Assembly: GCF_002224485.1 (NCBI RefSeq)
Contig: NZ_CP022463.1
Location: forward strand, 1,460,817 to 1,524,816
Direction of reading: 5' to 3'
Length of the DNA stretch: 64,000 bases
From: Sinomonas sp. R1AF57
Lineage (GTDB): Bacteria > Actinomycetota > Actinomycetes > Actinomycetales > Micrococcaceae
The notes below the pieces were generated by a model. It saw only the letters and a program-made list of their open reading frames with translations, ran no database searches and was not told where the DNA came from. Positions 1 to 64,000 of this stretch are shown here, one piece after another. Made by a program: the position numbers and the translations under genes. Within the stretch, counting starts at the first letter, position 1, and each line of letters begins with the position of its first letter.

Positions 1-633
1 CGCGCCAGAGCACGGCTGCTCTGGGGAGGGGCTGCGGTTCTGGCCGCCACCGCAGTGCTCGGGGCGATCTGGTGGCCGTCTGCCCCCGCCCCCCGCAGCG
101 CTTCCACCGCGTCCGTGCCCGAGGGGGCGCGGCAGGGGCCCGCAGAGGCCGCTGCCGCATGGGCGGGACTCCCGGACCAGCTGCGCCGCGGCGCGGAGTC
201 GGTGGACCCCGTCCAGGCCGTTCAGGCGCTGTCGGAGATCCGCGGGCACGCGATCGCGGCGAAGGACCGGGAGCTCCTGGCTGCGGTCAACGTGCCCGCC
301 TCCGAGACGGCGGCTGCAGACGCCGCGCTGCTGGACCGGCTCGACTCGGCGGGGCAGCGGCTCGAGGGGTTCAGCGCCCGCGTCCTGTCCGCGGCGCGGG
401 ATGCAGCCGCTCCGGTGCCCGCTGATGCGGCGGGACCCGCGGGGGGCGCCCGGGCCGCCGACGGTGACCGGGACGCCGTCGTGCGTGTCCGGGTCGTCAC
501 GAGCGGCTACACCGTGCGGGACAGCGCGGGTGCCACCGTGGGCGAGCGCGCGGCCGGCGTGGACCAGGAGCTGCGGATCGTGCTCGGGCGCGAGAAGGGA
601 CGCTGGAAGGTGGCCCGCATCCTGCCTGCCTGA
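1..633 (+). CDS. Membrane-anchored hypothetical protein, 5' end outside window
   Basis: The reading frame is open from base 1, so the start lies upstream of the window. The visible N-terminus is an Arg-rich stretch followed by a hydrophobic helix (roughly bases 16-75), then an Ala/Pro/Glu-rich extracytoplasmic region and a C-terminal part rich in beta-type residues ending ELRIVLGREKGRWKVARILPA. A type II membrane anchor with an outward-facing domain is the simplest reading. The C-terminal end resembles NTF2/SnoaL-like folds in style, but I see no diagnostic motif. It ends 85 bp before the tricorn-like protease gene. I assign no function. Confidence 0.7.
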   Translation, partial: RARARLLWGGAAVLAATAVLGAIWWPSAPAPRSASTASVPEGARQGPAEAAAAWAGLPDQLRRGAESVDPVQAVQALSEIRGHAIAAKDRELLAAVNVPASETAAADAALLDRLDSAGQRLEGFSARVLSAARDAAAPVPADAAGPAGGARAADGDRDAVVRVRVVTSGYTVRDSAGATVGERAAGVDQELRIVLGREKGRWKVARILPA

Positions 634-706
634 AGCGCCGCTGCGGCGTGCGTCACAGTGCCGTGCCGCGCTGGCAGCACGCCCTGTGGTGCCGGGGCCT
701 CCTGCC

Positions 707-718
707 TATGATCGGAGG
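707..718 (+). promoter_or_regulatory. Putative leaderless promoter -10 (TATGAT) of the tricorn-like gene
   Basis: TATGAT at 707-712 lies exactly 6 nt before the ATG at 719. This spacing puts the transcription start at or next to the start codon. The intervening CGGAGG touches the ATG and is too close to serve as a normal ribosome binding site. No convincing -35 is visible. Confidence 0.45.
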
Positions 719-3700
719 ATGACTGGCTCCAGCTACTTCCGCTATCCCCATGTGCACGGGGACCTCGTGGCCTTTGTCGCCGAGGATGACGTCTGGCTCG
801 CTCCCGTCGCCGGGGGCCGCGCGTGGCGGCTGTCCGCCCTGCGGCTGCCGGCACGGAACCCCCGCTTCACGCCCGACGGCACCAAGGTCGTCTGGACCGT
901 CGTGCAGGGGAGCGCGCCCGAGGTCGTGTCCGCGGACGTGGACGGCGGCGGGTTCCGGCAGCTGAGCTGGTTCGGGCACTCCACGACCAGGGTGCGCGGC
1001 TTCGACCCGTCTGGGCGGGTCATCGTCACAAGCGCCCACAACCAGCCCGACGCGCGCCACACCCACGCCTACACCATGCCGGTCGAGGGCGGATGGCTCG
1101 AGGAGCTCCCGTACGGGCCGGTCGACTCGGTGGCATTCGGACCCAGCATCGGCGACGAGAGGCCGGTCGTCGTCAGCAGCGTCCTGACGCGCGACCCGGC
1201 CTCCTGGAAGCGCTACCGGGGAGGCGCCGCCGGCAAACTCTGGATCGACCCCGACGGTGGCGGGGAGTTCCGGCGGCTCGTCCCCGAGCTCGACGGCAAC
1301 CTCTGTGACCCCCTCTGGGTGGGAGGCCGGATCGCGTTCCTCTCCGACCATGAGGGCGTGGGCAACCTCTACTCGGTGGACCGCTCCGGACACGACCTGC
1401 GCCGCCACACCGACTCGGACCGCTTCTACGTCCGGCACGCGAGCACCGACGGCGTCCGCATCGCCTTCGAGTCGGCGGGTGAGCTCTGGCTCCTGGACTC
1501 GCTCGACGCCGAGCCCCGCCGCCTCGACATCGCACTCGCGTCCGCCTCGACTTCTCGGCGCTCCGTGCCGCTCGCCGTCGCGCGTCACCTCGGCGACGTC
1601 GTCCCAACGCCGGACGGGCGGGCGAGCGTCGTCGAGTCGCACGGGACGGTGCACTGGCTGACCCATCGGGACGGCCCCTCGCGTGTCGTCGAGGCCACGC
1701 CCGGCGTTCGGGCGCGGCTGGCCCGGCCACTCGGGGCGGACTCGGTGGTGTTCATCGCCGACCACGAGGGGGAGGAGGGCCTCTTCATCAAGCGGCTCTC
1801 CGGCGCCGAGGAGGCTGCTCTCGCGGCAGCGGGCCGCGCAGCGGCCCGTACCGAGGAAGGTACTGGGGCCGCTGCGACCGCCTCCGACGACGGTCTTCCC
1901 CGCCCGGTCTCGGCGTTCAGCGGGGCTCCCGCGGACGAGCGGCCCGGCTCCGGCGTACAGGGCCAGACCTATGGGCTCTCCGAAGACAGCCGGCCGGAGC
2001 CCCTGCCGGCATCGGCAGTGTCGCGGACCCGCCCGCCGCGCTCGTACGTGGTCCCCGGCCGCCGCACCGTGCCTGTCGACGTCGAGGCCGAGGCGGACAC
2101 GCTGCCGCGCCTGCGCCGCGTCGCCCTGCCGAGCGCGAGCCGGGTCGCGGAGCTCCTCCCCAGTCCCGACGCCCGATTCGTCGCGGCGGGCACGGCCTTC
2201 GGCGAGGTCCATCTGGTCGATGTGGAGGCCGGCACGGCGACGACCCTGAGCACGGTGAACGAGGGCAGCATCGGGCAGCTCGCCTGGAGCCCCGACTCCC
2301 GCTGGCTCGCCTGGAGTGAGCCCGTGACGGCGTTCGGCTCGCGCTCGAGGATCCGCCTCGCCGAAGTGGGCACCGGCCGTGTGGCCGACGTGACCGACGG
2401 CCGCTTCTGGGACGCCTCCCCGGCGTTCACTCCGGACGGGAAGTACCTCGCGTTCCTCTCCGGCCGCAGCTTCGACCCCGTCTACGACGGCCACTCGTTC
2501 GACCTGTCCTTCCCGAGCCCCATCAAGCCGTACATCCTCCCGCTCGAGGCCACGGCTGCGAGCCCCTTCGGGCCCCGCGTGGCCGACTTCGCCGCGTCGG
2601 GCCCCGCCTCGGCGGACGGCGCGGACGACGCCGGGGCCAGCCGCGCGCCGTCGTCCTCCACCTCCGGGAGCGCGAGGAGCGCGCCGTCGGTGACGGTCGA
2701 CCTCGAGGGGATCGCGCACCGCATCGTGGCCCTTCCGGTGCGGCAGGGCAACTACTCGCGCCTGACGGCAGCGAAGGACGCGCTCCTGTGGCTCTCCCAG
2801 GACCTCGTCGGGGCGACGGGCGACGGCAAGGCCAAGCCGGGCGATAAGGACACCCCGCCCACGCTGCAGCGACTCGACCTGGTCACGGGAGCAGAGACGA
2901 CCCTCGTCGGAGCTCTGGACAGCTACCGGATCAGCGGGGACGGCAGCCGGGTCGTCTACATCCGGGACCGTGCAGTCCACTGCGTCCCGAGCGACCGTCC
3001 CGCCGAGGACGGCCACGGGGACCACATCACGGTGGAACTGGACCGCATCCGCGTCCGCCTCGACCCGGTGTCCGTGTGGGGGCAGGCGTTCGAGGAGGCC
3101 TGGCGGCTCCAGCGCGACTTCTTCTGGACCGCGGACATGGCCGGCGCCGACTGGGAGGAGGTCCACGACCGGTACCGCCCGCTCGTGGAGCGCCTCGGCT
3201 CCCACGACGACCTCGTGGACCTCCTGTGGGAGATGCACGGCGAGCTGGGCACGTCGCACGCGTTCGTGACGCCCGCGCTCGTGACCGAAGCAGGAGCCGG
3301 CGGCCAGGGGCGTCTCGGCGGCGAGTTCGACTTCGACGGGGGCTGGGTGGTGCGGCGGGTCCTCGCGAACGAGTCCTCGGACCCGCTTGCCGCGTCCCCT
3401 CTCGCATCGCCGGGCGCGGGCGTCCGCGCGGGCGACCGCCTCCTCGAGATCGACGGCGTGCCGCTCTCAGCCGAGTTCGGTCCGGCGCTGGCGCTCGCGG
3501 GCGCGGCCGGGAAGACCGTCGAGCTGACCATGCTCAACGGTCCCGCCCACGGCGACGCGGCCGGCATGAGCCGGCGGATCGCCGTCGTGCCCATCCGCGA
3601 CGAGGAGCGGCTGCGCTACCAGGACTGGGTCCAGGCGAACCGGAGGCTCGTGCGGGAGGCCTCCGACGGCCGGTTCGGCTACCTCCATGTCCCCGACATG

Positions 3701-4342
3701 GGCGCGCGGGGCTGGGCACAGCTGCACCGGGACCTCGACACCGAGACCGCGCTCGACGCCCTCGTGGTCGACGTGCGGAGGAACCGCGGCGGCCACACGT
3801 CGCAGCTCGTGGCCGAGCTGATCGGGCGTCGGGTCACGGGCTGGAGCATGCCACGCGGCGAGCAGCCGCGCACCTACCCGCGCCATGCGCCGCGCGGCCC
3901 CGTCGTGATCCTGGCCGACGAGTTCGCCGGGTCCGACGGCGACATCATCACGCAGGTGAGCAAGCTGCGGGGGATTGGCCCCGTCGTCGGCACCCGGACA
4001 TGGGGCGGCGTCGTCGGGATCGACAACCGCTTCAAGCTCGCCGACGGCACGTCGGTGGCGCAGCCACGCTACGCGACCTGGTTCGAAGGCGGGATCGGGT
4101 GGGACGTCGAGAACTACGGCGTGGACCCGGACATCGAGGTCCCGTACCCTCCGCATGCGTATGCGGCGGGCATCGACCCGCAGCTTGAGCACGGCATCGG
4201 AGTGCTCAAGGAGATGCTTGTGGAGATCCCCACCCAGCGCCCGCCCGCGCGCCGGGGCTACCGGTCCGTGCGGCCCGCGCCGCTGCCCCCGCGTCCTCAG
4301 GACCTGGCCGACGCCGAGGCGGTTCCGGCGTACGAGGGCTGA
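719..4342 (+). CDS. Tricorn protease-like S41 family serine peptidase
   Basis: The 1207-residue product has the tricorn layout. Two beta-propeller regions (about 1-340 and 450-770) are separated by a low-complexity Ala/Ser/Arg-rich insert. They are followed by a helical C1 region, a PDZ-like domain (about 870-960) and the C2 peptidase core. Candidate catalytic residues are Ser846-His847 in GTSHAF, Ser1072 in AGSDGD and Glu1131 in VENYGVDPD, matching the Ser/His/Ser/Glu arrangement known for Thermoplasma tricorn. Tricorn cuts short peptides released by the proteasome or other proteases and acts in the cytoplasm; there is no signal peptide here. The ATG at 719 is chosen because the propeller begins there and the TATGAT box sits 6 nt upstream. 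The length slightly exceeds the archaeal enzyme because of the linker. Confidence 0.9.
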   Translation: MTGSSYFRYPHVHGDLVAFVAEDDVWLAPVAGGRAWRLSALRLPARNPRFTPDGTKVVWTVVQGSAPEVVSADVDGGGFRQLSWFGHSTTRVRGFDPSGRVIVTSAHNQPDARHTHAYTMPVEGGWLEELPYGPVDSVAFGPSIGDERPVVVSSVLTRDPASWKRYRGGAAGKLWIDPDGGGEFRRLVPELDGNLCDPLWVGGRIAFLSDHEGVGNLYSVDRSGHDLRRHTDSDRFYVRHASTDGVRIAFESAGELWLLDSLDAEPRRLDIALASASTSRRSVPLAVARHLGDVVPTPDGRASVVESHGTVHWLTHRDGPSRVVEATPGVRARLARPLGADSVVFIADHEGEEGLFIKRLSGAEEAALAAAGRAAARTEEGTGAAATASDDGLPRPVSAFSGAPADERPGSGVQGQTYGLSEDSRPEPLPASAVSRTRPPRSYVVPGRRTVPVDVEAEADTLPRLRRVALPSASRVAELLPSPDARFVAAGTAFGEVHLVDVEAGTATTLSTVNEGSIGQLAWSPDSRWLAWSEPVTAFGSRSRIRLAEVGTGRVADVTDGRFWDASPAFTPDGKYLAFLSGRSFDPVYDGHSFDLSFPSPIKPYILPLEATAASPFGPRVADFAASGPASADGADDAGASRAPSSSTSGSARSAPSVTVDLEGIAHRIVALPVRQGNYSRLTAAKDALLWLSQDLVGATGDGKAKPGDKDTPPTLQRLDLVTGAETTLVGALDSYRISGDGSRVVYIRDRAVHCVPSDRPAEDGHGDHITVELDRIRVRLDPVSVWGQAFEEAWRLQRDFFWTADMAGADWEEVHDRYRPLVERLGSHDDLVDLLWEMHGELGTSHAFVTPALVTEAGAGGQGRLGGEFDFDGGWVVRRVLANESSDPLAASPLASPGAGVRAGDRLLEIDGVPLSAEFGPALALAGAAGKTVELTMLNGPAHGDAAGMSRRIAVVPIRDEERLRYQDWVQANRRLVREASDGRFGYLHVPDMGARGWAQLHRDLDTETALDALVVDVRRNRGGHTSQLVAELIGRRVTGWSMPRGEQPRTYPRHAPRGPVVILADEFAGSDGDIITQVSKLRGIGPVVGTRTWGGVVGIDNRFKLADGTSVAQPRYATWFEGGIGWDVENYGVDPDIEVPYPPHAYAAGIDPQLEHGIGVLKEMLVEIPTQRPPARRGYRSVRPAPLPPRPQDLADAEAVPAYEG

Positions 4343-4355
4343 GGCGCCGCCAGCA

Positions 4356-4394
4356 CGAGAAGGCCCCCTCCCGTTGCGGGAGGGGGCCTTCTCG
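4356..4394. terminator. Bidirectional intrinsic terminator between tricorn gene and osmC
   Basis: A perfect 18-bp GC-rich stem with a 3-nt loop (TTG) lies between the convergent ends of the tricorn-like gene (4342) and osmC (4412). There is no long T-run, which is usual in high-GC actinobacteria. Confidence 0.85.
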
Positions 4395-4411
4395 CACTCT
4401 GGCTCGCGGGA

Positions 4412-4837
4412 TCAGGACTCGAGCGTCGCCGAGAGCGTGATCGGGATGGAGAGGGCCTGGCTCACCGGGCAGCCGGCCTTCGCCTTCTCGGCGATCTGCT
4501 GGAACTCGTCCTCGGAGATGCCGGGGATCCTGGCGGTCAGGGTCAGGTTGCTGCCTGTGACGCCCTTGCCGGGCTCGAAGCCGACCTCGGACTTCGTCTC
4601 GATGCGCTCAGCCTTGTAGCCGGCGCTGTCGAGCTCGTTGCTGAACGCCATCGAGAAGCAGGCCGAGTGGGCGGCCGCAATGAGCTCCTCGGGGCTGGTC
4701 TTGCCGTTGGCCTCCTCGCTGCGGGCCTTCCAAGTGACGTCGTACGTGCCGAGACCCGACGTGTCGAATGTGGTCTGGCCGGCGCCCTCGAAGAGGTTCC
4801 CCTGCCAGACGGTGTGGGCGGTGCGGATGGTGGCCAT
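4412..4837 (-). CDS. osmC: OsmC family peroxiredoxin
   Basis: The 141-residue protein has the OsmC/Ohr fold signature. It carries two conserved cysteines, Cys60 in AHSACFSMAF and Cys123 in AGCPVSQ, which form the redox pair that reduces organic hydroperoxides. The TSPEELIAAAHSACF segment is typical of the OsmC branch rather than Ohr. The cytosolic enzyme protects against peroxide stress. AAGGAGG lies about 5 nt before the ATG. The gene stands alone, bounded downstream by a strong terminator. No peroxide regulator gene is adjacent. Confidence 0.93.
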   Translation of the reverse strand: MATIRTAHTVWQGNLFEGAGQTTFDTSGLGTYDVTWKARSEEANGKTSPEELIAAAHSACFSMAFSNELDSAGYKAERIETKSEVGFEPGKGVTGSNLTLTARIPGISEDEFQQIAEKAKAGCPVSQALSIPITLSATLES

Positions 4838-4916
4838 GCGTCCTCCTTGAGTTCGTGGTCAATGCGCTCCGACGCCGTGCAGGACGGCGCCGTCCACGAC
4901 CATCCTAGGCACAGGA

Positions 4917-4956
4917 CAGGCCCGCTGGCCGGGCATGACGCCGGCGGGCGGGCCTG
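4917..4956 (-). terminator. Hairpin downstream of the small membrane protein gene
   Basis: The arms CAGGCCCGC and GCGGGCCTG enclose a partly paired inner segment, 16 nt beyond the stop of the leftward gene at 4972-5340. It is a plausible intrinsic terminator without a T-run. Confidence 0.5.
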
Positions 4957-4971
4957 CGGGACGGGAGCGGA

Positions 4972-5340
4972 CTACTTCCAGAGCGTGGCGATCGCGACGT
5001 TGAGGAGCGCGAGGCCTCCCACCGAGTGCGCGAGGCCGGGCGCCACGGCGGCCCCGGACTTCCGCTGGCGGTTGCCCACGAACGCGAGGGCCCCGATCAC
5101 GACGGCGACCACGAACTTGGTGATGAGCTTGGGGTAGTTCGGGTTCGCGAAGTCCTCGTCGGTCTGCCCGAGCACGGGGATGAGGCCCATGAGGATGATG
5201 CCCGTGACGAGCTGGGTCATCGCACCGTCGAACTGTCGGGGGCCGACGGTCGGCTGCTTCATGTTGGCGATCCAGGGGCCGAGGATCATTGCCGCACCGA
5301 CGATGTGGAGGAAGACGACGATGTTGTAGACGACAGACAT
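4972..5340 (-). CDS. Small four-helix integral membrane protein
   Basis: The 122-residue protein has four hydrophobic stretches, at about residues 5-24, 42-60, 72-91 and 103-120. Its first helix carries a His (FLHIVGAAMILGPW), an arrangement seen in small membrane proteins of the DUF2269/CopD-like type, some of which bind haem. I cannot confirm that assignment. It is transcribed alone, between a terminator-like hairpin downstream and the sucB terminator upstream. The start is set by a TAGACT box 6 nt before the ATG; there is no Shine-Dalgarno sequence. Confidence 0.75.
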   Translation of the reverse strand: MSVVYNIVVFLHIVGAAMILGPWIANMKQPTVGPRQFDGAMTQLVTGIILMGLIPVLGQTDEDFANPNYPKLITKFVVAVVIGALAFVGNRQRKSGAAVAPGLAHSVGGLALLNVAIATLWK

Positions 5341-5352
5341 GCCCCGAGTCTA
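5341..5352 (-). promoter_or_regulatory. Putative leaderless promoter -10 (TAGACT)
   Basis: On the minus strand TAGACT (plus-strand 5347-5352) lies 6 nt from the ATG at 5340, and no ribosome binding site is present. This suggests a leaderless transcript for the small membrane protein. Confidence 0.5.
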
Positions 5353-5415
5353 TCGGCGCGTGGCGGGCCGACAGGACCTGAGCGGCCGGCGGCGGAGTCC
5401 CAACTGGATAACGAT

Positions 5416-5459
5416 GCAGGACGGCGCCCCACCACGGTCGTGGCGGGGCGCCGTCCTGC
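5416..5459 (-). terminator. Strong terminator hairpin downstream of sucB
   Basis: A perfect 15-bp outer stem (GCAGGACGGCGCCCC and its complement) encloses a smaller CCACG/CGTGG hairpin. It lies 13 nt beyond the sucB stop and ends the lpdA-sucB transcript. Confidence 0.8.
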
Positions 5460-5472
5460 TCAGGCGGTCCGG

Positions 5473-7239
5473 TCAGAGGCCGAGGTCGGCCTCGAACGCA
5501 CCGGCCTCGAGGCGGGCACGGAGCGTCTGGAGGAAGCGCCCGGCGTCCGCACCGTCCACGAGGCGGTGGTCGTAGGTGAGCGAGAGGTACATCATCGAGC
5601 GGATCGCGATGACGTCGTCGCCGTCGGCGTTCTGGGTGACCCACGGACGCTTCACGATCGCGCCGGTGCCCAGGATCGCCACCTGCGGCTGGTTGATGAT
5701 CGGCGTGTCGAAGAGGGCGCCGACCGAGCCGATGTTGGTGATGCTGAACGTGCCGCCCGAGAGCTCGTCCGGGCCGATCTTGTTGCTGCGCGTGCGCGAG
5801 GCGACATCGGCGATCCGGCCGGCGAGGCCCGCGAGGTTGAGGTCGCCGGCGTTGTTGATCACCGGGACAAGGAGGCCTTTGTCGGTGTCCACAGCGATCG
5901 CGAGGTGCTCCGCATTGTGGTACGTGATCTGCTGGGCTTCCTCGTCGTACTCCGCGTTGAGCTTCGGGTGCTGCTTGAGCGCTTCGGCCACCGCCTTGGC
6001 AATGAACGGCAGGAAGGTGAGCTTGACGCCGTTCTGCGCCTGGAACTGCGCCTTGGCGCGGTCGCGGAGCTTGGCGATCTTCGTCATGTCGACCTCGTGC
6101 ACCTGCGTGAGCTGCGTCGAGATGTCCAGCGACTCGCGCATCCGCCGCGCGATGACCTGGCGGATCCGCGGGGCCTTCTCCGTCGTGCCGCGCAGGCTCG
6201 AGACGGCCGGAGCCGGCTGAGCCTGTGCCGGGGCGGAGGGGGCTGCCGCCGGCGCCGCGGCGGGGGCCTGCTGGCTCGCGGCCTTCTTCGCCTCGGCCGC
6301 GTCGAGCACATCCTGCTTGCGGATTCGCCCGCCGACGCCGGTGCCGGTGAGGGTCGTGACGTCGATCCCGTGCTGGTTTGCGAGCTTGCGGACGAGCGGG
6401 GTCACATAGCCGGACTCACCGCCGGCCGGGGCTGCTGCGGGAGCAGCGGGTGCGGCCTGTGCGGGCTCAGCAGCGGGAGCAGCGGGTGCGGCCTGTGCGG
6501 GCTCAGCAGCGGGAGCCGGTGCGGCCTGCGCGGCGGGTGCGGGCTCAGCGGCCGGCTCCGGCTGCGCGGCGGGCTCGGGCTCTGCCGCCGGTGCGGGGGC
6601 GGGGGCGGACCCGGACCCGACCACGGCGAGGACAGCCCCGACCTCGGCGGTCTCGTCCTCGCCGACGCGGATCTCGAGGAGCGTGCCGGCGACCGGCGAG
6701 GGAACCTCGGTGTCCACCTTGTCCGTCGAGACCTCCAGGAGCGGCTCGTCGACCTCGACGGCGTCGCCCACGGCCTTGAGCCAGCGGGTCACGGTGCCTT
6801 CGGTGACGCTCTCGCCGAGCGCCGGAAGCGTGACCTCGTGCCCGTCGGGTGCAGCCTGGGCCACGGAAGGCTCCGCAGGCTCGGGCGCGGGCGCCTGCTC
6901 GGCGGCCGCAGCGGCGGGCTCGTCCTGCGGCTGCGCGGCCGGCTCGGGCGCTGCCGGCGCAGCCTCGGCCGCGGGTGCGGCGGAGGAGTCGCCGGACCCA
7001 CTGCCGTCACCGATGACGGCCAGAGGGGCTCCGACCTCGGCGGTCTCGTCCTCGGCCACGAGGATCTGCTCGAGGACGCCCGCGACGGGGGACGGGATCT
7101 CGGTGTCGACCTTGTCGGTGGACACCTCGACGAGCGGCTCGTCGATCTCGACCCGGTCGCCGACCTGCTTCAGCCAGCGGGTGACGGTGCCTTCGGTGAC
7201 GCTCTCACCGAGGGCTGGAAGGTTGACGGATTCAGACAT
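5473..7239 (-). CDS. sucB: Dihydrolipoamide acyl/succinyltransferase (E2) with two lipoyl domains
   Basis: This is the E2 core of a 2-oxoacid dehydrogenase complex, which moves acyl groups from E1 to CoA through lipoyl arms. The 588 residues show lipoyl domain 1 (about 1-77, Lys43 in [10 protein letters not shown]) and lipoyl domain 2 (about 134-210, Lys174 in [10 protein letters not shown]). Next come a long Ala/Pro linker, a peripheral-subunit-binding domain (about 290-326) and the catalytic domain ending in [12 protein letters not shown], with the His-x3-Asp-Gly pair. Actinobacterial SucB-named proteins usually serve pyruvate dehydrogenase and may be shared with 2-oxoglutarate dehydrogenase, so the substrate is not settled by sequence. 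AAGGAG lies 11 nt upstream. The gene follows lpdA (E3) by 51 nt and is probably co-transcribed with it. Confidence 0.93.
6439..6510 (-). repeat. Two perfect 36-bp tandem copies in the sucB linker
   Basis: Two identical 36-bp units (6439-6474 and 6475-6510), with the beginning of a third, encode duplicated 12-residue Ala/Pro/Glu/Gln blocks in the flexible linker between the second lipoyl domain and the E3-binding domain. The exact DNA identity points to recent slippage or unequal crossover. Confidence 0.9.
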
Positions 7240-7290
7240 GGATCCCCGTGCTCCTTAGTTCTCTGCTCTGCGAATCGTGGCGGCGGCGTG

Positions 7291-8673
7291 TCAGCCGTGC
7301 AGCGGCTTGCCGGCCAGTGCGAGGTGGGCTTCGCCGAGGGCCTCGTTCTGGGTCGGGTGCGCGTGGATGAACTGCGCCACGTCCTCCGGGTACGCCTCCC
7401 AGTTGACGATCAGCTGTGCCTCGCCGACCTGCTCGCCCATGCGGGCGCCGATCATGTGGACGCCGACGACCGGGCCTTCCTTCTGGCGGACGATCTTGAT
7501 GATGCCCGAGGTGCCGAGGATGGAGCTCTTGCCGTTGCCGGCCAGGTTGTACTCCTGGGTCTGGACCTGGTCCTCGCCGAACTTCTCCTTGGCGGCCTTC
7601 TCGGTGTAGCCGACGGTGGCGATCTCCGGGTCGCAGTACGTGACCTTCGGGATGTTGACGTCCTCGACCACGACCGGGTTGAGGCCGGCGATCTCCTCGG
7701 CGACGAAGATGCCCTGCTGGTAGCCGCGGTGCGCGAGCTGGACACCGGGGACGATGTCGCCCACGGCGTAGATGTTGCCGACGCCCGTGTGGAGGCGCTC
7801 GTTGGTGATGACGAACCCGCGGTCGATCGTGATGCCCTGCTCCTCGTAGCCGAGGTTCGCCGTGACGGGGCCGCGTCCGACGGCGACGAGGAGGAGTTCG
7901 GCCTCGAACGTCTTGCCGTCGACGAGGGTGACCTTGACGCCGTTCTCGTCCTGCTCGACGCCCTGGAAGAACGTGCCTGTGTTGAACTTGATGCCGCGCT
8001 TCTTGAAGGCGCGCTCGAGCTGCTTGACGATCGCAGCATCCTCGTTCGGGACCAGCGAGGGCAGGCCCTCGACGATGGTGACGTCGACGCCGAAGGACTT
8101 CCAGACCGAGGCGAACTCCACGCCGATCACGCCGCCGCCGAGGACGATCACGCTCTTGGGGATGTAGTCCATCTCGAGCGCCTGGTCCGAGGTGATGACC
8201 CGGCCGCCGATCTCGAGGCCGGGGAGGCTCCGGGAGTAGGAGCCGGTGGCGAGGACGATGTTCCTGCCCTTGTATGCCGTGCCGTTGACCGTGACGGTGT
8301 CCGGACCCGTCAGCCGGCCCTCGCCCTCGATGACCGTGATGCCCTTGGTCTTGATGAGCCCGGTGAGGCCCTTGAACTTCCCGGCAACGACGCCGTTCTT
8401 GTAGGCGTTGACCGCCGTCATGTCGATGCTCTCGAGCGAGACGTTCACGCCGTACTTCGCGGAGTCCCGGGCGTGGTCGGCGAGTTCGGCCGAGTGCAGG
8501 AGCGCCTTGGTGGGGATGCAGCCGTTGTGGAGGCAGGTGCCCCCGAGCTTGCCCTTCTCCACGAGTCCGACGCTCAGGCCGAACTGGACGGCGCGCAGAG
8601 CGGTCGCGTACCCGCCGCTTCCGCCGCCGAGAACCAAGATGTCGAATTCCTGCGCAGTTGCCTGGTCGGCCAC
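7291..8673 (-). CDS. lpdA: Dihydrolipoyl dehydrogenase (E3)
   Basis: The 460-residue FAD flavoenzyme reoxidises dihydrolipoamide and passes electrons to NAD+. Visible features are the N-terminal FAD site LGGGSGGYATALRA, the redox disulfide Cys47/Cys52 in GGTCLHNGCIPTK, the NAD-binding GGGVIGVEFA and the C-terminal HAHPTQNEALGEA with the active-site His-Glu pair. The start is GTG at 8673, with GAGGGAG about 9 nt upstream. An in-frame ATG further upstream (8745) would add 24 residues unlike the family. It leads the lpdA-sucB operon. The 217-nt region upstream, up to the pepA end, is AT-richer (around 8760-8790) and probably holds the promoter. Confidence 0.95.
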   Translation of the reverse strand: MADQATAQEFDILVLGGGSGGYATALRAVQFGLSVGLVEKGKLGGTCLHNGCIPTKALLHSAELADHARDSAKYGVNVSLESIDMTAVNAYKNGVVAGKFKGLTGLIKTKGITVIEGEGRLTGPDTVTVNGTAYKGRNIVLATGSYSRSLPGLEIGGRVITSDQALEMDYIPKSVIVLGGGVIGVEFASVWKSFGVDVTIVEGLPSLVPNEDAAIVKQLERAFKKRGIKFNTGTFFQGVEQDENGVKVTLVDGKTFEAELLLVAVGRGPVTANLGYEEQGITIDRGFVITNERLHTGVGNIYAVGDIVPGVQLAHRGYQQGIFVAEEIAGLNPVVVEDVNIPKVTYCDPEIATVGYTEKAAKEKFGEDQVQTQEYNLAGNGKSSILGTSGIIKIVRQKEGPVVGVHMIGARMGEQVGEAQLIVNWEAYPEDVAQFIHAHPTQNEALGEAHLALAGKPLHG

Positions 8674-8890
8674 GTGGACGCTCCCTCGCCGTTGGGGACG
8701 GCGTGTTCCGCCGTCGGTTTGACTGGTTGCCTGCGCGATCCGCACAGGCCCGGGTATCAGGGAAACCCTATATCCCCGGCTGACTATGCTCCACCTCTGC
8801 GGAACGAATGTCCCGGCCTTGTGTCAAGAGTCACGGGAACTCTAGCACTTTCGTTGAGCGGACTTTAGTTCTCATATCGTGAAATTGGAC

Positions 8891-10426
8891 TCAGGACTGG
8901 GTGGCGCCCGACGTATCCTCGAGGTAGGAGACGAGAGTGCGGACGATCGCCCCGGTGCCCTGCTTCGGGGTGTGCCCGTAGGCCGACCCGGTGTTGAAGG
9001 CCGGGCCCGCGATGTCGAGGTGCGCCCAGGGGATCGCGGAGCCGTCGGGGCGCTTGCCGACGAACTCCCGGAGGAAGATCGCGGCGGTCAGCATGCCGCC
9101 GGGCCGCTCGCCGACGTTGGAGAGGTCGGCCGTGGCCGAGTCCAGGCCGGCGCGCAGTTCCTCCGGCAGGGGCATGGGCCATGCCGGCTCGCCCGAGGCG
9201 CCGGCGGCGGCGCGCAGCGGCTGGGTCACAGCGTCGTCGCCCATCAGGCCAGCGGTGCGGGTCCCCAGCGCGATCAGCGCGGCACCGGTGAGCGTCGCCA
9301 CGTCGATGATCGCGGCCGGGTTCTCCTCGCTCGCGGCGGCGATGCCGTCCGCCATCACGAGCCGTCCCTCCGCGTCGGTGTTGAGCACCTCCACCGTCTT
9401 GCCGCCCCGGATGGTGATCACGTCCGCCGGGCGCTGCGCGCTCCCCGAGGGCATGTTCTCCGCGATGCACAGCCAGGCGGTGACCTTGACGGGGAGATTG
9501 AGCCTGGCCGCGGCGAGCAGGGAGGTCAGGACCGTGGCTGCACCGGCCATGTCGCTCTTCATCTGGTCCATCTGGGCGGCGGGCTTGATCGAGATTCCGC
9601 CCGTGTCGAAGGTGATGCCTTTGCCCACGAGGTGGACGCCGCCGCCGGGCCCGGCCTTGGAGGGCGAGTATTCGACCTTGACCAGGCGAGGCGGCCGAAG
9701 CGATCCCTGCCCGACCGCCAGGATGCCCCCGAAGCCCTCCTTCGCGAGCCGCTTCTCGTCATACACCGTGACCTTGACGGGCAGTCCCTTGGCGAGATCC
9801 TTCGCGGCGTCGGCGAACGTCTCCGGGTAGAGCTGGCTCGGAGGCATGTTGACCAGCGTCCGGGTGGTGTTCACCGCCCAACCCAGGACGGCGGCCCGCG
9901 CCAGCGCGGCGTCGGCGGCCGGCGTGCCGGCGGCGGGTGAGTAGACGACGGCGCGGCGCACGTTGCCCTTCGCCTCGTCGGCCGCTGACTTGTGCTCGGT
10001 GTAGGCATAGGCGCCGAGCGCGGCACCCTCGGCGACGGCTGCCACGGATGCTTCGTCGGGGGCCGGGAGGGCAAGGACGACGGTCTCGCTCCCGGCGAGC
10101 TGGCGGATGGCAGAGCCGGCGGCGCGGCGCAGCTGCTCGGCGCTCGGTGGGGCGCCGCCGTCGAGCTTGCCCACGCCCACGAGGGCGAGGACGTCGGTGC
10201 CGAGCTCGGGCAGGCCGGGGAGGCGGTGGAGCTGGTCCGCAGCGCCCGTCACACCAAGGGCAGCGAGCGTCGAGCCGACGGCTTCGGCGCTGCGTCCGCC
10301 GAGCGGACTGTCGAGGAGCCGAGGCCCGTCACCGTCCTGGGCGACGCCGACGACGAGGACCTGGCTCGGGGTCCTGCGGAGGTCCTTCGACGTGGCGCTG
10401 AGGGCGACTTCTCTGTTGGTGAACAC
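8891..10426 (-). CDS. pepA: Leucyl aminopeptidase (M17, PepA)
   Basis: The two-metal cytosolic aminopeptidase trims N-terminal residues from peptides. The hallmark NTDAEGRLVMADG motif, the upstream VGKGITFDTGGISIKP segment (metal-binding Lys and Asp) and MKSDMAGAA are intact. GTG at 10426 gives 511 residues, normal for M17, and a GAGG lies about 10 nt upstream. The longer open frame to 10765 would run into the divergent PAC2 gene and is not used. The 190-nt gap to PAC2 must hold both divergent promoters. Its presence with a tricorn-like protease in the same window covers successive steps of peptide breakdown. Confidence 0.93.
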   Translation of the reverse strand: MFTNREVALSATSKDLRRTPSQVLVVGVAQDGDGPRLLDSPLGGRSAEAVGSTLAALGVTGAADQLHRLPGLPELGTDVLALVGVGKLDGGAPPSAEQLRRAAGSAIRQLAGSETVVLALPAPDEASVAAVAEGAALGAYAYTEHKSAADEAKGNVRRAVVYSPAAGTPAADAALARAAVLGWAVNTTRTLVNMPPSQLYPETFADAAKDLAKGLPVKVTVYDEKRLAKEGFGGILAVGQGSLRPPRLVKVEYSPSKAGPGGGVHLVGKGITFDTGGISIKPAAQMDQMKSDMAGAATVLTSLLAAARLNLPVKVTAWLCIAENMPSGSAQRPADVITIRGGKTVEVLNTDAEGRLVMADGIAAASEENPAAIIDVATLTGAALIALGTRTAGLMGDDAVTQPLRAAAGASGEPAWPMPLPEELRAGLDSATADLSNVGERPGGMLTAAIFLREFVGKRPDGSAIPWAHLDIAGPAFNTGSAYGHTPKQGTGAIVRTLVSYLEDTSGATQS

Positions 10427-10616
10427 TTGGTGGCCTCGATTCTGGGCGTGTGCCGGCGCCGAACGCCCGGGCTGGACAGTGTGCTGCGCTTGCTTCAGGT
10501 CTCTCCGATGGTAGTCCCGGTGGAATGATGGGGTGCGCCCGCGCGTTGGACACTGCAGCCCCGCCGCCCGCCCGGGACCCGGTCGGGGCAGGGCGCCGAC
10601 AGAGAGGACATCCGAC

Positions 10617-11576
10617 GTGCTAGACCCCGTGTCCGGGCCGCTCCAGGATCCGGCCGGCCTGTACACCGCCGCGGCCGAGCTGGACCAGGACGACCTCCGC
10701 GGCCTGCCCCTCATCATGGGCTTCACCGGCTTTGCCGATGCCGGCCAGGCCGTGCACCAGATCACCGATGAACTGGTCAGCGTCCAGTCGCAGGGCGCTC
10801 TCGCCGCGTTCGACGTCGACCAGCTGCTGGACTACCGGTCGCGGCGTCCCCGGATCCGCTTCGTCGAGGACCACCTCGAGGACTACGAGCCCCCGAGGCT
10901 CGCCCTGTACCGCCTTGAGGACGGTCTCGGCCGCCCGTACCTCCTCCTGGCCGGCCCGGAGCCGGACCTCCAGTGGGAGCGGTTCGCCCGCGCCGTCGTG
11001 GGGCTCGTGGAGCGCCTTGAGGTGCCGCTCACCCTGTGGGTCCACGCGATTCCAATGCCTGTGCCGCACACACGGCCTCTCGGTGTGACTGTCCATGGCA
11101 ACCGGCCGGAGCTCGTCGAGGGCATATCGCGCTGGAAGCCGACGGTTGAGTTCCCCGCAGCGATCGGCCACCTCATCGAGCTCAGGCTCATCGCCGCAGG
11201 CCACGACGTCACAGGGTTCGTTGTCCACGTCCCGCACTACCTTGCCGAGTCGGAGTACCCGGCAGCTGCCGTCACCGGGCTCGAGCACCTTGGCGCGGCG
11301 TCCCACCTGATGCTGCCCAGCGACCGGCTGCGTGAGGCTGCCCGGGAGGTCGGGCGCCAGATTGCCGAGCAAGTCGAAGCGTCTGAAGACGTCCGGGAGC
11401 TCATCGAGGGCCTCGAGGAGCGCTTCGACGACCGCTCGGCCGATCACCCACGCCGCTCGCTCCTCGCCGGGCCGGCCGAGAGCCTGCCCACTGCCGAGGA
11501 TCTCGGCGCGGCCGTGGAGGCCTACCTCGCGACGCACGAGGGCGGCGAGGCCGGCCGCCACGACGGGCCGCTGTGA
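10617..11576 (+). CDS. PAC2 family protein
   Basis: The 319-residue protein belongs to the actinobacterial PAC2 (proteasome assembly chaperone 2-like) family. Recognisable segments are LIMGFTGFADAGQAVHQI near the N-terminus, the WVHAIPMPVPHTRP block and a C-terminal helical tail of about 60 residues rich in Glu/Arg. Homologues in proteasome-bearing actinobacteria are well conserved, but their role is unproven; proteasome assembly is inferred from distant eukaryotic PAC2. The start is GTG at 10617, with GAGGA about 9 nt upstream. It is divergent from pepA. Confidence 0.88.
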   Translation: MLDPVSGPLQDPAGLYTAAAELDQDDLRGLPLIMGFTGFADAGQAVHQITDELVSVQSQGALAAFDVDQLLDYRSRRPRIRFVEDHLEDYEPPRLALYRLEDGLGRPYLLLAGPEPDLQWERFARAVVGLVERLEVPLTLWVHAIPMPVPHTRPLGVTVHGNRPELVEGISRWKPTVEFPAAIGHLIELRLIAAGHDVTGFVVHVPHYLAESEYPAAAVTGLEHLGAASHLMLPSDRLREAAREVGRQIAEQVEASEDVRELIEGLEERFDDRSADHPRRSLLAGPAESLPTAEDLGAAVEAYLATHEGGEAGRHDGPL

Positions 11577-11598
11577 GCTGACGCCCGACGGAGGCCAC

Positions 11599-11610
11599 TA
11601 GGATCGGGGG
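11599..11610 (+). promoter_or_regulatory. Putative leaderless promoter -10 (TAGGAT)
   Basis: TAGGAT at 11599-11604 is 6 nt from the GTG start at 11611, the spacing seen for several genes here. A GGAGG lies about 16 nt before the start, too far to be optimal. Confidence 0.45.
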
Positions 11611-12924
11611 GTGAACAGCTGGCGGGCGTGGACGGTGTGGGGAATCGGAGTCTTCGCCTACCTCGTCGCGGTGGTCCAGCGCACGTCCTTCGGTGTCGTC
11701 GGCCTCGAGGCCACGGAGCGATTCTCCGCGGGCGGCACCCTGCTCTCGGCCTTCACCGTCGTCCAACTGGTTGTGTATGCGTCGCTGCAGATTCCGGTCG
11801 GGCTGCTCGTGGACCGGTTCGGCACCCGCATCATGGTCAGCGTGGGAGCGACGTTCATGGCGCTCGGCCAGCTCCAGATCGCGGTCGCCGAAAGCGTGGT
11901 GACAGGCATCATCGGCCGCATGCTGGTGGGCATGGGGGACGCGATGACGTTCGTGTCGGTGCTCCGGCTCGTCCCCGTGTGGTTCGAGGGCCGGAAGGCC
12001 CCGCTCCTGAGCCAGCTCACGGGCATGATCGGGCAGGTGGGCCAGCTCGTGAGCGTCATCCCCTTCCTCGCGCTCATGCACGCCACCGGCTGGACGCAGG
12101 CGTTCCTCAGCCTCGCAGCCCTGTCGGTGCTCGTCATCGTGGTGGTGCTCGCCCTCCTCAGGAACGCCCCTCCCGGCGTCTCGGCGCCCAGAGAGGGACC
12201 GACCGAGGGGACACGGGAGGTCCTCGCGGCGGCCTGGCGGCAGCCCGGGACGCGGCTCGGGCTCTGGAGCCACTTCACGGTCCAGTTCAGCGGGAACGTC
12301 TTCGCCCTCGCATGGGGCTTCCCCTTCATGGTCGCGGGCCAGGGGTACGACGCCTCCACGGCCGCCGGCCTGATGTCCTTCTTCGTCGCGGTCGCCCTGA
12401 TTGCCGGGCCGCCGATGGGCCGGTTCGTCGCACGGCACCCGCTGCGCAGATCCACGCTCGTCCTGGCTATCACCGGGCTCACGGCGGTCGCGTGGGCTGC
12501 GGTCCTGCTCCTCCCCGGCGGCGCGCCTGTCTGGCTCATGGCGATCCTCGTCGCGGTCCTGGCGCTCGGCGGGCCGTGCTCGATGATCGGGTTCGACTTT
12601 GCCCGGACGTTCAACCCGTCGCACCGGCTCGGGACGGCGACAGGAATCGTGAACTCGGGGGGCTTCGTTGCTGCGCTCCTGACGATGTTCCTCATCGGCT
12701 ACCTCCTGGACGTCCAGCACGCCCTCGGCCTCTCACCGGGCGGCCTCTACAGCCTCGACGCATTCCGTGTGGCGCTCGCGGTGCAGCTCCTCGTGATGGC
12801 CGGAGGAACCCTCGCGCTCCTCAGCGTGCGGCGGAAGGTGCGCCGCAACCTCGCGGCCCAGAACGTCCACGTGCCGCCGCTGCGCGAGGTCTGGGCCCGA
12901 TTCCGGTCGGGCCGGCGGCGCTGA
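11611..12924 (+). CDS. MFS transporter
   Basis: The 437-residue protein has about 12 hydrophobic helices in two six-helix halves. The MFS loop 2-3 signature appears as LLVDRFGTRIMVSVG after the second helix, and a longer hydrophilic loop lies near residues 180-215. I see no motif that gives the substrate; the family includes sugar, drug and nitrate carriers. The basic C-terminal tail is cytoplasmic. The GTG start fits the first helix beginning at residue 5 or so. It lies 34 nt after the PAC2 gene, with its own promoter-like box. Confidence 0.9.
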   Translation: MNSWRAWTVWGIGVFAYLVAVVQRTSFGVVGLEATERFSAGGTLLSAFTVVQLVVYASLQIPVGLLVDRFGTRIMVSVGATFMALGQLQIAVAESVVTGIIGRMLVGMGDAMTFVSVLRLVPVWFEGRKAPLLSQLTGMIGQVGQLVSVIPFLALMHATGWTQAFLSLAALSVLVIVVVLALLRNAPPGVSAPREGPTEGTREVLAAAWRQPGTRLGLWSHFTVQFSGNVFALAWGFPFMVAGQGYDASTAAGLMSFFVAVALIAGPPMGRFVARHPLRRSTLVLAITGLTAVAWAAVLLLPGGAPVWLMAILVAVLALGGPCSMIGFDFARTFNPSHRLGTATGIVNSGGFVAALLTMFLIGYLLDVQHALGLSPGGLYSLDAFRVALAVQLLVMAGGTLALLSVRRKVRRNLAAQNVHVPPLREVWARFRSGRRR

Positions 12925-12941
12925 CTGCTCCTCCACAGGCG

Positions 12942-12964
12942 CTGTCCACGTCGAGTTGTCCACA
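12942..12964 (+). promoter_or_regulatory. Pair of DnaA-box-like nonamers
   Basis: TTGTCCACA (12956-12964) matches the actinobacterial DnaA box, and CTGTCCACG (12942-12950) is a two-mismatch copy 14 nt before it in the same orientation. A further TCCACA lies at 12932. They sit between the MFS gene and the DUF4192 gene, about 50-75 nt before the latter's start. Confidence 0.35.
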
Positions 12965-13015
12965 TGGGTGGGATAGGGGCCGCCGCGTGCGGGATCTCGC
13001 GGCGAGACTGACGCC

Positions 13016-14404
13016 ATGGACGACAAACAGCGAATTCCCTCCCAACCGTCGGCCGAGGAGCCAGCCACGGCATCCGATTCCCGGCCGTCGGACGGCCCCA
13101 TCACCATCAGGTCCGCGGAGGACATCCTCGCCTACATCCCGCATGCGCTCGGTGACTGGCCCCGGGAAAGCCTCGTGGCGGTGGCCCTGTGCGACGGGCA
13201 GCTCGGCGCCTCGCTCCGTATCGACCTGCCTGCATCCCTCCGGCCCGCCGTGCTCGAGCGCTTCGCAGGCACTGTGGCCCGGTACTTAGGCCAGGACCCC
13301 CGGGCCGCAGGTGCAGTCCTCGCCCTCTACACCAGCGAGCCTTGGCACGATCCTGCGTATCCTCCCCACTCCGCTGTCCTGGACGCGGTGCGGTCCTCCC
13401 TGGCCGATGCCGGACTTCCGGTCCTCGACGTGTGGATCGTGGGGGAGGAGCACTGGCGCACTGCCACCTGCGCTGCGCCCACGTGCTGCCCGTGGCCGGG
13501 CGCCCCTACTGGGCAGCTTCGCATGGGCAGGATCAGCGCCGAGATGGTGTTCCGGGGAAGCTCCTATGGAAAGGCCCCCGGGCTGCTGGCCCCCCGTCCC
13601 ACGGCGCCGCCGGCCGCCGCCACCGCCGCGGCACTCGAGGCGTACCGCGAGAACCCGGACAGGTGGTGGGAGCCGTATGCCTTCACCGCGGCGCTCGCCG
13701 CCTGGGACGACGCGCTGTCGGAGTCGGCAGTGCCCAGTCCTGACCGGCTCCGCCTCCTGGGGGTGACACTCATCCGGCCCGCGCTCCGGGACGCCGTCAT
13801 GGTCTCGGCGGCAGCAGGCGCGTCGACCGCCTGGCTGGGCAGTGCGGCGACGGCCCCGCTGCGCGCCGGCCGCCCCGGAGGGTTGCCGCCGGCGCTCCCC
13901 GGAGGGCTGCCCGCTGCCGAGGTCGCGGCGGCCCTTGACAGCTGGTGGGACGGCGAGGGAGCGATGCGAACCAACGGGCTGCCGGTCGCGCCGGGCGGCG
14001 GAGTGGAGGCGATCGCCGTTCCCGTGGACCGGTCGTCCGGCAGTCCGGCGCCGTTCACCCCGGGGGCGTCGTCGCCCCTGTTCGGCCGGGTACTGCTCGG
14101 GGCAACGGCTTCCGCCCCGGACTGGGGCCGCATCGCGGTCCTCGACCGCGTCGTGCAGGCGCTCGCGGAGACGGAGGCGCCGGAAGTGCGTGCGCCCGCG
14201 CTGACCATCCTCGCGTGGATCCAGTGGATCCGAGGCCGGGGGAGCCGCTGCCACAAGCTTCTCGAGCGCGCCCTGAGCGCCGATCCCGACTACCGGCTGG
14301 CGCTGCTGCTGCGCAGGGTGGTCGAGCACGGCGAACTTCCGGCCTGGGCGCGGAGCCGGGACACCGCCTGGCAGCGGCCCACCGGCACCGCCGATGCCGC
14401 GTGA
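13016..14404 (+). CDS. DUF4192 family protein
   Basis: The 462-residue protein shows the DUF4192 opening ITIRSAEDILAYIPHALGDWPRESLVAVAL after a disordered N-terminus of about 28 residues. It has the family's C-terminal helical repeat-like region with APALTILAWIQWIRGRGSRCHKLLERAL, which looks like a TPR-type pair. It is found only in actinobacteria and its function is unknown. There is no signal peptide or membrane helix. The ATG at 13016 is preceded by GAGACT at a 6-nt spacing and lacks a ribosome binding site, so the transcript may be leaderless. It ends 337 nt before sigA. Confidence 0.9.
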   Translation: MDDKQRIPSQPSAEEPATASDSRPSDGPITIRSAEDILAYIPHALGDWPRESLVAVALCDGQLGASLRIDLPASLRPAVLERFAGTVARYLGQDPRAAGAVLALYTSEPWHDPAYPPHSAVLDAVRSSLADAGLPVLDVWIVGEEHWRTATCAAPTCCPWPGAPTGQLRMGRISAEMVFRGSSYGKAPGLLAPRPTAPPAAATAAALEAYRENPDRWWEPYAFTAALAAWDDALSESAVPSPDRLRLLGVTLIRPALRDAVMVSAAAGASTAWLGSAATAPLRAGRPGGLPPALPGGLPAAEVAAALDSWWDGEGAMRTNGLPVAPGGGVEAIAVPVDRSSGSPAPFTPGASSPLFGRVLLGATASAPDWGRIAVLDRVVQALAETEAPEVRAPALTILAWIQWIRGRGSRCHKLLERALSADPDYRLALLLRRVVEHGELPAWARSRDTAWQRPTGTADAA

Positions 14405-14741
14405 GCTCGGTGCCTCCGGGCGGGGCGAGGAGGAGGCACACCCCGGTCGTCCGAGCCCGTGCTCCGCATTTTCTGCCATTCTGGGCGCGTTTGCGGCGCG
14501 ATGCGCTCGTTCGTGCGAGAATGGATGCCCAGACCCGGTTGGGTCCGAGCACCGGAATGCGCAGCACACGGCCCGGGGAGAAATTCAATGGTCTCCGACG
14601 GGAACGAATGCGGCCGCCGAGGGGTTGTACATTCAGACCCTTCTGTCCGGTGATGGCTGCGCGAGACGCTCCTCGGACTTGACAGGGTCATAGTGGTGTT
14701 GCGCTCCAGTGCGGCACCGGCACTGCGGCAGGAAGGTAATC
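14405..14741 (+). other. 337-nt intergenic region upstream of sigA
   Basis: I see no gene here. A TTGACA hexamer at 14679-14684 could be the -35 of a sigA promoter, but no good -10 stands 16-18 nt further on (GCGCTC region). CATAGT at 14689 is an alternative -10 without a clear -35. GGAAGG just before the GTG at 14742 is the ribosome binding site. Confidence 0.5.
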
Positions 14742-16058
14742 GTGACGCCCCCCACGGAGAATAGGACCGCTGAGACGGCGACGGCCGAGGACACCTCGAC
14801 CCAGAGCGCTCCCGCCTCGAGCGCGGCCAAGCGGTCGACGACTCAGGCAGCGTCCAAGGCGAAGCCGGCGGCTCGCAAGTCCTCGGCGAAGGCTGCGACC
14901 AAGGCCGCACCGAAGGGCAAGGCAGCTGCGAAGAAGGCCGGCGACGAGGCCACCGAAGCCACCACCACCGAGGACGAGGCCACCGAGGAAGACCTTGACT
15001 CGGTCACCCCCGACGAAGGCGAGATCGCCGCCGAGGACGAGGTCATCGAGGCTGACGGCAAGCAGACGAAGGCCACCGGCTCGGCGATGGTGATCTCCGA
15101 CGCCGACGAGGACGACGCCCCTGTCCAGCAGGTCACGAGCGCCGGCGCGACCGCCGACCCTGTCAAGGACTACCTCAAGCAGATCGGCAAGGTCGCCCTC
15201 CTCAACGCCGAGCAGGAGGTCGACCTCGCCCTGCGCATCGAGGCAGGCCTCTTCGCCAAGCACAAGCTCGACGAAGAAGGCGACACCTACGACGCCCAGT
15301 ACAGGCACGACCTCGAACGGATCGTGCACGACGGCGAGCGGGCCAAGAACCATCTGCTCGAGGCCAACCTCCGCCTCGTCGTCTCGCTCGCCAAGCGCTA
15401 CACAGGCCGCGGCATGCTCTTCCTCGACCTCATCCAGGAAGGCAACCTGGGGCTCATCCGCGCGGTCGAGAAGTTCGACTACACGAAGGGCTTCAAGTTC
15501 TCCACGTACGCGACGTGGTGGATCCGCCAGGCCATCACGCGCGCGATGGCGGACCAGGCCCGCACCATCCGCATCCCGGTCCATATGGTCGAGGTCATCA
15601 ACAAGCTTGCCCGCGTCCAGCGGCAGATGCTCCAGGACCTGGGCCGCGAGCCCACCCCGGAGGAGCTTGCCAAGGAGCTCGACATGACCCCCGAGAAGGT
15701 CGTCGAGGTCCAGAAGTACGGCCGCGAGCCGATCTCCCTCCACACGCCTCTGGGCGAGGACGGGGACTCCGAGTTCGGCGACCTCATCGAGGACTCCGAG
15801 GCGGTGGTTCCGGCGGACGCCGTGAGCTTCACGCTCCTCCAGGAGCAGCTCCACTCGGTGCTGGACACGCTGTCGGAGCGGGAGGCCGGCGTCGTGGCCA
15901 TGCGCTTCGGTCTCACCGATGGGCAGCCCAAGACCCTCGACGAGATCGGCAAGGTCTACGGTGTCACGCGCGAGCGGATCCGCCAGATTGAGTCGAAGAC
16001 GATGTCGAAGCTCCGCCACCCGTCCCGCTCCCAGGTCCTGCGCGACTACCTGGACTGA
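14742..16058 (+). CDS. sigA: Principal RNA polymerase sigma factor
   Basis: The 438-residue sigma-70 is the housekeeping factor that directs RNA polymerase to -10/-35 promoters. The N-terminal 130 residues are Ala/Lys-rich and then acidic, as in HrdB/SigA of high-GC actinobacteria. Region 1.2 begins at [16 protein letters not shown]. Regions 2.1-2.4 include [17 protein letters not shown] and the -10-reading helix [18 protein letters not shown] (about residue 254 on). Region 4.2, [20 protein letters not shown], is the -35-reading helix-turn-helix. GTG at 14742 is chosen for its GGAAGG ribosome binding site; an upstream ATG at 14709 would add 11 unrelated residues. A strong hairpin follows. Confidence 0.96.
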
Positions 16059-16067
16059 GAGCCGGTT

Positions 16068-16114
16068 CATGACGGAGGGCCCGGACACCATGGGTGTCCG
16101 GGCCCTCCGTCATG
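16068..16114. terminator. Bidirectional terminator with a perfect 22-bp stem
   Basis: The arms 16068-16089 and 16093-16114 are fully complementary with a 3-nt ATG loop. The hairpin lies between the convergent ends of sigA and the DUF7455 gene. Confidence 0.9.
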
Positions 16115-16137
16115 CTGGAGCGGAGCCTGCCGCGCGC

Positions 16138-16356
16138 TCAGTCTGCGACGGCGGCCTTCTCGGTCAGCCGGTCCGACTCGTCGTGCCAGACCGAGGCGAG
16201 GGGACGAAGCGTCTCCTCGAGGGCGCGCGCGTGGTGCGCGCAGAACTGGAGCTTGCCGCCGGACGCTTCCAAGACCACGAGAACGTAGGCCTGGGCGCCG
16301 CAGCGATCACAGCGATCCGTAGCGGTCAGGGTGCGCTCCGCGAGTGCTGCAGTCAT
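16138..16356 (-). CDS. DUF7455 domain protein, small zinc-ribbon-like
   Basis: The 72-residue protein, MTAALAERTLTATDRCDRCG onward, contains CDRCG and, about 20 residues later, CAHHAR, a Cys2-Cys/His arrangement suited to binding one zinc ion. This small actinobacterial family is usually found between sigA and a topoisomerase gene, as here, and its role is unknown. AAGGAGG lies 6 nt before the ATG. The long frame extending upstream is not supported because it overlaps the divergent parE promoter and start. Confidence 0.9.
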   Translation of the reverse strand: MTAALAERTLTATDRCDRCGAQAYVLVVLEASGGKLQFCAHHARALEETLRPLASVWHDESDRLTEKAAVAD

Positions 16357-16618
16357 CTGAGGCCTCCTTCTCAAGTAACCGGTGGGGCTTGCGCGGTTCA
16401 CTCCATCTAACACCGAGGACTCGAATAATGGAGTCAGGAATAGGCAACTTTCGCTCGGGGCGTATTGCAGTTCCACAACGCAATGCGGCGGGCTGAGCCT
16501 CATTCCGGCCACCGCCGGAGCGCCGGTGGGGCTCGGCGCCCCATCAGTGACTACCCTTGGCCTGTACCCTGCCCTCGTCGCAGGAACCAATGCAGCGTCC
16601 CGAAGGAGTTCCCCGCGC

Positions 16619-18724
16619 GTGGCACCGAGTTCTGAATACACCGCCCGGCACCTGTCCGTCCTCGAGGGTCTCGAGGCCGTCCGGAAGCGCCCGGGCATGT
16701 ACATCGGCTCGACGGATTCGCGCGGCCTCATGCACTGCCTCTGGGAGATCATCGACAACTCCGTCGACGAGGCTCTCGCCGGCTTCGGCCACGAGATCGC
16801 GGTCATCCTCCACGCAGACGGGTCGGTGGAGGTCCACGACGACGGCCGCGGGATTCCCGTGGACGTCGAACCCAAGACTGGGCTCACCGGCGTCGAGGTC
16901 GTGTTCACGAAGCTGCACGCCGGAGGCAAGTTCGGCGGCGGGTCGTACACCGCCTCGGGAGGCCTGCACGGTGTCGGCGCCTCGGTGGTGAACGCTCTTT
17001 CCGCGCGCCTCGACGTCCAGGTGGACCGCGGCGGCAAGACCTACCAGATGTCGTTCAGGCGCGGGGAGCCCGGCCGCTTCAAGGACGCGGGCCGCCCGAG
17101 CCCCACCGCGTCCTTCGAGCCGTTCGTCGAGGACTCCGTGCTCGACGTCGTGGGCAAGGCCAAGCGCGGGGTGACGGGCACCCGGATCCGCTACTGGGCC
17201 GACTCGCAGATCTTCACCCCGGACGCGAAGTTCTCCTACGACGACCTCGTGGGGCGCGCCCGCCAGACCTCCTTCCTCGTCCCGGGGCTCCGCATCACGG
17301 TCCGCGACGAGCGGCGACTGCCGGGCACCCCGGGCGCCGACGGGCCGCACGAGGAGGTGTTCCACCACGACGGCGGCATTTCGGAGTTCGTCGACTTCCT
17401 GGCCATCGACGCGCCCGTGACGGACGTCTGGCGCCTCCACGGCGCGGGCACGTTCACCGAGACGGTCCCGGTGCTCGACGAGCGCGGCCACTCGCACATC
17501 GCCGAGGTGGAGCGCTCCTGCGAGGTCGACGTCGCCCTGCGCTGGGGCGTCGGGTACGACACCACGATGCGAACGTTCGTGAACATCATCGCCACTCCCA
17601 AGGGCGGCACCCACCAGTCCGGCTTCGAGGCGGCGCTGCTGAAGGTCTTCCGCAAAGCCATCGAGTCCAACGCCCGCAAGCTCAAGGCGGGCAACGACAA
17701 GATCGAGAAGGACGACGTGCTCGCGGGCATGACCGCGGTCCTGACCGTGCGTCTCGCCGAGCCGCAGTTCGAGGGGCAGACCAAGGAGATCCTCGGCACG
17801 CCCGCCGTCCGGCAGATCGTCTCGCGGGTGGTCGAGAAGGAGCTCGGTGCGAAGCTCGGCTCCACGGCACGCGGCGACAAGAACCAGAGCTCGGTGCTGC
17901 TGGAGAAGGTCGTCAACGAGATGAAGTCACGCATCACGGCGCGGGTCCACAAGGAGACCCAGCGGCGCAAGACCGCGCTCGAGTCCTCGACGCTGCCGGC
18001 GAAGCTCATCGACTGCCGTACGGATGACACCCAGCGCTCGGAGCTGTTCATCGTCGAGGGCGACTCCGCGCTCGGCACGGCGCGGCACGCGCGCTCGAGC
18101 GAGTTCCAGGCGCTCCTGCCCATCCGCGGCAAGATCCTCAACGTCCAGAAGGCCTCCGTGGGGGACATGCTCTCGAACGCCGAGTGCGCTGCACTCATCC
18201 AGGTGATCGGGGCGGGGTCCGGGCGCAGCTTCGACCCGGCGGTGGCCCGCTACGGCAGGGTCATCCTCATGACCGATGCCGACGTCGACGGCGCGCACAT
18301 CCGTACGCTCCTGCTGACGCTGTTCTTCCGCTACATGCGCCCCATGATCGAGCAGGGCCGCGTCTTCGCGGCCGTGCCGCCGCTGCACCGGGTCGAGGTG
18401 GTGAACCCGGGCGCCAAGGCCAACGAGATGGTGTACACCTACTCCGACAGCGAGCTGCACCGGCTCCTGAGCAGTCTCGAAGCCGACGGGCGCAAGTACA
18501 AGGAGCCGATCCAGCGCTACAAGGGCCTCGGCGAGATGGACGCCGACCAGCTCGCGGAGACGACGATGGACCCGCGCCACCGCAGCCTGCGCCGCGTCAC
18601 CATCGAGAGCGCGCAGCGGGCCGAGGAGATCTTCGAGCTGCTCATGGGCTCGGACGTCGCCCCGCGCAAGGACTTCATCGTGGCGGGAAGCGCCCAGCTG
18701 GACCGCGAGCAGATCGACGCCTAG
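16619..18724 (+). CDS. parE: Type IIA DNA topoisomerase subunit B (topoisomerase IV, ParE)
   Basis: This is the ATPase subunit that, with ParC, decatenates and relaxes DNA. The 701 residues show the GHKL ATP site (EIIDNSVDEALAG at about residue 43, DDGRGIPVD, GGLHGVGASVVNALS) and the transducer. The TOPRIM metal site follows, with EGDSALGTARHARSSEFQAL near 479 and TDADVDGAH near 553. The EGDSALGTA form matches actinobacterial ParE rather than GyrB, and the partner subunit is encoded at 27285-29813. GTG at 16619 follows GAAGGAG by about 9 nt; the frame upstream to 16382 has no family similarity. The 262-nt gap to DUF7455 is a divergent promoter region. Confidence 0.93.
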   Translation: MAPSSEYTARHLSVLEGLEAVRKRPGMYIGSTDSRGLMHCLWEIIDNSVDEALAGFGHEIAVILHADGSVEVHDDGRGIPVDVEPKTGLTGVEVVFTKLHAGGKFGGGSYTASGGLHGVGASVVNALSARLDVQVDRGGKTYQMSFRRGEPGRFKDAGRPSPTASFEPFVEDSVLDVVGKAKRGVTGTRIRYWADSQIFTPDAKFSYDDLVGRARQTSFLVPGLRITVRDERRLPGTPGADGPHEEVFHHDGGISEFVDFLAIDAPVTDVWRLHGAGTFTETVPVLDERGHSHIAEVERSCEVDVALRWGVGYDTTMRTFVNIIATPKGGTHQSGFEAALLKVFRKAIESNARKLKAGNDKIEKDDVLAGMTAVLTVRLAEPQFEGQTKEILGTPAVRQIVSRVVEKELGAKLGSTARGDKNQSSVLLEKVVNEMKSRITARVHKETQRRKTALESSTLPAKLIDCRTDDTQRSELFIVEGDSALGTARHARSSEFQALLPIRGKILNVQKASVGDMLSNAECAALIQVIGAGSGRSFDPAVARYGRVILMTDADVDGAHIRTLLLTLFFRYMRPMIEQGRVFAAVPPLHRVEVVNPGAKANEMVYTYSDSELHRLLSSLEADGRKYKEPIQRYKGLGEMDADQLAETTMDPRHRSLRRVTIESAQRAEEIFELLMGSDVAPRKDFIVAGSAQLDREQIDA

Positions 18725-18758
18725 CGCTGGTCCGCGCCAGACCGGGAGCCCCCGCGGC

Positions 18759-18821
18759 CAGCACAGCCTTGGCCAGGACAGCCTCCGCAGCGAGAACAGC
18801 CCTCGCTAGAACAGCCCTGGC
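18759..18821 (-). repeat. 15-nt tandem repeat at the 3' end of the M56 gene
   Basis: Read on the minus strand there are four degenerate units of 15, 15, 18 and 15 nt, each carrying (A/G)GGCTGTnCT. The units are plus-strand 18807-18821, 18792-18806, 18774-18791 and 18759-18773. The M56 stop codon (18806-18808) falls at the junction of the first two units, so the array covers the end of the gene and the spacer to parE. Confidence 0.75.
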
Positions 18822-19789
18822 GCGATGAGGAGCGCGGTGGGGACGGCGAGGAGCATCAGGGCCGCGGCGAGGACGACGGCGGTGGCTCCCCTCCCCAGCG
18901 GAGGCCTGGGCGTGAGGAGGCGGCTGAGGCGGGCTGCGATGCCGGCGTCGTCCGGATCTCCCCGGTCGGGGACCAGCCCTGCAGGCGCGGTGCCCCGCGA
19001 GCCGCCGGACTCGCCCGCCACGACGTCCGGGGCGCTCTCCCCGCCGACGGCGACGAGTGCGATCGCGCGCACGAGGACGTCGTCCGGCGTCGAGCGACGC
19101 GCCACGTCGTCGGCCAGCATCTCGACGAGGGAGTTGACGGCCTGCCGTGCGAGCCGGCTCGTGGGCAGCCAGGGGAGCGCCGAGCGCCAGGCCTCGAACG
19201 CCCACAGGAGCAGGTGATGCCGCTGGGTGAGGTGCGCCTTCTCATGGCGCACGACGGCGGCGAGCTCCTCGGGCGCGAGCGCCTCCATGAGGCTGTCCGA
19301 GAGGACGGTCACAGACCTCGAGCCGCCGGGCAAGCAGTAGGCGACCGGTGCGGGATGGTTGATCACCCACGTTCGCTCGAGGGCACCGGAGGGGGAGCTC
19401 AGCAGCGAGAGCAGATCGCGGTGGCGGCGGCGCTGGCTCACGATGCGCGCGTAGGTGAGCAGCAGGGTGAAGAGGAGATGGACCGTCAGGAGGGCGGCCG
19501 CGCTGAGGGCGAAGAGGTGCCAGAAGTGCAGTTCGTCGGCAGACTCATTGCCCAGGACGATGGTGGCCGCGCGGCGCAGGGCCCCGACGAGGGTGCCTCC
19601 GAGGGGCTCGAGTCCGTAGACGAGCATGGCACCGATCATCGACAGCCCACCGGCGAGCGCGATGGCCTGCCAGAGGACCATGGCGGCGAAGGGGGAGCGG
19701 GAGGTCCAGCGCGCGCGGGAGAGCGCCACCGGCACCGGCCACGCGAGCAGCAGTGCCAGCAGCGCCAGCAGGTAGGCGGTCACGAGCAC
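18806..19789 (-). CDS. M56 family membrane metallopeptidase (BlaR1/MecR1-type protease)
   Basis: The 327-residue protein has helices near residues 3-23, 34-60 and 88-115 and a final helix near 305-325. The zinc protease motif HEKAH (182-186) lies in a cytoplasmic segment, with a downstream acidic ligand candidate in LVEMLADDVAR. It lacks the penicillin-binding sensor domain of BlaR1, so it cannot sense beta-lactams in that way and its signal is unknown. Family members cleave a paired BlaI-type repressor. It starts 19 nt after the BlaI-type gene and is surely in its operon. The GTG start has only a weak ribosome binding site, consistent with translational coupling. Confidence 0.88.
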   Translation of the reverse strand: MLVTAYLLALLALLLAWPVPVALSRARWTSRSPFAAMVLWQAIALAGGLSMIGAMLVYGLEPLGGTLVGALRRAATIVLGNESADELHFWHLFALSAAALLTVHLLFTLLLTYARIVSQRRRHRDLLSLLSSPSGALERTWVINHPAPVAYCLPGGSRSVTVLSDSLMEALAPEELAAVVRHEKAHLTQRHHLLLWAFEAWRSALPWLPTSRLARQAVNSLVEMLADDVARRSTPDDVLVRAIALVAVGGESAPDVVAGESGGSRGTAPAGLVPDRGDPDDAGIAARLSRLLTPRPPLGRGATAVVLAAALMLLAVPTALLIAPGLF

Positions 19790-19808
19790 GCGCGTGCCCC
19801 GCTGCGGC

Positions 19809-20171
19809 TCAGCCGCGCGCCAGGAGCCTGCGCAGCGTCGCGGCCTCGGCCTCGGTGACGGAGCCGATGAACCGGGCCAGGACGGCCTCGCGGTCCGGCG
19901 CGGTGCCGAGGGCCTCGTGCATCAGGCGCGCGGTGTGGTCCTCGCGGGTCGAGACGGCGTGGTAGCGGTGGGGACGGGTCCCGCGCTCGCGCTCAACGAG
20001 CCCCTTCTTCTCCAGACGGGACAGCACGGTCAGGACGGTGGTGACGGCCAGGTCCTTGGCCTCCTGCCCGTTCTGTGCCAGACGGTCGCGCAGATCATTG
20101 GCGGTGGCGGCTTCCGGTGCGGACCACAGGAGGTCCATGACCGAGCGCTCGAGTTCACCCAGGCTTGCCAT
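19809..20171 (-). CDS. BlaI/MecI/CopY family transcriptional repressor
   Basis: The 120-residue protein has an N-terminal winged helix-turn-helix (SLGELERSVMDLLWSA, then LAVTTVLTVLSRLEKKGLVERER as recognition helix and wing). A C-terminal dimerisation helix follows, ending EAEAATLRRLLARG. This is the BlaI fold, whose members bind palindromes containing TAC/GTA half-sites and are inactivated by M56 proteases. The ATG at 20171 is preceded by AAAGGA about 11 nt upstream; an in-frame ATG at 20192 is an alternative. Three matching palindromes lie in the divergent region to cydA. One of them contains TAGAAT, a likely -10 for this gene, which suggests autoregulation. Confidence 0.92.
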   Translation of the reverse strand: MASLGELERSVMDLLWSAPEAATANDLRDRLAQNGQEAKDLAVTTVLTVLSRLEKKGLVERERGTRPHRYHAVSTREDHTARLMHEALGTAPDREAVLARFIGSVTEAEAATLRRLLARG

Positions 20172-20247
20172 CGTGTCGAGAGTCCTTTGCATGCACCGGC
20201 ACTGCGCCCGGCTGGCGCGATGCGGGGGGTTCGTATGCCCACGTTCA

Positions 20248-20264
20248 TTCTACGTGAGGTAGAA
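20248..20264. promoter_or_regulatory. Operator 1, TTCTAC-N5-GTAGAA (blaI-like gene side)
   Basis: A perfect inverted repeat, with spacer GTGAG, lies 77 nt upstream of the BlaI-type start. On the minus strand it overlaps TAGAAT (plus-strand 20247-20252), a good -10 hexamer for the repressor gene, so binding would block its own promoter. Confidence 0.75.
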
Positions 20265-20333
20265 CAATTCTGTCGCGCCGTGCCGCGCTGTTCGCTCAGG
20301 GCGTTCACGAGGCCGCCGGGGCGTCCGCAAATG

Positions 20334-20350
20334 TTCTACACTGTGTAGAA
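20334..20350. promoter_or_regulatory. Operator 2, TTCTAC-N5-GTAGAA (cydA side)
   Basis: The perfect inverted repeat TTCTACAC-T-GTGTAGAA extends to 8-bp arms. It is centred 62 nt before the cydA start and 25 bp from operator 3. Confidence 0.8.
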
Positions 20351-20354
20351 GTCA

Positions 20355-20379
20355 GATCTTCTACAGGATGTAGAAGATC
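20355..20379. promoter_or_regulatory. Operator 3, extended TTCTAC-N5-GTAGAA (cydA side)
   Basis: The core at 20359-20375 has spacer AGGAT. The symmetry extends to 10-bp arms (GATCTTCTAC and GTAGAAGATC). It ends 24 nt before the cydA start and must overlap the promoter or the start of the transcript. Confidence 0.82.
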
Positions 20380-20403
20380 CCGCACAAGCAACCGGGAGCA
20401 TGC

Positions 20404-22035
20404 GTGGACGCACTCGAGATAGCACGCTGGCAGTTCGGGATCACCACGGTCTACCACTTCATGATGGTTCCCCTCACCATCGGGCTCGGCCTCGTGGTCG
20501 CCATCCTGCAGACCGTCTGGCACCGCACGGGCAAGGTCGAGTTCCTCAGGATGACCAAGTTCTGGGGGAAGCTCTTCCTCATCAACTTCATCATGGGCGT
20601 GGCCACCGGCATCGTCCAGGAGTTCCAGTTCGGCATGGCCTGGAGCGAGTACAGCCGGTTCGTCGGCGATGTCTTCGGCGCCCCCCTGGCCATGGAGGCC
20701 CTGCTCGCGTTCTTCGTCGAGTCCACCTTCCTGGGCCTGTGGATCTTCGGCTGGAAGCAGCTGCGCCCGGGCCTGCACCTCACGGCGCTGTGGTGTGCCG
20801 TGATCGGCTCGGTCGTCTCCGCCTACTTCATCATCGTGGCCAACAGCTGGATGCAGCACCCGGTCGGCGTCACCGTGGTCGACGGCCGCCCCGTCATGAC
20901 CGACGCATGGGCCGTCTTCACCAACAACACGGCGCTCGTCGCGTTCCCGCACACCGTCATGGGAGCGCTCGGCGTGGCCGGGGCCTTCCTGCTCGGCATC
21001 GCCTGGTACCACCTGTGGCAGCGGCGGCACGACGGAATCGACACGGTCGCCGTCGTGGACGGCACAGCCAAGGAGGGCAAAGCCCGCGGCAAGGAGCGCG
21101 TTGTCGTTGGCGAGGCACCCGGCGTGCCCGGCCGTGACCGCACCGACCACGCCGTGTGGCTGAAGTCCCTGCGGATCGGCGCCGTCGTGGCAATGATCTC
21201 CTTCGCCGGCACAGCCATCACGGGCGACCTCCAGGGCAAGCTCATGTTCGAGCAGCAGCCCATGAAGATGGCCGCTGCCGAGGCCGCGTGCCACGACGGC
21301 ACGGGCTTCTCGATCCTGTCGGTCGGCAACGTCGGCTCGCGCAACTGCGACGACGTCGTGGCCGTCATGGAGGTCCCCGGGCTCCTGTCCTTCCTGGCCA
21401 AGGGCGACTTCACCACCGAGGTGAAGGGCGTCAACACGCTCATCCCCGAGTACGAGCAGGCCTACGGCACGAACCTGCCCGACAACCCCCTGTATGGCGA
21501 CCGCGCCGGCCGCGACGTCCAGTACGTCCCCGTCATGGAGGTCACCTACTGGGGCTTCCGGGCGATGATCGGCTTCGGCGGGCTCGCCGCGGCGGCCGCC
21601 GCCGTCGCCCTCTGGCTGACCCGGAAGGGGACGGTCCCGCAGTCGCGCTGGCTCATGCGGCTCGCCGTCGTCGGGATCCTCGCCCCGTTCGGTGCCAACG
21701 CAGCAGGCTGGATCTTCACCGAGATGGGCCGTCAGCCCTTCGTCGTCGCCCCGAACCCGGCCATGGCCGGAAGCGTGGACCAGGTCTTCATGTTCACGGC
21801 CGCGGCCGTCTCGCCCGGGGTGAGCGCCGGGGAGATCCTGACCTCCCTCATCGTCCTGACGCTCATCTATGCGGCGCTCATGGTGGTCGAGGTCCGCCTC
21901 CTGTGGACCTACACGCGCGGCGGCGTCGCCTCCGCGATGCCTGAGCTCGCCCACGGAGCGGATCACGGGAAGCACGACGACGAGTCCCACCCAGGCGGCA
22001 AGGCCGCCGATGACGTCCTGGCCTTCGCCTACTAG
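20404..22035 (+). CDS. cydA: Cytochrome bd ubiquinol/menaquinol oxidase subunit I
   Basis: This membrane subunit binds haems b558, b595 and d and oxidises quinol with O2 as acceptor. The 543 residues begin with ARWQFGITTVYHFMMVPLTIG, in which His18 is the conserved N-terminal haem ligand. A second conserved His lies in AFPHTVMGALGVAGAF, and the axial Met is in FRAMIGFGG. About nine helices are present, and the quinol loop is of the short type. GTG at 20404 has GGGAG about 6 nt upstream. It is the first gene of cydA-cydB-cydDC and lies downstream of operators 2 and 3; no Rex-like TTGTGN8CACAA is visible. Confidence 0.96.
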   Translation: MDALEIARWQFGITTVYHFMMVPLTIGLGLVVAILQTVWHRTGKVEFLRMTKFWGKLFLINFIMGVATGIVQEFQFGMAWSEYSRFVGDVFGAPLAMEALLAFFVESTFLGLWIFGWKQLRPGLHLTALWCAVIGSVVSAYFIIVANSWMQHPVGVTVVDGRPVMTDAWAVFTNNTALVAFPHTVMGALGVAGAFLLGIAWYHLWQRRHDGIDTVAVVDGTAKEGKARGKERVVVGEAPGVPGRDRTDHAVWLKSLRIGAVVAMISFAGTAITGDLQGKLMFEQQPMKMAAAEAACHDGTGFSILSVGNVGSRNCDDVVAVMEVPGLLSFLAKGDFTTEVKGVNTLIPEYEQAYGTNLPDNPLYGDRAGRDVQYVPVMEVTYWGFRAMIGFGGLAAAAAAVALWLTRKGTVPQSRWLMRLAVVGILAPFGANAAGWIFTEMGRQPFVVAPNPAMAGSVDQVFMFTAAAVSPGVSAGEILTSLIVLTLIYAALMVVEVRLLWTYTRGGVASAMPELAHGADHGKHDDESHPGGKAADDVLAFAY

Positions 22036-22046
22036 GAGCGCACACC

Positions 22047-23105
22047 ATGGAAACCCTTCCCACTGTCTGGTTCTGCGCCGTCGCCGTCCTCTGGGTCGGC
22101 TACCTCTTCCTCGAGGGCTTCGACCTCGGCGTCGGCATGCACATGAAGCTCTTCGCCCGCGGCGAGGCCGAGCGCCGCGTCCTGCTGAACACGATCGGCC
22201 CCGTGTGGGACGGCAACGAGGTGTGGCTCCTCACCGCCGGCGGGGCGACGTTCGCCGCGTTCCCCCTCTGGTACGCCTCCCTGTTCTCGGCGCTCTACCT
22301 CCCCCTGACCCTCGCCCTCGTCGCGCTCATCTTCCGCGCCGTCGCCATCGAGTACCGGGGCAAGGTCCACTCCGACCGCTGGCGCAGCGCCTGGGACTGG
22401 GCGCTCGCCCTCGGTTCCGGCGTCGCCGCGTTCTGCGTCGGTGCGATGCTCGCCCTCACCACCACGGGCCTGCCGCTCAACGCCAACGGCGACCGGGTCG
22501 GAGGCCCCTTCGCCTGGCTCAACGGGTACGCGCTCCTCGGTGGGGCCGCCGTCGTCGGCTTCGCCCTCGTCCACGGCCTCGCGTTCCTCGCCCTCAAGAC
22601 CGACGGCGGGATCCGGGCCAGGGCCCATGCAGCCTTCGTCCGCTGGCTGCCGCTCGCCATCCTGCCTCTCGTGGCGTGGGTCCTCGCTGTCCAGCTCCGC
22701 ACCGGTGAGTGGTGGAGCTGGGCCCTCACGGCCGTCGCGGCGGCAGCGGCGCTCGTCGCCTGGGCGCTCGGCCGGGCCGGGTCGGAGGGTCGTGCCTTCA
22801 TCGCTCTCTCAGCGTTCCTCGCCACTGGCGCAGCGGCCCTCTTCTCCGCGGTGTACCCCGTCGTGCTGCCCTCCACGCTCGACTCGGCCTACAGCCTCAC
22901 GGTGACCAGCGCGTCGTCGTCCGACTACACGCTCGGACTCATGACGGTCGTCGCGCTCATCGGGCTCCCGCTCGTCCTCGCGTACCAGACCTGGACATAC
23001 TGGGTGTTCCGCCGGCGCCTGAGCGTGGGAAGCATCCCCACCGCACATTCGGTCATCCCGGCGACAGTGTCCCGCCTCGTGACCGGCCAGCCGGCCGGGA
23101 AGTAG
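22047..23105 (+). CDS. cydB: Cytochrome bd oxidase subunit II
   Basis: The 352-residue membrane subunit pairs with CydA. The N-terminus, VLWVGYLFLEGFDLGVGMHM, and NTIGPVWDGNEVWLLTAGGATFAAFPLWYA are the conserved CydB blocks, and about eight to nine helices follow. It begins 11 nt after cydA and ends 3 nt before cydDC, so the three form one transcription unit. Confidence 0.96.
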   Translation: METLPTVWFCAVAVLWVGYLFLEGFDLGVGMHMKLFARGEAERRVLLNTIGPVWDGNEVWLLTAGGATFAAFPLWYASLFSALYLPLTLALVALIFRAVAIEYRGKVHSDRWRSAWDWALALGSGVAAFCVGAMLALTTTGLPLNANGDRVGGPFAWLNGYALLGGAAVVGFALVHGLAFLALKTDGGIRARAHAAFVRWLPLAILPLVAWVLAVQLRTGEWWSWALTAVAAAAALVAWALGRAGSEGRAFIALSAFLATGAAALFSAVYPVVLPSTLDSAYSLTVTSASSSDYTLGLMTVVALIGLPLVLAYQTWTYWVFRRRLSVGSIPTAHSVIPATVSRLVTGQPAGK

Positions 23106-23108
23106 CCC

Positions 23109-26100
23109 ATGAAGCCCGACATCCCCCTCGGCCCCGCGACACGGAGGGCCCTCGTCCTCCTCGGCCTCCTCGCGGTGGCCAAGGCCGCAGGCCTGGTGCT
23201 CATGGCCCAGGGGATCGCGGCAGGCCTCGCCGCGATCGCGGCAGGGAGCGCCGGCGGGGCCGGACTCACCGGCGCCACGGGGCTGGCCGCCGCGGGCATC
23301 CTGGTCCGTGCGGCAGCACAGTGGGGAGCTGCAGCGGTGGGCCGCTGGGCCGCTGTCGGGGTCAAGGAGGAGCTCCGCGGTGAGCTCATCGAGGCCGGGC
23401 TCGCCGGCAACGGCGGTGGCGGCGAGCACGACGACGAGGCGCGCGTCGCGTCGTCGGCCGCCGCGACCGCCGTGCTCGCAGGCCGCGGGCTCGACGCCCT
23501 CGACTCGATGTACACCCAGTACCTGCCTGCGGTCGTCCAGAGCGCGGCCGTCCCGCTGCTCCTCGGCGCCCGGATCCTGGGCGCGGACTGGGTGAGCGCG
23601 CTCATCGTCGCCCTGACCCTCCCGCTCGTGCCCCTGTTCATGGTCCTCATCGGACGCCACACCCTGGAGAGGGTCGCCGACGCCCAGCAGTCGCTCCTGC
23701 GCCTCGGCTCGCACCTCGTGGAGCTGGCCCAGGGCCTGCCGGTCCTGGTCGGGCTCGGCCGGGCGGCGCAGCAGCGTCAGGCGCTCGCCGGGCTGTCGTC
23801 TGCCTACAAGGGGCGCACCATGGCCACGCTCAGGGTTGCGTTCCTGTCCGCCATGGCGCTCGAGCTCATCGCAACGATCTCCGTTGCGGTGGTCGCGGTG
23901 TTCATCGGCGTCCGCCTCGTGGACGGCTCCATGCCGCTCGAGGCAGGGCTCGTCGCGCTCATCCTCGCGCCCGAATGCTTCCAGCCCCTGCGCGACCTCG
24001 GCGCCGCCCACCACGCGAGCGAGGACGGGGCCGAGGCGCTGCGCCGCACCCGCGAGCGCATCGCCGCTGCCCGCGGCGCCCGCGTGGTCACCGGCGATCG
24101 CGATGCCGCGGGTGGCTCCCCGGCGGAGATCACCGTCGAGGCACTCGGGGTGAGGTACGACGGCGCCGCGCGCGACGCCGTCGGCCGTGTCTCCTTCACC
24201 GCGCCCGCCGGCGCGGTGACCCTGCTCGCCGGCCCGAGCGGCAGCGGCAAGACGACAGTGCTCGGCGTGATGGCGGGCCTCGTCCGCGACGGCGCGGGCG
24301 CGGCCGTCGCCGGCAGCGTCCGCGGGCCTGGCGCCGAGGGAATCGCGTGGGTCCCGCAGCACCCCCAGTTCACCGAGCCGAGCGTGGCGGCCGAGCTCGG
24401 GCTCTACGCGGGCGAGGCCGCCCGCCGGGACCCGGCACTGCCCGGTCGTCTCCTCGCCGAACTGGGCCTGGCCGGCCTCGCAGACGCCGACCCCGCCGAG
24501 CTCAGTCCCGGCCAGCAGCGCCGGGTGGCGGTGGCGCGGGGACTCGCGCGGGTCGCCGACGGCGCCGACGCGGTCCTGCTCGACGAGCCGACCGCGCACC
24601 TCGACGAGCGGTCCGCCGCGCTCGTCGAGTCGGCTCTGGCGACCCTGAAGGGCCGCGCCACAGTCGTCCTCGTCTCCCACGAGCCGGGCACAGCCGCGCT
24701 CGCCGACCACGTCGTGGAGCTCGCACCATCCGGTGACGCCGCCTCCGAGCGGTTCCGGACGGACATCCCGGACACCGCCGCCCCGGCGCGGCGCTCACCG
24801 GTGCGTGCCAACGCCCCGCGCGCAGCCTGGGTGCGGGTCCTCGCGGGCCTCGTGCGTCCCGATCCCGGCCGGTACGTCCTCGCCGCGCTCGCGGGCCTCG
24901 GGACGGCGGCCGCCGGCGTCGCGCTGTCCGCGCTCTCCGGGTGGCTCATCGTGCGGGCGAGCGAGCAGCCTCCGATCCTGTACCTCCTGACGGCGATCGT
25001 GGGGGTGCGGTTCTTCGGGATCGGCCGCGCCGTGCTGCGGTACTGCGAGCGGCTCGCGCTGCACTCGGCCGTCCTCTCGACGCTGTCACTCCTGCGCGAC
25101 CGGCTCTGGGGCCTCCTGGCCTCCCGTGGCCTCGCGGCGCGGCGGCTCCTCGTCCCCGGTGCGGCGCTCGAGGCCCTCGTCGGGGACGTCGAGGCGGTGA
25201 GGGACCAGCTCCCGCGCGTCCTCCACCCGATCGCCACCGCGGCGCTGGTCGCCCTCGGAGCGCTCGTCGCCGTCGGCGCACTGCTCCCGGGCCACCTGCC
25301 CGTCCTCGCCGCAGGGCTCGCCGTGGCGCTCCTCGTCGCGCCCGCCGTCGCGCTGGTCGTGGACCGTCGCGCAGCCACGCGCGTCCAGACGGGCCGTGCG
25401 CGGTTCCTCGCCAGGATCGGCCAGGCGCTCGCCGCCGCGGGGGACCTGCAGGGCAACGCGCGCTCGGCCACGGTGCTGGCGCGGCTGCGCGCGCAGGACG
25501 CCGGCCTCACCCGGCTCGAGCGCCGCGGCGCCGCGGCTGAGGGGCTGGCGCAGGCCATTGTCATCGCCGCACTGGGGGTCGCGGCCGCCCTCACCCTTGC
25601 AACTGCTCAGGCCGCCGGCGCGCCGGGCACGACGGCGGCGGCCGTCCTCCTGCTGCAGCTTGCCCTCGTGGAGCCCCTCGCCGCCGCGAGCACGGCGGTG
25701 CAGCAGTTCCCCGCCCTCCGGTCCGCGCTCGCGGGCATCGCGGCGGAGCAGGGGTCAGGGCAGGCCGGGTCAGGGCAGGACCGGTCAGAGCAGGGGCCCG
25801 AGCGGACTCCGGGGCGAACGCAGACCAGCGCACCCGACCAAGGCTCCGGCAGTGTGCGGCTCGACGGCGCCACGCTCGGCTGGCCCGGAGGACCGGACAT
25901 CCTCACGGGAGTCGACCTCGAGGCGCACGCGGGGGACTGGGTGGTCGTGGCAGGGCCTTCGGGCAGCGGCAAGTCCACGATGCTCGCGGTCCTCACCGGG
26001 TTCCTGGCTCCGCGCGCAGGGACGGTCCGGATCGAGGGCGCGGCTGCCTGGTGCCCGCAGGAGTCCCACCTGTTCGACTCGACGGTGCGGGGGAACCTTG

Positions 26101-26477
26101 CCGTCGCGCGGGACCGCGACCACGCGCCGTCGGACGCGGAGATCGAGGACGCTCTGGAGCGGGTCGGGCTGCTCGAGCACGTGAGGTCCCTTCCCGGGGG
26201 GCTCGACGCGCGCATCGGCAGCCGGGGCTCGTTCCTCTCGGGCGGCCAGCGTCAGCGGCTCGCGGTGGCGCGGACGCTCCTGGCCGGGGCGCGGGTTGTG
26301 CTCCTCGACGAGCCCACCGCCCACCTCGACCCCGAGTCAGGGCTCGAGCTGGTCGGCGCGCTCCACGAGGCGCTGTCCGACCGGACCGTGATCATGGTCA
26401 GCCATCACGCGACCGAGCTCATGCCCGGCGACCGTCTCGTGCAGCTGGGTGCCGTCCCTCTGGGAGTCACGTCCTGA
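23109..26477 (+). CDS. cydDC: Fused CydDC-type thiol reductant ABC exporter
   Basis: CydDC exports low-molecular-weight thiols and is needed to assemble bd oxidase haem. CydD and CydC are joined here in one 1122-residue chain: TMD1 (about 15-330), NBD1 (about 340-545), TMD2 (about 570-870) and NBD2 (about 905-1115). Both ATP sites look intact: Walker A GPSGSGKTT (about 374) and GPSGSGKST (about 950), signatures LSPGQQRR (about 465) and LSGGQRQR (about 1043), and two VLLDEPTAHLD Walker B motifs. A short Gln/Gly/Ser repeat-like linker precedes NBD2. The natural thiol in this lineage would be cysteine or mycothiol-related compounds (inference). The start lies 3 nt after cydB. Confidence 0.94.
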   Translation: MKPDIPLGPATRRALVLLGLLAVAKAAGLVLMAQGIAAGLAAIAAGSAGGAGLTGATGLAAAGILVRAAAQWGAAAVGRWAAVGVKEELRGELIEAGLAGNGGGGEHDDEARVASSAAATAVLAGRGLDALDSMYTQYLPAVVQSAAVPLLLGARILGADWVSALIVALTLPLVPLFMVLIGRHTLERVADAQQSLLRLGSHLVELAQGLPVLVGLGRAAQQRQALAGLSSAYKGRTMATLRVAFLSAMALELIATISVAVVAVFIGVRLVDGSMPLEAGLVALILAPECFQPLRDLGAAHHASEDGAEALRRTRERIAAARGARVVTGDRDAAGGSPAEITVEALGVRYDGAARDAVGRVSFTAPAGAVTLLAGPSGSGKTTVLGVMAGLVRDGAGAAVAGSVRGPGAEGIAWVPQHPQFTEPSVAAELGLYAGEAARRDPALPGRLLAELGLAGLADADPAELSPGQQRRVAVARGLARVADGADAVLLDEPTAHLDERSAALVESALATLKGRATVVLVSHEPGTAALADHVVELAPSGDAASERFRTDIPDTAAPARRSPVRANAPRAAWVRVLAGLVRPDPGRYVLAALAGLGTAAAGVALSALSGWLIVRASEQPPILYLLTAIVGVRFFGIGRAVLRYCERLALHSAVLSTLSLLRDRLWGLLASRGLAARRLLVPGAALEALVGDVEAVRDQLPRVLHPIATAALVALGALVAVGALLPGHLPVLAAGLAVALLVAPAVALVVDRRAATRVQTGRARFLARIGQALAAAGDLQGNARSATVLARLRAQDAGLTRLERRGAAAEGLAQAIVIAALGVAAALTLATAQAAGAPGTTAAAVLLLQLALVEPLAAASTAVQQFPALRSALAGIAAEQGSGQAGSGQDRSEQGPERTPGRTQTSAPDQGSGSVRLDGATLGWPGGPDILTGVDLEAHAGDWVVVAGPSGSGKSTMLAVLTGFLAPRAGTVRIEGAAAWCPQESHLFDSTVRGNLAVARDRDHAPSDAEIEDALERVGLLEHVRSLPGGLDARIGSRGSFLSGGQRQRLAVARTLLAGARVVLLDEPTAHLDPESGLELVGALHEALSDRTVIMVSHHATELMPGDRLVQLGAVPLGVTS

Positions 26478-26507
26478 GGGTCACGTCCTGCGGGTCGGGC
26501 GGAGCCA

Positions 26508-26562
26508 GGGGTGATGTCGCGGTCAGACGGGGTGACGTCGGCGTCAGAGGGGGTGACGTCGG
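26508..26562 (+). repeat. 21-nt direct repeats downstream of cydDC
   Basis: Units at 26508-26528 and 26529-26549 (GGGGTGAyGTCG..GTCAGA), with a partial third at 26550-26562, fill the short gap between cydDC and the DinB-like gene. A related GGGTCACGTCCTG pair precedes them around the cydDC stop. Confidence 0.7.
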
Positions 26563-26574
26563 CAGGGGTGGCGG

Positions 26575-27093
26575 TCAGCCGGCGACGTCGTGGAGGTGGT
26601 GCTCGACGTCGTGCAGGAAGTACCGGGCGAGCGTCACCACCGTGAACTCGCTTCCGTTGCTGCGCAGCCCCCGGCGCGCGAAGGCGTCTTGGGGTACAGC
26701 GCCGAACGCGTCGCGGGCCAGCGCACCCTCCTCGGCGAGCTCGGCCCGCACGGAGTCCGGGTCAGAGGCCCCGTAGTCCTTCTCGAGCGCTGTCGCGTCC
26801 TGGTCCCAGTCCGCGAACCGCGCGCCGTCCTCGGCGAGCATGAGCCCCAGCCTGGTCCGGAAGAGCCCGAACACGTCTCGTACATGGCAGCCGTACTCGA
26901 GGGGCGACCACGTCGACTCGTTCGGCCGGTCGCGCACGTCCGCGCGCTGCAGCGCCGCGTCCCAGCGCGGAAGCGCCGCGTCGACGCGTCCTGCGACGTC
27001 CTGGGGCGTCAGCTCGTCCGGGTCGAAGCCGCACTCCGGGCAGGGCCGCTCGAGCACCCAGGTCCAGTCCTTCGTGTCAGGGGTGATCGCCAT
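26575..27093 (-). CDS. DinB family protein
   Basis: The 172-residue protein has the DinB/DUF664 four-helix-bundle pattern, with histidines placed for one metal: YGCHVRDVFGLF in the second helix and HDVEHHLHDV near the C-terminus. The N-terminal segment CPECGF adds a Cys pair. Members include thiol-dependent metalloenzymes that use mycothiol or bacillithiol, and detoxification by thiol transfer is possible but not shown. A TAGACT box stands 6 nt before the ATG without a ribosome binding site. It is convergent with cydDC. Confidence 0.88.
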   Translation of the reverse strand: MAITPDTKDWTWVLERPCPECGFDPDELTPQDVAGRVDAALPRWDAALQRADVRDRPNESTWSPLEYGCHVRDVFGLFRTRLGLMLAEDGARFADWDQDATALEKDYGASDPDSVRAELAEEGALARDAFGAVPQDAFARRGLRSNGSEFTVVTLARYFLHDVEHHLHDVAG

Positions 27094-27105
27094 GGCCGCA
27101 GTCTA
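27094..27105 (-). promoter_or_regulatory. Putative leaderless promoter -10 (TAGACT)
   Basis: On the minus strand TAGACT (plus-strand 27100-27105) is 6 nt from the ATG at 27093, and there is no Shine-Dalgarno sequence. Confidence 0.5.
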
Positions 27106-27149
27106 GCCCCGGCCCACGGGCACTGGCCCCTCAGGGCCACCTGCCGTCG

Positions 27150-27298
27150 TCTCTGGTACGCACGACGTCGGCGACGCGCCCACGCACGCCGGCCCCGCGC
27201 CGTCGTGCGTACCTGAGATGCTGCTGAGGCAAAACTCGCGTACCCGAGACGGTGGTGGGGCGAATTTCGCGTACCCGAGACGGGTCAGGCGAAGCTCG
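27150..27298. repeat. Composite repeat: one inverted and three direct motif copies
   Basis: Three 31-nt direct units start at 27206, 27237 and 27268. The last two share a perfect 16-nt CGCGTACCCGAGACGG (27237-27252, 27268-27283). A fourth copy is inverted at 27150-27167, and its GGTACGCACGACG is the perfect complement of 27201-27213. The array fills the gap between the DinB-like gene and parC and runs over the parC stop codon. Confidence 0.85.
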
Positions 27299-29813
27299 GG
27301 CCGACCTCGTCCACGGACTGCGTGAGCGGCACGCCGGAGCCGTCGCGGCGGCCGTGCTCGCTCGGCAGGGAGCGGGCCACGCCGGCCGACGACGAGGCCT
27401 TGGCCGGACCGCGGCCCACCCACGCCAGCACGAGCCGGTCCTCGCCCTTGAGGAATCGGTGCGACCGGACCCCGCCGGTGGCGCGACCCTTGGCCGGGTA
27501 TTCGTCGAACGGAGTGACCTTCGCCGTTCCCGGAGACGTCCCGGGCAGCGCGGAGCCGCTTCCGGCGATTGTGACGACGACGGCGCTCCCGCCGCCGCCC
27601 TCGCCCGAGCCGTCGCCGGCGTCGGGAGCAGCGACGACGCCGAAGAAGACCGCCGAGTCCCCGGCTGCGAGCTTGACGCCCGCCATGCCGCCTGCGGCCC
27701 GGCCCTGTGGCCGCACCGACGAGGCGAGGTACCGCAGCAGCTGCCCCTGGGCGGTGACGAAGACCAGCGTGTCCTCGTCCGCCGCCGGAGCCGCGCCGAT
27801 GACCCTGTCCCCATCCTTGAGCGCGATCCCGTCCCAGTCCTCGCGGTTGAGCGGGTACTCCGGGGTCACCCGCTTGACGACGCCCTGGGCGGTGCCGAGG
27901 GCGATGACGGTGTCGAGCGGCACGAGGGCCACCAAGGACTCGTCCTTGGCGAGAGTCATGAACTCCTTGGCCGCGACGCCTCCGGCCATGTTGGGCAGGC
28001 CGGATGAGGGCTCGAGGAGCGGGAGGTCCACCGCCTGCAGGCGCAGCATGCGGCCGGTGGACGTCACGGCACCGAGCTCGCCGCGCGCCGTCGTGCGCAC
28101 CACGGAGCGGAACACGTCGTGCCGGACGCGTGGCCCCGACTCGGCGAGCGGCTCGGCGTGCGCGGTCCGCGCGATGAGGCCGGAGGCGGACAGGATGGCC
28201 CAGCAGGGCTCGTCCGCGATCTCGAGGGCGAGCGGGGCGGCCTTCCCCTTCGGGGCCGGCAGGGCGGCGGCGGAGCCCTTGGGGGTGTCGTCCTCCTTCT
28301 CGAGGAGGACCGTGCGGCGCGGCGTGCCGTACTTGGCGGCCACTTCGCCGAGCTCGTCCGAGACGACCTGGCGCAGGAGCGTGTCGGAGCCCAGGATGGC
28401 CTCGAGTTCGGCGATCTCCCGGCGGAGCTCGTCCTGCTCCTTCTCGAGCTCGATCCGCGAGTACTTCGTCAGCTGGCGCAGGCGCAGCTCGAGGATGTAG
28501 TTGGCCTGGACCTCGGTCAGGTCGTAGATCGACATGAGCCGCTCGCGCGCCGCCGATGCCTCGTCCGAGGTGCGGATGATCTGGATGACCTCGTCGATGT
28601 CCATGATCGCGACGAGGAGGCCCTCGACCAGGTGCAGGCGGTCCTTCCGCTTCCCGAGGCGGAACGCGGTGCGGCGGCGCACCACCGAGAGCCGGTGGTC
28701 CACGTACACGCGCAGCAGCCCCAGCAGGCCGAGGGTCTGCGGCTGGCCGTCGACCAGCGTGACGTTGTTGATGCCGAAGGAGTCCTCGAGGGGCGTGTAG
28801 CGGTACAGCTGCGCGAGCACGGCCTGGGGGTTGAAGCCGTTCTTGACCTCGATGACGAGCCGCAGCCCGTGCTTGCGGTCCGTGAGGTCGGTGACGTCCG
28901 AGATGCCGGCGAGCTTCTTCGAGCCCACCGCATCCTTGATCTTCTCGATGACCTTCTCCGGGCCCACCATGTAGGGCAGCTCCGTCACGACCAGCCCGGT
29001 GCGGCGGGCGGAGACCTGCTCGACGGTGACCTTGGCGCGCGTCTTGAACGAGCCGCGCCCGGTCCGGTAGGCGTCCCGGATGCCGTCCAGCCCCACGATG
29101 CGGCCGCCCGAGGGCAGGTCCGGCCCGGGGACGAGCTCCATGACCTCCTCGAGGGTGGCCTCCGGGTTCGCGATCACGAGCTGGGCCGCGGCGACGACCT
29201 CGGTGAGGTTGTGCGGCACCATGTTGGTCGCCATCCCGACCGCGATGCCCGTCGTCCCGTTGACGAGGAGATTCGGGAACGCGGCCGGAAGGACCTCCGG
29301 CTGGGTGAGCTGGTTGTCGTAGTTCGGGACGAAGTCGACGACGTCCTCGTCCAGGCTGTCCGTGAGCGCGAGCGACGCCGCGGCCATCCGTGCCTCGGTG
29401 TACCGCGCGGCCGCGGGCCCGTCGTCGAGCGAGCCGAAGTTCCCGTGGCCGTCGATGAGCGGCAGCCGGAGCGCGAAGTCCTGCGCGAGCCGCACCATGG
29501 CGTCGTAGATCGCGGCGTCACCGTGCGGGTGCAGCTTGCCCATGACCTCGCCCACTACCCGGGCGCTCTTCACATGCCCGCGGTCCGGGCGCAGGCCCAT
29601 CTCGCTCATCATGTAGAGGATGCGCCGCTGGACGGGCTTGAGGCCGTCGCGGGCGTCCGGGAGGGCCCGGGAGTAGATCACGGAGTAGGCGTACTCCAGG
29701 AAGGAGGTCTCCATCTCCTCGGCGACATCGATGTCGGTGATGTTCTCCGCGAAGTCGTCGGGTTCGGGGAGAGTGTCCGCACCGGTGGAGCGGGGAGATT
29801 GTCGACGTGCCAA
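27285..29813 (-). CDS. parC: Type IIA DNA topoisomerase subunit A (topoisomerase IV, ParC)
   Basis: This breakage-reunion subunit forms the transient DNA-tyrosine bond. The 842 residues show the quinolone-resistance region ([24 protein letters not shown]), the catalytic Tyr138 in [12 protein letters not shown] and the isoleucine-bearing [18 protein letters not shown] coiled coil near 440-500 and a C-terminal beta-pinwheel follow. The C-terminal domain lacks a clear gyrase box, in keeping with topoisomerase IV and with its ParE partner 9 kb away. The start is TTG at 29813, with GAAGGAT about 10 nt upstream. It is divergent from the GNAT fusion gene, with 53 nt between them. Confidence 0.92.
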
Positions 29814-29854
29814 GACTGGGTGGATCCTTCGCTTCTGCTGAGACGGGCCTGAAC

Positions 29855-29866
29855 TAGGCTAAGCCT
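29855..29866 (+). promoter_or_regulatory. Putative leaderless promoter -10 (TAGGCT)
   Basis: TAGGCT at 29855-29860 is 6 nt from the ATG at 29867 and no ribosome binding site is present. TAGGCT-A-AGCCTA (29855 to the T of the ATG) is also a small palindrome. It shares the short intergenic region with the parC promoter. Confidence 0.5.
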
Positions 29867-32611
29867 ATGGCGGACCAGGGCTCTGACACCGGATTTCCTC
29901 TGCACAGCGTCGTTCCCCTGAACGGAGCGTATCCGCACCACTGGGAGGCCGACGTGGTGCTGCGGGACGGCGGCACCGCCCATCTCCGCCCCATCAGGCC
30001 CGAGGACGCCGAGGCGCTCCAGGACTTCCACGTGCACCAGTCCGAGGGGTCGATCTACCTCCGCTTCTTCAGCTACAAGGCCCGCCTCACCGCAGCTGAG
30101 CTCAAGCGCTTCACCGAGGTCGACCACCGCGACCGTGTGGCCCTCGTCATCACGGTCGGCGACGAGATCATCGGCGTGGGACGGTACGACAGGCTCTCGG
30201 ACCCGGCCGAAGCCGAGGTGGCGTTCAACATCTCCGACCGCCACCAGGGCCGCGGCCTCGGCTCGATCCTGCTCGAGCACCTCGCCGCCGCCGCGCGCGA
30301 GAACCACATCCGGCGGTTCACCGCCGAGGTCCTGCCCGAGAACCGCAAGATGCTCACGGTGTTCGCGGAGGCCGGGTACGCCCTGAACCGGCACTTCGAC
30401 GAAGGCGTCGTCAGCGTCGAGTTCGAGATCGACCCGACGGAGAAGTCGCGCGCGGTCATGGAATCCCGCGAGCACCGCGCCGAGGCGCGCAGCGTGCTCG
30501 GCCTCCTCGCGCCGTCGTCCATTGCGGTGATCGGGGCCAGCCGCACGTGGGGGACCCTGGGCTACCAGCTCCTCGAGCACGTGGTCGAGGGAGGCTTCGC
30601 CGGGCGCGTGCACGCGGTCAACCCGGAGGCGCTCGAGCTGGGCGGGATGATGGCGTACGGGACGATCGCCGAAGTGCCGGACCCGGTCGACGTCGCGGTC
30701 ATCGCCGTGCCGTACGCGGAAGTCCCCGACGTCGTCGCGCAGTGCGGGGCCGCGGGCGTGAAGGGAGCCGTGATCGCCTCGGGCGGCTTCGCCGAGCGCG
30801 GGGAGGAGGGCCTCGCCACGCAGCGCGAGATCGTCCGGCACGCCCGCTCGCAGGGAATGCGTGTGGTGGGTCCCGAGTCCCTCGGGATCGCCAACACCGA
30901 CCCGGACGTGCGGCTGAACGCCTCCCTCGCCCCCCACCTGCCGCGCCAGGGCAGCCTCGGGCTGTTCAGCCAGTCGGCCTCGATCGGGGTCGCCCTCTAC
31001 GCGGCAGCGGACCGGCGGTTCCTCGGCTTCTCCTCGATCGTCTCCGCGGGCAACCGCGCCGACGTCTCCGGCAACGACCTCATGCAGTACTGGGAGGACG
31101 ATGTCGCCACGGGCGCGGTGGGCCTCTACCTCGAGTCGTTCGGCAATCCGCGCAAGTTCTCCCGGATCGCCCGCCGCCTCGCCCGCAGCAAGCCGGTCAT
31201 CGTGGCCAAGAGCGAGGTGACGGGCCTGCGCCTGCCGCCGGGGCATTCTGTCCGCACGACCCAGGCGCCGCCCGGAGCCCTCGACGCGATGCTGCGCCAG
31301 GCCGGCGTCATCCGTGTGAGCACGGTCGAGCAGCTCGTCGACGTCGCCCAGATCGCCGTGGGCACCCTCCCGGCGGGCCCGAACGTGGCGGTGCTGTCCA
31401 ACTCGCTCGCCCTTGCGCGGGTCGTGGCCGACGGCGCCGAGGCCGACGGGCTGCGCGTCGTCGCCTCCGAGGGCGACCTCGACCTGTCCCAGGGCCTCTC
31501 GCTGGCCCTGCCAGCGCTCAAGCGCCGGCTCGTGGCACTCGCCGCCCGCGAGGACGTGCACGCCGTCGTCGTGGCGATCCTCCCCGTCCAGGGACTCCGC
31601 GTGCCGCAGGTCGCCGCGACGCTCGCCGAGGCGGCGGAAAGCTCGGGGACGACGGTCGTCGCGGCCTTCCCCGGTGTGCTGGACCGGCGCGTGGACACCG
31701 CCGGCCTCCTGCCCGCCCCGACCGGCGCCGCGGACGCCCAGCTCGGCGCGCCCCAGGTCCCCAGCTACTCGAGTGCGGGGGAGGCCGTCGCGGCGCTCGC
31801 CGCCGTCGTCCGCTACACCGAGTGGCTCGCCCGGGACCCTGGCGCCCCCTTCGAGGCGGAGCACGACGACGACGCCGCGGACGCGCTCATCGAGGCCCGG
31901 CTCGCCGGGGTCGAGGGGACGGAGCTCGTGCGCCTCGGGGCGGACGACGCCGCACGCCTCCTCGGGTGCTACGGCATCCCCGTGCTGGCAGCCCGCCCCG
32001 TCACGAGCGCGGACGAGGCGGTCGCGGCCGCCGACGCCCTCGGCTGGCCGGTCGCCATCAAGTCCGCCGCCGCGAACCTCAGGCACCGGCTCGACCTCGG
32101 GGCGGTGCGCCTCGACGTCACCGACGCGGACGCGCTGCGCGCCGCGTTCGCCCAGATGGGCCAGTCGCTCGCGCCGTACGGCGGCGGCCACTTCGAGATC
32201 CAGCGGATGGCGCCGGTGGGCCAGGCCTGCGTCGTGCGCGCGATCGAGGACCCGCTGCTGGGGCCGGTGCTCTCGTTCGGCCTCGCGGGGGACGCCGTGT
32301 CCCTCCTCGAGGACTGGGCGCACCGCATCACGCCGCTCACCAGCGGGGACATCCGCGAGATCGTCCGTTCGCCCCGCGCCGCCGTGAAGCTGTTCGGCCA
32401 CGAGGGCCTCCCCGCCCTCGACGTCGCGGCGGTCGAGGACCTCGTGGGCCGCGTGTCCCTGCTCAAGGACCGGCACCCGGAAGTGTCGCTGCTCGAGCTC
32501 AAGCCCGTCGTCGTGAGCGAGACGGGGCTCACGGTGCTCTCGGCGGAGGTCTGGGTCGGGAACGCCGCGCGGCGCATGGACAGCGCGCGGCGGGCCATGA
32601 TCGCGCAGTAG
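29867..32611 (+). CDS. GNAT acetyltransferase fused to NDP-forming acyl-CoA synthetase (Pat-type)
   Basis: The 914-residue protein has an N-terminal GNAT domain (about 27-190, acetyl-CoA site HQGRGLGSILLEHL). It is followed by a CoA-binding Rossmann domain (IAVIGASRTWGTLGY, about 215), succinyl-CoA-ligase-like domains and a C-terminal ATP-grasp domain (about 690-900). Proteins of this type acetylate lysines, for example on acetyl-CoA synthetase, and so tune acetate metabolism. The GNAT-first order is the actinobacterial arrangement, reversed from E. coli PatZ. His460 in PPGHSVRTT falls where the phosphohistidine of active NDP-forming synthetases lies, so ligase activity is possible but unproven. 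Confidence 0.88.
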   Translation: MADQGSDTGFPLHSVVPLNGAYPHHWEADVVLRDGGTAHLRPIRPEDAEALQDFHVHQSEGSIYLRFFSYKARLTAAELKRFTEVDHRDRVALVITVGDEIIGVGRYDRLSDPAEAEVAFNISDRHQGRGLGSILLEHLAAAARENHIRRFTAEVLPENRKMLTVFAEAGYALNRHFDEGVVSVEFEIDPTEKSRAVMESREHRAEARSVLGLLAPSSIAVIGASRTWGTLGYQLLEHVVEGGFAGRVHAVNPEALELGGMMAYGTIAEVPDPVDVAVIAVPYAEVPDVVAQCGAAGVKGAVIASGGFAERGEEGLATQREIVRHARSQGMRVVGPESLGIANTDPDVRLNASLAPHLPRQGSLGLFSQSASIGVALYAAADRRFLGFSSIVSAGNRADVSGNDLMQYWEDDVATGAVGLYLESFGNPRKFSRIARRLARSKPVIVAKSEVTGLRLPPGHSVRTTQAPPGALDAMLRQAGVIRVSTVEQLVDVAQIAVGTLPAGPNVAVLSNSLALARVVADGAEADGLRVVASEGDLDLSQGLSLALPALKRRLVALAAREDVHAVVVAILPVQGLRVPQVAATLAEAAESSGTTVVAAFPGVLDRRVDTAGLLPAPTGAADAQLGAPQVPSYSSAGEAVAALAAVVRYTEWLARDPGAPFEAEHDDDAADALIEARLAGVEGTELVRLGADDAARLLGCYGIPVLAARPVTSADEAVAAADALGWPVAIKSAAANLRHRLDLGAVRLDVTDADALRAAFAQMGQSLAPYGGGHFEIQRMAPVGQACVVRAIEDPLLGPVLSFGLAGDAVSLLEDWAHRITPLTSGDIREIVRSPRAAVKLFGHEGLPALDVAAVEDLVGRVSLLKDRHPEVSLLELKPVVVSETGLTVLSAEVWVGNAARRMDSARRAMIAQ

Positions 32612-32654
32612 CCCGCGCCGTCGTGCGCCGGAGCCGGAGACGGCGGGCGGTTTT
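32611..32654 (+). terminator. Terminator after the GNAT fusion gene
   Basis: A GC-rich stem (GCCCG..CCGTC with GACGGCGGGC, two-nt bulge) is followed by GGTTTT, one of the few T-runs in this window. It begins at the last base of the stop codon. Confidence 0.65.
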
Positions 32655-32689
32655 GGGAAGCCCCGGAGGCGTCTGGGAGAATGGCGCCC

Positions 32690-33379
32690 ATGACCCACAA
32701 CGCGTCCGGTGGTCCCGCAGGCCAGCAGTTCCGCGGAACCCCGGGGGAGACCCTCACGTCTGCCCTCGAGAGGACGGGGTTCTACCCGCGCCTCGTCGGC
32801 GACGTCGTCGAGGACGCCCTCGGCGGCAGGGTCCCGCTGTCCCACCTGACCCACCTCGAGACGCACTTCGAGCGCTCCGAGGTCCGCCGCCACGTGACGG
32901 TGCTGGTCCTCACCGACGACATGCTCGTCGTGACCCATGTCGACGAGGCCCCCCTCGACGACGCGGGACACCGCATGTCCGCGCAGGTCTCCACCGAGTC
33001 CGTTCCGGTCTCGCAGATCGCCACCGTCGTGCTCTCCTACGTCTACGCCCAGCCCGCCGAGTACGCTCCCGGGGACCCGGTGCGCGAGGTGACCCTTGCG
33101 ATCGCCTGGAGCGGCGGCCAGCGAGTGGACCTCGTGCCCGCCGGGTGCGGCGACCCCCAGTGCGAGGCCGACCACGGCTACACCGGCACGATCGCCCAGG
33201 AGGACCTCGTCCTGCGGATCAGCGCCGAGGCGGACGGGCCGCGCGCGGTGGACGACGCCAGGGAGTTCGCGCGGCTCCTGCGCGCCGTCAACACCGGCAC
33301 GCCGCCCGCTCCCGTGGGCCGCCCGCGGCTCGCCTCCCCATTCTCCCCTCGGGGCCTGCGCGGCCACGGTGGCCGGTAG
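32690..33379 (+). CDS. DUF5998 family protein
   Basis: The 229-residue soluble protein, beginning MTHNASGGPAGQQ, belongs to an actinobacterial family of unknown role. Recognisable blocks are ALERTGFYPRLVGDVVEDAL, HLTHLETHFERSEVRRHVTVLVLTDDMLVVTHVDE and the Cys-containing CGDPQCEADHGYTGTI, which together suggest a PH-like beta fold. Two starts are possible: ATG 32681, with GGGAG nearby, and ATG 32690, with GAGAAT 7 nt upstream. I prefer the second, with low certainty. It is followed directly by the phosphodiesterase gene (TAG then ATG), so the two are translated in tandem. Confidence 0.85.
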   Translation: MTHNASGGPAGQQFRGTPGETLTSALERTGFYPRLVGDVVEDALGGRVPLSHLTHLETHFERSEVRRHVTVLVLTDDMLVVTHVDEAPLDDAGHRMSAQVSTESVPVSQIATVVLSYVYAQPAEYAPGDPVREVTLAIAWSGGQRVDLVPAGCGDPQCEADHGYTGTIAQEDLVLRISAEADGPRAVDDAREFARLLRAVNTGTPPAPVGRPRLASPFSPRGLRGHGGR

Positions 33380-34576
33380 ATGGCCGGAACACCGCTCCCG
33401 CCGCCTCCCGCCTACGGCTCCCGCTCGATCGCCGACCTCCTGCCCAGCTGTGCCGCCGCGCTCGGCGCCGAGGGCTTCGACAACGTCCTCGGCCTGCCCG
33501 GCGTGCCCCAGATCTGCCTCGTCATGGTGGACGGGCTGGGACGGGCCCTCCTGACGCGCAAGGCCGCGCACACCCCGTTCCTGCGCGAGAAGCTTGCCGC
33601 GGGGCAGGGCTCCATCCCCGTGGCGCTCGACGCGGCCTTCCCCTCCACCACGGCTGCGTCCCTCGCGAGCCTCGGCACGGGGGTCCCGCCGGGCCAGCAC
33701 GGCATGGTCGGCTACGACGTCCTCGCCCCGCACCTCGACCGCGTGGTCAACCAGCTCAACGGCTGGGACCCGGAGGTCGACCCGGACCGCTGGCAGCCCT
33801 TCCCCACTGTGTTCGAGCGGCTCCAGCCCGAGATCCACGTCGCGACCGTGAGCCTGCCGCAGTTCGAGGGCTCGGCCATGACGCGCGCCGCGCTGCGCGG
33901 CGGCGAGTTCATCGGCGCCGGCAGCCTCCACGAGCGCACGACGGCGGCCGCCGGGGCCATGGCGCGCCACCCCCGCATGCTGGCCTACTTCTACCTCAAC
34001 GAGCTCGACAAAGCGGGCCACCAGTTCGGCTGCGCCTCTCCCGAATGGGAGGTCGCGCTCGAGGAGGTGGACTCGTGCGTGCGGCGCCTCGACGCCCAGC
34101 TGCCCGCGGGCGCCCTCGTGCTCGTCGTGGGAGACCACGGCATGGTAGACATCGCCGCGCCGCGCCGGGTCGACTTCGGCGCCGAGCCCGAGCTCACGGC
34201 AGGGGTCCGGCACACCGCCGGGGAGCCCCGCATGGTGCACCTCCACTTGGAGGACGGGACGGACGACGCCGCCCGTGCGGCCGTCGTGGGGCGGTGGCAG
34301 GAGCGCTTCGGGAACCAGGCGTGGGTGCTCACCCGCGACGAGGCGGTGGGACACGGCCTCTTCGGCGAGGTGTCCGAGACGGTGCTGCCCAGGATCGGTG
34401 ACGTGATCGTGGCCGCGCACGGCGACATCGCGCTCTTCGACGGCCGCCGCGTGCGGCCGCAGGCCTTCGACATGGTCGGCCAGCACGGGTCGTGGACGAA
34501 GGCCGAGCGCCAGGTGCCGCTCGTGGCGTTCCGCGCGCGCGGTCCGCTCACGTCGAAGCGGAGGCGCCGTGGCTGA
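33380..34576 (+). CDS. Alkaline phosphatase superfamily nucleotide pyrophosphatase/phosphodiesterase
   Basis: The 398-residue protein has the type I phosphodiesterase/NPP metal-site pattern. The first Asp is in LVMVDGLGRALL, the nucleophilic Thr in FPSTTAASLASLGTG, the His in LDKAGHQFG, and the second metal ligands in VVGDHGMVDI and GQHGSW. No signal peptide is seen, so it probably acts inside the cell on a nucleotide or other phosphodiester. The substrate is not predictable. Its end overlaps the thymidine kinase start by 8 nt, which links it to nucleotide metabolism by context only. Confidence 0.9.
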   Translation: MAGTPLPPPPAYGSRSIADLLPSCAAALGAEGFDNVLGLPGVPQICLVMVDGLGRALLTRKAAHTPFLREKLAAGQGSIPVALDAAFPSTTAASLASLGTGVPPGQHGMVGYDVLAPHLDRVVNQLNGWDPEVDPDRWQPFPTVFERLQPEIHVATVSLPQFEGSAMTRAALRGGEFIGAGSLHERTTAAAGAMARHPRMLAYFYLNELDKAGHQFGCASPEWEVALEEVDSCVRRLDAQLPAGALVLVVGDHGMVDIAAPRRVDFGAEPELTAGVRHTAGEPRMVHLHLEDGTDDAARAAVVGRWQERFGNQAWVLTRDEAVGHGLFGEVSETVLPRIGDVIVAAHGDIALFDGRRVRPQAFDMVGQHGSWTKAERQVPLVAFRARGPLTSKRRRRG

Positions 34577-35243
34577 GCTCGTCTTCTTCACGGGCACGAT
34601 GGACAGCGGCAAGTCGACCCTGGCCCTCCAGATGGACTACAACCACCGTGCGGGCGGCCGTCGGGGGCTCCTCTTCACGAGCCGGGACCGCTCGGGCGAG
34701 GCGGTCATCTCGAGTCGGCTCGGGCTGCGCACCCCCGCCATCGAGGTCGCGGCGGCGTCGAGCTTCTGGGACGAGGTGGTGCGGCGGCGCACGCATGCCG
34801 CCGAGGTCGACTACCTCATCTGCGACGAGGCCCAGTTCTACACCGCGGCCCAGGTCGAGGAGCTCGCACGGGTCGTGGACGAGCTCGATGTCGACGTGTA
34901 CGCGTTCGGGATCGGCACGGACTTCCGGGCGCGGCTGTTCGAGGGGTCGCGGAGGCTCGTCGAGCTCGCGGACCGCGTCGAGACGCTCCAGGTCCCGACG
35001 CTGTGCTGGTGCGGGCGGCGGGCGACGCACAATGCGCGCACCGTGGACGGGCGGATGGTCCTGACCGGGGAGCAGGTCGTCGTCGCCGACATCGCCGGCC
35101 GCGGACCTGCCCCCGCCGAGGCCGGTGACCAGGGCGCTGTGGGGTACGAGACCCTGTGCCGGCGGCACTACATGGCGGGCCGGACGGCGTCGGACGCCAA
35201 CGTCCTGGGGGAGGCGGAGCAGCTCCTGCCCTTCGGCGACTAG
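34569..35243 (+). CDS. tdk: Thymidine kinase (type II)
   Basis: This enzyme phosphorylates thymidine with ATP in pyrimidine salvage. The 224 residues contain the Walker A motif GTMDSGKST (9-17), the Walker B-like CDEAQFY (86-92), the flexible lasso region and a zinc site formed by CWC near 150 and CRRHY near the C-terminus. The C-terminal zinc module has Cys plus His rather than the usual Cys pair. The GTG start overlaps the phosphodiesterase gene by 8 nt, so the two are translationally coupled. It is convergent with sepH, 50 nt away. Confidence 0.93.
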   Translation: MAELVFFTGTMDSGKSTLALQMDYNHRAGGRRGLLFTSRDRSGEAVISSRLGLRTPAIEVAAASSFWDEVVRRRTHAAEVDYLICDEAQFYTAAQVEELARVVDELDVDVYAFGIGTDFRARLFEGSRRLVELADRVETLQVPTLCWCGRRATHNARTVDGRMVLTGEQVVVADIAGRGPAPAEAGDQGAVGYETLCRRHYMAGRTASDANVLGEAEQLLPFGD

Positions 35244-35293
35244 GTGCCTCGATGGACGGACTTCAGGGGGCTGGGCCTGAGGGGCCGTCTGCG

Positions 35294-36745
35294 TCAGTCG
35301 CCCTTGGTCCCGAAGACGATCTCGTCCCAGCTGGGGACCGAGGACCGCTTTGGCCGCGACGACCTGCGCGGCTGCGGCTCCGGGGGCGGGGCAGCCGCGC
35401 TGCCCGTTGGCGCGGGACGCTCGGCGGGGCCCGATCGGCCGGCGTCCGAAGGCCTCGGAGATTCGGGGCGGCCCGGGGGGTCCGTCCGACGGGCAGGCTC
35501 GTCGCGCCCGGGCGAGCGGGTGCCGCCTGGGCCGTCCTCCGCATCGGGCGCACTGCCCTCGGGCTCGCCAGGCTCCGGGGCGGCCTCGCCCCGGGGCGGC
35601 GCGGTGGGGACGAGTGTGATCTCGCGCGTGGCGGTGCTCAGCCCGGGCCGGAGGCCGAGGTGCCCCTGGTCGTCCTCCGGCGCGCGGCCGTTGAGCCGCG
35701 AGAGCAGCGACGTGATGCCGCCCCGCTGGACCGGGGCGGGCTCCGGCGGCTCGGGTGTGGCGGGCTGCGGCGTCTGGCCGGCACCGGACGCTGCCTCGTC
35801 CTCCGGGGCCTGAGCGTGGGCGAGGCCGGCGCTGTCCCCGGCGCTCTCACCCTCGCCGGCGTCCCTCACCTCGGACGGCCGCGGGTGGGCCGCCGGGATG
35901 CCGTGCGTGAGGAGCAGGGCGAGGGCATCATCGGCGTCCTCGTCCACGCCGAGCCGCTGTCCGCGTCGGGCGCGGAGCATGTCCAGGAGTTCCCCCTCGC
36001 GGTCCAGAGCCGGCTCGGCCCGCGGCGATTCGGGGGCCTCGACGTCGAAGGGGTGGTCGGAGACCGCGGACAGCCGGCGGCGCGGGGAGGGGCCATCGAG
36101 CGGCTCCAGCTCGCTGAGCTGCTGTGCCCAGCGGTTCGCGTTCGTGATCGTCCGGTGGACGGGATGGTAGGTCCACAGTGCGGGGGGCTCCTCGCCGATC
36201 GAGGCGGGCGCCCCGGCGGGCAGGGCGAAGCGGGCCACCACCGTCCACTGGCCGTCGGGACGGCGCCACGAGTCCCACTCGGCCTGGGCGGCGTCCACCC
36301 CGTGGAGCGAGAGCCGGTAGGCCACCATTTCCCCGAGCGTTGCCGGTTCGTAGGCGGCTGGGCCGCGCAGGGTGTCGTGGGAGGGCAGGTGCCCCGGGAC
36401 CTCAACCGCCTGGGCGCGGCGCACGATGTGCTCCCGCTCCGCCAGCACGGGCCCCTCGTAGCGCTGGACGCGGGCCAGCGGGACGCCGGAGCGCTCGGCG
36501 ACCTCCTCGGCGGTCGCGCCGGCGCGGATCTCCGCCTGGATCTGGCGCGGCGAGAGGTCCGTGCCCTCGCCGCCCGCGCGCAGGGGACGCTGGGGTGCGG
36601 GACGCGAGACGGCGCGGCGCAGGGCCTCGTCGAGGGAGAGCCGGAAGGTCTCCCCGTTCGCGCCGCTCAATATGAGGTGCGCGCCGTCCTCGTGGACGCC
36701 GACGAGCCGCAGCTCCTGCACATTCCCGTGCGCCAGGTCCCGCAT
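35294..36745 (-). CDS. sepH: Septation protein SepH
   Basis: SepH binds FtsZ and promotes its assembly at division sites in actinobacteria. The 483-residue protein has the N-terminal DUF3071 region (about 1-200), starting MRDLAHGNVQELRLVGVHED. It includes a helix-turn-helix-like segment LSPRQIQAEIRAGATAEEVA followed by VPLARVQRYEGPVLAERE. The C-terminal half is disordered and rich in Pro, Glu and Arg, ending with a conserved-looking RSSVPSWDEIVFG. GGAGG lies about 7 nt before the ATG at 36745; an ATG 12 nt further upstream is disfavoured. Loss of order in the tail is normal for the family. Confidence 0.9.
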   Translation of the reverse strand: MRDLAHGNVQELRLVGVHEDGAHLILSGANGETFRLSLDEALRRAVSRPAPQRPLRAGGEGTDLSPRQIQAEIRAGATAEEVAERSGVPLARVQRYEGPVLAEREHIVRRAQAVEVPGHLPSHDTLRGPAAYEPATLGEMVAYRLSLHGVDAAQAEWDSWRRPDGQWTVVARFALPAGAPASIGEEPPALWTYHPVHRTITNANRWAQQLSELEPLDGPSPRRRLSAVSDHPFDVEAPESPRAEPALDREGELLDMLRARRGQRLGVDEDADDALALLLTHGIPAAHPRPSEVRDAGEGESAGDSAGLAHAQAPEDEAASGAGQTPQPATPEPPEPAPVQRGGITSLLSRLNGRAPEDDQGHLGLRPGLSTATREITLVPTAPPRGEAAPEPGEPEGSAPDAEDGPGGTRSPGRDEPARRTDPPGRPESPRPSDAGRSGPAERPAPTGSAAAPPPEPQPRRSSRPKRSSVPSWDEIVFGTKGD

Positions 36746-37053
36746 TGAAGCCTCCACCCTTGCTCAGTCCTTGAGAAGAACTGTGCCATCCTGCCACGCG
36801 ATTCCGAGGGTAGGTAGCCGGTGTGCCGCGATTTTCCGGCGCTCTGGCGCCTCCGGCGCGCGCTGTCCGGCACGCGGGGGTCGGCCCGCGAGGAACCGCG
36901 ATCGGGAATGTTCCGGGGCGGAGTGGCGTTTTGGGCCGACATCGGGAACAATCTCCCCGTCACTGGGCACAAAACGGGGGCCGAGTGCGTTGGAACGGAA
37001 CTACGTGGAATGCCACGTGACATTGCTAGCTACCGGAGCGTGAACGAAGAACT
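36746..37053. other. 308-nt divergent intergenic region, sepH / DUF4193
   Basis: It contains no gene that I can support. It must hold the promoters of sepH and the DUF4193 gene. A perfect ACGTGG-N4-CCACGT palindrome at 37003-37018, about 36-50 nt before the DUF4193 start, could be an operator. TAGCTA at 37026-37031 is a possible -10. The sequence is less GC-rich than the flanking genes. Confidence 0.45.
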
Positions 37054-37353
37054 ATGGCGACCGACTACGATGCGCCGCGCAAGAACGAGGAAGAGCTCAA
37101 CGAGGATTCGATCGAGGAGCTGAAGACCCGCCGCACCGACAAGCAGTCTGCATCGGTGGACGAGGACGAGGCGGAGGCCGCGGACAGCTACGAGCTCCCT
37201 GGTGCCGATCTCTCCGGCGAGGAGCTCCTCGTGCGCGTGCTGCCGGCACAGGCAGACGAATTCACGTGTGCCTCGTGCTTCCTGGTCCGCCACCGCTCCC
37301 AGATCGCGAGGGAACGGAACGGACTGCTGTACTGCAAGGAATGCGAAGGCTGA
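37054..37353 (+). CDS. DUF4193 family zinc-ribbon protein
   Basis: The 99-residue acidic protein has a disordered N-terminal half and a four-cysteine site (Cys72 and Cys75 in CASC, Cys94 and Cys97 in CKEC) expected to bind zinc. The family is confined to actinobacteria, is highly conserved and is of unknown function; the M. tuberculosis member lies in the same neighbourhood as dut and sigA. The ATG at 37054 gives the canonical MATDYDAPRKNEEE opening. A strong hairpin follows. Confidence 0.93.
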   Translation: MATDYDAPRKNEEELNEDSIEELKTRRTDKQSASVDEDEAEAADSYELPGADLSGEELLVRVLPAQADEFTCASCFLVRHRSQIARERNGLLYCKECEG

Positions 37354-37385
37354 CACTGCGCAGGGACCGCTCCCTGCCGGACAGC

Positions 37386-37414
37386 GCGGCCCCGGTGCTC
37401 AGCACCGGGGCCGC
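37386..37414. terminator. Bidirectional terminator after the DUF4193 gene
   Basis: A 29-nt palindrome with 14-bp arms (GCGGCCCCGGTGCT and its complement) lies between the convergent DUF4193 and DUF3093 genes. Confidence 0.85.
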
Positions 37415-37484
37415 TCCTGTCTCCGGACCGCATCTCATGCAGGCCGCGTCCGCTGCAGGCCGCGCCTCCCGCCGGCAGCGCGCG

Positions 37485-37967
37485 TCAGGCCGCGAGGGCG
37501 GCCACGAGCCTGTCCGGGTGGCGGGTCGAGACGAGCCAATAGGGAGTGGGGTCCTCCGGGTCCGTGAGCTCGACCCTGACGACGGGGGAGATCCACCCGC
37601 GGATGCAGAGGTAGGCGAGGGCGTTGAGCGCCGGCCCGCGCTGGGCGGTCGCGGCGTCGCCGTCGAACGCCTCCGCTGACCCGGCGAACCGCCGCGGGAG
37701 TGAGGCGCGCCCCGCCGTGAACGCCTCGGCTGTCACGGTGATGGCCGGGGTCGTGGCGATGAGCGCGGCCACGAGCACTGCAAGCAGGATCACGGCCGCC
37801 GTGAAGCCGGCGGCGAGGCTGATCGGGGCGAAGACGAGGATTCCCGCAGCGGACACGCCAAGGGCCACGACCCAGACCCACCACGCCGGCCACAGCCGCT
37901 CCCTGTAGAGGACGGTGTCGGCAGGGCTCGGGCGGCCGCCCGGGGCGGGGGTAGTGGCGTCAGGCAT
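37485..37967 (-). CDS. DUF3093 family membrane protein
   Basis: The 160-residue protein has two adjacent hydrophobic helices (about 27-47 and 50-73). The family block VLYRERLWPAWWVWVVAL precedes them and a PYWLVSTRHPDRLVAAL end closes the chain. It resembles small two-helix PH-like membrane proteins and its function is unknown. It is the usual divergent neighbour of dut in actinobacteria, as in M. tuberculosis. MPDATTP (37967) is taken as the start; a longer form from 38003 would cover the dut promoter. Confidence 0.88.
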   Translation of the reverse strand: MPDATTPAPGGRPSPADTVLYRERLWPAWWVWVVALGVSAAGILVFAPISLAAGFTAAVILLAVLVAALIATTPAITVTAEAFTAGRASLPRRFAGSAEAFDGDAATAQRGPALNALAYLCIRGWISPVVRVELTDPEDPTPYWLVSTRHPDRLVAALAA

Positions 37968-38016
37968 GGATCCAGCTTTCCACCCGGGCGCCGCGGCGGC
38001 CAAACCGGTGCCCCGC

Positions 38017-38028
38017 TAGAGTGGACGG
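38017..38028 (+). promoter_or_regulatory. Putative leaderless promoter -10 (TAGAGT) of dut
   Basis: TAGAGT at 38017-38022 is 6 nt from the GTG at 38029. No ribosome binding site is visible. Confidence 0.5.
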
Positions 38029-38529
38029 GTGAGCCAGATGCACGAAACCACGCCGACCGTCCAGGACCCCGTCTGGGAGCCGACCCTCGACGTCCAGCTG
38101 AGGATGCTCGACGACGGGCTCGAGCCGCCGTCGTACGCCCACCCCGGGGATGCGGGCGCGGACCTCCGTGCCCGGGTGGACGTCACCCTCGGCCCGGGTG
38201 AGCGCGCGCTCGTCCCGACGGGGGTCAGCATCGCGCTCCCGTTCGGCTACGTCGCGCTCATCCACCCCCGCTCGGGCCTCGCGACGAAGCACGGCCTCAC
38301 CGTCGTCAACGCCCCCGGGACGGTCGACGCCGGGTACCGGGGCGAGATCGCCGTGACCCTGCTCAACACCGACCTCGCCGCACCGGTTGCGCTGCGGCGC
38401 GGCGATAGAATTGCCCAAATGGTGATCCAGCGCGTCGAGCACGCGCGGTTCGTCCCTGTCGACGACCTGTCCGCGTCCGTGCGCGGCGAAGGGGGCTTCG
38501 GCTCGACCGGCGGGTTCGCGGCCACCTAG
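38029..38529 (+). CDS. dut: dUTP diphosphatase
   Basis: The trimeric enzyme hydrolyses dUTP to dUMP and PPi, keeping uracil out of DNA and feeding dTMP synthesis. The 166 residues show all five motifs: [22 protein letters not shown], the catalytic [20 protein letters not shown] and the C-terminal [12 protein letters not shown]-loop-like arm. An N-terminal extension of about 20 residues is present. With tdk, it puts two dTMP-related genes within 4 kb. It probably starts a leaderless transcript. Confidence 0.95.
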
Positions 38530-38558
38530 GCACGCCCTCCACGAGGGACGCGATGGGG

Positions 38559-38585
38559 GCCGGCCCTGACCCCGCACGGGCCGGC
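38559..38585 (+). terminator. Hairpin between dut and the DUF3710 gene
   Basis: The arms GCCGGCCC and GGGCCGGC enclose an 11-nt loop. It may end or attenuate the dut transcript; no T-run follows. Confidence 0.4.
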
Positions 38586-38603
38586 ATGACTAAGGAGTAT
38601 TGA

Positions 38604-39326
38604 GTGGCGCTGTTCGGACGTGGCAAGAACACCAAGCTGACGGCCGAGGACCCCTCGGTGCTTGGCCAGCCCAAGGACCGCCGTGCAGAGCCGGACAAGA
38701 GCGGCTACGGCCGCCCGCAGAAGGGCCCGTTCGATGCGAGCGAGGCCGACACGGACTCCGGCTATGTCGACCTCGGCTCGATCCTGGTCCGTCCGGCCGA
38801 CGGGCTCCAGCTGCGCCTCGAACTCGAGGAGGCGACCCAGCGGGTGGTGGCCGTGACCATGGACCTCAACGGCTCAAGCCTCCAGCTCCAGGCCTTCGCC
38901 GCCCCCCGGTCCGAGGGGCTGTGGGGGGAGATCAGGGCGCAGATCGCCCAGTCGGTGGCCAGCCAGGGCGGCACCGTCGAGGAGGCCGAGGGCTCGTTCG
39001 GCACCGAGCTGCTCGCGCGGCTGCCCGCGGACGCGTCGGGCGGGAGCCGGTCGTACCGCGCCGCCCGCTTCATGGGTGTCGACGGCCCCCGCTGGTTCCT
39101 GCGCGGCGTGATCGGCGGTCCGGCTGCCGAGAACCGCGAGGCCGCAGCCCCGCTCGAGGAGCTGTTCCGCCACGTCGTGGTCGACCGCGGCGAGTCCCCG
39201 CTCCCGCCCCGCGAGCTCCTGCCGCTGCGTATCCCGGCCGACGCCTCGCCGAACGACGGCGGCGCAGCAGGGACCTCGGCTCCCCAGGCCCCGGAGCGCG
39301 GCCCGGAGATCACGCATCTTGGCTGA
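38604..39326 (+). CDS. DUF3710 family protein
   Basis: The 240-residue soluble protein starts MALFGRGKN and contains the family block DLGSILVRPADGLQLRLELEEATQRVVAVTMDLNGSSLQLQAFAAPRSEGLWGEIR. This conserved actinobacterial family has no known function. GTG at 38604 has AAGGAG 6 nt upstream. The end overlaps the OB-fold gene by 8 nt, so the two are coupled. The order dut / DUF3710 / OB-fold / DUF3159 / trkA pair is conserved across actinobacteria. Confidence 0.9.
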   Translation: MALFGRGKNTKLTAEDPSVLGQPKDRRAEPDKSGYGRPQKGPFDASEADTDSGYVDLGSILVRPADGLQLRLELEEATQRVVAVTMDLNGSSLQLQAFAAPRSEGLWGEIRAQIAQSVASQGGTVEEAEGSFGTELLARLPADASGGSRSYRAARFMGVDGPRWFLRGVIGGPAAENREAAAPLEELFRHVVVDRGESPLPPRELLPLRIPADASPNDGGAAGTSAPQAPERGPEITHLG

Positions 39327-39636
39327 CGGCGCCGGGCCGCGCTGGCTCGAGGACTTCGGCGACGCGCCGGACAGGGGGCTCGTGGCCGGAGAGGGCACCG
39401 TGAGGTCGCTCACCTTCGTCCCCGCGGACGCCACGCCCCAGCTGACCGCCATGCTCGAGGACGACCGCCATCGCCCGGGCCACGGCCGTGCGCTCCGCCT
39501 GGTCTGGCTGGGCAGGCGACGGATCAGCGGCATCGCCGCCGGGACGCGCCTGCGATTCTCGGGGATGCTCGCCCACGAGAACGCCATGCCGACCGTCTAC
39601 AACCCCCGCTACGAGATCCTGGCCCAGGAGGACTGA
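39319..39636 (+). CDS. OB-fold nucleic acid-binding domain protein
   Basis: The 105-residue protein is a single small beta-barrel: GEGTVRSLTFVPADATPQLTAMLEDD, RALRLVWLGRRRISGIAAGTRLRFSG and VYNPRYEIL correspond to OB strands. The homologues beside DUF3710 are annotated as OB-fold proteins, and the ligand is unknown. The start is TTG at 39319, inside the DUF3710 coding sequence, and it ends 2 nt before the DUF3159 gene. Confidence 0.85.
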   Translation: MADGAGPRWLEDFGDAPDRGLVAGEGTVRSLTFVPADATPQLTAMLEDDRHRPGHGRALRLVWLGRRRISGIAAGTRLRFSGMLAHENAMPTVYNPRYEILAQED

Positions 39637-39638
39637 CG

Positions 39639-40349
39639 GTGAGCACAGCCGACGACAACCGCCCGCAGGCGCCGGACCCCCGCCCGCAGGCGCCCAGCGC
39701 CGCTGACCTTGCCGCCGCCTACGCGGCGCAGGCCGGCCTGCATCGTCACGACGACGGCCGGATCGACGTGCTCCGCAGCGCGGGGGGCGTCCGGGGCCTC
39801 GCCGAGAGCATCCTGCCGGGCCTCGTGTTCCTCGTGGCGTTCACGGTTGCCCGTGACCTCGTGCTCTCGGCCGTGCTGGCCCTCGCGGTGGCGGCCGTCT
39901 TCGTCGTCGTGCGGCTCGTGGGACGCACGCGTCCCACCCAGGCGTTCGCGGGCGTGGTCGGCATCGCCGTCTCGGCGGCGCTCGCGCTGTTCACGGGGCG
40001 CGCCGAGGACTTCTACGTCACTGGGTTCTTCACGAACGCGGGCTACGCGGCCGCGCTCGTGCTGTCGATAGCCCTCAGGTGGCCGCTCATGGGGGTCGTC
40101 TTCGGCTTCCTGCGCAACGAGGGCGTCCGATGGCGGGACAGCCCCGTCCGCGCCCGCCAGTACCGCCTCGCCACGTGGATCATGGCGGCCGTCCTCGCTC
40201 TGCGGCTCGTGGTCCAGGTCCCGCTCTACTTCATGGGCGACGCCGGTCTCGTCGCCCTCGGCACCACGCGGCTCCTCATGGGCGTCCCCCTGTACGCGCT
40301 CGGCGTGTGGGTGGCCTGGCTCGTGTCGCGGCCGATCCCGGGGCGGTAG
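39639..40349 (+). CDS. DUF3159 family membrane protein
   Basis: The 236-residue protein has about six helices after a Pro/Ala-rich cytoplasmic N-terminus of some 45 residues. The family signature region includes GLAESILPGLVFLVAFTV and VFGFLRNEGVRWRDSPVRARQYRLATWIM. It is a conserved actinobacterial membrane protein of unknown function, always close to DUF3710 and the TrkA pair. The GTG start at 39639 is 2 nt after the OB-fold gene stop. It is convergent with the TrkA genes, 6 nt away. Confidence 0.9.
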   Translation: MSTADDNRPQAPDPRPQAPSAADLAAAYAAQAGLHRHDDGRIDVLRSAGGVRGLAESILPGLVFLVAFTVARDLVLSAVLALAVAAVFVVVRLVGRTRPTQAFAGVVGIAVSAALALFTGRAEDFYVTGFFTNAGYAAALVLSIALRWPLMGVVFGFLRNEGVRWRDSPVRARQYRLATWIMAAVLALRLVVQVPLYFMGDAGLVALGTTRLLMGVPLYALGVWVAWLVSRPIPGR

Positions 40350-40355
40350 GCGTCC

Positions 40356-41081
40356 TCACCCGTCGAAGGCGTCGTCCTCGTCGGCCGTCTCCTCGGCTTC
40401 TCGGGCAGGTACCGGGGCACCGGCGGCGGGCGCGAGCAGGGCCCGGAGCTCGTCCTCTGCCTGGATCGTGGTGAGGAAGAAGAGCTCGTCGCGGTGGTCG
40501 ATCACGTCGTCGATGCTCGGCGCGATCGGCGCCTGGTCGCGCAGGATGGCCACGAGGGTGCAGTCCGACGGCCAGTCGATCTGCCCGACCGTGCTTCCGA
40601 TGATGGCCGACCCGCCCGGGACGGTGAACTCGACGAGGGACGAGACGCCGGTCTGGAGCGTGAGGAGGCGCACGACGTCGCCGATCTCCACCGCCTCCTC
40701 GACGAGCGCGGTCATGAGCCGCGGCGTGTTGACCGCGACGTCCACGCCCCACGAGCCGTCGAACATCCAGTCGTTCTTCGGATTGTTCACGCGGCCCACT
40801 GTGCGGCCCACCCCGAACTCCGTCTTGGCCAGGAGCGAGACGACGAGATTGACCTTGTCGTCGCCGGTCGCCGAGACCACGACGTCGGCCTCGTCGACGC
40901 GCGCCTCCTTCAGGGTCGACAGCTCGCAGGCGTCGCCGATGAGCCACTTGGCCCCCCTCAGCCCGCTGCGGCCGATCACCTCGGGCTTCGGGTCGACGAG
41001 GAGGACCTCGTGGCGGTGCGCGAGGAGCTCCCGTGCGATCGAGCTGCCGACGCTGCCCGCCCCGGCGATGATGACCTTCAC
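40356..41081 (-). CDS. TrkA-type potassium channel/transporter regulatory protein (CeoB-like)
   Basis: The 241-residue protein has an RCK-N Rossmann domain (VIIAGAGSVGSSIARELL, then VLLVDPKPE with the acidic ribose-binding Asp) and an RCK-C domain (about 140-215). An acidic C-terminal tail follows. Such proteins bind NAD(H) or nucleotides and gate Trk/Ktr K+ transport. The GTG start at 41081 directly follows the TAA of the upstream TrkA paralogue, so the two are translated in tandem, as ceoC-ceoB are in M. tuberculosis. No Trk membrane subunit lies beside them; the APC permease is the only adjacent transporter. Confidence 0.92.
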   Translation of the reverse strand: MKVIIAGAGSVGSSIARELLAHRHEVLLVDPKPEVIGRSGLRGAKWLIGDACELSTLKEARVDEADVVVSATGDDKVNLVVSLLAKTEFGVGRTVGRVNNPKNDWMFDGSWGVDVAVNTPRLMTALVEEAVEIGDVVRLLTLQTGVSSLVEFTVPGGSAIIGSTVGQIDWPSDCTLVAILRDQAPIAPSIDDVIDHRDELFFLTTIQAEDELRALLAPAAGAPVPAREAEETADEDDAFDG

Positions 41082-41753
41082 TTACGACTCCTTAACGGGG
41101 GCCATGGACAGGGCGCGGGTCACCTCTGCGGCGTCCGCCATGTTCATCATGACGTGGACGGTGTCGCCCTCCTGGTAGCTGGTGGTCGGCGTGGGCAGCA
41201 TGCCCTCGCCGAAGCGCGTGAGGTAGGCGACCCGGACGCGGGCCGCCTTCTCGATCGCCGAAAGCGGGTGCCCGAGCCATTCGGGCGCGAGGTCCACCTC
41301 GGTCAGCACCAGGCGGCCGGAGGGCTCGCGGAAGTCTCCGGAGACCCCCGACTCCGGGAGGATGCGGCGCAGGACCTGGTCGGCGCTCCAGCGCACCGCG
41401 GCCACGGTGGGGATCCCGAGGCGCTGGTAGATCTCGGCCCGGCCCGGGTCGTAGATGCGTGCGACGACATGGGGGACGTGGAACGTCTCGCGGGCCACGC
41501 GGGTGGCGAGGATGTTCGAGTTGTCCCCGCTCGAGACGGCGGCGAAGGCGTACGCCTCCTCGATGCCGGCCTGCTTCATCGTGTCCCGGTCGAAGCCGAT
41601 GCCCGTGACCTTGCGGCCCGCAAACGTCCGGCGCAGCCGGCGGAAGGCCCGGTCGTCCTGATCGATGATCGCGACAGAGTGCCCGGAGTCCTCGAGCGTG
41701 TGGGCGAGCGTGACGCCGACGCGCCCGCAGCCCATGATCACGTAGTGCGCCAT
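41082..41753 (-). CDS. TrkA-type potassium uptake regulatory protein (CeoC-like)
   Basis: The 223-residue paralogue has an N-terminal RCK domain (HYVIMGCGRVGVTLAHTLED, VAIIDQDDRAFRRL) and an RCK-C domain from about 140. The ATG at 41753 is preceded by TAGATT at 7 nt and no ribosome binding site; a longer frame to 41798 is not supported. It is divergent from the APC permease, 56 nt away, and leads the two-gene trk operon. Confidence 0.92.
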   Translation of the reverse strand: MAHYVIMGCGRVGVTLAHTLEDSGHSVAIIDQDDRAFRRLRRTFAGRKVTGIGFDRDTMKQAGIEEAYAFAAVSSGDNSNILATRVARETFHVPHVVARIYDPGRAEIYQRLGIPTVAAVRWSADQVLRRILPESGVSGDFREPSGRLVLTEVDLAPEWLGHPLSAIEKAARVRVAYLTRFGEGMLPTPTTSYQEGDTVHVMMNMADAAEVTRALSMAPVKES

Positions 41754-41766
41754 GCTGCCAAATCTA
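41754..41766 (-). promoter_or_regulatory. Putative leaderless promoter -10 (TAGATT) of the trkA pair
   Basis: On the minus strand TAGATT (plus-strand 41761-41766) lies 7 nt from the ATG at 41753. Confidence 0.45.
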
Positions 41767-41774
41767 CCGCGCCA

Positions 41775-41809
41775 TGACATCCGCGGCCCTTTGCGCATAA
41801 CGTGTCAGG
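41775..41809 (+). promoter_or_regulatory. Promoter TGACAT-N17-TAACGT, leaderless type, of the APC permease
   Basis: TGACAT (-35, 41775-41780), a 17-nt spacer and TAACGT (-10, 41798-41803) are followed after 6 nt by the GTG at 41810. This is the most complete rightward promoter in the window. Confidence 0.6.
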
Positions 41810-43783
41810 GTGCTGACGATTCTCAACTCGGTCAAGCGCGTGATCGTCGGCCGCGCGCTGCGCAACGACCGGCTCTCGCACACCCTCCTGCCGAAGCGCA
41901 TCGCGCTGCCCATCTTCGCCTCCGACGCGCTCTCCTCGGTCGCCTATGCGCCGGACGAGATCTTCCTCACCCTCGCCCTCGCGGGTGTCTCCGCCGTCGC
42001 GCTGTCCCCGTGGGTGGGGCTCGCCGTCATGCTCGTGCTGCTGACGGTCGTCGCGTCCTACCGGCAGAACGTCCACGCCTACCCGTCCGGGGGCGGCGAC
42101 TACGAGATCGCCACCGAGAACCTGGGCCGGTTCGCGGGCCTGACCGTTGCGAGCGCCCTCCTCGTGGACTACGTGCTCACCGTCGCGGTGTCGATGTCCT
42201 CCGCCGCGACCTACCTGACCACCGCGATCCCGTCCCTGCACGGCACCCAGGCGATCATCGCCGTCGTGGGCGTCCTGATCCTCGCGCTCGTGAACCTGCG
42301 CGGCATCAGGGAAGCCGGCACGGTGTTCGCCGTCCCGACCTACCTCTTCATGATCTCGATCCTGGGCATGACGGCCGTGGGGATCATCCAGTGGCTCACG
42401 GGCACCCTGCGGCCTTCCCAGAGCGCCGACTTCACGATCGTGCCGGTGCCCGAGTTCGACCAGGGGCTCGTGGGCCTGGCCGGGGGGTTCCTGCTCCTGC
42501 GCGCGTTCTCCTCGGGCGCCGCGGCGCTCACCGGCGTCGAGGCGATCAGCAACGGCGTGCCGAACTTCCGCCCACCCAAGAGCAGGAACGCCGCGACGAC
42601 CCTCCTCATGCTCGGTGCCGTCGCCGCGTCCATGCTGGCCGGCATCATCTTCCTGGCCAACGCGACCCGCGTCCACGTCGTGCAGGATCCCGCCACAGAG
42701 CTGCTCCAGAACGGCAGGCCGCTCGCCGCCGACTACATCCAGACTCCCGTGATCGGCCAGATCGCCGACTCGGTCTTCGGGGCCGGCAGCATCGCGTTCT
42801 ACATCGTCGTGGCGGCGACGGGCGTGATCCTCGTCTTCGCCTCCAACACGGCCTTCAACGGCTTCCCGGTGCTCGGCTCGATCCTGGCCCAGGACGGGTA
42901 CCTCCCGCGGCAGCTGCGCACCCGCGGCGACCGCCTCGCCTTCAGCAACGGCGTGCTGGCGCTCGCGGCCGGCGCGATCATCCTCATCGTCGCGTTCGAC
43001 GCCGATGTGACGCGGCTCATCCAGCTCTACATCGTCGGAGTGTTCGTCTCCTTCACTGCGAGCCAGCTCGGCATGATCCGGCACTGGACGCGCGAGCTCA
43101 AGCGGGTGAAGGACCGCGGGGTCCGCGTGCGGATGCAGCGGTCGCGCGTGATCAACACGATCGGCTTCGCGATGACGGCCACGGTGCTCGTGATCGTCCT
43201 CATCACGAAGTTCGAGCACGGTGCCTGGATCGCGCTCCTGGCGATGTTCGTGCTGTTCCTCATCATGTGGAGCATCCACGCCCACTACGCGAACGTCGCG
43301 AGGGAGCTCGCTGTCGGCGACGACGTGTCGGCCCGTGCGCTCCCCAGCCGCGTCCACGCCGTCCTCCTCGTCTCGCACATCCGCAAGCCAGTGCTCCGTG
43401 CCCTCGCCTACGCCCGCGCGTCGCGGCCCTCGCGCCTGGACGCCGTCACCGTGGACATCAGCGCCGAGGAGACGGCCCAGACCGTGGCCGACTGGGAGAA
43501 GCTCGGGATCCCCGTCCCACTGACGGTCCTCGCGAGCCCCTACCGCGAGACGATCACCCCGCTCATGGACTACATCCGCAACATCCACCGCGAGTCGCCG
43601 CGGGACCTCATCGTCGTGTACATCCCGGAGTACGTGGTGGGGAAGTGGTGGGAGCAGCTCGTGCACAACCAGACGGCGCTGCGGATCAAGGCGCGGCTGC
43701 ACTTCGAGCCCGGGGTCATGGTGGCGTCCGTTCCATGGCAGCTGAAGTCGAGCGAGGAAGCCAGGAGGCTGCAGGAGCTGTGA
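41810..43783 (+). CDS. APC superfamily permease
   Basis: The 657-residue protein has about 12 helices in residues 30-500, with the APC opening LPIFASDALSSVAYAPDEIFLTLALAG. A soluble C-terminal domain of about 150 residues (VLLVSHIRKPVLRALAYARASRPSRLDAVTVD) resembles a universal-stress or KUP-type cytosolic domain. Related proteins transport amino acids or K+. Placement beside two TrkA-type regulators favours a link to potassium or c-di-AMP-responsive transport, but that is inference. The downstream methyltransferase start overlaps its stop. Confidence 0.9.
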   Translation: MLTILNSVKRVIVGRALRNDRLSHTLLPKRIALPIFASDALSSVAYAPDEIFLTLALAGVSAVALSPWVGLAVMLVLLTVVASYRQNVHAYPSGGGDYEIATENLGRFAGLTVASALLVDYVLTVAVSMSSAATYLTTAIPSLHGTQAIIAVVGVLILALVNLRGIREAGTVFAVPTYLFMISILGMTAVGIIQWLTGTLRPSQSADFTIVPVPEFDQGLVGLAGGFLLLRAFSSGAAALTGVEAISNGVPNFRPPKSRNAATTLLMLGAVAASMLAGIIFLANATRVHVVQDPATELLQNGRPLAADYIQTPVIGQIADSVFGAGSIAFYIVVAATGVILVFASNTAFNGFPVLGSILAQDGYLPRQLRTRGDRLAFSNGVLALAAGAIILIVAFDADVTRLIQLYIVGVFVSFTASQLGMIRHWTRELKRVKDRGVRVRMQRSRVINTIGFAMTATVLVIVLITKFEHGAWIALLAMFVLFLIMWSIHAHYANVARELAVGDDVSARALPSRVHAVLLVSHIRKPVLRALAYARASRPSRLDAVTVDISAEETAQTVADWEKLGIPVPLTVLASPYRETITPLMDYIRNIHRESPRDLIVVYIPEYVVGKWWEQLVHNQTALRIKARLHFEPGVMVASVPWQLKSSEEARRLQEL

Positions 43784-45159
43784 GTGTGACCGAGACAGCA
43801 CGGCAGGAGCGTGTCATCGAGCTGCGGCTGGGACCCGTTGCCCATGGAGGGCACGTCGTCGCGCGGCACGAGGGGAGGGTGGTGTTCGTGCGCCACGGTA
43901 TCCCCGGCGAGCTCGCGCGCGTGGCCCTCACCGACGCCGAGGAGGGCGCCAAGTTCTGGCGGGGGGACGTCGTCGAGGTCCTCGAGGCGTCGCCCCACCG
44001 GAGGGAGCACGTCTGGGACCTTGCCGACTCGCTGCGCGCCCACACCCAGGGCCGGCTTCCCGTGGGCGGGGCCGAGTTCGGCCACATCGCCCTCGACGAG
44101 CAGCGGCGTCTGAAGGCCGCCGTCATCCGCGAGCAGCTCGAGCGGCTCGCCCACCTCGAGCGGGACATCGTGGTCGAGCCGGTGCCCCTCCGACCGGGTG
44201 CGGCGGACGACGGCGGCGGGCTGGCCTGGCGCACGCGCTGCAGCTTCGCCGTCACGCCCGAGGGGCGGCTCGCCATGCACGCGCACCGGTCTGAGGAGCT
44301 CATCCCGGTCACCGGGATGCCGCTCGCGACGGATGAGATCAATGCCTTGCGCCTGTGGGAGCTGGACCTGCGCGGCGTCGAACGCGTCGAGGTCGCGGCG
44401 CCGGCGTCGGGGTCGGCGCCGCTGGTCGTGTTCACCCTGGCCGAGGGGGTGGCGCCCGCGCGGCTCACGGAGATCCTGGACGGGCTCGACCCTGCGGTGT
44501 CGGCCAGCGCGGTCGGCTCCGCCGCCCTCGGACCCGGGGCCGCGCGCTCGCCGCTCACCGTGCGGGGCCGTGGATCCGTCACCGAGCACGTCCTCGGCCA
44601 CCACTACACCGTCACTGGAGAGGGCTTCTGGCAGATCCACCGACGGGCCCCCGAGACGCTCGTCACCGCCGTCCTCGACGCGCTCGACGGCGTGCTGGCG
44701 CCCGGCGGGCAGGTCGCCGACCTCTACGCCGGGGCCGGCCTCTTCACTGCGCCCCTGGCCGCCGCGGTGGGCCACGGCGGCTATGTCCTCTCGGTCGAAG
44801 GGTCGCCGGGGACGAGCCGCGACGCGCGCCGGACTTTCAAGCGGCAGCCCGAGGTCGCCGTCGTCCAGGGCCGGGTGGAGCGGGTGCTGCGCACCCACGG
44901 GGGACCGGGCGCGTTCGACGCCGTCGTCCTCGATCCGCCCAGGGCCGGAGCGGGCCGCGAGGCGGTGCGGCAGCTGGTCGCGGCCGAGCCGAAGGCGATC
45001 GCCTATGTCGCGTGCGACCCGGCCTCGTTCGCCCGCGACCTGGGCTGGTTCCGGGACGCCGGCTGGACACTGGGGAGCCTGAGGGCGTTCGACCTCTACC
45101 CCATGACGCATCACGTCGAATCGGTCGCACTCCTGCTGCCTCCGGGCGGGGCGAACTGA
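43780..45159 (+). CDS. TRAM-domain SAM-dependent RNA (uracil-5-)methyltransferase
   Basis: The 459-residue enzyme of the TrmA/RlmCD group methylates a uracil in rRNA or tRNA. It has an N-terminal TRAM (OB) domain ([19 protein letters not shown]), the SAM-binding block [16 protein letters not shown], the DPPRAGAG motif and the catalytic Cys in [12 protein letters not shown] (about residue 412). No iron-sulfur CX5C cluster motif is visible near the TRAM domain. GTG at 43780 overlaps the permease stop (GTGA), and GTG 43786 is an alternative. The neighbouring order permease then TRAM methyltransferase is also found in mycobacteria. Confidence 0.9.
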
Positions 45160-45176
45160 GGGCCAGCGAACTAGGA

Positions 45177-45202
45177 TGGGCCGCGAGAGCCATCGCGGCC
45201 CA
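45177..45202 (+). terminator. 10-bp hairpin after the methyltransferase gene
   Basis: The perfect arms TGGGCCGCGA and TCGCGGCCCA enclose a 6-nt loop, 17 nt past the stop. It is a likely terminator, although TAGGAT at 45172-45177 runs into its first base and might be an acnA -10; in that case the hairpin would open the acnA leader. Confidence 0.55.
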
Positions 45203-45225
45203 GGCTCGCATGCGCCGCCCGGGGG

Positions 45226-45239
45226 TAAGGCATGCCTAA
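45226..45239. promoter_or_regulatory. Iron-box-like palindrome TAAGGC-AT-GCCTAA upstream of acnA
   Basis: The 14-nt near-perfect inverted repeat lies 57-70 nt before the acnA start. It contains AGGC/GCCTAA elements like those of DtxR/IdeR iron boxes but lacks the full 19-bp consensus spacing. Confidence 0.35.
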
Positions 45240-45295
45240 CTAGAACCTCGCTGGGGCCGGGACAAAGATGGCAGTGTTGCGAGAGGAGTCCTGCA

Positions 45296-48133
<2,838 letters not shown>

Positions 48134-48140
48134 GCGGACT

Positions 48141-48204
48141 GACGCCCCCTGGGCGTCGGACCTGACCACGAAGGGCCCCCACCGTCTCCCGGTGGGGGCC
48201 CTTC
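48141..48204 (+). terminator. Double hairpin terminator after acnA
   Basis: A small GACGCCC-CCT-GGGCGTC hairpin (48141-48157) precedes a strong 15-bp stem, GAAGGGCCCCCACCG and complement (48170-48204, 5-nt loop). Together they separate acnA from dxs. Confidence 0.85.
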
Positions 48205-48234
48205 CCTGTCCCGCAGGCCGAGCCGAGGAAGCGC

Positions 48235-48240
48235 TACAGT
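48235..48240 (+). promoter_or_regulatory. Putative dxs promoter -10 (TACAGT)
   Basis: TACAGT predicts a transcription start near 48247 and a leader of about 26 nt that contains the AAGGAG ribosome binding site at 48260-48265. Confidence 0.4.
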
Positions 48241-48272
48241 TGTTCGTGCACATTTCGAGCAAGGAGTCGCCC

Positions 48273-50255
48273 TTGGGCATCTTGGAGTCCATCGAGGGTC
48301 CGAAGGACCTCAACCGCCTCAGCGCGGCCGAGCTCGAGGACGCGGCCGAGGAGATCCGGCAGTTCCTGATCCGCACGGTGTCCCAGACGGGCGGCCACCT
48401 CGGACCGAACCTCGGCGTCGTCGAGCTCACGCTCGCGCTCCACCGGGTGTTCGACTCGCCGCGCGACAGCATCGTCTTCGACACCGGGCACCAGTCCTAC
48501 GTGCACAAGCTCGTGACCGGCCGCAAGGACTTCTCCACCCTCCGCCAGCAGGGGGGCCTCTCCGGCTACCCCTCGCGGGCCGAGAGCGTGCACGACATCG
48601 TCGAGTCCTCGCACGCATCCTCCTCCCTGTCCTGGGCCGACGGCATCTCCCGTGCCCGCAAGCTCACCGGCGAGGGCGACCGCTACACCGTGGTCGTCAT
48701 CGGCGACGGGGCCCTCACCGGCGGCATGTCGTGGGAGGCGCTGAACAACATCGCGGCGGACAAGGACCGGCGGGTGGTGATCGTGGTCAACGACAACGGC
48801 CGCTCCTACGCGCCTACCGTCGGCGGCGTCGCCGACTACCTGGCCTCGATGAGGCCCGCGATCGACAAGGTCCGCACCACCGCGGCGTACGAGGGCATGC
48901 TGGAGCTCGCCAAGCGCCGCCTCAAGAACGGCGGGCCGCTCGGCCAGTTCGTCTACAAGGGCCTGCACGCGACCAAGAAGGGCCTCAAGGACTGGTGGGC
49001 GCCCCAGGGGATGTTCGAGGACCTGGGCCTGAAGTACGTCGGCCCGGTGGACGGCCACGACCTGCGCGCCCTCGAGGAGGCGCTCGCCACCGCGAAGAAC
49101 TTCGCCGGACCCGTGATCGTCCACGCCATCACGGAGAAGGGCCACGGCTACGCTCCGGCGCGCAACCACGAGGCCGACCAGTTCCACGCGGTCGGCGTGA
49201 TCGATCCCGAGACCGGGGCGCCTGCCGAGACGGGCGGGGGCACATCGTGGACGAGCGTCTTCGCCGACGAGATCGCCGCGATCGCGGACGAGCGCGAGGA
49301 CGTCGTCGGGATCACGGGGGCGATGCTCATTCCCGTGGGCCTGCACAAGTTCGCCGCGCGGCACCCCGACCGCGTGTTCGACGTGGGCATCGCCGAGCAG
49401 CACGCGGTCGCGTCCGCGGCCGGCATTGCGTTCGGCGGCCTCCACCCCGTCGTCGCCCTCTACGCGACCTTCCTCAACCGCGCGTACGACCAGCTCCTCA
49501 TGGACGTCGCGCTCCACAAGGCCGGCGTGACCCTTGTCCTGGACAGGGCCGGCGTCACCGGCCCCGACGGGGCAAGCCACCATGGGCAGTGGGACATGGC
49601 GCTCGTGCAGAGCATCCCGGGCCTGCACCTCGCAGCGCCGCGGGACGCTTCCCGCCTGCGCGAGGAGCTCCGCGAGGCCGTCGCCATCGACAACGCCCCG
49701 ACCGTGGTCCGCTTCTCGAAGGGCACCGTGGGCGCGGAGACCGAGGCGATCGAGCGGCTCGACGACGGCGTGGACATCCTCGCCCGGGCCGGCCACGACG
49801 CCGGGGGAGGGGCTGGCCCCGACGTCCTGCTCGTCTCCGTGGGCGCCATGAGCGAGATCGCGCTCGATGTGGCGCGGCGCCTCGAGCACCAGGGGATCAG
49901 CTCGACCGTCGTCGACCCGCGGTGGGTGCTCCCCGTTCCGCGCAGCCTCATCCGGCTCGCAGCCCGCCACCGCATCGTCGTGTGCCTCGAGGACGGCGTG
50001 CGCACGGGCGGAGTGGGCTCGCGCATCCGGCAGGAGATGCGCGCCGCGGGAGTGGACACGGCGCTGAACGAGGTGGGCCTGCCCGCGGAGTTCCTCGACC
50101 ACGGCACCCGCGCGCAGGTCCTCGAGCGTGTGGGCCTGACACCCCGGCAGATCACGCACGACATCGTCGCGCAGGTCCTCGGCACCAAGGTCCCCTTCGC
50201 GCGCCCGCTGCCCGGGCAGCCCGCCCCCTCCACCGGCAGCCTGCCCACGCTGTGA
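48273..50255 (+). CDS. dxs: 1-deoxy-D-xylulose-5-phosphate synthase
   Basis: This thiamine-diphosphate enzyme condenses pyruvate and glyceraldehyde-3-phosphate in the first step of the MEP isoprenoid pathway. The 660 residues include [15 protein letters not shown], the ThDP-Mg site [16 protein letters not shown] (about 146), [17 protein letters not shown] with the catalytic Glu, and [18 protein letters not shown] at 48273 is chosen for its AAGGAG at 7 nt and for the family opening [15 protein letters not shown]. An upstream in-frame GTG at 48246 lies at the predicted transcription start. The stop overlaps the next gene (GTGA). Confidence 0.94.
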
Positions 50256-50863
50256 CGATCCCGTCTGGGCCTTGGACGCCCGCCCCGCCGGCCGGCGTGG
50301 ACACGCCCCGACCGGGCGAGCTCGTCGTCGCGCGCAACCGCAAGTGGGACGGCAGTGGGCACTGGGTGGTCCCCGGCTTCAGCCTCGGCGAGGACGAGCA
50401 CGGCTGGTGGATCTACCAGGGCCGGGGAGAGTTCATCTCCCGCCCGGGCGCCGCGCTGCACACGCGCTCGGACGCGGTCCTGCTCGTGCCCCGGGCCGGG
50501 GGCTACGCGGCCACCTTCTACGACGACACCAACCCGGGCGACTTCCGCGTCTACGTGGACCTCGCCTGGGACCTCGCGTGGCACCGCATCGGCGAGCCCG
50601 CGGGCCCTGGCCACCCGGGGGTGGTCGAGTTCCACATGGTCGACATGGACCTGGACGTGATCCGGTCCGCCCACCACGGGGTGTTCGTCGACGACGAGGA
50701 CGAGTTCGAAGAGCACCGCCGCGAGCTCGCCTACCCCCAGGAGCTCGTGGCCGCCGTCCGCGCGGAGTGCGCGCGCATCCACCGGGCGGTGCTGGACGGC
50801 ACCGGCCCCTTCGACGGAACCGCCGACGCCTGGATGGCGCGCGGCCGGAAGGAGAACGCATGA
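50252..50863 (+). CDS. DUF402 domain protein
   Basis: The 203-residue protein has the DUF402 (FomD-like) core: [47 protein letters not shown] and [27 protein letters not shown]. The acidic run provides likely metal ligands. Family members include nucleotide and nucleoside phosphate hydrolases such as FomD. The gene is translationally coupled to dxs upstream (GTGA) and to the next gene (ATGA), so it is part of the dxs operon. Its substrate is unknown. Confidence 0.85.
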
Positions 50864-51417
50864 GCTACACGAGGCTGTACAGGCGCACCGAGGACGGGAC
50901 GCTCGAGTTCCGCGAGGCCTGGTACGACGACGAGGCAGCCCAGTTCGTGGTCAACCACGGCACGGTGGGCCACCAGTCGAAGACCCAGGAGACGGACGAC
51001 GTCGGCGCTGACGCCGGCGAGGCGCTTCTGGCCGCCTTCGAGGCACAGTGCGCCGAGGACGGCTACGGCCCGGTGCCCGAGGACCAGCTGTGGCGGGTCG
51101 TCGCCCAGTTCGCACTCAAGACCGCCGAGGGCACTGAGCGGGACAGGCACCTCGAGCGGCAGGCGGTCCAGGCGCTGTCGGCCCACCTGGCCTGGCGCGG
51201 ACTCGGGACGGTCGAGGGCAGCTCGATCGGCGCTGGGAAGCTCAACGTCTTCGCGACCTGCGTCGACTCCGGCAAGGCCGTCACGGCGGTCAAGACCTGC
51301 CTGCGCGAGGCCACGAGCGACTTCACGAAGCTCTCGATCGCCGTCGCGCCGGCCACTGACCCGGAGGCCTTCAGGCTCAAGCACGCACCCGCCGGGGTCC
51401 GCGGCTTCTCGCTGTAG
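50860..51417 (+). CDS. Hypothetical protein, third gene of the dxs operon
   Basis: The 185-residue soluble protein opens [44 protein letters not shown], a run of short beta strands reminiscent of WGR-like domains. A mixed alpha/beta C-terminal part follows (LNVFATCVDSGKAVTAVKTCLREA). I do not recognise the family. The ATG overlaps the DUF402 stop (ATGA), so it is co-translated with that gene. Confidence 0.75.
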   Translation: MSYTRLYRRTEDGTLEFREAWYDDEAAQFVVNHGTVGHQSKTQETDDVGADAGEALLAAFEAQCAEDGYGPVPEDQLWRVVAQFALKTAEGTERDRHLERQAVQALSAHLAWRGLGTVEGSSIGAGKLNVFATCVDSGKAVTAVKTCLREATSDFTKLSIAVAPATDPEAFRLKHAPAGVRGFSL

Positions 51418-51444
51418 GACCGGCGCTGCCGCGGATCGCGCGGG

Positions 51445-51456
51445 TAGGCTGGCGGC
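51445..51456 (+). promoter_or_regulatory. Putative leaderless promoter -10 (TAGGCT)
   Basis: TAGGCT at 51445-51450 is 6 nt from the ATG at 51457, and no ribosome binding site is present. Confidence 0.5.
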
Positions 51457-52434
51457 ATGACTGACTACCGCCGTCTCGGCCACTCCGGCCTGACCGTCTC
51501 GACCGTCGGACTCGGGTGCAACAACCTCGGCCGCGCGAACACGCCGACCGCGACGCAGGAGGGCACCGACGCGGTCGTGCATGCCGCCATCGACGCCGGG
51601 ATCACGCTGTTCGACGTCGCCGACGTCTACGGAGCCACGCCCGGGCTGAGCGAGGAGATGCTCGGCAGGGCCCTCGCCGGCCGACGGGACGACGTCGTGG
51701 TCGCCACCAAGTTCGGCATGGACATGCACGGAGCCAACGGCAGGGACTTCGGCGCACGCGGTTCGCGGCGCTACGTCCGCAAGGCCGTCGAGGCGTCCCT
51801 GCGGCGGCTCGGGACGGAATGGATCGACCTCTACCAGTTCCACACCCCGGACCCCGGAACCCCGATCGAGGAGACGCTCTCGGCCCTCGACGACCTCGTC
51901 CACGATGGCAAGGTCCGCTACATCGGCCACTCGAACCGCTCCGGCTGGCAGATCGCAGAGGCGGAGTTCGTCGCGCGCATGGGCGGGTACACGCCGTTCG
52001 TCTCGAGCCAGAACCACTACAACCTCCTCGACCGGCGCGCAGAGCTCGAGGTCACGGAGGCGGCGGAGGCCTACGGGCTCGGCGTCCTGCCGTACTTCCC
52101 GCTCGCCAACGGGCTCCTCACCGGCAAGTACTCCCGCGGGAGTGCCCCGGAAGGGTCCCGCCTGTCCCACACGCGCACCAACCTCGTCCACGACGCGGAC
52201 TGGGACCAGCTCGACCGCTTCTCCGCCTTCGCCGAGGAGCGCGGCCTCACCGAGCTGCAGGTCGCCTTCTCCTGGCTCGCGGCGCAGCCCTCGGTCGCCT
52301 CGGTGATCGCCGGCGCCACGCGGCCCGAGCAGATCCGCGAGAACGCCGAGGCGGCCTCGTGGGAGCCCAGCGCCGAGGACCTCGACGAGCTGGACGACAT
52401 CTTCCCCAAGACGCCTCGCATCGCGCTGTTCTGA
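51457..52434 (+). CDS. Aldo/keto reductase
   Basis: The 325-residue NADPH-dependent oxidoreductase has a TIM-barrel fold. The catalytic tetrad is visible: Asp in LFDVADVYGAT, Tyr in the same motif, Lys in VVATKFGMD and His in YQFHTPDP. The cofactor segment SVIAGATRPEQIRENAEAA near the C-terminus is intact. It belongs to the AKR family close to potassium-channel beta subunits and YghZ-like reductases. The substrate is unknown. It begins its own transcript and ends 18 nt before the nucleoside hydrolase gene, so co-transcription is likely. Confidence 0.92.
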   Translation: MTDYRRLGHSGLTVSTVGLGCNNLGRANTPTATQEGTDAVVHAAIDAGITLFDVADVYGATPGLSEEMLGRALAGRRDDVVVATKFGMDMHGANGRDFGARGSRRYVRKAVEASLRRLGTEWIDLYQFHTPDPGTPIEETLSALDDLVHDGKVRYIGHSNRSGWQIAEAEFVARMGGYTPFVSSQNHYNLLDRRAELEVTEAAEAYGLGVLPYFPLANGLLTGKYSRGSAPEGSRLSHTRTNLVHDADWDQLDRFSAFAEERGLTELQVAFSWLAAQPSVASVIAGATRPEQIRENAEAASWEPSAEDLDELDDIFPKTPRIALF

Positions 52435-52452
52435 GCCGCGCACCGAACCGAC

Positions 52453-53523
52453 GTGCACGACCAGTCCCGCCCCGTCCCGCACGAGCCCATCCGCCGTCCC
52501 GTGTCCGTCCTCATGGACTGCGACACGGGGATCGACGATGCGCTCGCGCTCCTCTACCTGTGCAGCCAGCCGCACGTCGAGCTCGTCGCGGTGACGAGCA
52601 CGCCCGGCAACGTCGACGCCGACCAGGTCGCCGCGAACAACCTGGCGCTCCTCGAACTCTGCGGCCGCGACGACGTCCCCGTTGCCATCGGGGCCCGGGG
52701 GCCGCTGTCCATCCCGCTCGTCACGACCCCCGAGACCCACGGTCCCCAGGGAATCGGGTACGCGGCGCTTCCCCCCGCACGGCGGGCACCCGAGGCGCGC
52801 GACGCCGTCGAGCTCTGGGTGGAGGCGGCCCGCGCACGCCCCGGCGAGCTCACGGCCCTCATCACCGCGCCGTTGACCAACTTCGCGCTCGCGCTGCGGG
52901 CCGAGCCGCGGCTGCCCGAGCTGCTGGCCGGAGTGGTGATCATGGGCGGGGCGTACAACTACCAGGGCAACACGACCCCGACCGCGGAATGGAACACCCA
53001 CGTGGACCCGCACGCCGCCGCCGAGGTGTTCGCCGCGTACGCAGGCCATCCCGCGGACCGGCTCCCTGTCGTGTGCGCCCTCGAGACCACCGAGCGGATC
53101 GAGATGCACCCCGAGCACCTCGCTGCCCTCGCGGAGGCGGCGGGATGCGCAGAGCCGGAGGAGGTCCTGCCCGACCAGCCGGAGGGCACGCGCAGCCGGG
53201 CATCCAGCCCCCTCGTGCGGCACGTGAGCGACATGCTGCGCTTCTACTTCGAATTCCACCGCCACTACGACCAGGGCTACGTCGCCCATGTGCACGACTA
53301 CTTCGCGGCGAGCGTCGCGGCCGGAACCGCCCGCTACGCCACGCGCGCCGCGACAGTCCACGTCGAGACCGGCTCGCACCGCCTCGCGGGCACCACCGTT
53401 GCCGACTACCGCGGCCTGTGGGGCGAGCCCCCCAACGCGCGCATCGTGTCGGAGAACCACCCCGACGAGGCCTTCGCCGAGCTCGTGGCCTCCCTCGGCG
53501 CCCTGGCGCGGCGACTGGACTAG
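52453..53523 (+). CDS. Nucleoside hydrolase (inosine/uridine-preferring type)
   Basis: The enzyme cleaves the N-glycosidic bond of ribonucleosides to free base and ribose. The 356 residues contain the Ca2+/ribose motif DCDTGIDDAL (22-31), TAPLTNFALALRAEP, the MGGAYNYQGNTTPTAEWN segment with the N and E ligands, and a C-terminal Asp-containing VADYRGLWGEPPNARI. The chain is about 30 residues longer than typical. GTG 52453 is used. It lies directly upstream of an ECF transporter operon, which suggests intracellular use of an imported nucleoside-like compound. Confidence 0.92.
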   Translation: MHDQSRPVPHEPIRRPVSVLMDCDTGIDDALALLYLCSQPHVELVAVTSTPGNVDADQVAANNLALLELCGRDDVPVAIGARGPLSIPLVTTPETHGPQGIGYAALPPARRAPEARDAVELWVEAARARPGELTALITAPLTNFALALRAEPRLPELLAGVVIMGGAYNYQGNTTPTAEWNTHVDPHAAAEVFAAYAGHPADRLPVVCALETTERIEMHPEHLAALAEAAGCAEPEEVLPDQPEGTRSRASSPLVRHVSDMLRFYFEFHRHYDQGYVAHVHDYFAASVAAGTARYATRAATVHVETGSHRLAGTTVADYRGLWGEPPNARIVSENHPDEAFAELVASLGALARRLD

Positions 53524-53626
53524 ACTGCACTGTGCCCCGGCAGCGCCGGGACAACCGCCGAGGTGACATAGGCGGCGTCGCCCCATCCACATACCACGAC
53601 GCATTCGCAAAGGACCTCGCCCGGCC
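53521..53626 (+). promoter_or_regulatory. Promoter and structured leader of the ECF operon
   Basis: TAGACT at 53521-53526 overlaps the nucleoside hydrolase stop and would start RNA near 53533. The leader of about 94 nt has a CCCGGC-AGC-GCCGGG hairpin (53536-53550) and a CCGCC-N11-GGCGG hairpin (53555-53575), then AAAGGA 12 nt before the ATG. I cannot match it to a known riboswitch class. Confidence 0.35.
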
Positions 53627-54448
53627 ATGTCGCACCCCCTGACCGAAGACGCACCGCGCCGCACGCCCCTGAGGACTGTGCTCATCGTCCTCGGCGCCGC
53701 GGCCATCGTCGCCACGTTCGTCTACCTTGTCGCGACGTCCCCGGCGGAGCCCGCGGACGTGCCCTCCTCGTCCGCCGCCCTCGTGGCGCTCACTGGCTAC
53801 GGGATCGCGACGGCGCTCCTGTTCGCCGGCATCCTCCCGACGCTGCCGACCTCGACCCTCGTGCTCCTCCCCGTCGCGCTTGTGCTGAACATCGTGCTGG
53901 GGCAGTTCGTCGGATCGAGCCTCGTCCCGATCTACCTCGACTCGATCGGCACGGTGCTCGTCGGATTCCTCGCAGGACCCGCCGCCGGTGCCGCGACCGG
54001 TCTCCTGAGCACGATCGTGTGGTCGTTCTTCAACCCGACACTCATCCCGTTCGCCGCCGGGGCGGCGGCCATCGGCGCCCTCGCAGGGCTCGCGGCGCGG
54101 CTGGGCGCAGTCCGCCGCTTCTGGTGGGTTCCGGTCGCCGGCCTCGTCACGGGAGCCGTCGCGGCCGTGATCGGGGCCTCGGTCGCGGTCGCCGTGTTCG
54201 GCGGGACCTCGACGGGCGCGACCGGGGCCGTCATCGCCTTCTTCAGGGCCACCGGCGACAGCCTCGTGGATGCGGTCCTGAAGGGATCGATCTTCTCGGA
54301 CCTGTGGGACAAGCCGATCACGTTCACGGTGGCGGCGCTGCTGGCCTACGCCCTTCCCCGGCGCACCAGCGGGCGTTTCGGCTTCGTGCGGCGCCACCGC
54401 GTCCTGGCTGCCCCGAGGCAGGACTCCGAGGCGGCGCCTGCTGTCTGA
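53627..54448 (+). CDS. ECF transporter substrate-binding (S) component
   Basis: The 273-residue integral membrane protein has about six helices. The segment YLDSIGTVLVGFLAGPAAGAATG, followed by a short membrane-entering loop, is characteristic of S components that capture a vitamin-like ligand. The first helix contains a TVLIVLGAAAIVATFVYLVA anchor. The substrate cannot be read from sequence; the upstream nucleoside hydrolase points to a nucleoside or nucleobase-containing compound (inference). The EcfT gene starts 16 nt later. Confidence 0.85.
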   Translation: MSHPLTEDAPRRTPLRTVLIVLGAAAIVATFVYLVATSPAEPADVPSSSAALVALTGYGIATALLFAGILPTLPTSTLVLLPVALVLNIVLGQFVGSSLVPIYLDSIGTVLVGFLAGPAAGAATGLLSTIVWSFFNPTLIPFAAGAAAIGALAGLAARLGAVRRFWWVPVAGLVTGAVAAVIGASVAVAVFGGTSTGATGAVIAFFRATGDSLVDAVLKGSIFSDLWDKPITFTVAALLAYALPRRTSGRFGFVRRHRVLAAPRQDSEAAPAV

Positions 54449-54464
54449 CGATCCCCGTCTCCCT

Positions 54465-55232
54465 GTGCACGACGCCACCGCCCGCGTCAATCCCCTCACC
54501 GGGCTCGCGCTCGCGGCGGCAGCGCTCGTGTTCTGCTTCGCCCTGGCGCACTGGGCGGTGTGGACCGGGACGATGGTGCTGGCCGCGACAGCCTCGGCAA
54601 GGGCCGGGACGCTGGGACGGGTGGCGGTCGCTGCCGGCGTGGTCGTCGCGCCTTTCGCCCTGTGGGCGCTCGTCATCCACGGGTTCTTCTTCCCCGAGGG
54701 GCGCACCGTGCTGCTCGCGGCCGGACCGCTGAGGGTCACCGCCGAGGGGCTGGCCTACGCCGGGTCCTTCGTGCTGCGGACCGCCGCGGCCGTGGTGGTG
54801 ATGCTCGCCTTCTCGCTGTGGGTCGATGTGGCGGTGCTCCGCGCCGCCCTCGTCCGCCGGAGAGTCCCACCGCAGCTGGGGTACGTCCTCGCCGCGTCGC
54901 TCGGCCTCGCGGGCGTCGTGGGGGACCGCCTCCGTCGCATCCGCGAGGCGCAGGAGGCCCGCGGACTCGTCGTCGGGGCGGGTCCGGGGTCACGGCTGCT
55001 CGCGGCGCGGCTCCAGATCGTGCCGCTCGTGCTCGGCCTCCTCGACGAGGCCGGGGAGCGGGCGATGGCGCTCGATGCGCGGGGCCAGACCCTGCCTGGG
55101 CCGCGCACCTCGTATGTCGACGAGCCGGACTCGGCAGCGCAGCGCGCCCTGCGCTGGGCACTCCTCCTGACGGCCGGGGCTGTGGCGGTGGGGACAGTCG
55201 TCGTGGCTGTCGCGGGAACGGCGGGGGGATGA
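54465..55232 (+). CDS. ecfT: ECF transporter transmembrane (T) component
   Basis: The 255-residue protein has four or five helices and a cytoplasmic coupling region containing the two signature Ala-Arg-Gly motifs, in REAQEARGLVV and MALDARGQTLP. These insert into grooves of the ATPases and pass on conformational change. The N-terminal NPLTGLALAAAALVFCF is the usual EcfT start. Its stop overlaps the ATPase start (ATGA). Confidence 0.92.
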   Translation: MHDATARVNPLTGLALAAAALVFCFALAHWAVWTGTMVLAATASARAGTLGRVAVAAGVVVAPFALWALVIHGFFFPEGRTVLLAAGPLRVTAEGLAYAGSFVLRTAAAVVVMLAFSLWVDVAVLRAALVRRRVPPQLGYVLAASLGLAGVVGDRLRRIREAQEARGLVVGAGPGSRLLAARLQIVPLVLGLLDEAGERAMALDARGQTLPGPRTSYVDEPDSAAQRALRWALLLTAGAVAVGTVVVAVAGTAGG

Positions 55233-56791
55233 CGCCGCGAACCGCGCAGCCGGTGCTGGCTGCCGACATCCGCTCCTTCTCGTACGACGGCGCGGCCCCG
55301 GTCCTGCGCGGCGTCCGCCTCGAGCTGCCGCCCGGCTCGCTCAGCGCCGTGCTGGGCGGGTCGGGCAGCGGGACGTCCACGCTCGCGAAGCTGCTCTCCG
55401 GCTGGGCGGTGTCCGGCGGGCACGGTGTGTTCGACGGGACGCTTGCCCTCAGGCCGGCTGGCTCGGGGCAACGCACCACGCTCGAGTTCCGGGGCGGCCC
55501 AGACGATCCCAGGCTGAGGCTCGGGGCCTGGGGGCAGCATGTCGCCTACGTCCCGCAGCGTGCGACGGACCTTCTGACCGGTGCGGCGCAGACGGTCGGC
55601 GAGGAACTCGCCTTCGCCCTCGAACAGCGCGGGATGCCCCGCGAGCAGATGCGCCGCCGCGTCGCCGAGGCCGCGCGCGCCGTAGGGCTCTCGGCCCTTC
55701 TCGGGAGGCACCCGGCTCACCTGTCCGGCGGGGAGCAGCGCCGCCTCGCACTCGGCTGCGCGCTCGTCGGGCGGCCGACCGTTGTGGTGCTGGATGACCC
55801 GTCGGCGTCGCTCGACGCTGCCGGCCGCGCGGACCTCGGGCAGCTCATCGACACGCTGCGCACCGCGGGGACGGCCGTCGTCGTCGTCGGGATGTGCGCC
55901 GACAGGCTCGCCCGCCGCGCGGACCACTGGGTGCTCCTGGCCGCCGGGGCTCCCGCGGCAGAGGGGACCCCGGAGCAGGTCCTGGCCACGGAGGCGTTCC
56001 GGCTCTCGGGAGTCCTGCCGCAGGACCCCGCGGACGCCGCGCCGGACGACCCCTCCCAGCGGTCAGCGGGCGGCAGCGCGGCTGTGGGGGCCCTCTCCGC
56101 AACGGCACCGGCTGCCCCAGCGCTCGCGGAGCTCGCAGGGGTCTCGTTCGCCTACCCGGGCACCCCGTCTTGGGTTCTGGACCAGGCCGACCTCGAGGTG
56201 CGCCGGGGCGAGGTGGTCGCACTCGCCGGGCCCAACGGCGCGGGGAAGTCCACGGCCCTGAAGCACTTCGCCGGCATTGCGCGGCCCACTCGGGGGACCG
56301 TGCGCGTCGCCGGCCGGGACATCGCGCGTGTCCCCGCGGGGCGGGTCGCGGACACGGTGGGCACCCTCTTCCAGGATCCGCGCGACCAGCTCTTCGCCCG
56401 GAGCGTCCTGCGCGAGGTCGAGTTCGGCCTCCGCCAGGGGCCGCGGGGCCGCGCGAGGAGGTCCCGCGCCGAGGTCCGGCGTCGGGCGCTCGGGGCGCTC
56501 GACGCCGTCGGCCTCGGCTCCCGGGCGGGGGAGCACCCGTACGATCTCACCGCCTCCGGACAGCGGCTGACCGCCCTTGCCGCGGTCATCGCCCGCGGGC
56601 CCCGTGTCCTGCTCCTCGACGAGCCCACGGTCGGCCTTGACCGCCACGGGCTCGCCTGCCTCGAGCGCCTCGTCGCCAGCGCGGCAGAGTCGGGCGGTGC
56701 CGTCGTGCTCTCGACCCACGCCGCCGCGTGGGCGCGCGCCCGGGCCGATCGCGTGCTGGCCATCGCGGAAGGGCGCTTCGTCGCGGAGTGA
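55229..56791 (+). CDS. ECF transporter double ATPase (EcfA-EcfA' fusion) with one degenerate site
   Basis: The 520-residue chain joins two ABC ATPase domains (about 12-270 and 300-520). In NBD1 the Walker A is GGSGSGTST (43-51), with Thr49 instead of Lys. Walker B is VVVLDDPSAS, with Asp190 in place of the catalytic Glu, and the switch region is VVGMCAD without His. Its signature LSGGEQRR is normal. In NBD2, Walker A GPNGAGKST (Lys340), LLLDEPTVGLD and STHAAAW are canonical, but the signature reads LTASG (440-444) for LSGGQ. All defects fall in one composite site (NBD1 nucleotide motifs with NBD2 signature), leaving one intact site. It is co-translated with EcfT. Confidence 0.93.
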   Translation: MTPRTAQPVLAADIRSFSYDGAAPVLRGVRLELPPGSLSAVLGGSGSGTSTLAKLLSGWAVSGGHGVFDGTLALRPAGSGQRTTLEFRGGPDDPRLRLGAWGQHVAYVPQRATDLLTGAAQTVGEELAFALEQRGMPREQMRRRVAEAARAVGLSALLGRHPAHLSGGEQRRLALGCALVGRPTVVVLDDPSASLDAAGRADLGQLIDTLRTAGTAVVVVGMCADRLARRADHWVLLAAGAPAAEGTPEQVLATEAFRLSGVLPQDPADAAPDDPSQRSAGGSAAVGALSATAPAAPALAELAGVSFAYPGTPSWVLDQADLEVRRGEVVALAGPNGAGKSTALKHFAGIARPTRGTVRVAGRDIARVPAGRVADTVGTLFQDPRDQLFARSVLREVEFGLRQGPRGRARRSRAEVRRRALGALDAVGLGSRAGEHPYDLTASGQRLTALAAVIARGPRVLLLDEPTVGLDRHGLACLERLVASAAESGGAVVLSTHAAAWARARADRVLAIAEGRFVAE

Positions 56792-56889
56792 CTCGCCGGC
56801 GTCGGGGGGCTGCCGTTCCGGTAGTGTTCTCGGCTAGGGGCGTCTGCGCCCGGCGCCCCCAGCGGGGCGGGAGTGCCAGAGGAGGATGC

Positions 56890-57501
56890 GTGCACGCGGC
56901 GTGGGAGCGTTGGGACAGCTTCTGGGTGGCAGGTGTCCGGCGCGGCGCGGTGTTCCGCGCGTTCGACGGCGGCCTCCTCACCACGCGCGTCGCGTTCCAG
57001 GATGCCACCGGGACCCCTTTCGCCTCGGAATCGCTCGTGCGCCTCACGGACGACGGGGAGACCTGGCGGGCCTACCGCTACCGGCAGGAGCCGGGTGGGC
57101 TCGGCGAGGGCCTGCGCCGTGACGAGTCCGGCTTGGGCGTGGACACGCTGCCGGCAAGCGGCGAGTACCTCCTCGTCGCCCAGTTCGCGGCCTCCTCGCG
57201 CGGCATGGCGACATACCTGCGGGTCGACGAGGCCTGCCCCGACGCAGCACCCGCTCCGGCGCAGCTGCGCCGCGGCGGCGCTGAGCCCGTGGACCTGCCG
57301 GATGGACGCAGCATCCGCGCCGAGCGGCTCGATGTCACCGCTGGCGGGATGCGGGTGGCCACCTACTGGGCGCACGACGGCGGGGTCGTGCGGACCGCCT
57401 CCGCCGGCACTCTGGCCTTCGCCTGCCCGGGGGACAGAGAAGCCCTCGCGGGGATCGCGCCGCGACTGGGCGCGTTCCTCCGCGAGGGCTTCGGGGGCTG
57501 A
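56890..57501 (+). CDS. Hypothetical protein after the ECF operon
   Basis: The 203-residue soluble protein, starting with HAAWERWDSFWVAGVRRGAVFRAFD, is built mostly of beta strands, with Trp/Tyr-rich turns and a final helix GIAPRLGAFLREGF. I do not recognise the family. GTG at 56890 has GGAGGA 4 nt upstream. It lies 98 nt after the ECF ATPase, with a possible TAGTGT -10 and a small GC hairpin between, so it may be transcribed separately. It is convergent with fadB. Confidence 0.75.
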   Translation: MHAAWERWDSFWVAGVRRGAVFRAFDGGLLTTRVAFQDATGTPFASESLVRLTDDGETWRAYRYRQEPGGLGEGLRRDESGLGVDTLPASGEYLLVAQFAASSRGMATYLRVDEACPDAAPAPAQLRRGGAEPVDLPDGRSIRAERLDVTAGGMRVATYWAHDGGVVRTASAGTLAFACPGDREALAGIAPRLGAFLREGFGG

Positions 57502-57537
57502 CCCGCCTCCGCCCGGACAACCCGGGCGAGCCGCGTC

Positions 57538-59697
57538 TCAGATCTCCGGGTGGAACCGCTTCCCGTTGATGCGCTCGGACGCGCCGACCCGGTCCAGGTA
57601 GGGCGTGATTCCGCCCAGGTGCATGGGCCACCCGGCCCCCAGGATCATGCACAGGTCTACGTCCTCGGGGCCGGCCACCACGCCCTCGGCGAGCATGAGG
57701 CCGATCTCCTCGGCGAGCGCGTCCTGGCACCGGGTGAGGATCTGCTTGGCCGTGGACGGTGTGCTGCCGAAGCGCAGGAGGGCGAGCGTCGACTCCGGGA
57801 CCTCGCGTCCGCCGTCGGCCGCCGGAGCCCAGAGGCCCTTGATGCCTGCGTCGATGAGCGCCTGCTGGCTTGCCGAGACGTGGAAGCGGCCGCCGAAGGC
57901 AGCGTGCAGGGACTCCGCGACGTGCTGCGCGACGGGCAGCCCGACCATCTCGGCGAGCGTGAACGGAGTCATGGGCAGGCCCATCGGGGCCAGTGCGCCG
58001 TCCGCGACCTCGGCGGCCGTGCCCTCGTCGAATGCCGCCGTGACTTCGCCCATGAGGCGCAGCAGCACCCGGTTCACGACGAACGCCGGGGCGTCCTTGA
58101 CGAGCACGGCGGTCTTCTTCAGGCCCTTGGCCAGGGCGAACGCGGTGGCCAGGACCGCGGCGTCGGTCTGCGGGGCGCGCACAACCTCGATGAGCGGCAT
58201 GACGGCGACCGGGTTGAAGAAGTGGAATCCGACTACGCGCTCGGGGTGGGCCAGATCCTGCGCCATGGCCGTGACGGAGAGCGAGGACGTGTTGGTGGCG
58301 AGGATGCATTCCGGCTTGACCACCGCCTCCACTTCGGCGAGCACCTGCTCCTTGACCGCGAGTTCCTCGAACACGGCCTCGATGACGAAGTCCGCGTCGG
58401 CGAACTCGGCCTTCGACACCGAGCCGGTGACGAGCGCCTTGGTGCGGTTGGCGGCGTCGGCGGAGATCCGGCCCTTGCCGAGCAGCCTGTCCACCTCGGC
58501 GTGGACGTGCCCCACGCCCTTCTCCACCCGGGCCTGGTCGACGTCCGTCATGACGACGGGGACCTTCAGCTGCCGCGCGAACACGAGGGCGAGCTGGCCG
58601 GCCATGAGTCCCGCGCCGACGATCCCGACCTTGGTCACGGGCCGGGCCAGCTTCGCATCCGGCGCCCCGGCGGGCCGCTTGGCGCGCTTCTGGACGAGGT
58701 CGAGGAAGGCGTACACGGTGTCGCGGAACTGTGGGGACTGCATGAGCCCGGTGAGCGCGGCGACTTCGAGCTCGGCGGATTCCTCCTGCGTGGCGTGTGC
58801 CCCCGCCTCGAACACGTCGAGCACCTTCCCCGGGGCGGGGGCGGCATCCGACGTCTTCGCGCTGACGACGGCGCGCGCGGCCTTCGCAGCCTCGGCCCAC
58901 CGCTGCGCTGCGGCAGCGTCCTCCCGGGGTTCGACGGCATGCGGCCGCTCCACGGTGGTGCCGCCGGAGAGCACCGAGGCGGCCCACACGAGGGAACGCT
59001 CGAGGAAGTCGGCGGGCTCGAAGAGGGCATCGGCGATCCCGAGTTCGAACGCCTCCGTGCCGCGGAGGGTGCGGTTGTTGTTCAGGGGGTTCTCGATCAT
59101 CACCCTGAGGCCGGCTTCGGGCCCTGTGAGCCGGGGGAGGCGCCACACTCCGCCCCAGCCCGGGATGAGGCCGATGAACGCCTCCGGCAGCCCGATGCCC
59201 TGGGCGCCCGCGGAGACTGTGCGGTACGTGCACGCGAGCGCGATCTCGAGGCCGCCGCCGAGGGCGACTCCGTTGATGAAGGCGAAGGTCGGCACGCCGA
59301 CTCCGCCCGCGAGGAGGTCATAGGCGGCATGGCCGAGGCGCGCCATCTGCTCTCCCGCCGCGGGATCGCGCAGGGTCTTGACCGTCGTCAGGTCGGCGCC
59401 GGCGACGAGGAAGTACGGCTTGCCAGTGACCGCCACGGCGTGGATCTCTCCCGCCGCCGCCCGCGCCCGCAGCCCTTCCAGCGTCCGGCCGAGCTCGATG
59501 AGCGTGTTGGGGCCGAGGGTCGTGGGCCTGGTGTGGTCGAGGCCGTTGTCGAGCGTGATCAGCGCGACCCGGACGGTGCCGCCGTCCGTGGGCACCTCGA
59601 CGTCCTTCACGAGCGAGTGGGTGACCACTTCGTCGGGCACGTGGGCGGCGAGCCCCGCAAAGGCGTCGAACCGTGAGGTGGGGGTGGTGGCGCTCAT
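57538..59697 (-). CDS. fadB: Multifunctional enoyl-CoA hydratase / 3-hydroxyacyl-CoA dehydrogenase
   Basis: This enzyme carries out the hydration and NAD+-dependent oxidation steps of fatty acid beta-oxidation. The 719 residues have an N-terminal crotonase domain (about 14-300, GVALGGGLEIALAC and LPEAFIGLIPGWGG with the catalytic Glu). A Rossmann domain (VGIVGAGLMAGQLALVFARQ, about 353) and C-terminal dehydrogenase domains follow, with the active His in VGFHFFNPVAVMPLIE. The GAGLMAGQ form differs from the textbook GAGxMGxGI but looks like the form I associate with actinobacterial FadB. The ATG follows the fadA stop with no gap, so the pair forms an operon and probably an FadAB complex. Confidence 0.93.
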   Translation of the reverse strand: MSATTPTSRFDAFAGLAAHVPDEVVTHSLVKDVEVPTDGGTVRVALITLDNGLDHTRPTTLGPNTLIELGRTLEGLRARAAAGEIHAVAVTGKPYFLVAGADLTTVKTLRDPAAGEQMARLGHAAYDLLAGGVGVPTFAFINGVALGGGLEIALACTYRTVSAGAQGIGLPEAFIGLIPGWGGVWRLPRLTGPEAGLRVMIENPLNNNRTLRGTEAFELGIADALFEPADFLERSLVWAASVLSGGTTVERPHAVEPREDAAAAQRWAEAAKAARAVVSAKTSDAAPAPGKVLDVFEAGAHATQEESAELEVAALTGLMQSPQFRDTVYAFLDLVQKRAKRPAGAPDAKLARPVTKVGIVGAGLMAGQLALVFARQLKVPVVMTDVDQARVEKGVGHVHAEVDRLLGKGRISADAANRTKALVTGSVSKAEFADADFVIEAVFEELAVKEQVLAEVEAVVKPECILATNTSSLSVTAMAQDLAHPERVVGFHFFNPVAVMPLIEVVRAPQTDAAVLATAFALAKGLKKTAVLVKDAPAFVVNRVLLRLMGEVTAAFDEGTAAEVADGALAPMGLPMTPFTLAEMVGLPVAQHVAESLHAAFGGRFHVSASQQALIDAGIKGLWAPAADGGREVPESTLALLRFGSTPSTAKQILTRCQDALAEEIGLMLAEGVVAGPEDVDLCMILGAGWPMHLGGITPYLDRVGASERINGKRFHPEI

Positions 59698-60915
59698 TCA
59701 CTCGCCCTTCCGGTAGTCGGGGTGGTGGGGGTTCTCCCAGATGACGGTGCCGCCCATGCCGAGGCCGATGCACATCGTGGTCATGCCGTAGCGGACGCTC
59801 GGGTCCTCGGCGAACTGGCGCGCGAGCTGGGTCATGAGGCGCACGCCAGAGGAGGCGAGCGGGTGCCCGACGGCGATCGCTCCGCCGTAGCGGTTGACGC
59901 GGGGGTCGTCGTCGGCGATCCCGAAGTGGTCCAGGAAGCTCAGGACCTGGACGGCGAAGGCCTCGTTGATCTCGAACAGGCCGATGTCCTGGATTCCCAG
60001 GCCGGCCTTGGCAAGGGCCTTCTCGGTGGCCGGGACGGGGCCGATGCCCATGACCTCCGGCTCGACGCCCGCGAACGCGAAGGCGACGAGGCGCATCTTC
60101 GGCTCGAGTCCGAGTTCTCCGGCGGTCTCCGCCGACGTGAGCAGGCACGCCGTCGCACCGTCGTTGAGGCCTGCCGCGTTGCCCGCGGTGACCCTGCCAT
60201 GGGGGCGGAACGGGGTCCGGAGGCCGGCGAGGTCCTCGAGTGTGGTACCCGGCCGCGGCGGCTCGTCCGCGGTCGCGAGGCCGAACCCCTCGCCGGGCCG
60301 GTGCGTGGCGACGGGGACCAGATCGGGCTGGATCTTCCCGTCCCCGTATGCTGCGGCGAGCTTGGCCTGGGAGGCGACGGCGTAGGCGTCGGCGCGCTCC
60401 CTGGTGATGGCCGGAAAGCGGTCGTGGAGGTTCTCGGCCGTGTTGCCCATGTTCAGCGCTGCGGGGTCCACGAGCCTCTCGGACATGAAGCGCGGGTTCG
60501 GGTCGGCTCCCGCACCCATCGGGTGGCTGCCCATGTGCTCGACGCCGCCGGCGATCACGACGTCGTACGCGCCCACCCCGATGCCGCTCGCCGTCGTCGT
60601 CACGGCCGTCATGGCACCGGCGCACATGCGGTCGACGGCGAAGCCGGGGACGCTGCGGGGAAGGCCCGCGAGGAGTGCGGCAGTTCGCCCGATCGTGAGC
60701 CCCTGGTCTCCGGTCTGTGTGGTGGCAGCGATGGAGACCTCGTCCACGCGCTCGGCCGGCAGCGACGGGTTGCGGCGCAGCAGCTCGCGGATGGTCTTGA
60801 CGACGAGGTCGTCGGCGCGGGTGCCATGGTAGATCCCCTTCTCGCCGGCTCTGCCGAAGGGGGTGCGGACGCCGTCGACGAAGACGACGTCCCTGATGTG
60901 ACGTGCAGTACTCAT
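59698..60915 (-). CDS. fadA: Acetyl-CoA C-acyltransferase (3-ketoacyl-CoA thiolase)
   Basis: This is the thiolytic last step of beta-oxidation. The 405 residues contain the nucleophile Cys98 in VDRMCAGAMTAV, GGVEHMGSHPMG, the NEAFAVQVL block, the active His in AVGHPLASSG and the second Cys in TTMCIGLGMGG. The start is the ATG at 60915, from which MSTARHIRDVVFVDGVRTPFG matches the family. It follows a TTGCCA-N17-TAACAT promoter by 7 nt. A long palindrome overlaps this promoter, so fatty-acid-responsive repression is likely. Confidence 0.94.
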   Translation of the reverse strand: MSTARHIRDVVFVDGVRTPFGRAGEKGIYHGTRADDLVVKTIRELLRRNPSLPAERVDEVSIAATTQTGDQGLTIGRTAALLAGLPRSVPGFAVDRMCAGAMTAVTTTASGIGVGAYDVVIAGGVEHMGSHPMGAGADPNPRFMSERLVDPAALNMGNTAENLHDRFPAITRERADAYAVASQAKLAAAYGDGKIQPDLVPVATHRPGEGFGLATADEPPRPGTTLEDLAGLRTPFRPHGRVTAGNAAGLNDGATACLLTSAETAGELGLEPKMRLVAFAFAGVEPEVMGIGPVPATEKALAKAGLGIQDIGLFEINEAFAVQVLSFLDHFGIADDDPRVNRYGGAIAVGHPLASSGVRLMTQLARQFAEDPSVRYGMTTMCIGLGMGGTVIWENPHHPDYRKGE

Positions 60916-60922
60916 GCCGCTA

Positions 60923-60951
60923 ATGTTACTGACCAGTAACATCTGTGGCAA
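60923..60951 (-). promoter_or_regulatory. fadAB promoter overlapped by a 20-bp palindromic operator
   Basis: On the minus strand TTGCCA (plus-strand 60946-60951), a 17-nt spacer and TAACAT (60923-60928) form a good promoter. The palindrome ATGTTACTG-N2-CAGTAACAT (60923-60942) covers the -10 and most of the spacer. Such symmetry is typical of TetR-family fatty acid regulators. Confidence 0.7.
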
Positions 60952-60960
60952 TGGGGTCGG

Positions 60961-62367
60961 TCAGTCCTCGACGGTGTCCTTCCTGGCCCTCGCAGCAAGC
61001 GGCTCTGAGTGCTCGAACGCGTCGAGGATGAGCGGGGCCACATGCTGGATCTGCCACTCACGCGCACCCAGTCCCCGAAGCGCGGCGGCCAGTGACTCGA
61101 GCGTCAGCGGCTCCGGGGGGCGCCACGCGACACGTCGCAGGTGGTCCGGCGTCAGGAGGTTCTCGGTGGGCATGTGCAGCGCGTCCGCGGCCGCCGCGAC
61201 GCGCGGGCGTGCGGTCTTGAACCGCGCCGCCGCTTCCGGGTCGCGCTCGTCCCAGACCCGTGGCGGAGGCGGCGCGGAGCTGGGAACATGCAGCGGAGGG
61301 AGCTCTTCGAGGCGACGCGCTGCCGCGATGGCGCGGAGCCACCGGGGCGCCTCGCGCTGGGCGGCGCGCCCGTGGAAGCCCTTGGTGGTCAGCAGCTGGG
61401 GGACGGTGGTCGGCATGGCACGCGCCACCGCGACGAGCGCCGAGTCGGGGATGAGCTTGCCGGGGGCGATGTCACGCTTCGCCGCGAGGGCGTCGCGCTC
61501 GAGCCACAGCTCGCGGACGGCGGCGAGCTGGCGCCGGTCGCGGATCTGGTGGACCCCCGAGGTGCGGCGCCAAGGGTCCTGCTTCGGCTCCGGGACGCCC
61601 GCCGCGAGGATCGCTGCGAACTCCTCCTCGGCGAAGCCGAGCTTGCCCTGGCCTTCGAGCAGCTCGATCAGCTCCTCGCGCAGCTCGACCAGGACCTCGA
61701 CATCGAGCGCCGCATACCGCAGCCACGGCTCGGGGAGCGGTCGCGTCGACCAGTCGGCGGCCGAGTGCTCCTTGGCGAGGCCGAACCCCAGCATCTGCTC
61801 GACAACGGCGGCGAGCCCCACACGCGGGAGCCCTGCGAGCCGGGCCGCGAGCTCGGTGTCGAAGAGCCTGTCGGGCCACATCCCCAGCTCGGCGAGGCAC
61901 GGAAGGTCCTGCGTGGAGGCGTGGATGATCCATTCGACGCCGCGCAGGGCCTCGTTGATGATCTTCAGGTCGTCGAAGGGCTCCGGGTCGATGAGCCACG
62001 TGCCCGCGCCCTCGCGGCGGATCTGGACGAGGAAGGCCCGTTGCCCGTAGCGGAAGCCTGAGGCGCGTTCGGCGTCGACGCCGGCGGGTCCCGTTCCGGC
62101 CGCGATCGCCCGGGCCGCGCGCTCGAGCCCCTCGTCGGTGGAGATGACGAGCGGGACGCCGTCCCGCGGCGCGTCGAGGTCCACGACAGCGGGGACCGGC
62201 ACCTCGAAACCCTCGACGGCGATGTGAGCGGCTCTGCGGACCACGGACGCCGCGGGAGCGTCGGCCGCCGCGGCTTCGGCGGGCACGGCATCGGACCGCC
62301 GCCCTGACGCTGCGGTGGGAGCGTCGTTGTCCTTCGGGTGGGGAACGTCGTGGGGCTGAGCGGTCAT
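60961..62367 (-). CDS. RNase D-like 3'-5' exonuclease with HRDC domain
   Basis: The 468-residue DEDD-family nuclease is related to RNase D. Exo I is visible as GVDAERASG (Asp98, Glu100), Exo II in IIHASTQDLPCLAELG and Exo III as YAALDVEVL. An HRDC domain (about 270-350) and a C-terminal helical region follow. The N-terminal 45 residues are disordered. ATG at 62367 is used; the frame extends upstream without family similarity. TACACT 9 nt before the ATG may be the -10. The pairing with DUF3000 is conserved in actinobacteria. Confidence 0.92.
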   Translation of the reverse strand: MTAQPHDVPHPKDNDAPTAASGRRSDAVPAEAAAADAPAASVVRRAAHIAVEGFEVPVPAVVDLDAPRDGVPLVISTDEGLERAARAIAAGTGPAGVDAERASGFRYGQRAFLVQIRREGAGTWLIDPEPFDDLKIINEALRGVEWIIHASTQDLPCLAELGMWPDRLFDTELAARLAGLPRVGLAAVVEQMLGFGLAKEHSAADWSTRPLPEPWLRYAALDVEVLVELREELIELLEGQGKLGFAEEEFAAILAAGVPEPKQDPWRRTSGVHQIRDRRQLAAVRELWLERDALAAKRDIAPGKLIPDSALVAVARAMPTTVPQLLTTKGFHGRAAQREAPRWLRAIAAARRLEELPPLHVPSSAPPPPRVWDERDPEAAARFKTARPRVAAAADALHMPTENLLTPDHLRRVAWRPPEPLTLESLAAALRGLGAREWQIQHVAPLILDAFEHSEPLAARARKDTVED

Positions 62368-62410
62368 GGTGACGTCAGTGTACCGCCGGTGCCGGCCGTG
62401 CCGGCGGCGC

Positions 62411-62995
62411 TCACGGCTTCTCCGCTGGCCGGGGACGGCGCCAGTGAAGCGCCGCGACACCCGGAGGGAGAGGCGGCACGCCTGCGAAGCTGCAGACCAT
62501 GTCGCACCATGCCTCGAGGTGGTCCCTCATCTGCGGGCCCGCGGGAGTCCACGAGGCCCTCAGCTCGATGTCGATCGCATCGCTGCGCCCTGCGAGGGTC
62601 CCGAAGGACTCCGAGAGCACGCGTGTAGCGGTCCCGCCGGCGGCTGCATAGCCGGCGTGGTGCTTCTCGAGCGACTCCACGAGCCATGTCCAGGCGACGG
62701 AGCCCAGCAGGGCGTCGTTCCCCATCTCGGGCTCGAGCTGGGCGCGGATGTAGGTCACGATCCGGAACGTGCCCTCCCAGACCGCGGGCGGCTCGGGGTC
62801 GTGCAGGAGGATGAACCTGCCAGTCGCCAGTTCCTCGTCGTCGTCGCGCACCTCGGCCTCGAGGGCCACGGCGTACGGGGCCAGACGGGCCGGAGCAGGA
62901 ATCTCCTTGAGCCCCAGCTCGCGCCGGTTCGACGCACTGCGGAGTGAGCGCAGAGCGCTGACGAAATCCGCAGGCAGGTGTGCTAGTGCGGTCAC
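62411..62995 (-). CDS. DUF3000 family protein
   Basis: The 194-residue soluble protein of actinobacterial distribution contains the family blocks LPADFVSALRSLRSASNRRELGLKEIPAPARLAPYAVAL, ATGRFILLHDPEPPAVWEGTFRIVTY and GNDALLGSVAWTWLVESL. It is conserved next to the RNase D-like gene and has no known function. GTG at 62995 has TACGCT 6 nt upstream and no ribosome binding site. Confidence 0.92.
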   Translation of the reverse strand: MTALAHLPADFVSALRSLRSASNRRELGLKEIPAPARLAPYAVALEAEVRDDDEELATGRFILLHDPEPPAVWEGTFRIVTYIRAQLEPEMGNDALLGSVAWTWLVESLEKHHAGYAAAGGTATRVLSESFGTLAGRSDAIDIELRASWTPAGPQMRDHLEAWCDMVCSFAGVPPLPPGVAALHWRRPRPAEKP

Positions 62996-63007
62996 CTCAC
63001 CAGCGTA
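62996..63007 (-). promoter_or_regulatory. Putative leaderless promoter -10 (TACGCT) of the DUF3000 gene
   Basis: On the minus strand TACGCT (plus-strand 63002-63007) is 6 nt from the GTG at 62995. Confidence 0.45.
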
Positions 63008-63077
63008 CGCTCAGGCCCTGCGGCCCCTCTGGAGCGGCACGCCGGTCCAGCCGCCTGCGTGCCGCCCGGCCCAGGCG

Positions 63078-64000
63078 TCACCGCCCCAGTTCCGCCCGCA
63101 GCGCCTCGGCGAACCGGTCGACATCCTCGGGGGTCGTGTCGAAGGAGCACATCCAGCGGACCTCGCGGCGGGAGGCGTCCCAGTCGTAGAAGCGGAACTT
63201 TTCGCGCACGCGGTCAGCCACGCCCTCGGGGAGGATCGCGAAGACCCCGTTGGACTCGGTGGGCTGGGTGAGCTCGACGCCGTCGAGGCTTTCGACGGCC
63301 GAGCGGAGGCGGGCGGCCATCGCGTTGGCGTGTGCCGCCGACCGCAGCCAGAGGCCGTCCTCGAGGAGGGCGAGGAACTGCGCCGAGACGAAGCGCATCT
63401 TGGAGGCGAGCTGCATGTCCATCTTGCGAAGGTACGTGAGTCCGCGCGCCGCCTCAGGGTTGAGGGCGACGACGCATTCACCGAACAGCATGCCGTTCTT
63501 TGTCCCGCCGAAGGAGAGGATGTCAACCCCTGCGCCCGCGGTGAACTCGCGCACCGGAACTCCGAGGGCGGCCGCCGCGTTCGCGAGCCGGGCCCCGTCC
63601 ATGTGCACGCTCATGCCGCGGGCGTGGGCGTGCTCGGTGATCGCCCGGATCTCCTCCACGGAGTAGAGGGTCCCGAGCTCGGTGGTCTGGGTGATCGAGA
63701 CGGCGAGCGGCTGTGCACGGTGCTCGTCGCCCCAGCCCCAGGCCTCCCGGTCGATGAGTTCAGCGGTGAGCTTGCCGTCCGGGGCAGGGACGGCAAGGAG
63801 CTTGATCCCGCCCACACGCTCCGGTGCGCCGTTCTCGTCCACGTTGATGTGGGCGGTCGTCGCGCACACCACAGCACCCCAGCGCGGGAGCAGCGACTGG
63901 AGGGAGACGACGTTCGCGCCGGTGCCGTTGAACACCGGGTACGCTTCGGCCGCCTCTCCGAACAGGCCCTTGACGGCCTCCTGGAGCCTCGCGGTGTAGT
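63078..64000 (-). CDS. Threonine aldolase-like PLP enzyme, 5' end outside window
   Basis: At least 307 residues of a fold-type I PLP enzyme of the beta-eliminating lyase/threonine aldolase family are present, and the frame stays open to the window edge. The PLP lysine is in LSFGGTKNGML, the Asp that contacts the pyridine nitrogen is in VHMDGARLANAA, and the glycine-rich FNGTGANVVSL lies near the visible N-terminus. Such enzymes cleave L-threonine or L-allo-threonine to glycine and acetaldehyde. The N-terminal 30-50 residues are missing from view. Confidence 0.88.
   Translation of the reverse strand, partial: YTARLQEAVKGLFGEAAEAYPVFNGTGANVVSLQSLLPRWGAVVCATTAHINVDENGAPERVGGIKLLAVPAPDGKLTAELIDREAWGWGDEHRAQPLAVSITQTTELGTLYSVEEIRAITEHAHARGMSVHMDGARLANAAAALGVPVREFTAGAGVDILSFGGTKNGMLFGECVVALNPEAARGLTYLRKMDMQLASKMRFVSAQFLALLEDGLWLRSAAHANAMAARLRSAVESLDGVELTQPTESNGVFAILPEGVADRVREKFRFYDWDASRREVRWMCSFDTTPEDVDRFAEALRAELGR

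Follow-up and report, generated by a model that had tools for sequence, protein, structure and literature searches.

The window analysed here, a 64-kb stretch of a Sinomonas genome (3.94 Mb, single contig), holds a gene for a BlaI-type repressor back to back with the genes for cytochrome bd oxidase, which raises the question of what this repressor and the membrane protease encoded behind it control, and in response to what. We put at roughly 0.8 the probability that the repressor and the protease, which is BlaR1-like and devoid of a sensor domain, control a respiration regulon that includes cydABDC.

The region between blaI and cydA

The minus strand carries blaI (19809..20171), which encodes 120 aa from a conserved ATG, followed downstream by the protease gene (18806..19789; 327 aa), and the plus strand carries cydA for cytochrome bd oxidase subunit I (20404..22035, GTG start; PF01654, 1e-144), cydB for subunit II (22047..23105; TIGR00203, over cut-off), and a fused cydD-cydC gene for an ABC exporter of 1122 aa (23109..26477; TIGR02857 and TIGR02868, both over cut-off). 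The start of blaI was chosen by comparison with relatives; initiation at a more upstream ATG, at 20192, would yield a protein of 127 aa.

The first-pass annotation had reported three perfect TTCTAC-N5-GTAGAA palindromes between the divergent genes, and all three were recovered in place with zero mismatches: predicted operator 1 (TTCTACGTGAGGTAGAA, 20248..20264) on the blaI side, ~75 bp before the blaI start, and predicted operators 2 (TTCTACACTGTGTAGAA, 20334..20350) and 3 (TTCTACAGGATGTAGAA, 20359..20375) on the cydA side, ending 54 and 29 bp before the cydA start, respectively, and set 25 bp apart, start to start. These are the only matches in the window, even when two mismatches are allowed; at that tolerance the shuffled window gave a mean of 0.07 matches, and none of 100 shuffles reached three. 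Operator 1 overlaps TAGAAT, the likely -10 of the blaI-protease operon, as had also been proposed; the hexamer belongs to a promoter-like element on the minus strand (GCGACA-N18-TAGAAT, 20247..20276, read from 20276 to 20247) identified by consensus scan only, with 9 of 12 consensus matches (shuffle mean, 0.0), and is part of the sole such element in 20150-20420. The TAC..GTA-core palindrome that BlaI-family repressors have at their own promoter is present as operator 1, in the sense of a site rather than of binding, and a repressor bound at the three positions would be expected to block transcription.

The absence of a Rex-type site at cydA also held up: no Rex-like palindrome was found near cydA at two or fewer mismatches, nor was a CRP-like palindrome at the same tolerance, both scans having used simplified consensus patterns. 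A Rex-like gene exists in the genome, yet Rex control of cydA was rejected on this count. No structured RNA was matched in Rfam between 18000 and 21000.

Distribution of the predicted operator

Eight perfect sites were found in the source genome, and the reversed pattern was found nowhere. Besides the three described above, they lie 83 bp before the flavohemoglobin gene hmp (between an Rrf2-type gene and hmp), 47 bp before hemQ, 73 bp before a histidine phosphatase - thioredoxin-like - CcdA - ResB operon for cytochrome c maturation (YceI being divergent), before a gene pair for a small membrane protein and glutathione peroxidase, and 38 bp before the gene for another small membrane protein. 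Six more sites carry one mismatch, five of them before genes (copC, frnE, sucC, a SufR-like/ABC pair, and the ATP synthase operon) and the sixth inside a gene. With up to one mismatch there are 14 places genome-wide versus eight for the reversed control; because the control is as frequent, the number of one-mismatch sites proves nothing alone, and it is their placement that serves as evidence. Relatives of copC, frnE, sucC, and the SufR-like/ABC pair carry perfect sites in other genera. The site at the ATP synthase operon, in which the gene for ATP synthase subunit a follows one for a small membrane protein that has no Pfam family and is AtpI-like by position, matches a target of Mycobacterium tuberculosis BlaI, Rv1303-atp, published in PMC12565901 (in excerpt).

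Within the genus, all 15 genomes contained 5-9 perfect sites, and the reversed control was absent from 15/15. Regulon tables were compiled for 11 of these 15 genomes (one, G010, is one site short of its seven), and all 46 site regions examined in them were assigned a target: the phosphatase-ccs operon and a 114-aa membrane protein in 11/11, hmp in eight, hemQ in six, and frnE in four, while the cyd cluster is known in 7/11 as three clustered sites in the genome site listing. Beyond the genus, 20 genomes chosen from 20 other genera contained 2-15 perfect sites each (reversed control, 0-2), and 75 of their 81 site regions were assigned, including blaI (18), cydA (17), hemQ (13), hmp (8), and the 114-aa membrane protein (6), with the blaI sites of G017 and G025 left out of the table. 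No beta-lactamase gene was among the targets assigned in the Sinomonas or other-genera regions.

Assignment of a target required a reference relative whose estimated start lay -60 to 400 bp from the site. Among the six regions without an assigned target, a gene in promoter orientation lies 74-135 bp from the site in three (L158, L177, and L173) and 306 bp from it in one (L160); none was seen in L171 and L108. Targets found in a single genome (SucC, HemE, ICL, CopD, SURF1, SdhC, CtaC, CtaB, QcrC, trHb, and ABC) are mostly self-assignments, because the reference set drew in part on these very loci; most were identified by Pfam, and trHb by reading of the sequence. SdhC lies 243 bp from its site, with a divergent gene nearer, and in some divergent pairs, such as that at L168, a gene other than the assigned target is likewise nearer to the site. 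The 15 sites of G025, a small genome, have targets that include cytochrome oxidase subunit II, SURF1, a UbiA-family prenyltransferase (CtaB-like), succinate dehydrogenase, isocitrate lyase, CopC, CopD, and a ResA-like protein. The 114-aa membrane protein (3606-3950 of L009, and homologues), with its operator in 11/11 Sinomonas and 6/20 other genomes, has no convincing Pfam family and may be a small respiratory accessory protein.

At orthologous cyd loci the operators are conserved. Exactly three perfect sites and a divergent cydA were present in 77 of 80 named blaI loci (the best 80 of 402 relatives), and the remaining three kept one site at blaI; within this set, Sinomonas accounts for the eleven closest BlaI relatives, and Arthrobacter, Paenarthrobacter, and Pseudarthrobacter come next. 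Alignment of 76 intergenic regions, drawn from the 77 loci selected for three perfect sites (one fell outside the script coordinates), gave a conservation of 99.96% for the arms, 76% for the spacers, and 60% for the rest, and the cydA-side pair was spaced 23-26 bp. Each of the 30 blaI loci that scored best in the family search likewise has a perfect site, with cydA adjoining in 25. Both genes retain sites where they are not adjacent: in L276 the cydA start is ~3.8 kb from blaI, with two sites at cydA and one at blaI, and in G018 blaI (L040) and cydA (L147) lie inside different contigs, both with sites.

Across the order (297 genomes), a perfect site was present in 49 of 53 genomes with a BlaI orthologue versus 7 of 244 without, a co-occurrence that is inflated overall by relatedness, though the pattern holds separately inside families f1 (20/20 versus 1/4), f19 (12/13 versus 0/9), and f6 (17/19 versus 0/4). 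These counts were compiled by hand from match listings, with an orthologue threshold of ~129 bits that was chosen once the scores had shown a gap down to 112 bits. The orthologue-bearing genomes without a perfect site are G077, G238, G308, and G319; a site was found in 4 of 72 further genomes with weaker BlaI matches. Twelve genomes of the family were picked for a missing or diverged BlaI, and six of them had sites; seven of the twelve had no BlaI match, six of these with 0 sites and one with 1. Two genomes of genus g11 (L334 and L335) keep a cydA site, and these count against the simplest reading because only a distant BlaI (~53 bits) exists there.

Local arrangements also vary among families. 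In f6 two operators abut exactly at cydA/blaI (17 bp start to start; L100, L189, and L198), compared with 23-26 bp in Micrococcaceae, and several operators in the same family precede universal stress protein genes (L102, L183, L190, L191, and L197). In f19 two very different CydA types (~41-44% or 71-72% identity) occupy one and the same position beside blaI, both with operators (L284, L285, L324, L326, L329, and L331 versus L286 and L327).

Ten genomes represent three further families of the class; nine of their ten blaI promoters show, as judged by eye, a palindrome of related form (TAC[GT]AC-N5-GTAGTA or close), the exception being G632. In all ten, TACTAC-N5-GTAGTA was matched at 11 or 12 of 12 positions 13-61 bp before the best cydA, and the best of 1,100 shuffles, which preserved base composition only, reached 10 matches. 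Nine of these genomes have blaI and this cydA widely separated or on separate contigs; in G561 they are neighbours sharing the site. Perfect TACTAC sites occur only at cydA in four genomes, elsewhere in three, and nowhere in three; because their genome-wide number (10 places) barely exceeds that of the reversed control (6), only their placement counts. A second cydA-like gene in G551, forming an eleventh locus, had only 7 matches; there (L296 and L348), blaI, the protease gene, and this second gene share one strand, and the latter has no site of its own.

The repressor and its companion protease

The repressor matched the Penicillinase_R domain (PF03965, 5e-22) at 78.8 bits against a cut-off of 22.6, whereas its match to NCBIfam CopY_TcrY was weak (30 bits; cut-off, 122). 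Its closest solved relative is 2g9w (E 4e-27, profile A1), an entry labelled conserved hypothetical protein, which we take to be M. tuberculosis BlaI. Staphylococcus aureus BlaI is cleaved by BlaR1 before a conserved Phe, between N101 and F102 (PMC9834060, in excerpt), and near that place a Phe is invariant in 16/16 aligned repressors, the equivalence being by position only.

The protease has four membrane helices, the motif HEKAH at 182-186, and a single cysteine, C152, which the protease domain carries immediately ahead of its zinc-binding helix; HExxH...E falls between helices 3 and 4, which is the layout of the BlaR1 family. Its initial description as an M56 protease needs correcting, since Pfam gave no match to Peptidase_M56 and only PF01435 (Peptidase_M48) at E up to 0.001, although among known folds the predicted one most resembles S. 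aureus BlaR1 in its membrane and protease part. Identification by sequence alone was abandoned, as a single-sequence search of solved structures returned chance matches only; a profile search ranked M48-type proteases first and BlaR1 at E 0.76. The likeness to BlaR1 is thus drawn from predicted fold and motif, because the sequence searches did not name the protease. Only about five residues follow the last membrane helix, which bears out the earlier claim that the protein has no penicillin-sensing domain; for this reason it is not classed as a BlaR1 beta-lactam receptor, and a beta-lactam was rejected as the signal. A protease relative is present in 80/80 named blaI loci (the best 80 of 402 relatives), with its start ~370-450 bp after that of blaI in loci of the family. 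In the protease alignment (150 rows, 140 of them distinct as some genes are in twice, with three short fragments dropped beforehand), HExxH was kept in 150/150 sequences, and the single cysteine was near-invariant.

Proposed control of respiration and relation to known systems

In the reading we favour, the BlaI-type protein, probably as a dimer, would bind TTCTAC-N5-GTAGAA and repress its own operon via operator 1 and cydABDC via operators 2 and 3, and elsewhere in the genome it would repress hemQ (heme), cytochrome c maturation, and hmp (NO detoxification); through the one-mismatch sites, repression may extend to copC (copper handling), ATP synthase, and others. Respiratory stress read by the protease would activate it, whereupon BlaI would be inactivated and the regulon derepressed; candidate signals are NO, redox imbalance, a lack of copper or of oxygen, and a block of the main oxidase. 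Comparison of sequences supports the predicted operators, their conservation, the target set, and the tie to the BlaI orthologue; from these we infer binding by BlaI, inactivation of BlaI by the protease, and the kind of signal, as well as repression over activation, since operators alone are compatible with either. The direct link to cyd, which the first-pass annotation had offered as its own deduction, is supported by the conserved operators, but the target is a wider respiration regulon rather than cyd alone, and the link has a precedent in print (PMC5473688, in excerpt, citing Sala et al., 2009). A further reading, which we hold tentatively and with more doubt than conviction, is that respiration control is ancestral in the actinobacterial BlaI-protease lineage, with beta-lactamase control in mycobacteria as a side branch and the protease cysteine as a stress switch. 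The near-invariant cysteine would then respond to NO, redox state, or copper as a thiol- or zinc-based switch, and the choice of oxidases that the cell makes, like its output of heme and cytochrome c, would follow from protease activity.

The palindromes might instead belong to another transcription factor, such as an Rrf2-type regulator by hmp or some other respiration regulator, with blaI merely one of its targets. The site between the Rrf2-type gene and hmp, the two genomes whose cydA retains a site although their BlaI match is distant, and the Rex-like gene would all suit such a factor. However, no target is more consistent than blaI and cydA, and the blaI promoter retains a site where cydA lies at another place; in three families, genomes that lack the orthologue have few sites or none; in other families, the same altered form of the site appears at both blaI and cydA; and cydA has no Rex-like palindrome. 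All of this makes the explanation highly unlikely. That the palindromes are not operators at all, being conserved for some other reason or by chance, is barely credible: the predicted operators are known here from sequence alone, but 0.07 matches were expected in the window, the reversed control was absent from all 15 Sinomonas genomes, and conservation reaches other families in which the genes are unlinked.

Other explanations leave the operators to BlaI and differ on what releases it. BlaI-family repressors can be ligand-controlled, as in the case of CopY, and the repressor could itself sense the signal or be released on binding heme, a metal, or some other ligand, which would leave the protease only to tune BlaI turnover; several targets handle heme or copper, and the weak CopY_TcrY match points the same way. 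Set against the protease relative that accompanies blaI in every one of the 80 loci and the HExxH kept throughout the alignment, we consider this unlikely. An ordinary beta-lactam or cell-wall stress switch, to which the respiration genes respond secondarily, would recall M. tuberculosis BlaI, which also represses blaC (PMC5473688 and PMC8265638, both in excerpt), but is very improbable for a protease that ends just after its last membrane helix and an assigned target set that includes no beta-lactamase.

Mycobacterial BlaR also has no sensor domain, and how M. tuberculosis responds to beta-lactams thus remains unknown (PMC5473688, in excerpt). The same excerpt, citing Sala et al. (2009), has M. 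tuberculosis BlaI binding the blaC, ATP synthase, and cytochrome bd promoters; gel-shift binding and repression by BlaI at Rv1303, ahead of the atp genes, are described in the excerpted part of PMC12565901. Elsewhere, atpH and sigC are listed as members of the BlaI regulon (PMC8265638, in excerpt), and SigC is tied to copper, a sigC mutant in copper-poor medium having higher cyd and atp expression (PMC7924339, in excerpt). The present system resembles M. tuberculosis BlaI/BlaR (Rv1846c/Rv1845c) in the closest solved relative of the repressor, in the sensor-less BlaR, and in its cyd and atp targets (perfect sites at cydA and a one-mismatch site at atp), whereas it differs in that Sinomonas blaI is divergent from cydA with three operators, that no beta-lactamase target was found, and that the regulon spans heme, cytochrome c, copper, NO, and carbon genes.

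A link between BlaI and respiration is therefore already in print for one organism, M. tuberculosis; what the present analysis adds is the operator, the arrangement of three sites at cyd, the breadth of the regulon in Micrococcaceae, and the cysteine, which were not found in the open-access literature searched. Among the matches listed in that search, none reported that BlaI controls cyd in Micrococcales, and PMC10581053 matched BlaI solely by way of blaIII. The loci point to respiration as the process regulated through sensor-less BlaR proteins, offer an exact operator, a target list, and one candidate sensing residue for testing, and would warn that a BlaI annotation need not mean beta-lactam resistance.

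With BlaI/BlaR1 and MecI/MecR1 of S. aureus, the system shares a winged-helix repressor and, by the predicted model, a matching membrane zinc protease. The staphylococcal BlaI/MecI operator is likewise a TAC..GTA-type palindrome at its own operon with N4 between TAC and GTA; in Sinomonas, by contrast, the spacing is N5, the penicillin-binding sensor domain is absent, and the targets differ. The Bacillus subtilis ResD-ResE regulon includes cytochrome c maturation, oxidase assembly, and flavohemoglobin, and the likeness of this similar target set is one of function only, as ResD-ResE is a two-component phosphorelay, whereas no kinase or response regulator is present at the Sinomonas locus. The arms also differ within the class, being TTCTAC here and TACTAC at cydA of family f22 genomes, a comparison made with these genomes rather than with the M. 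tuberculosis operator itself. In two genomes of f22 (L355 and L361), a perfect TACTAC-N5-GTAGTA site additionally precedes the gene for a DUF4383 membrane protein.
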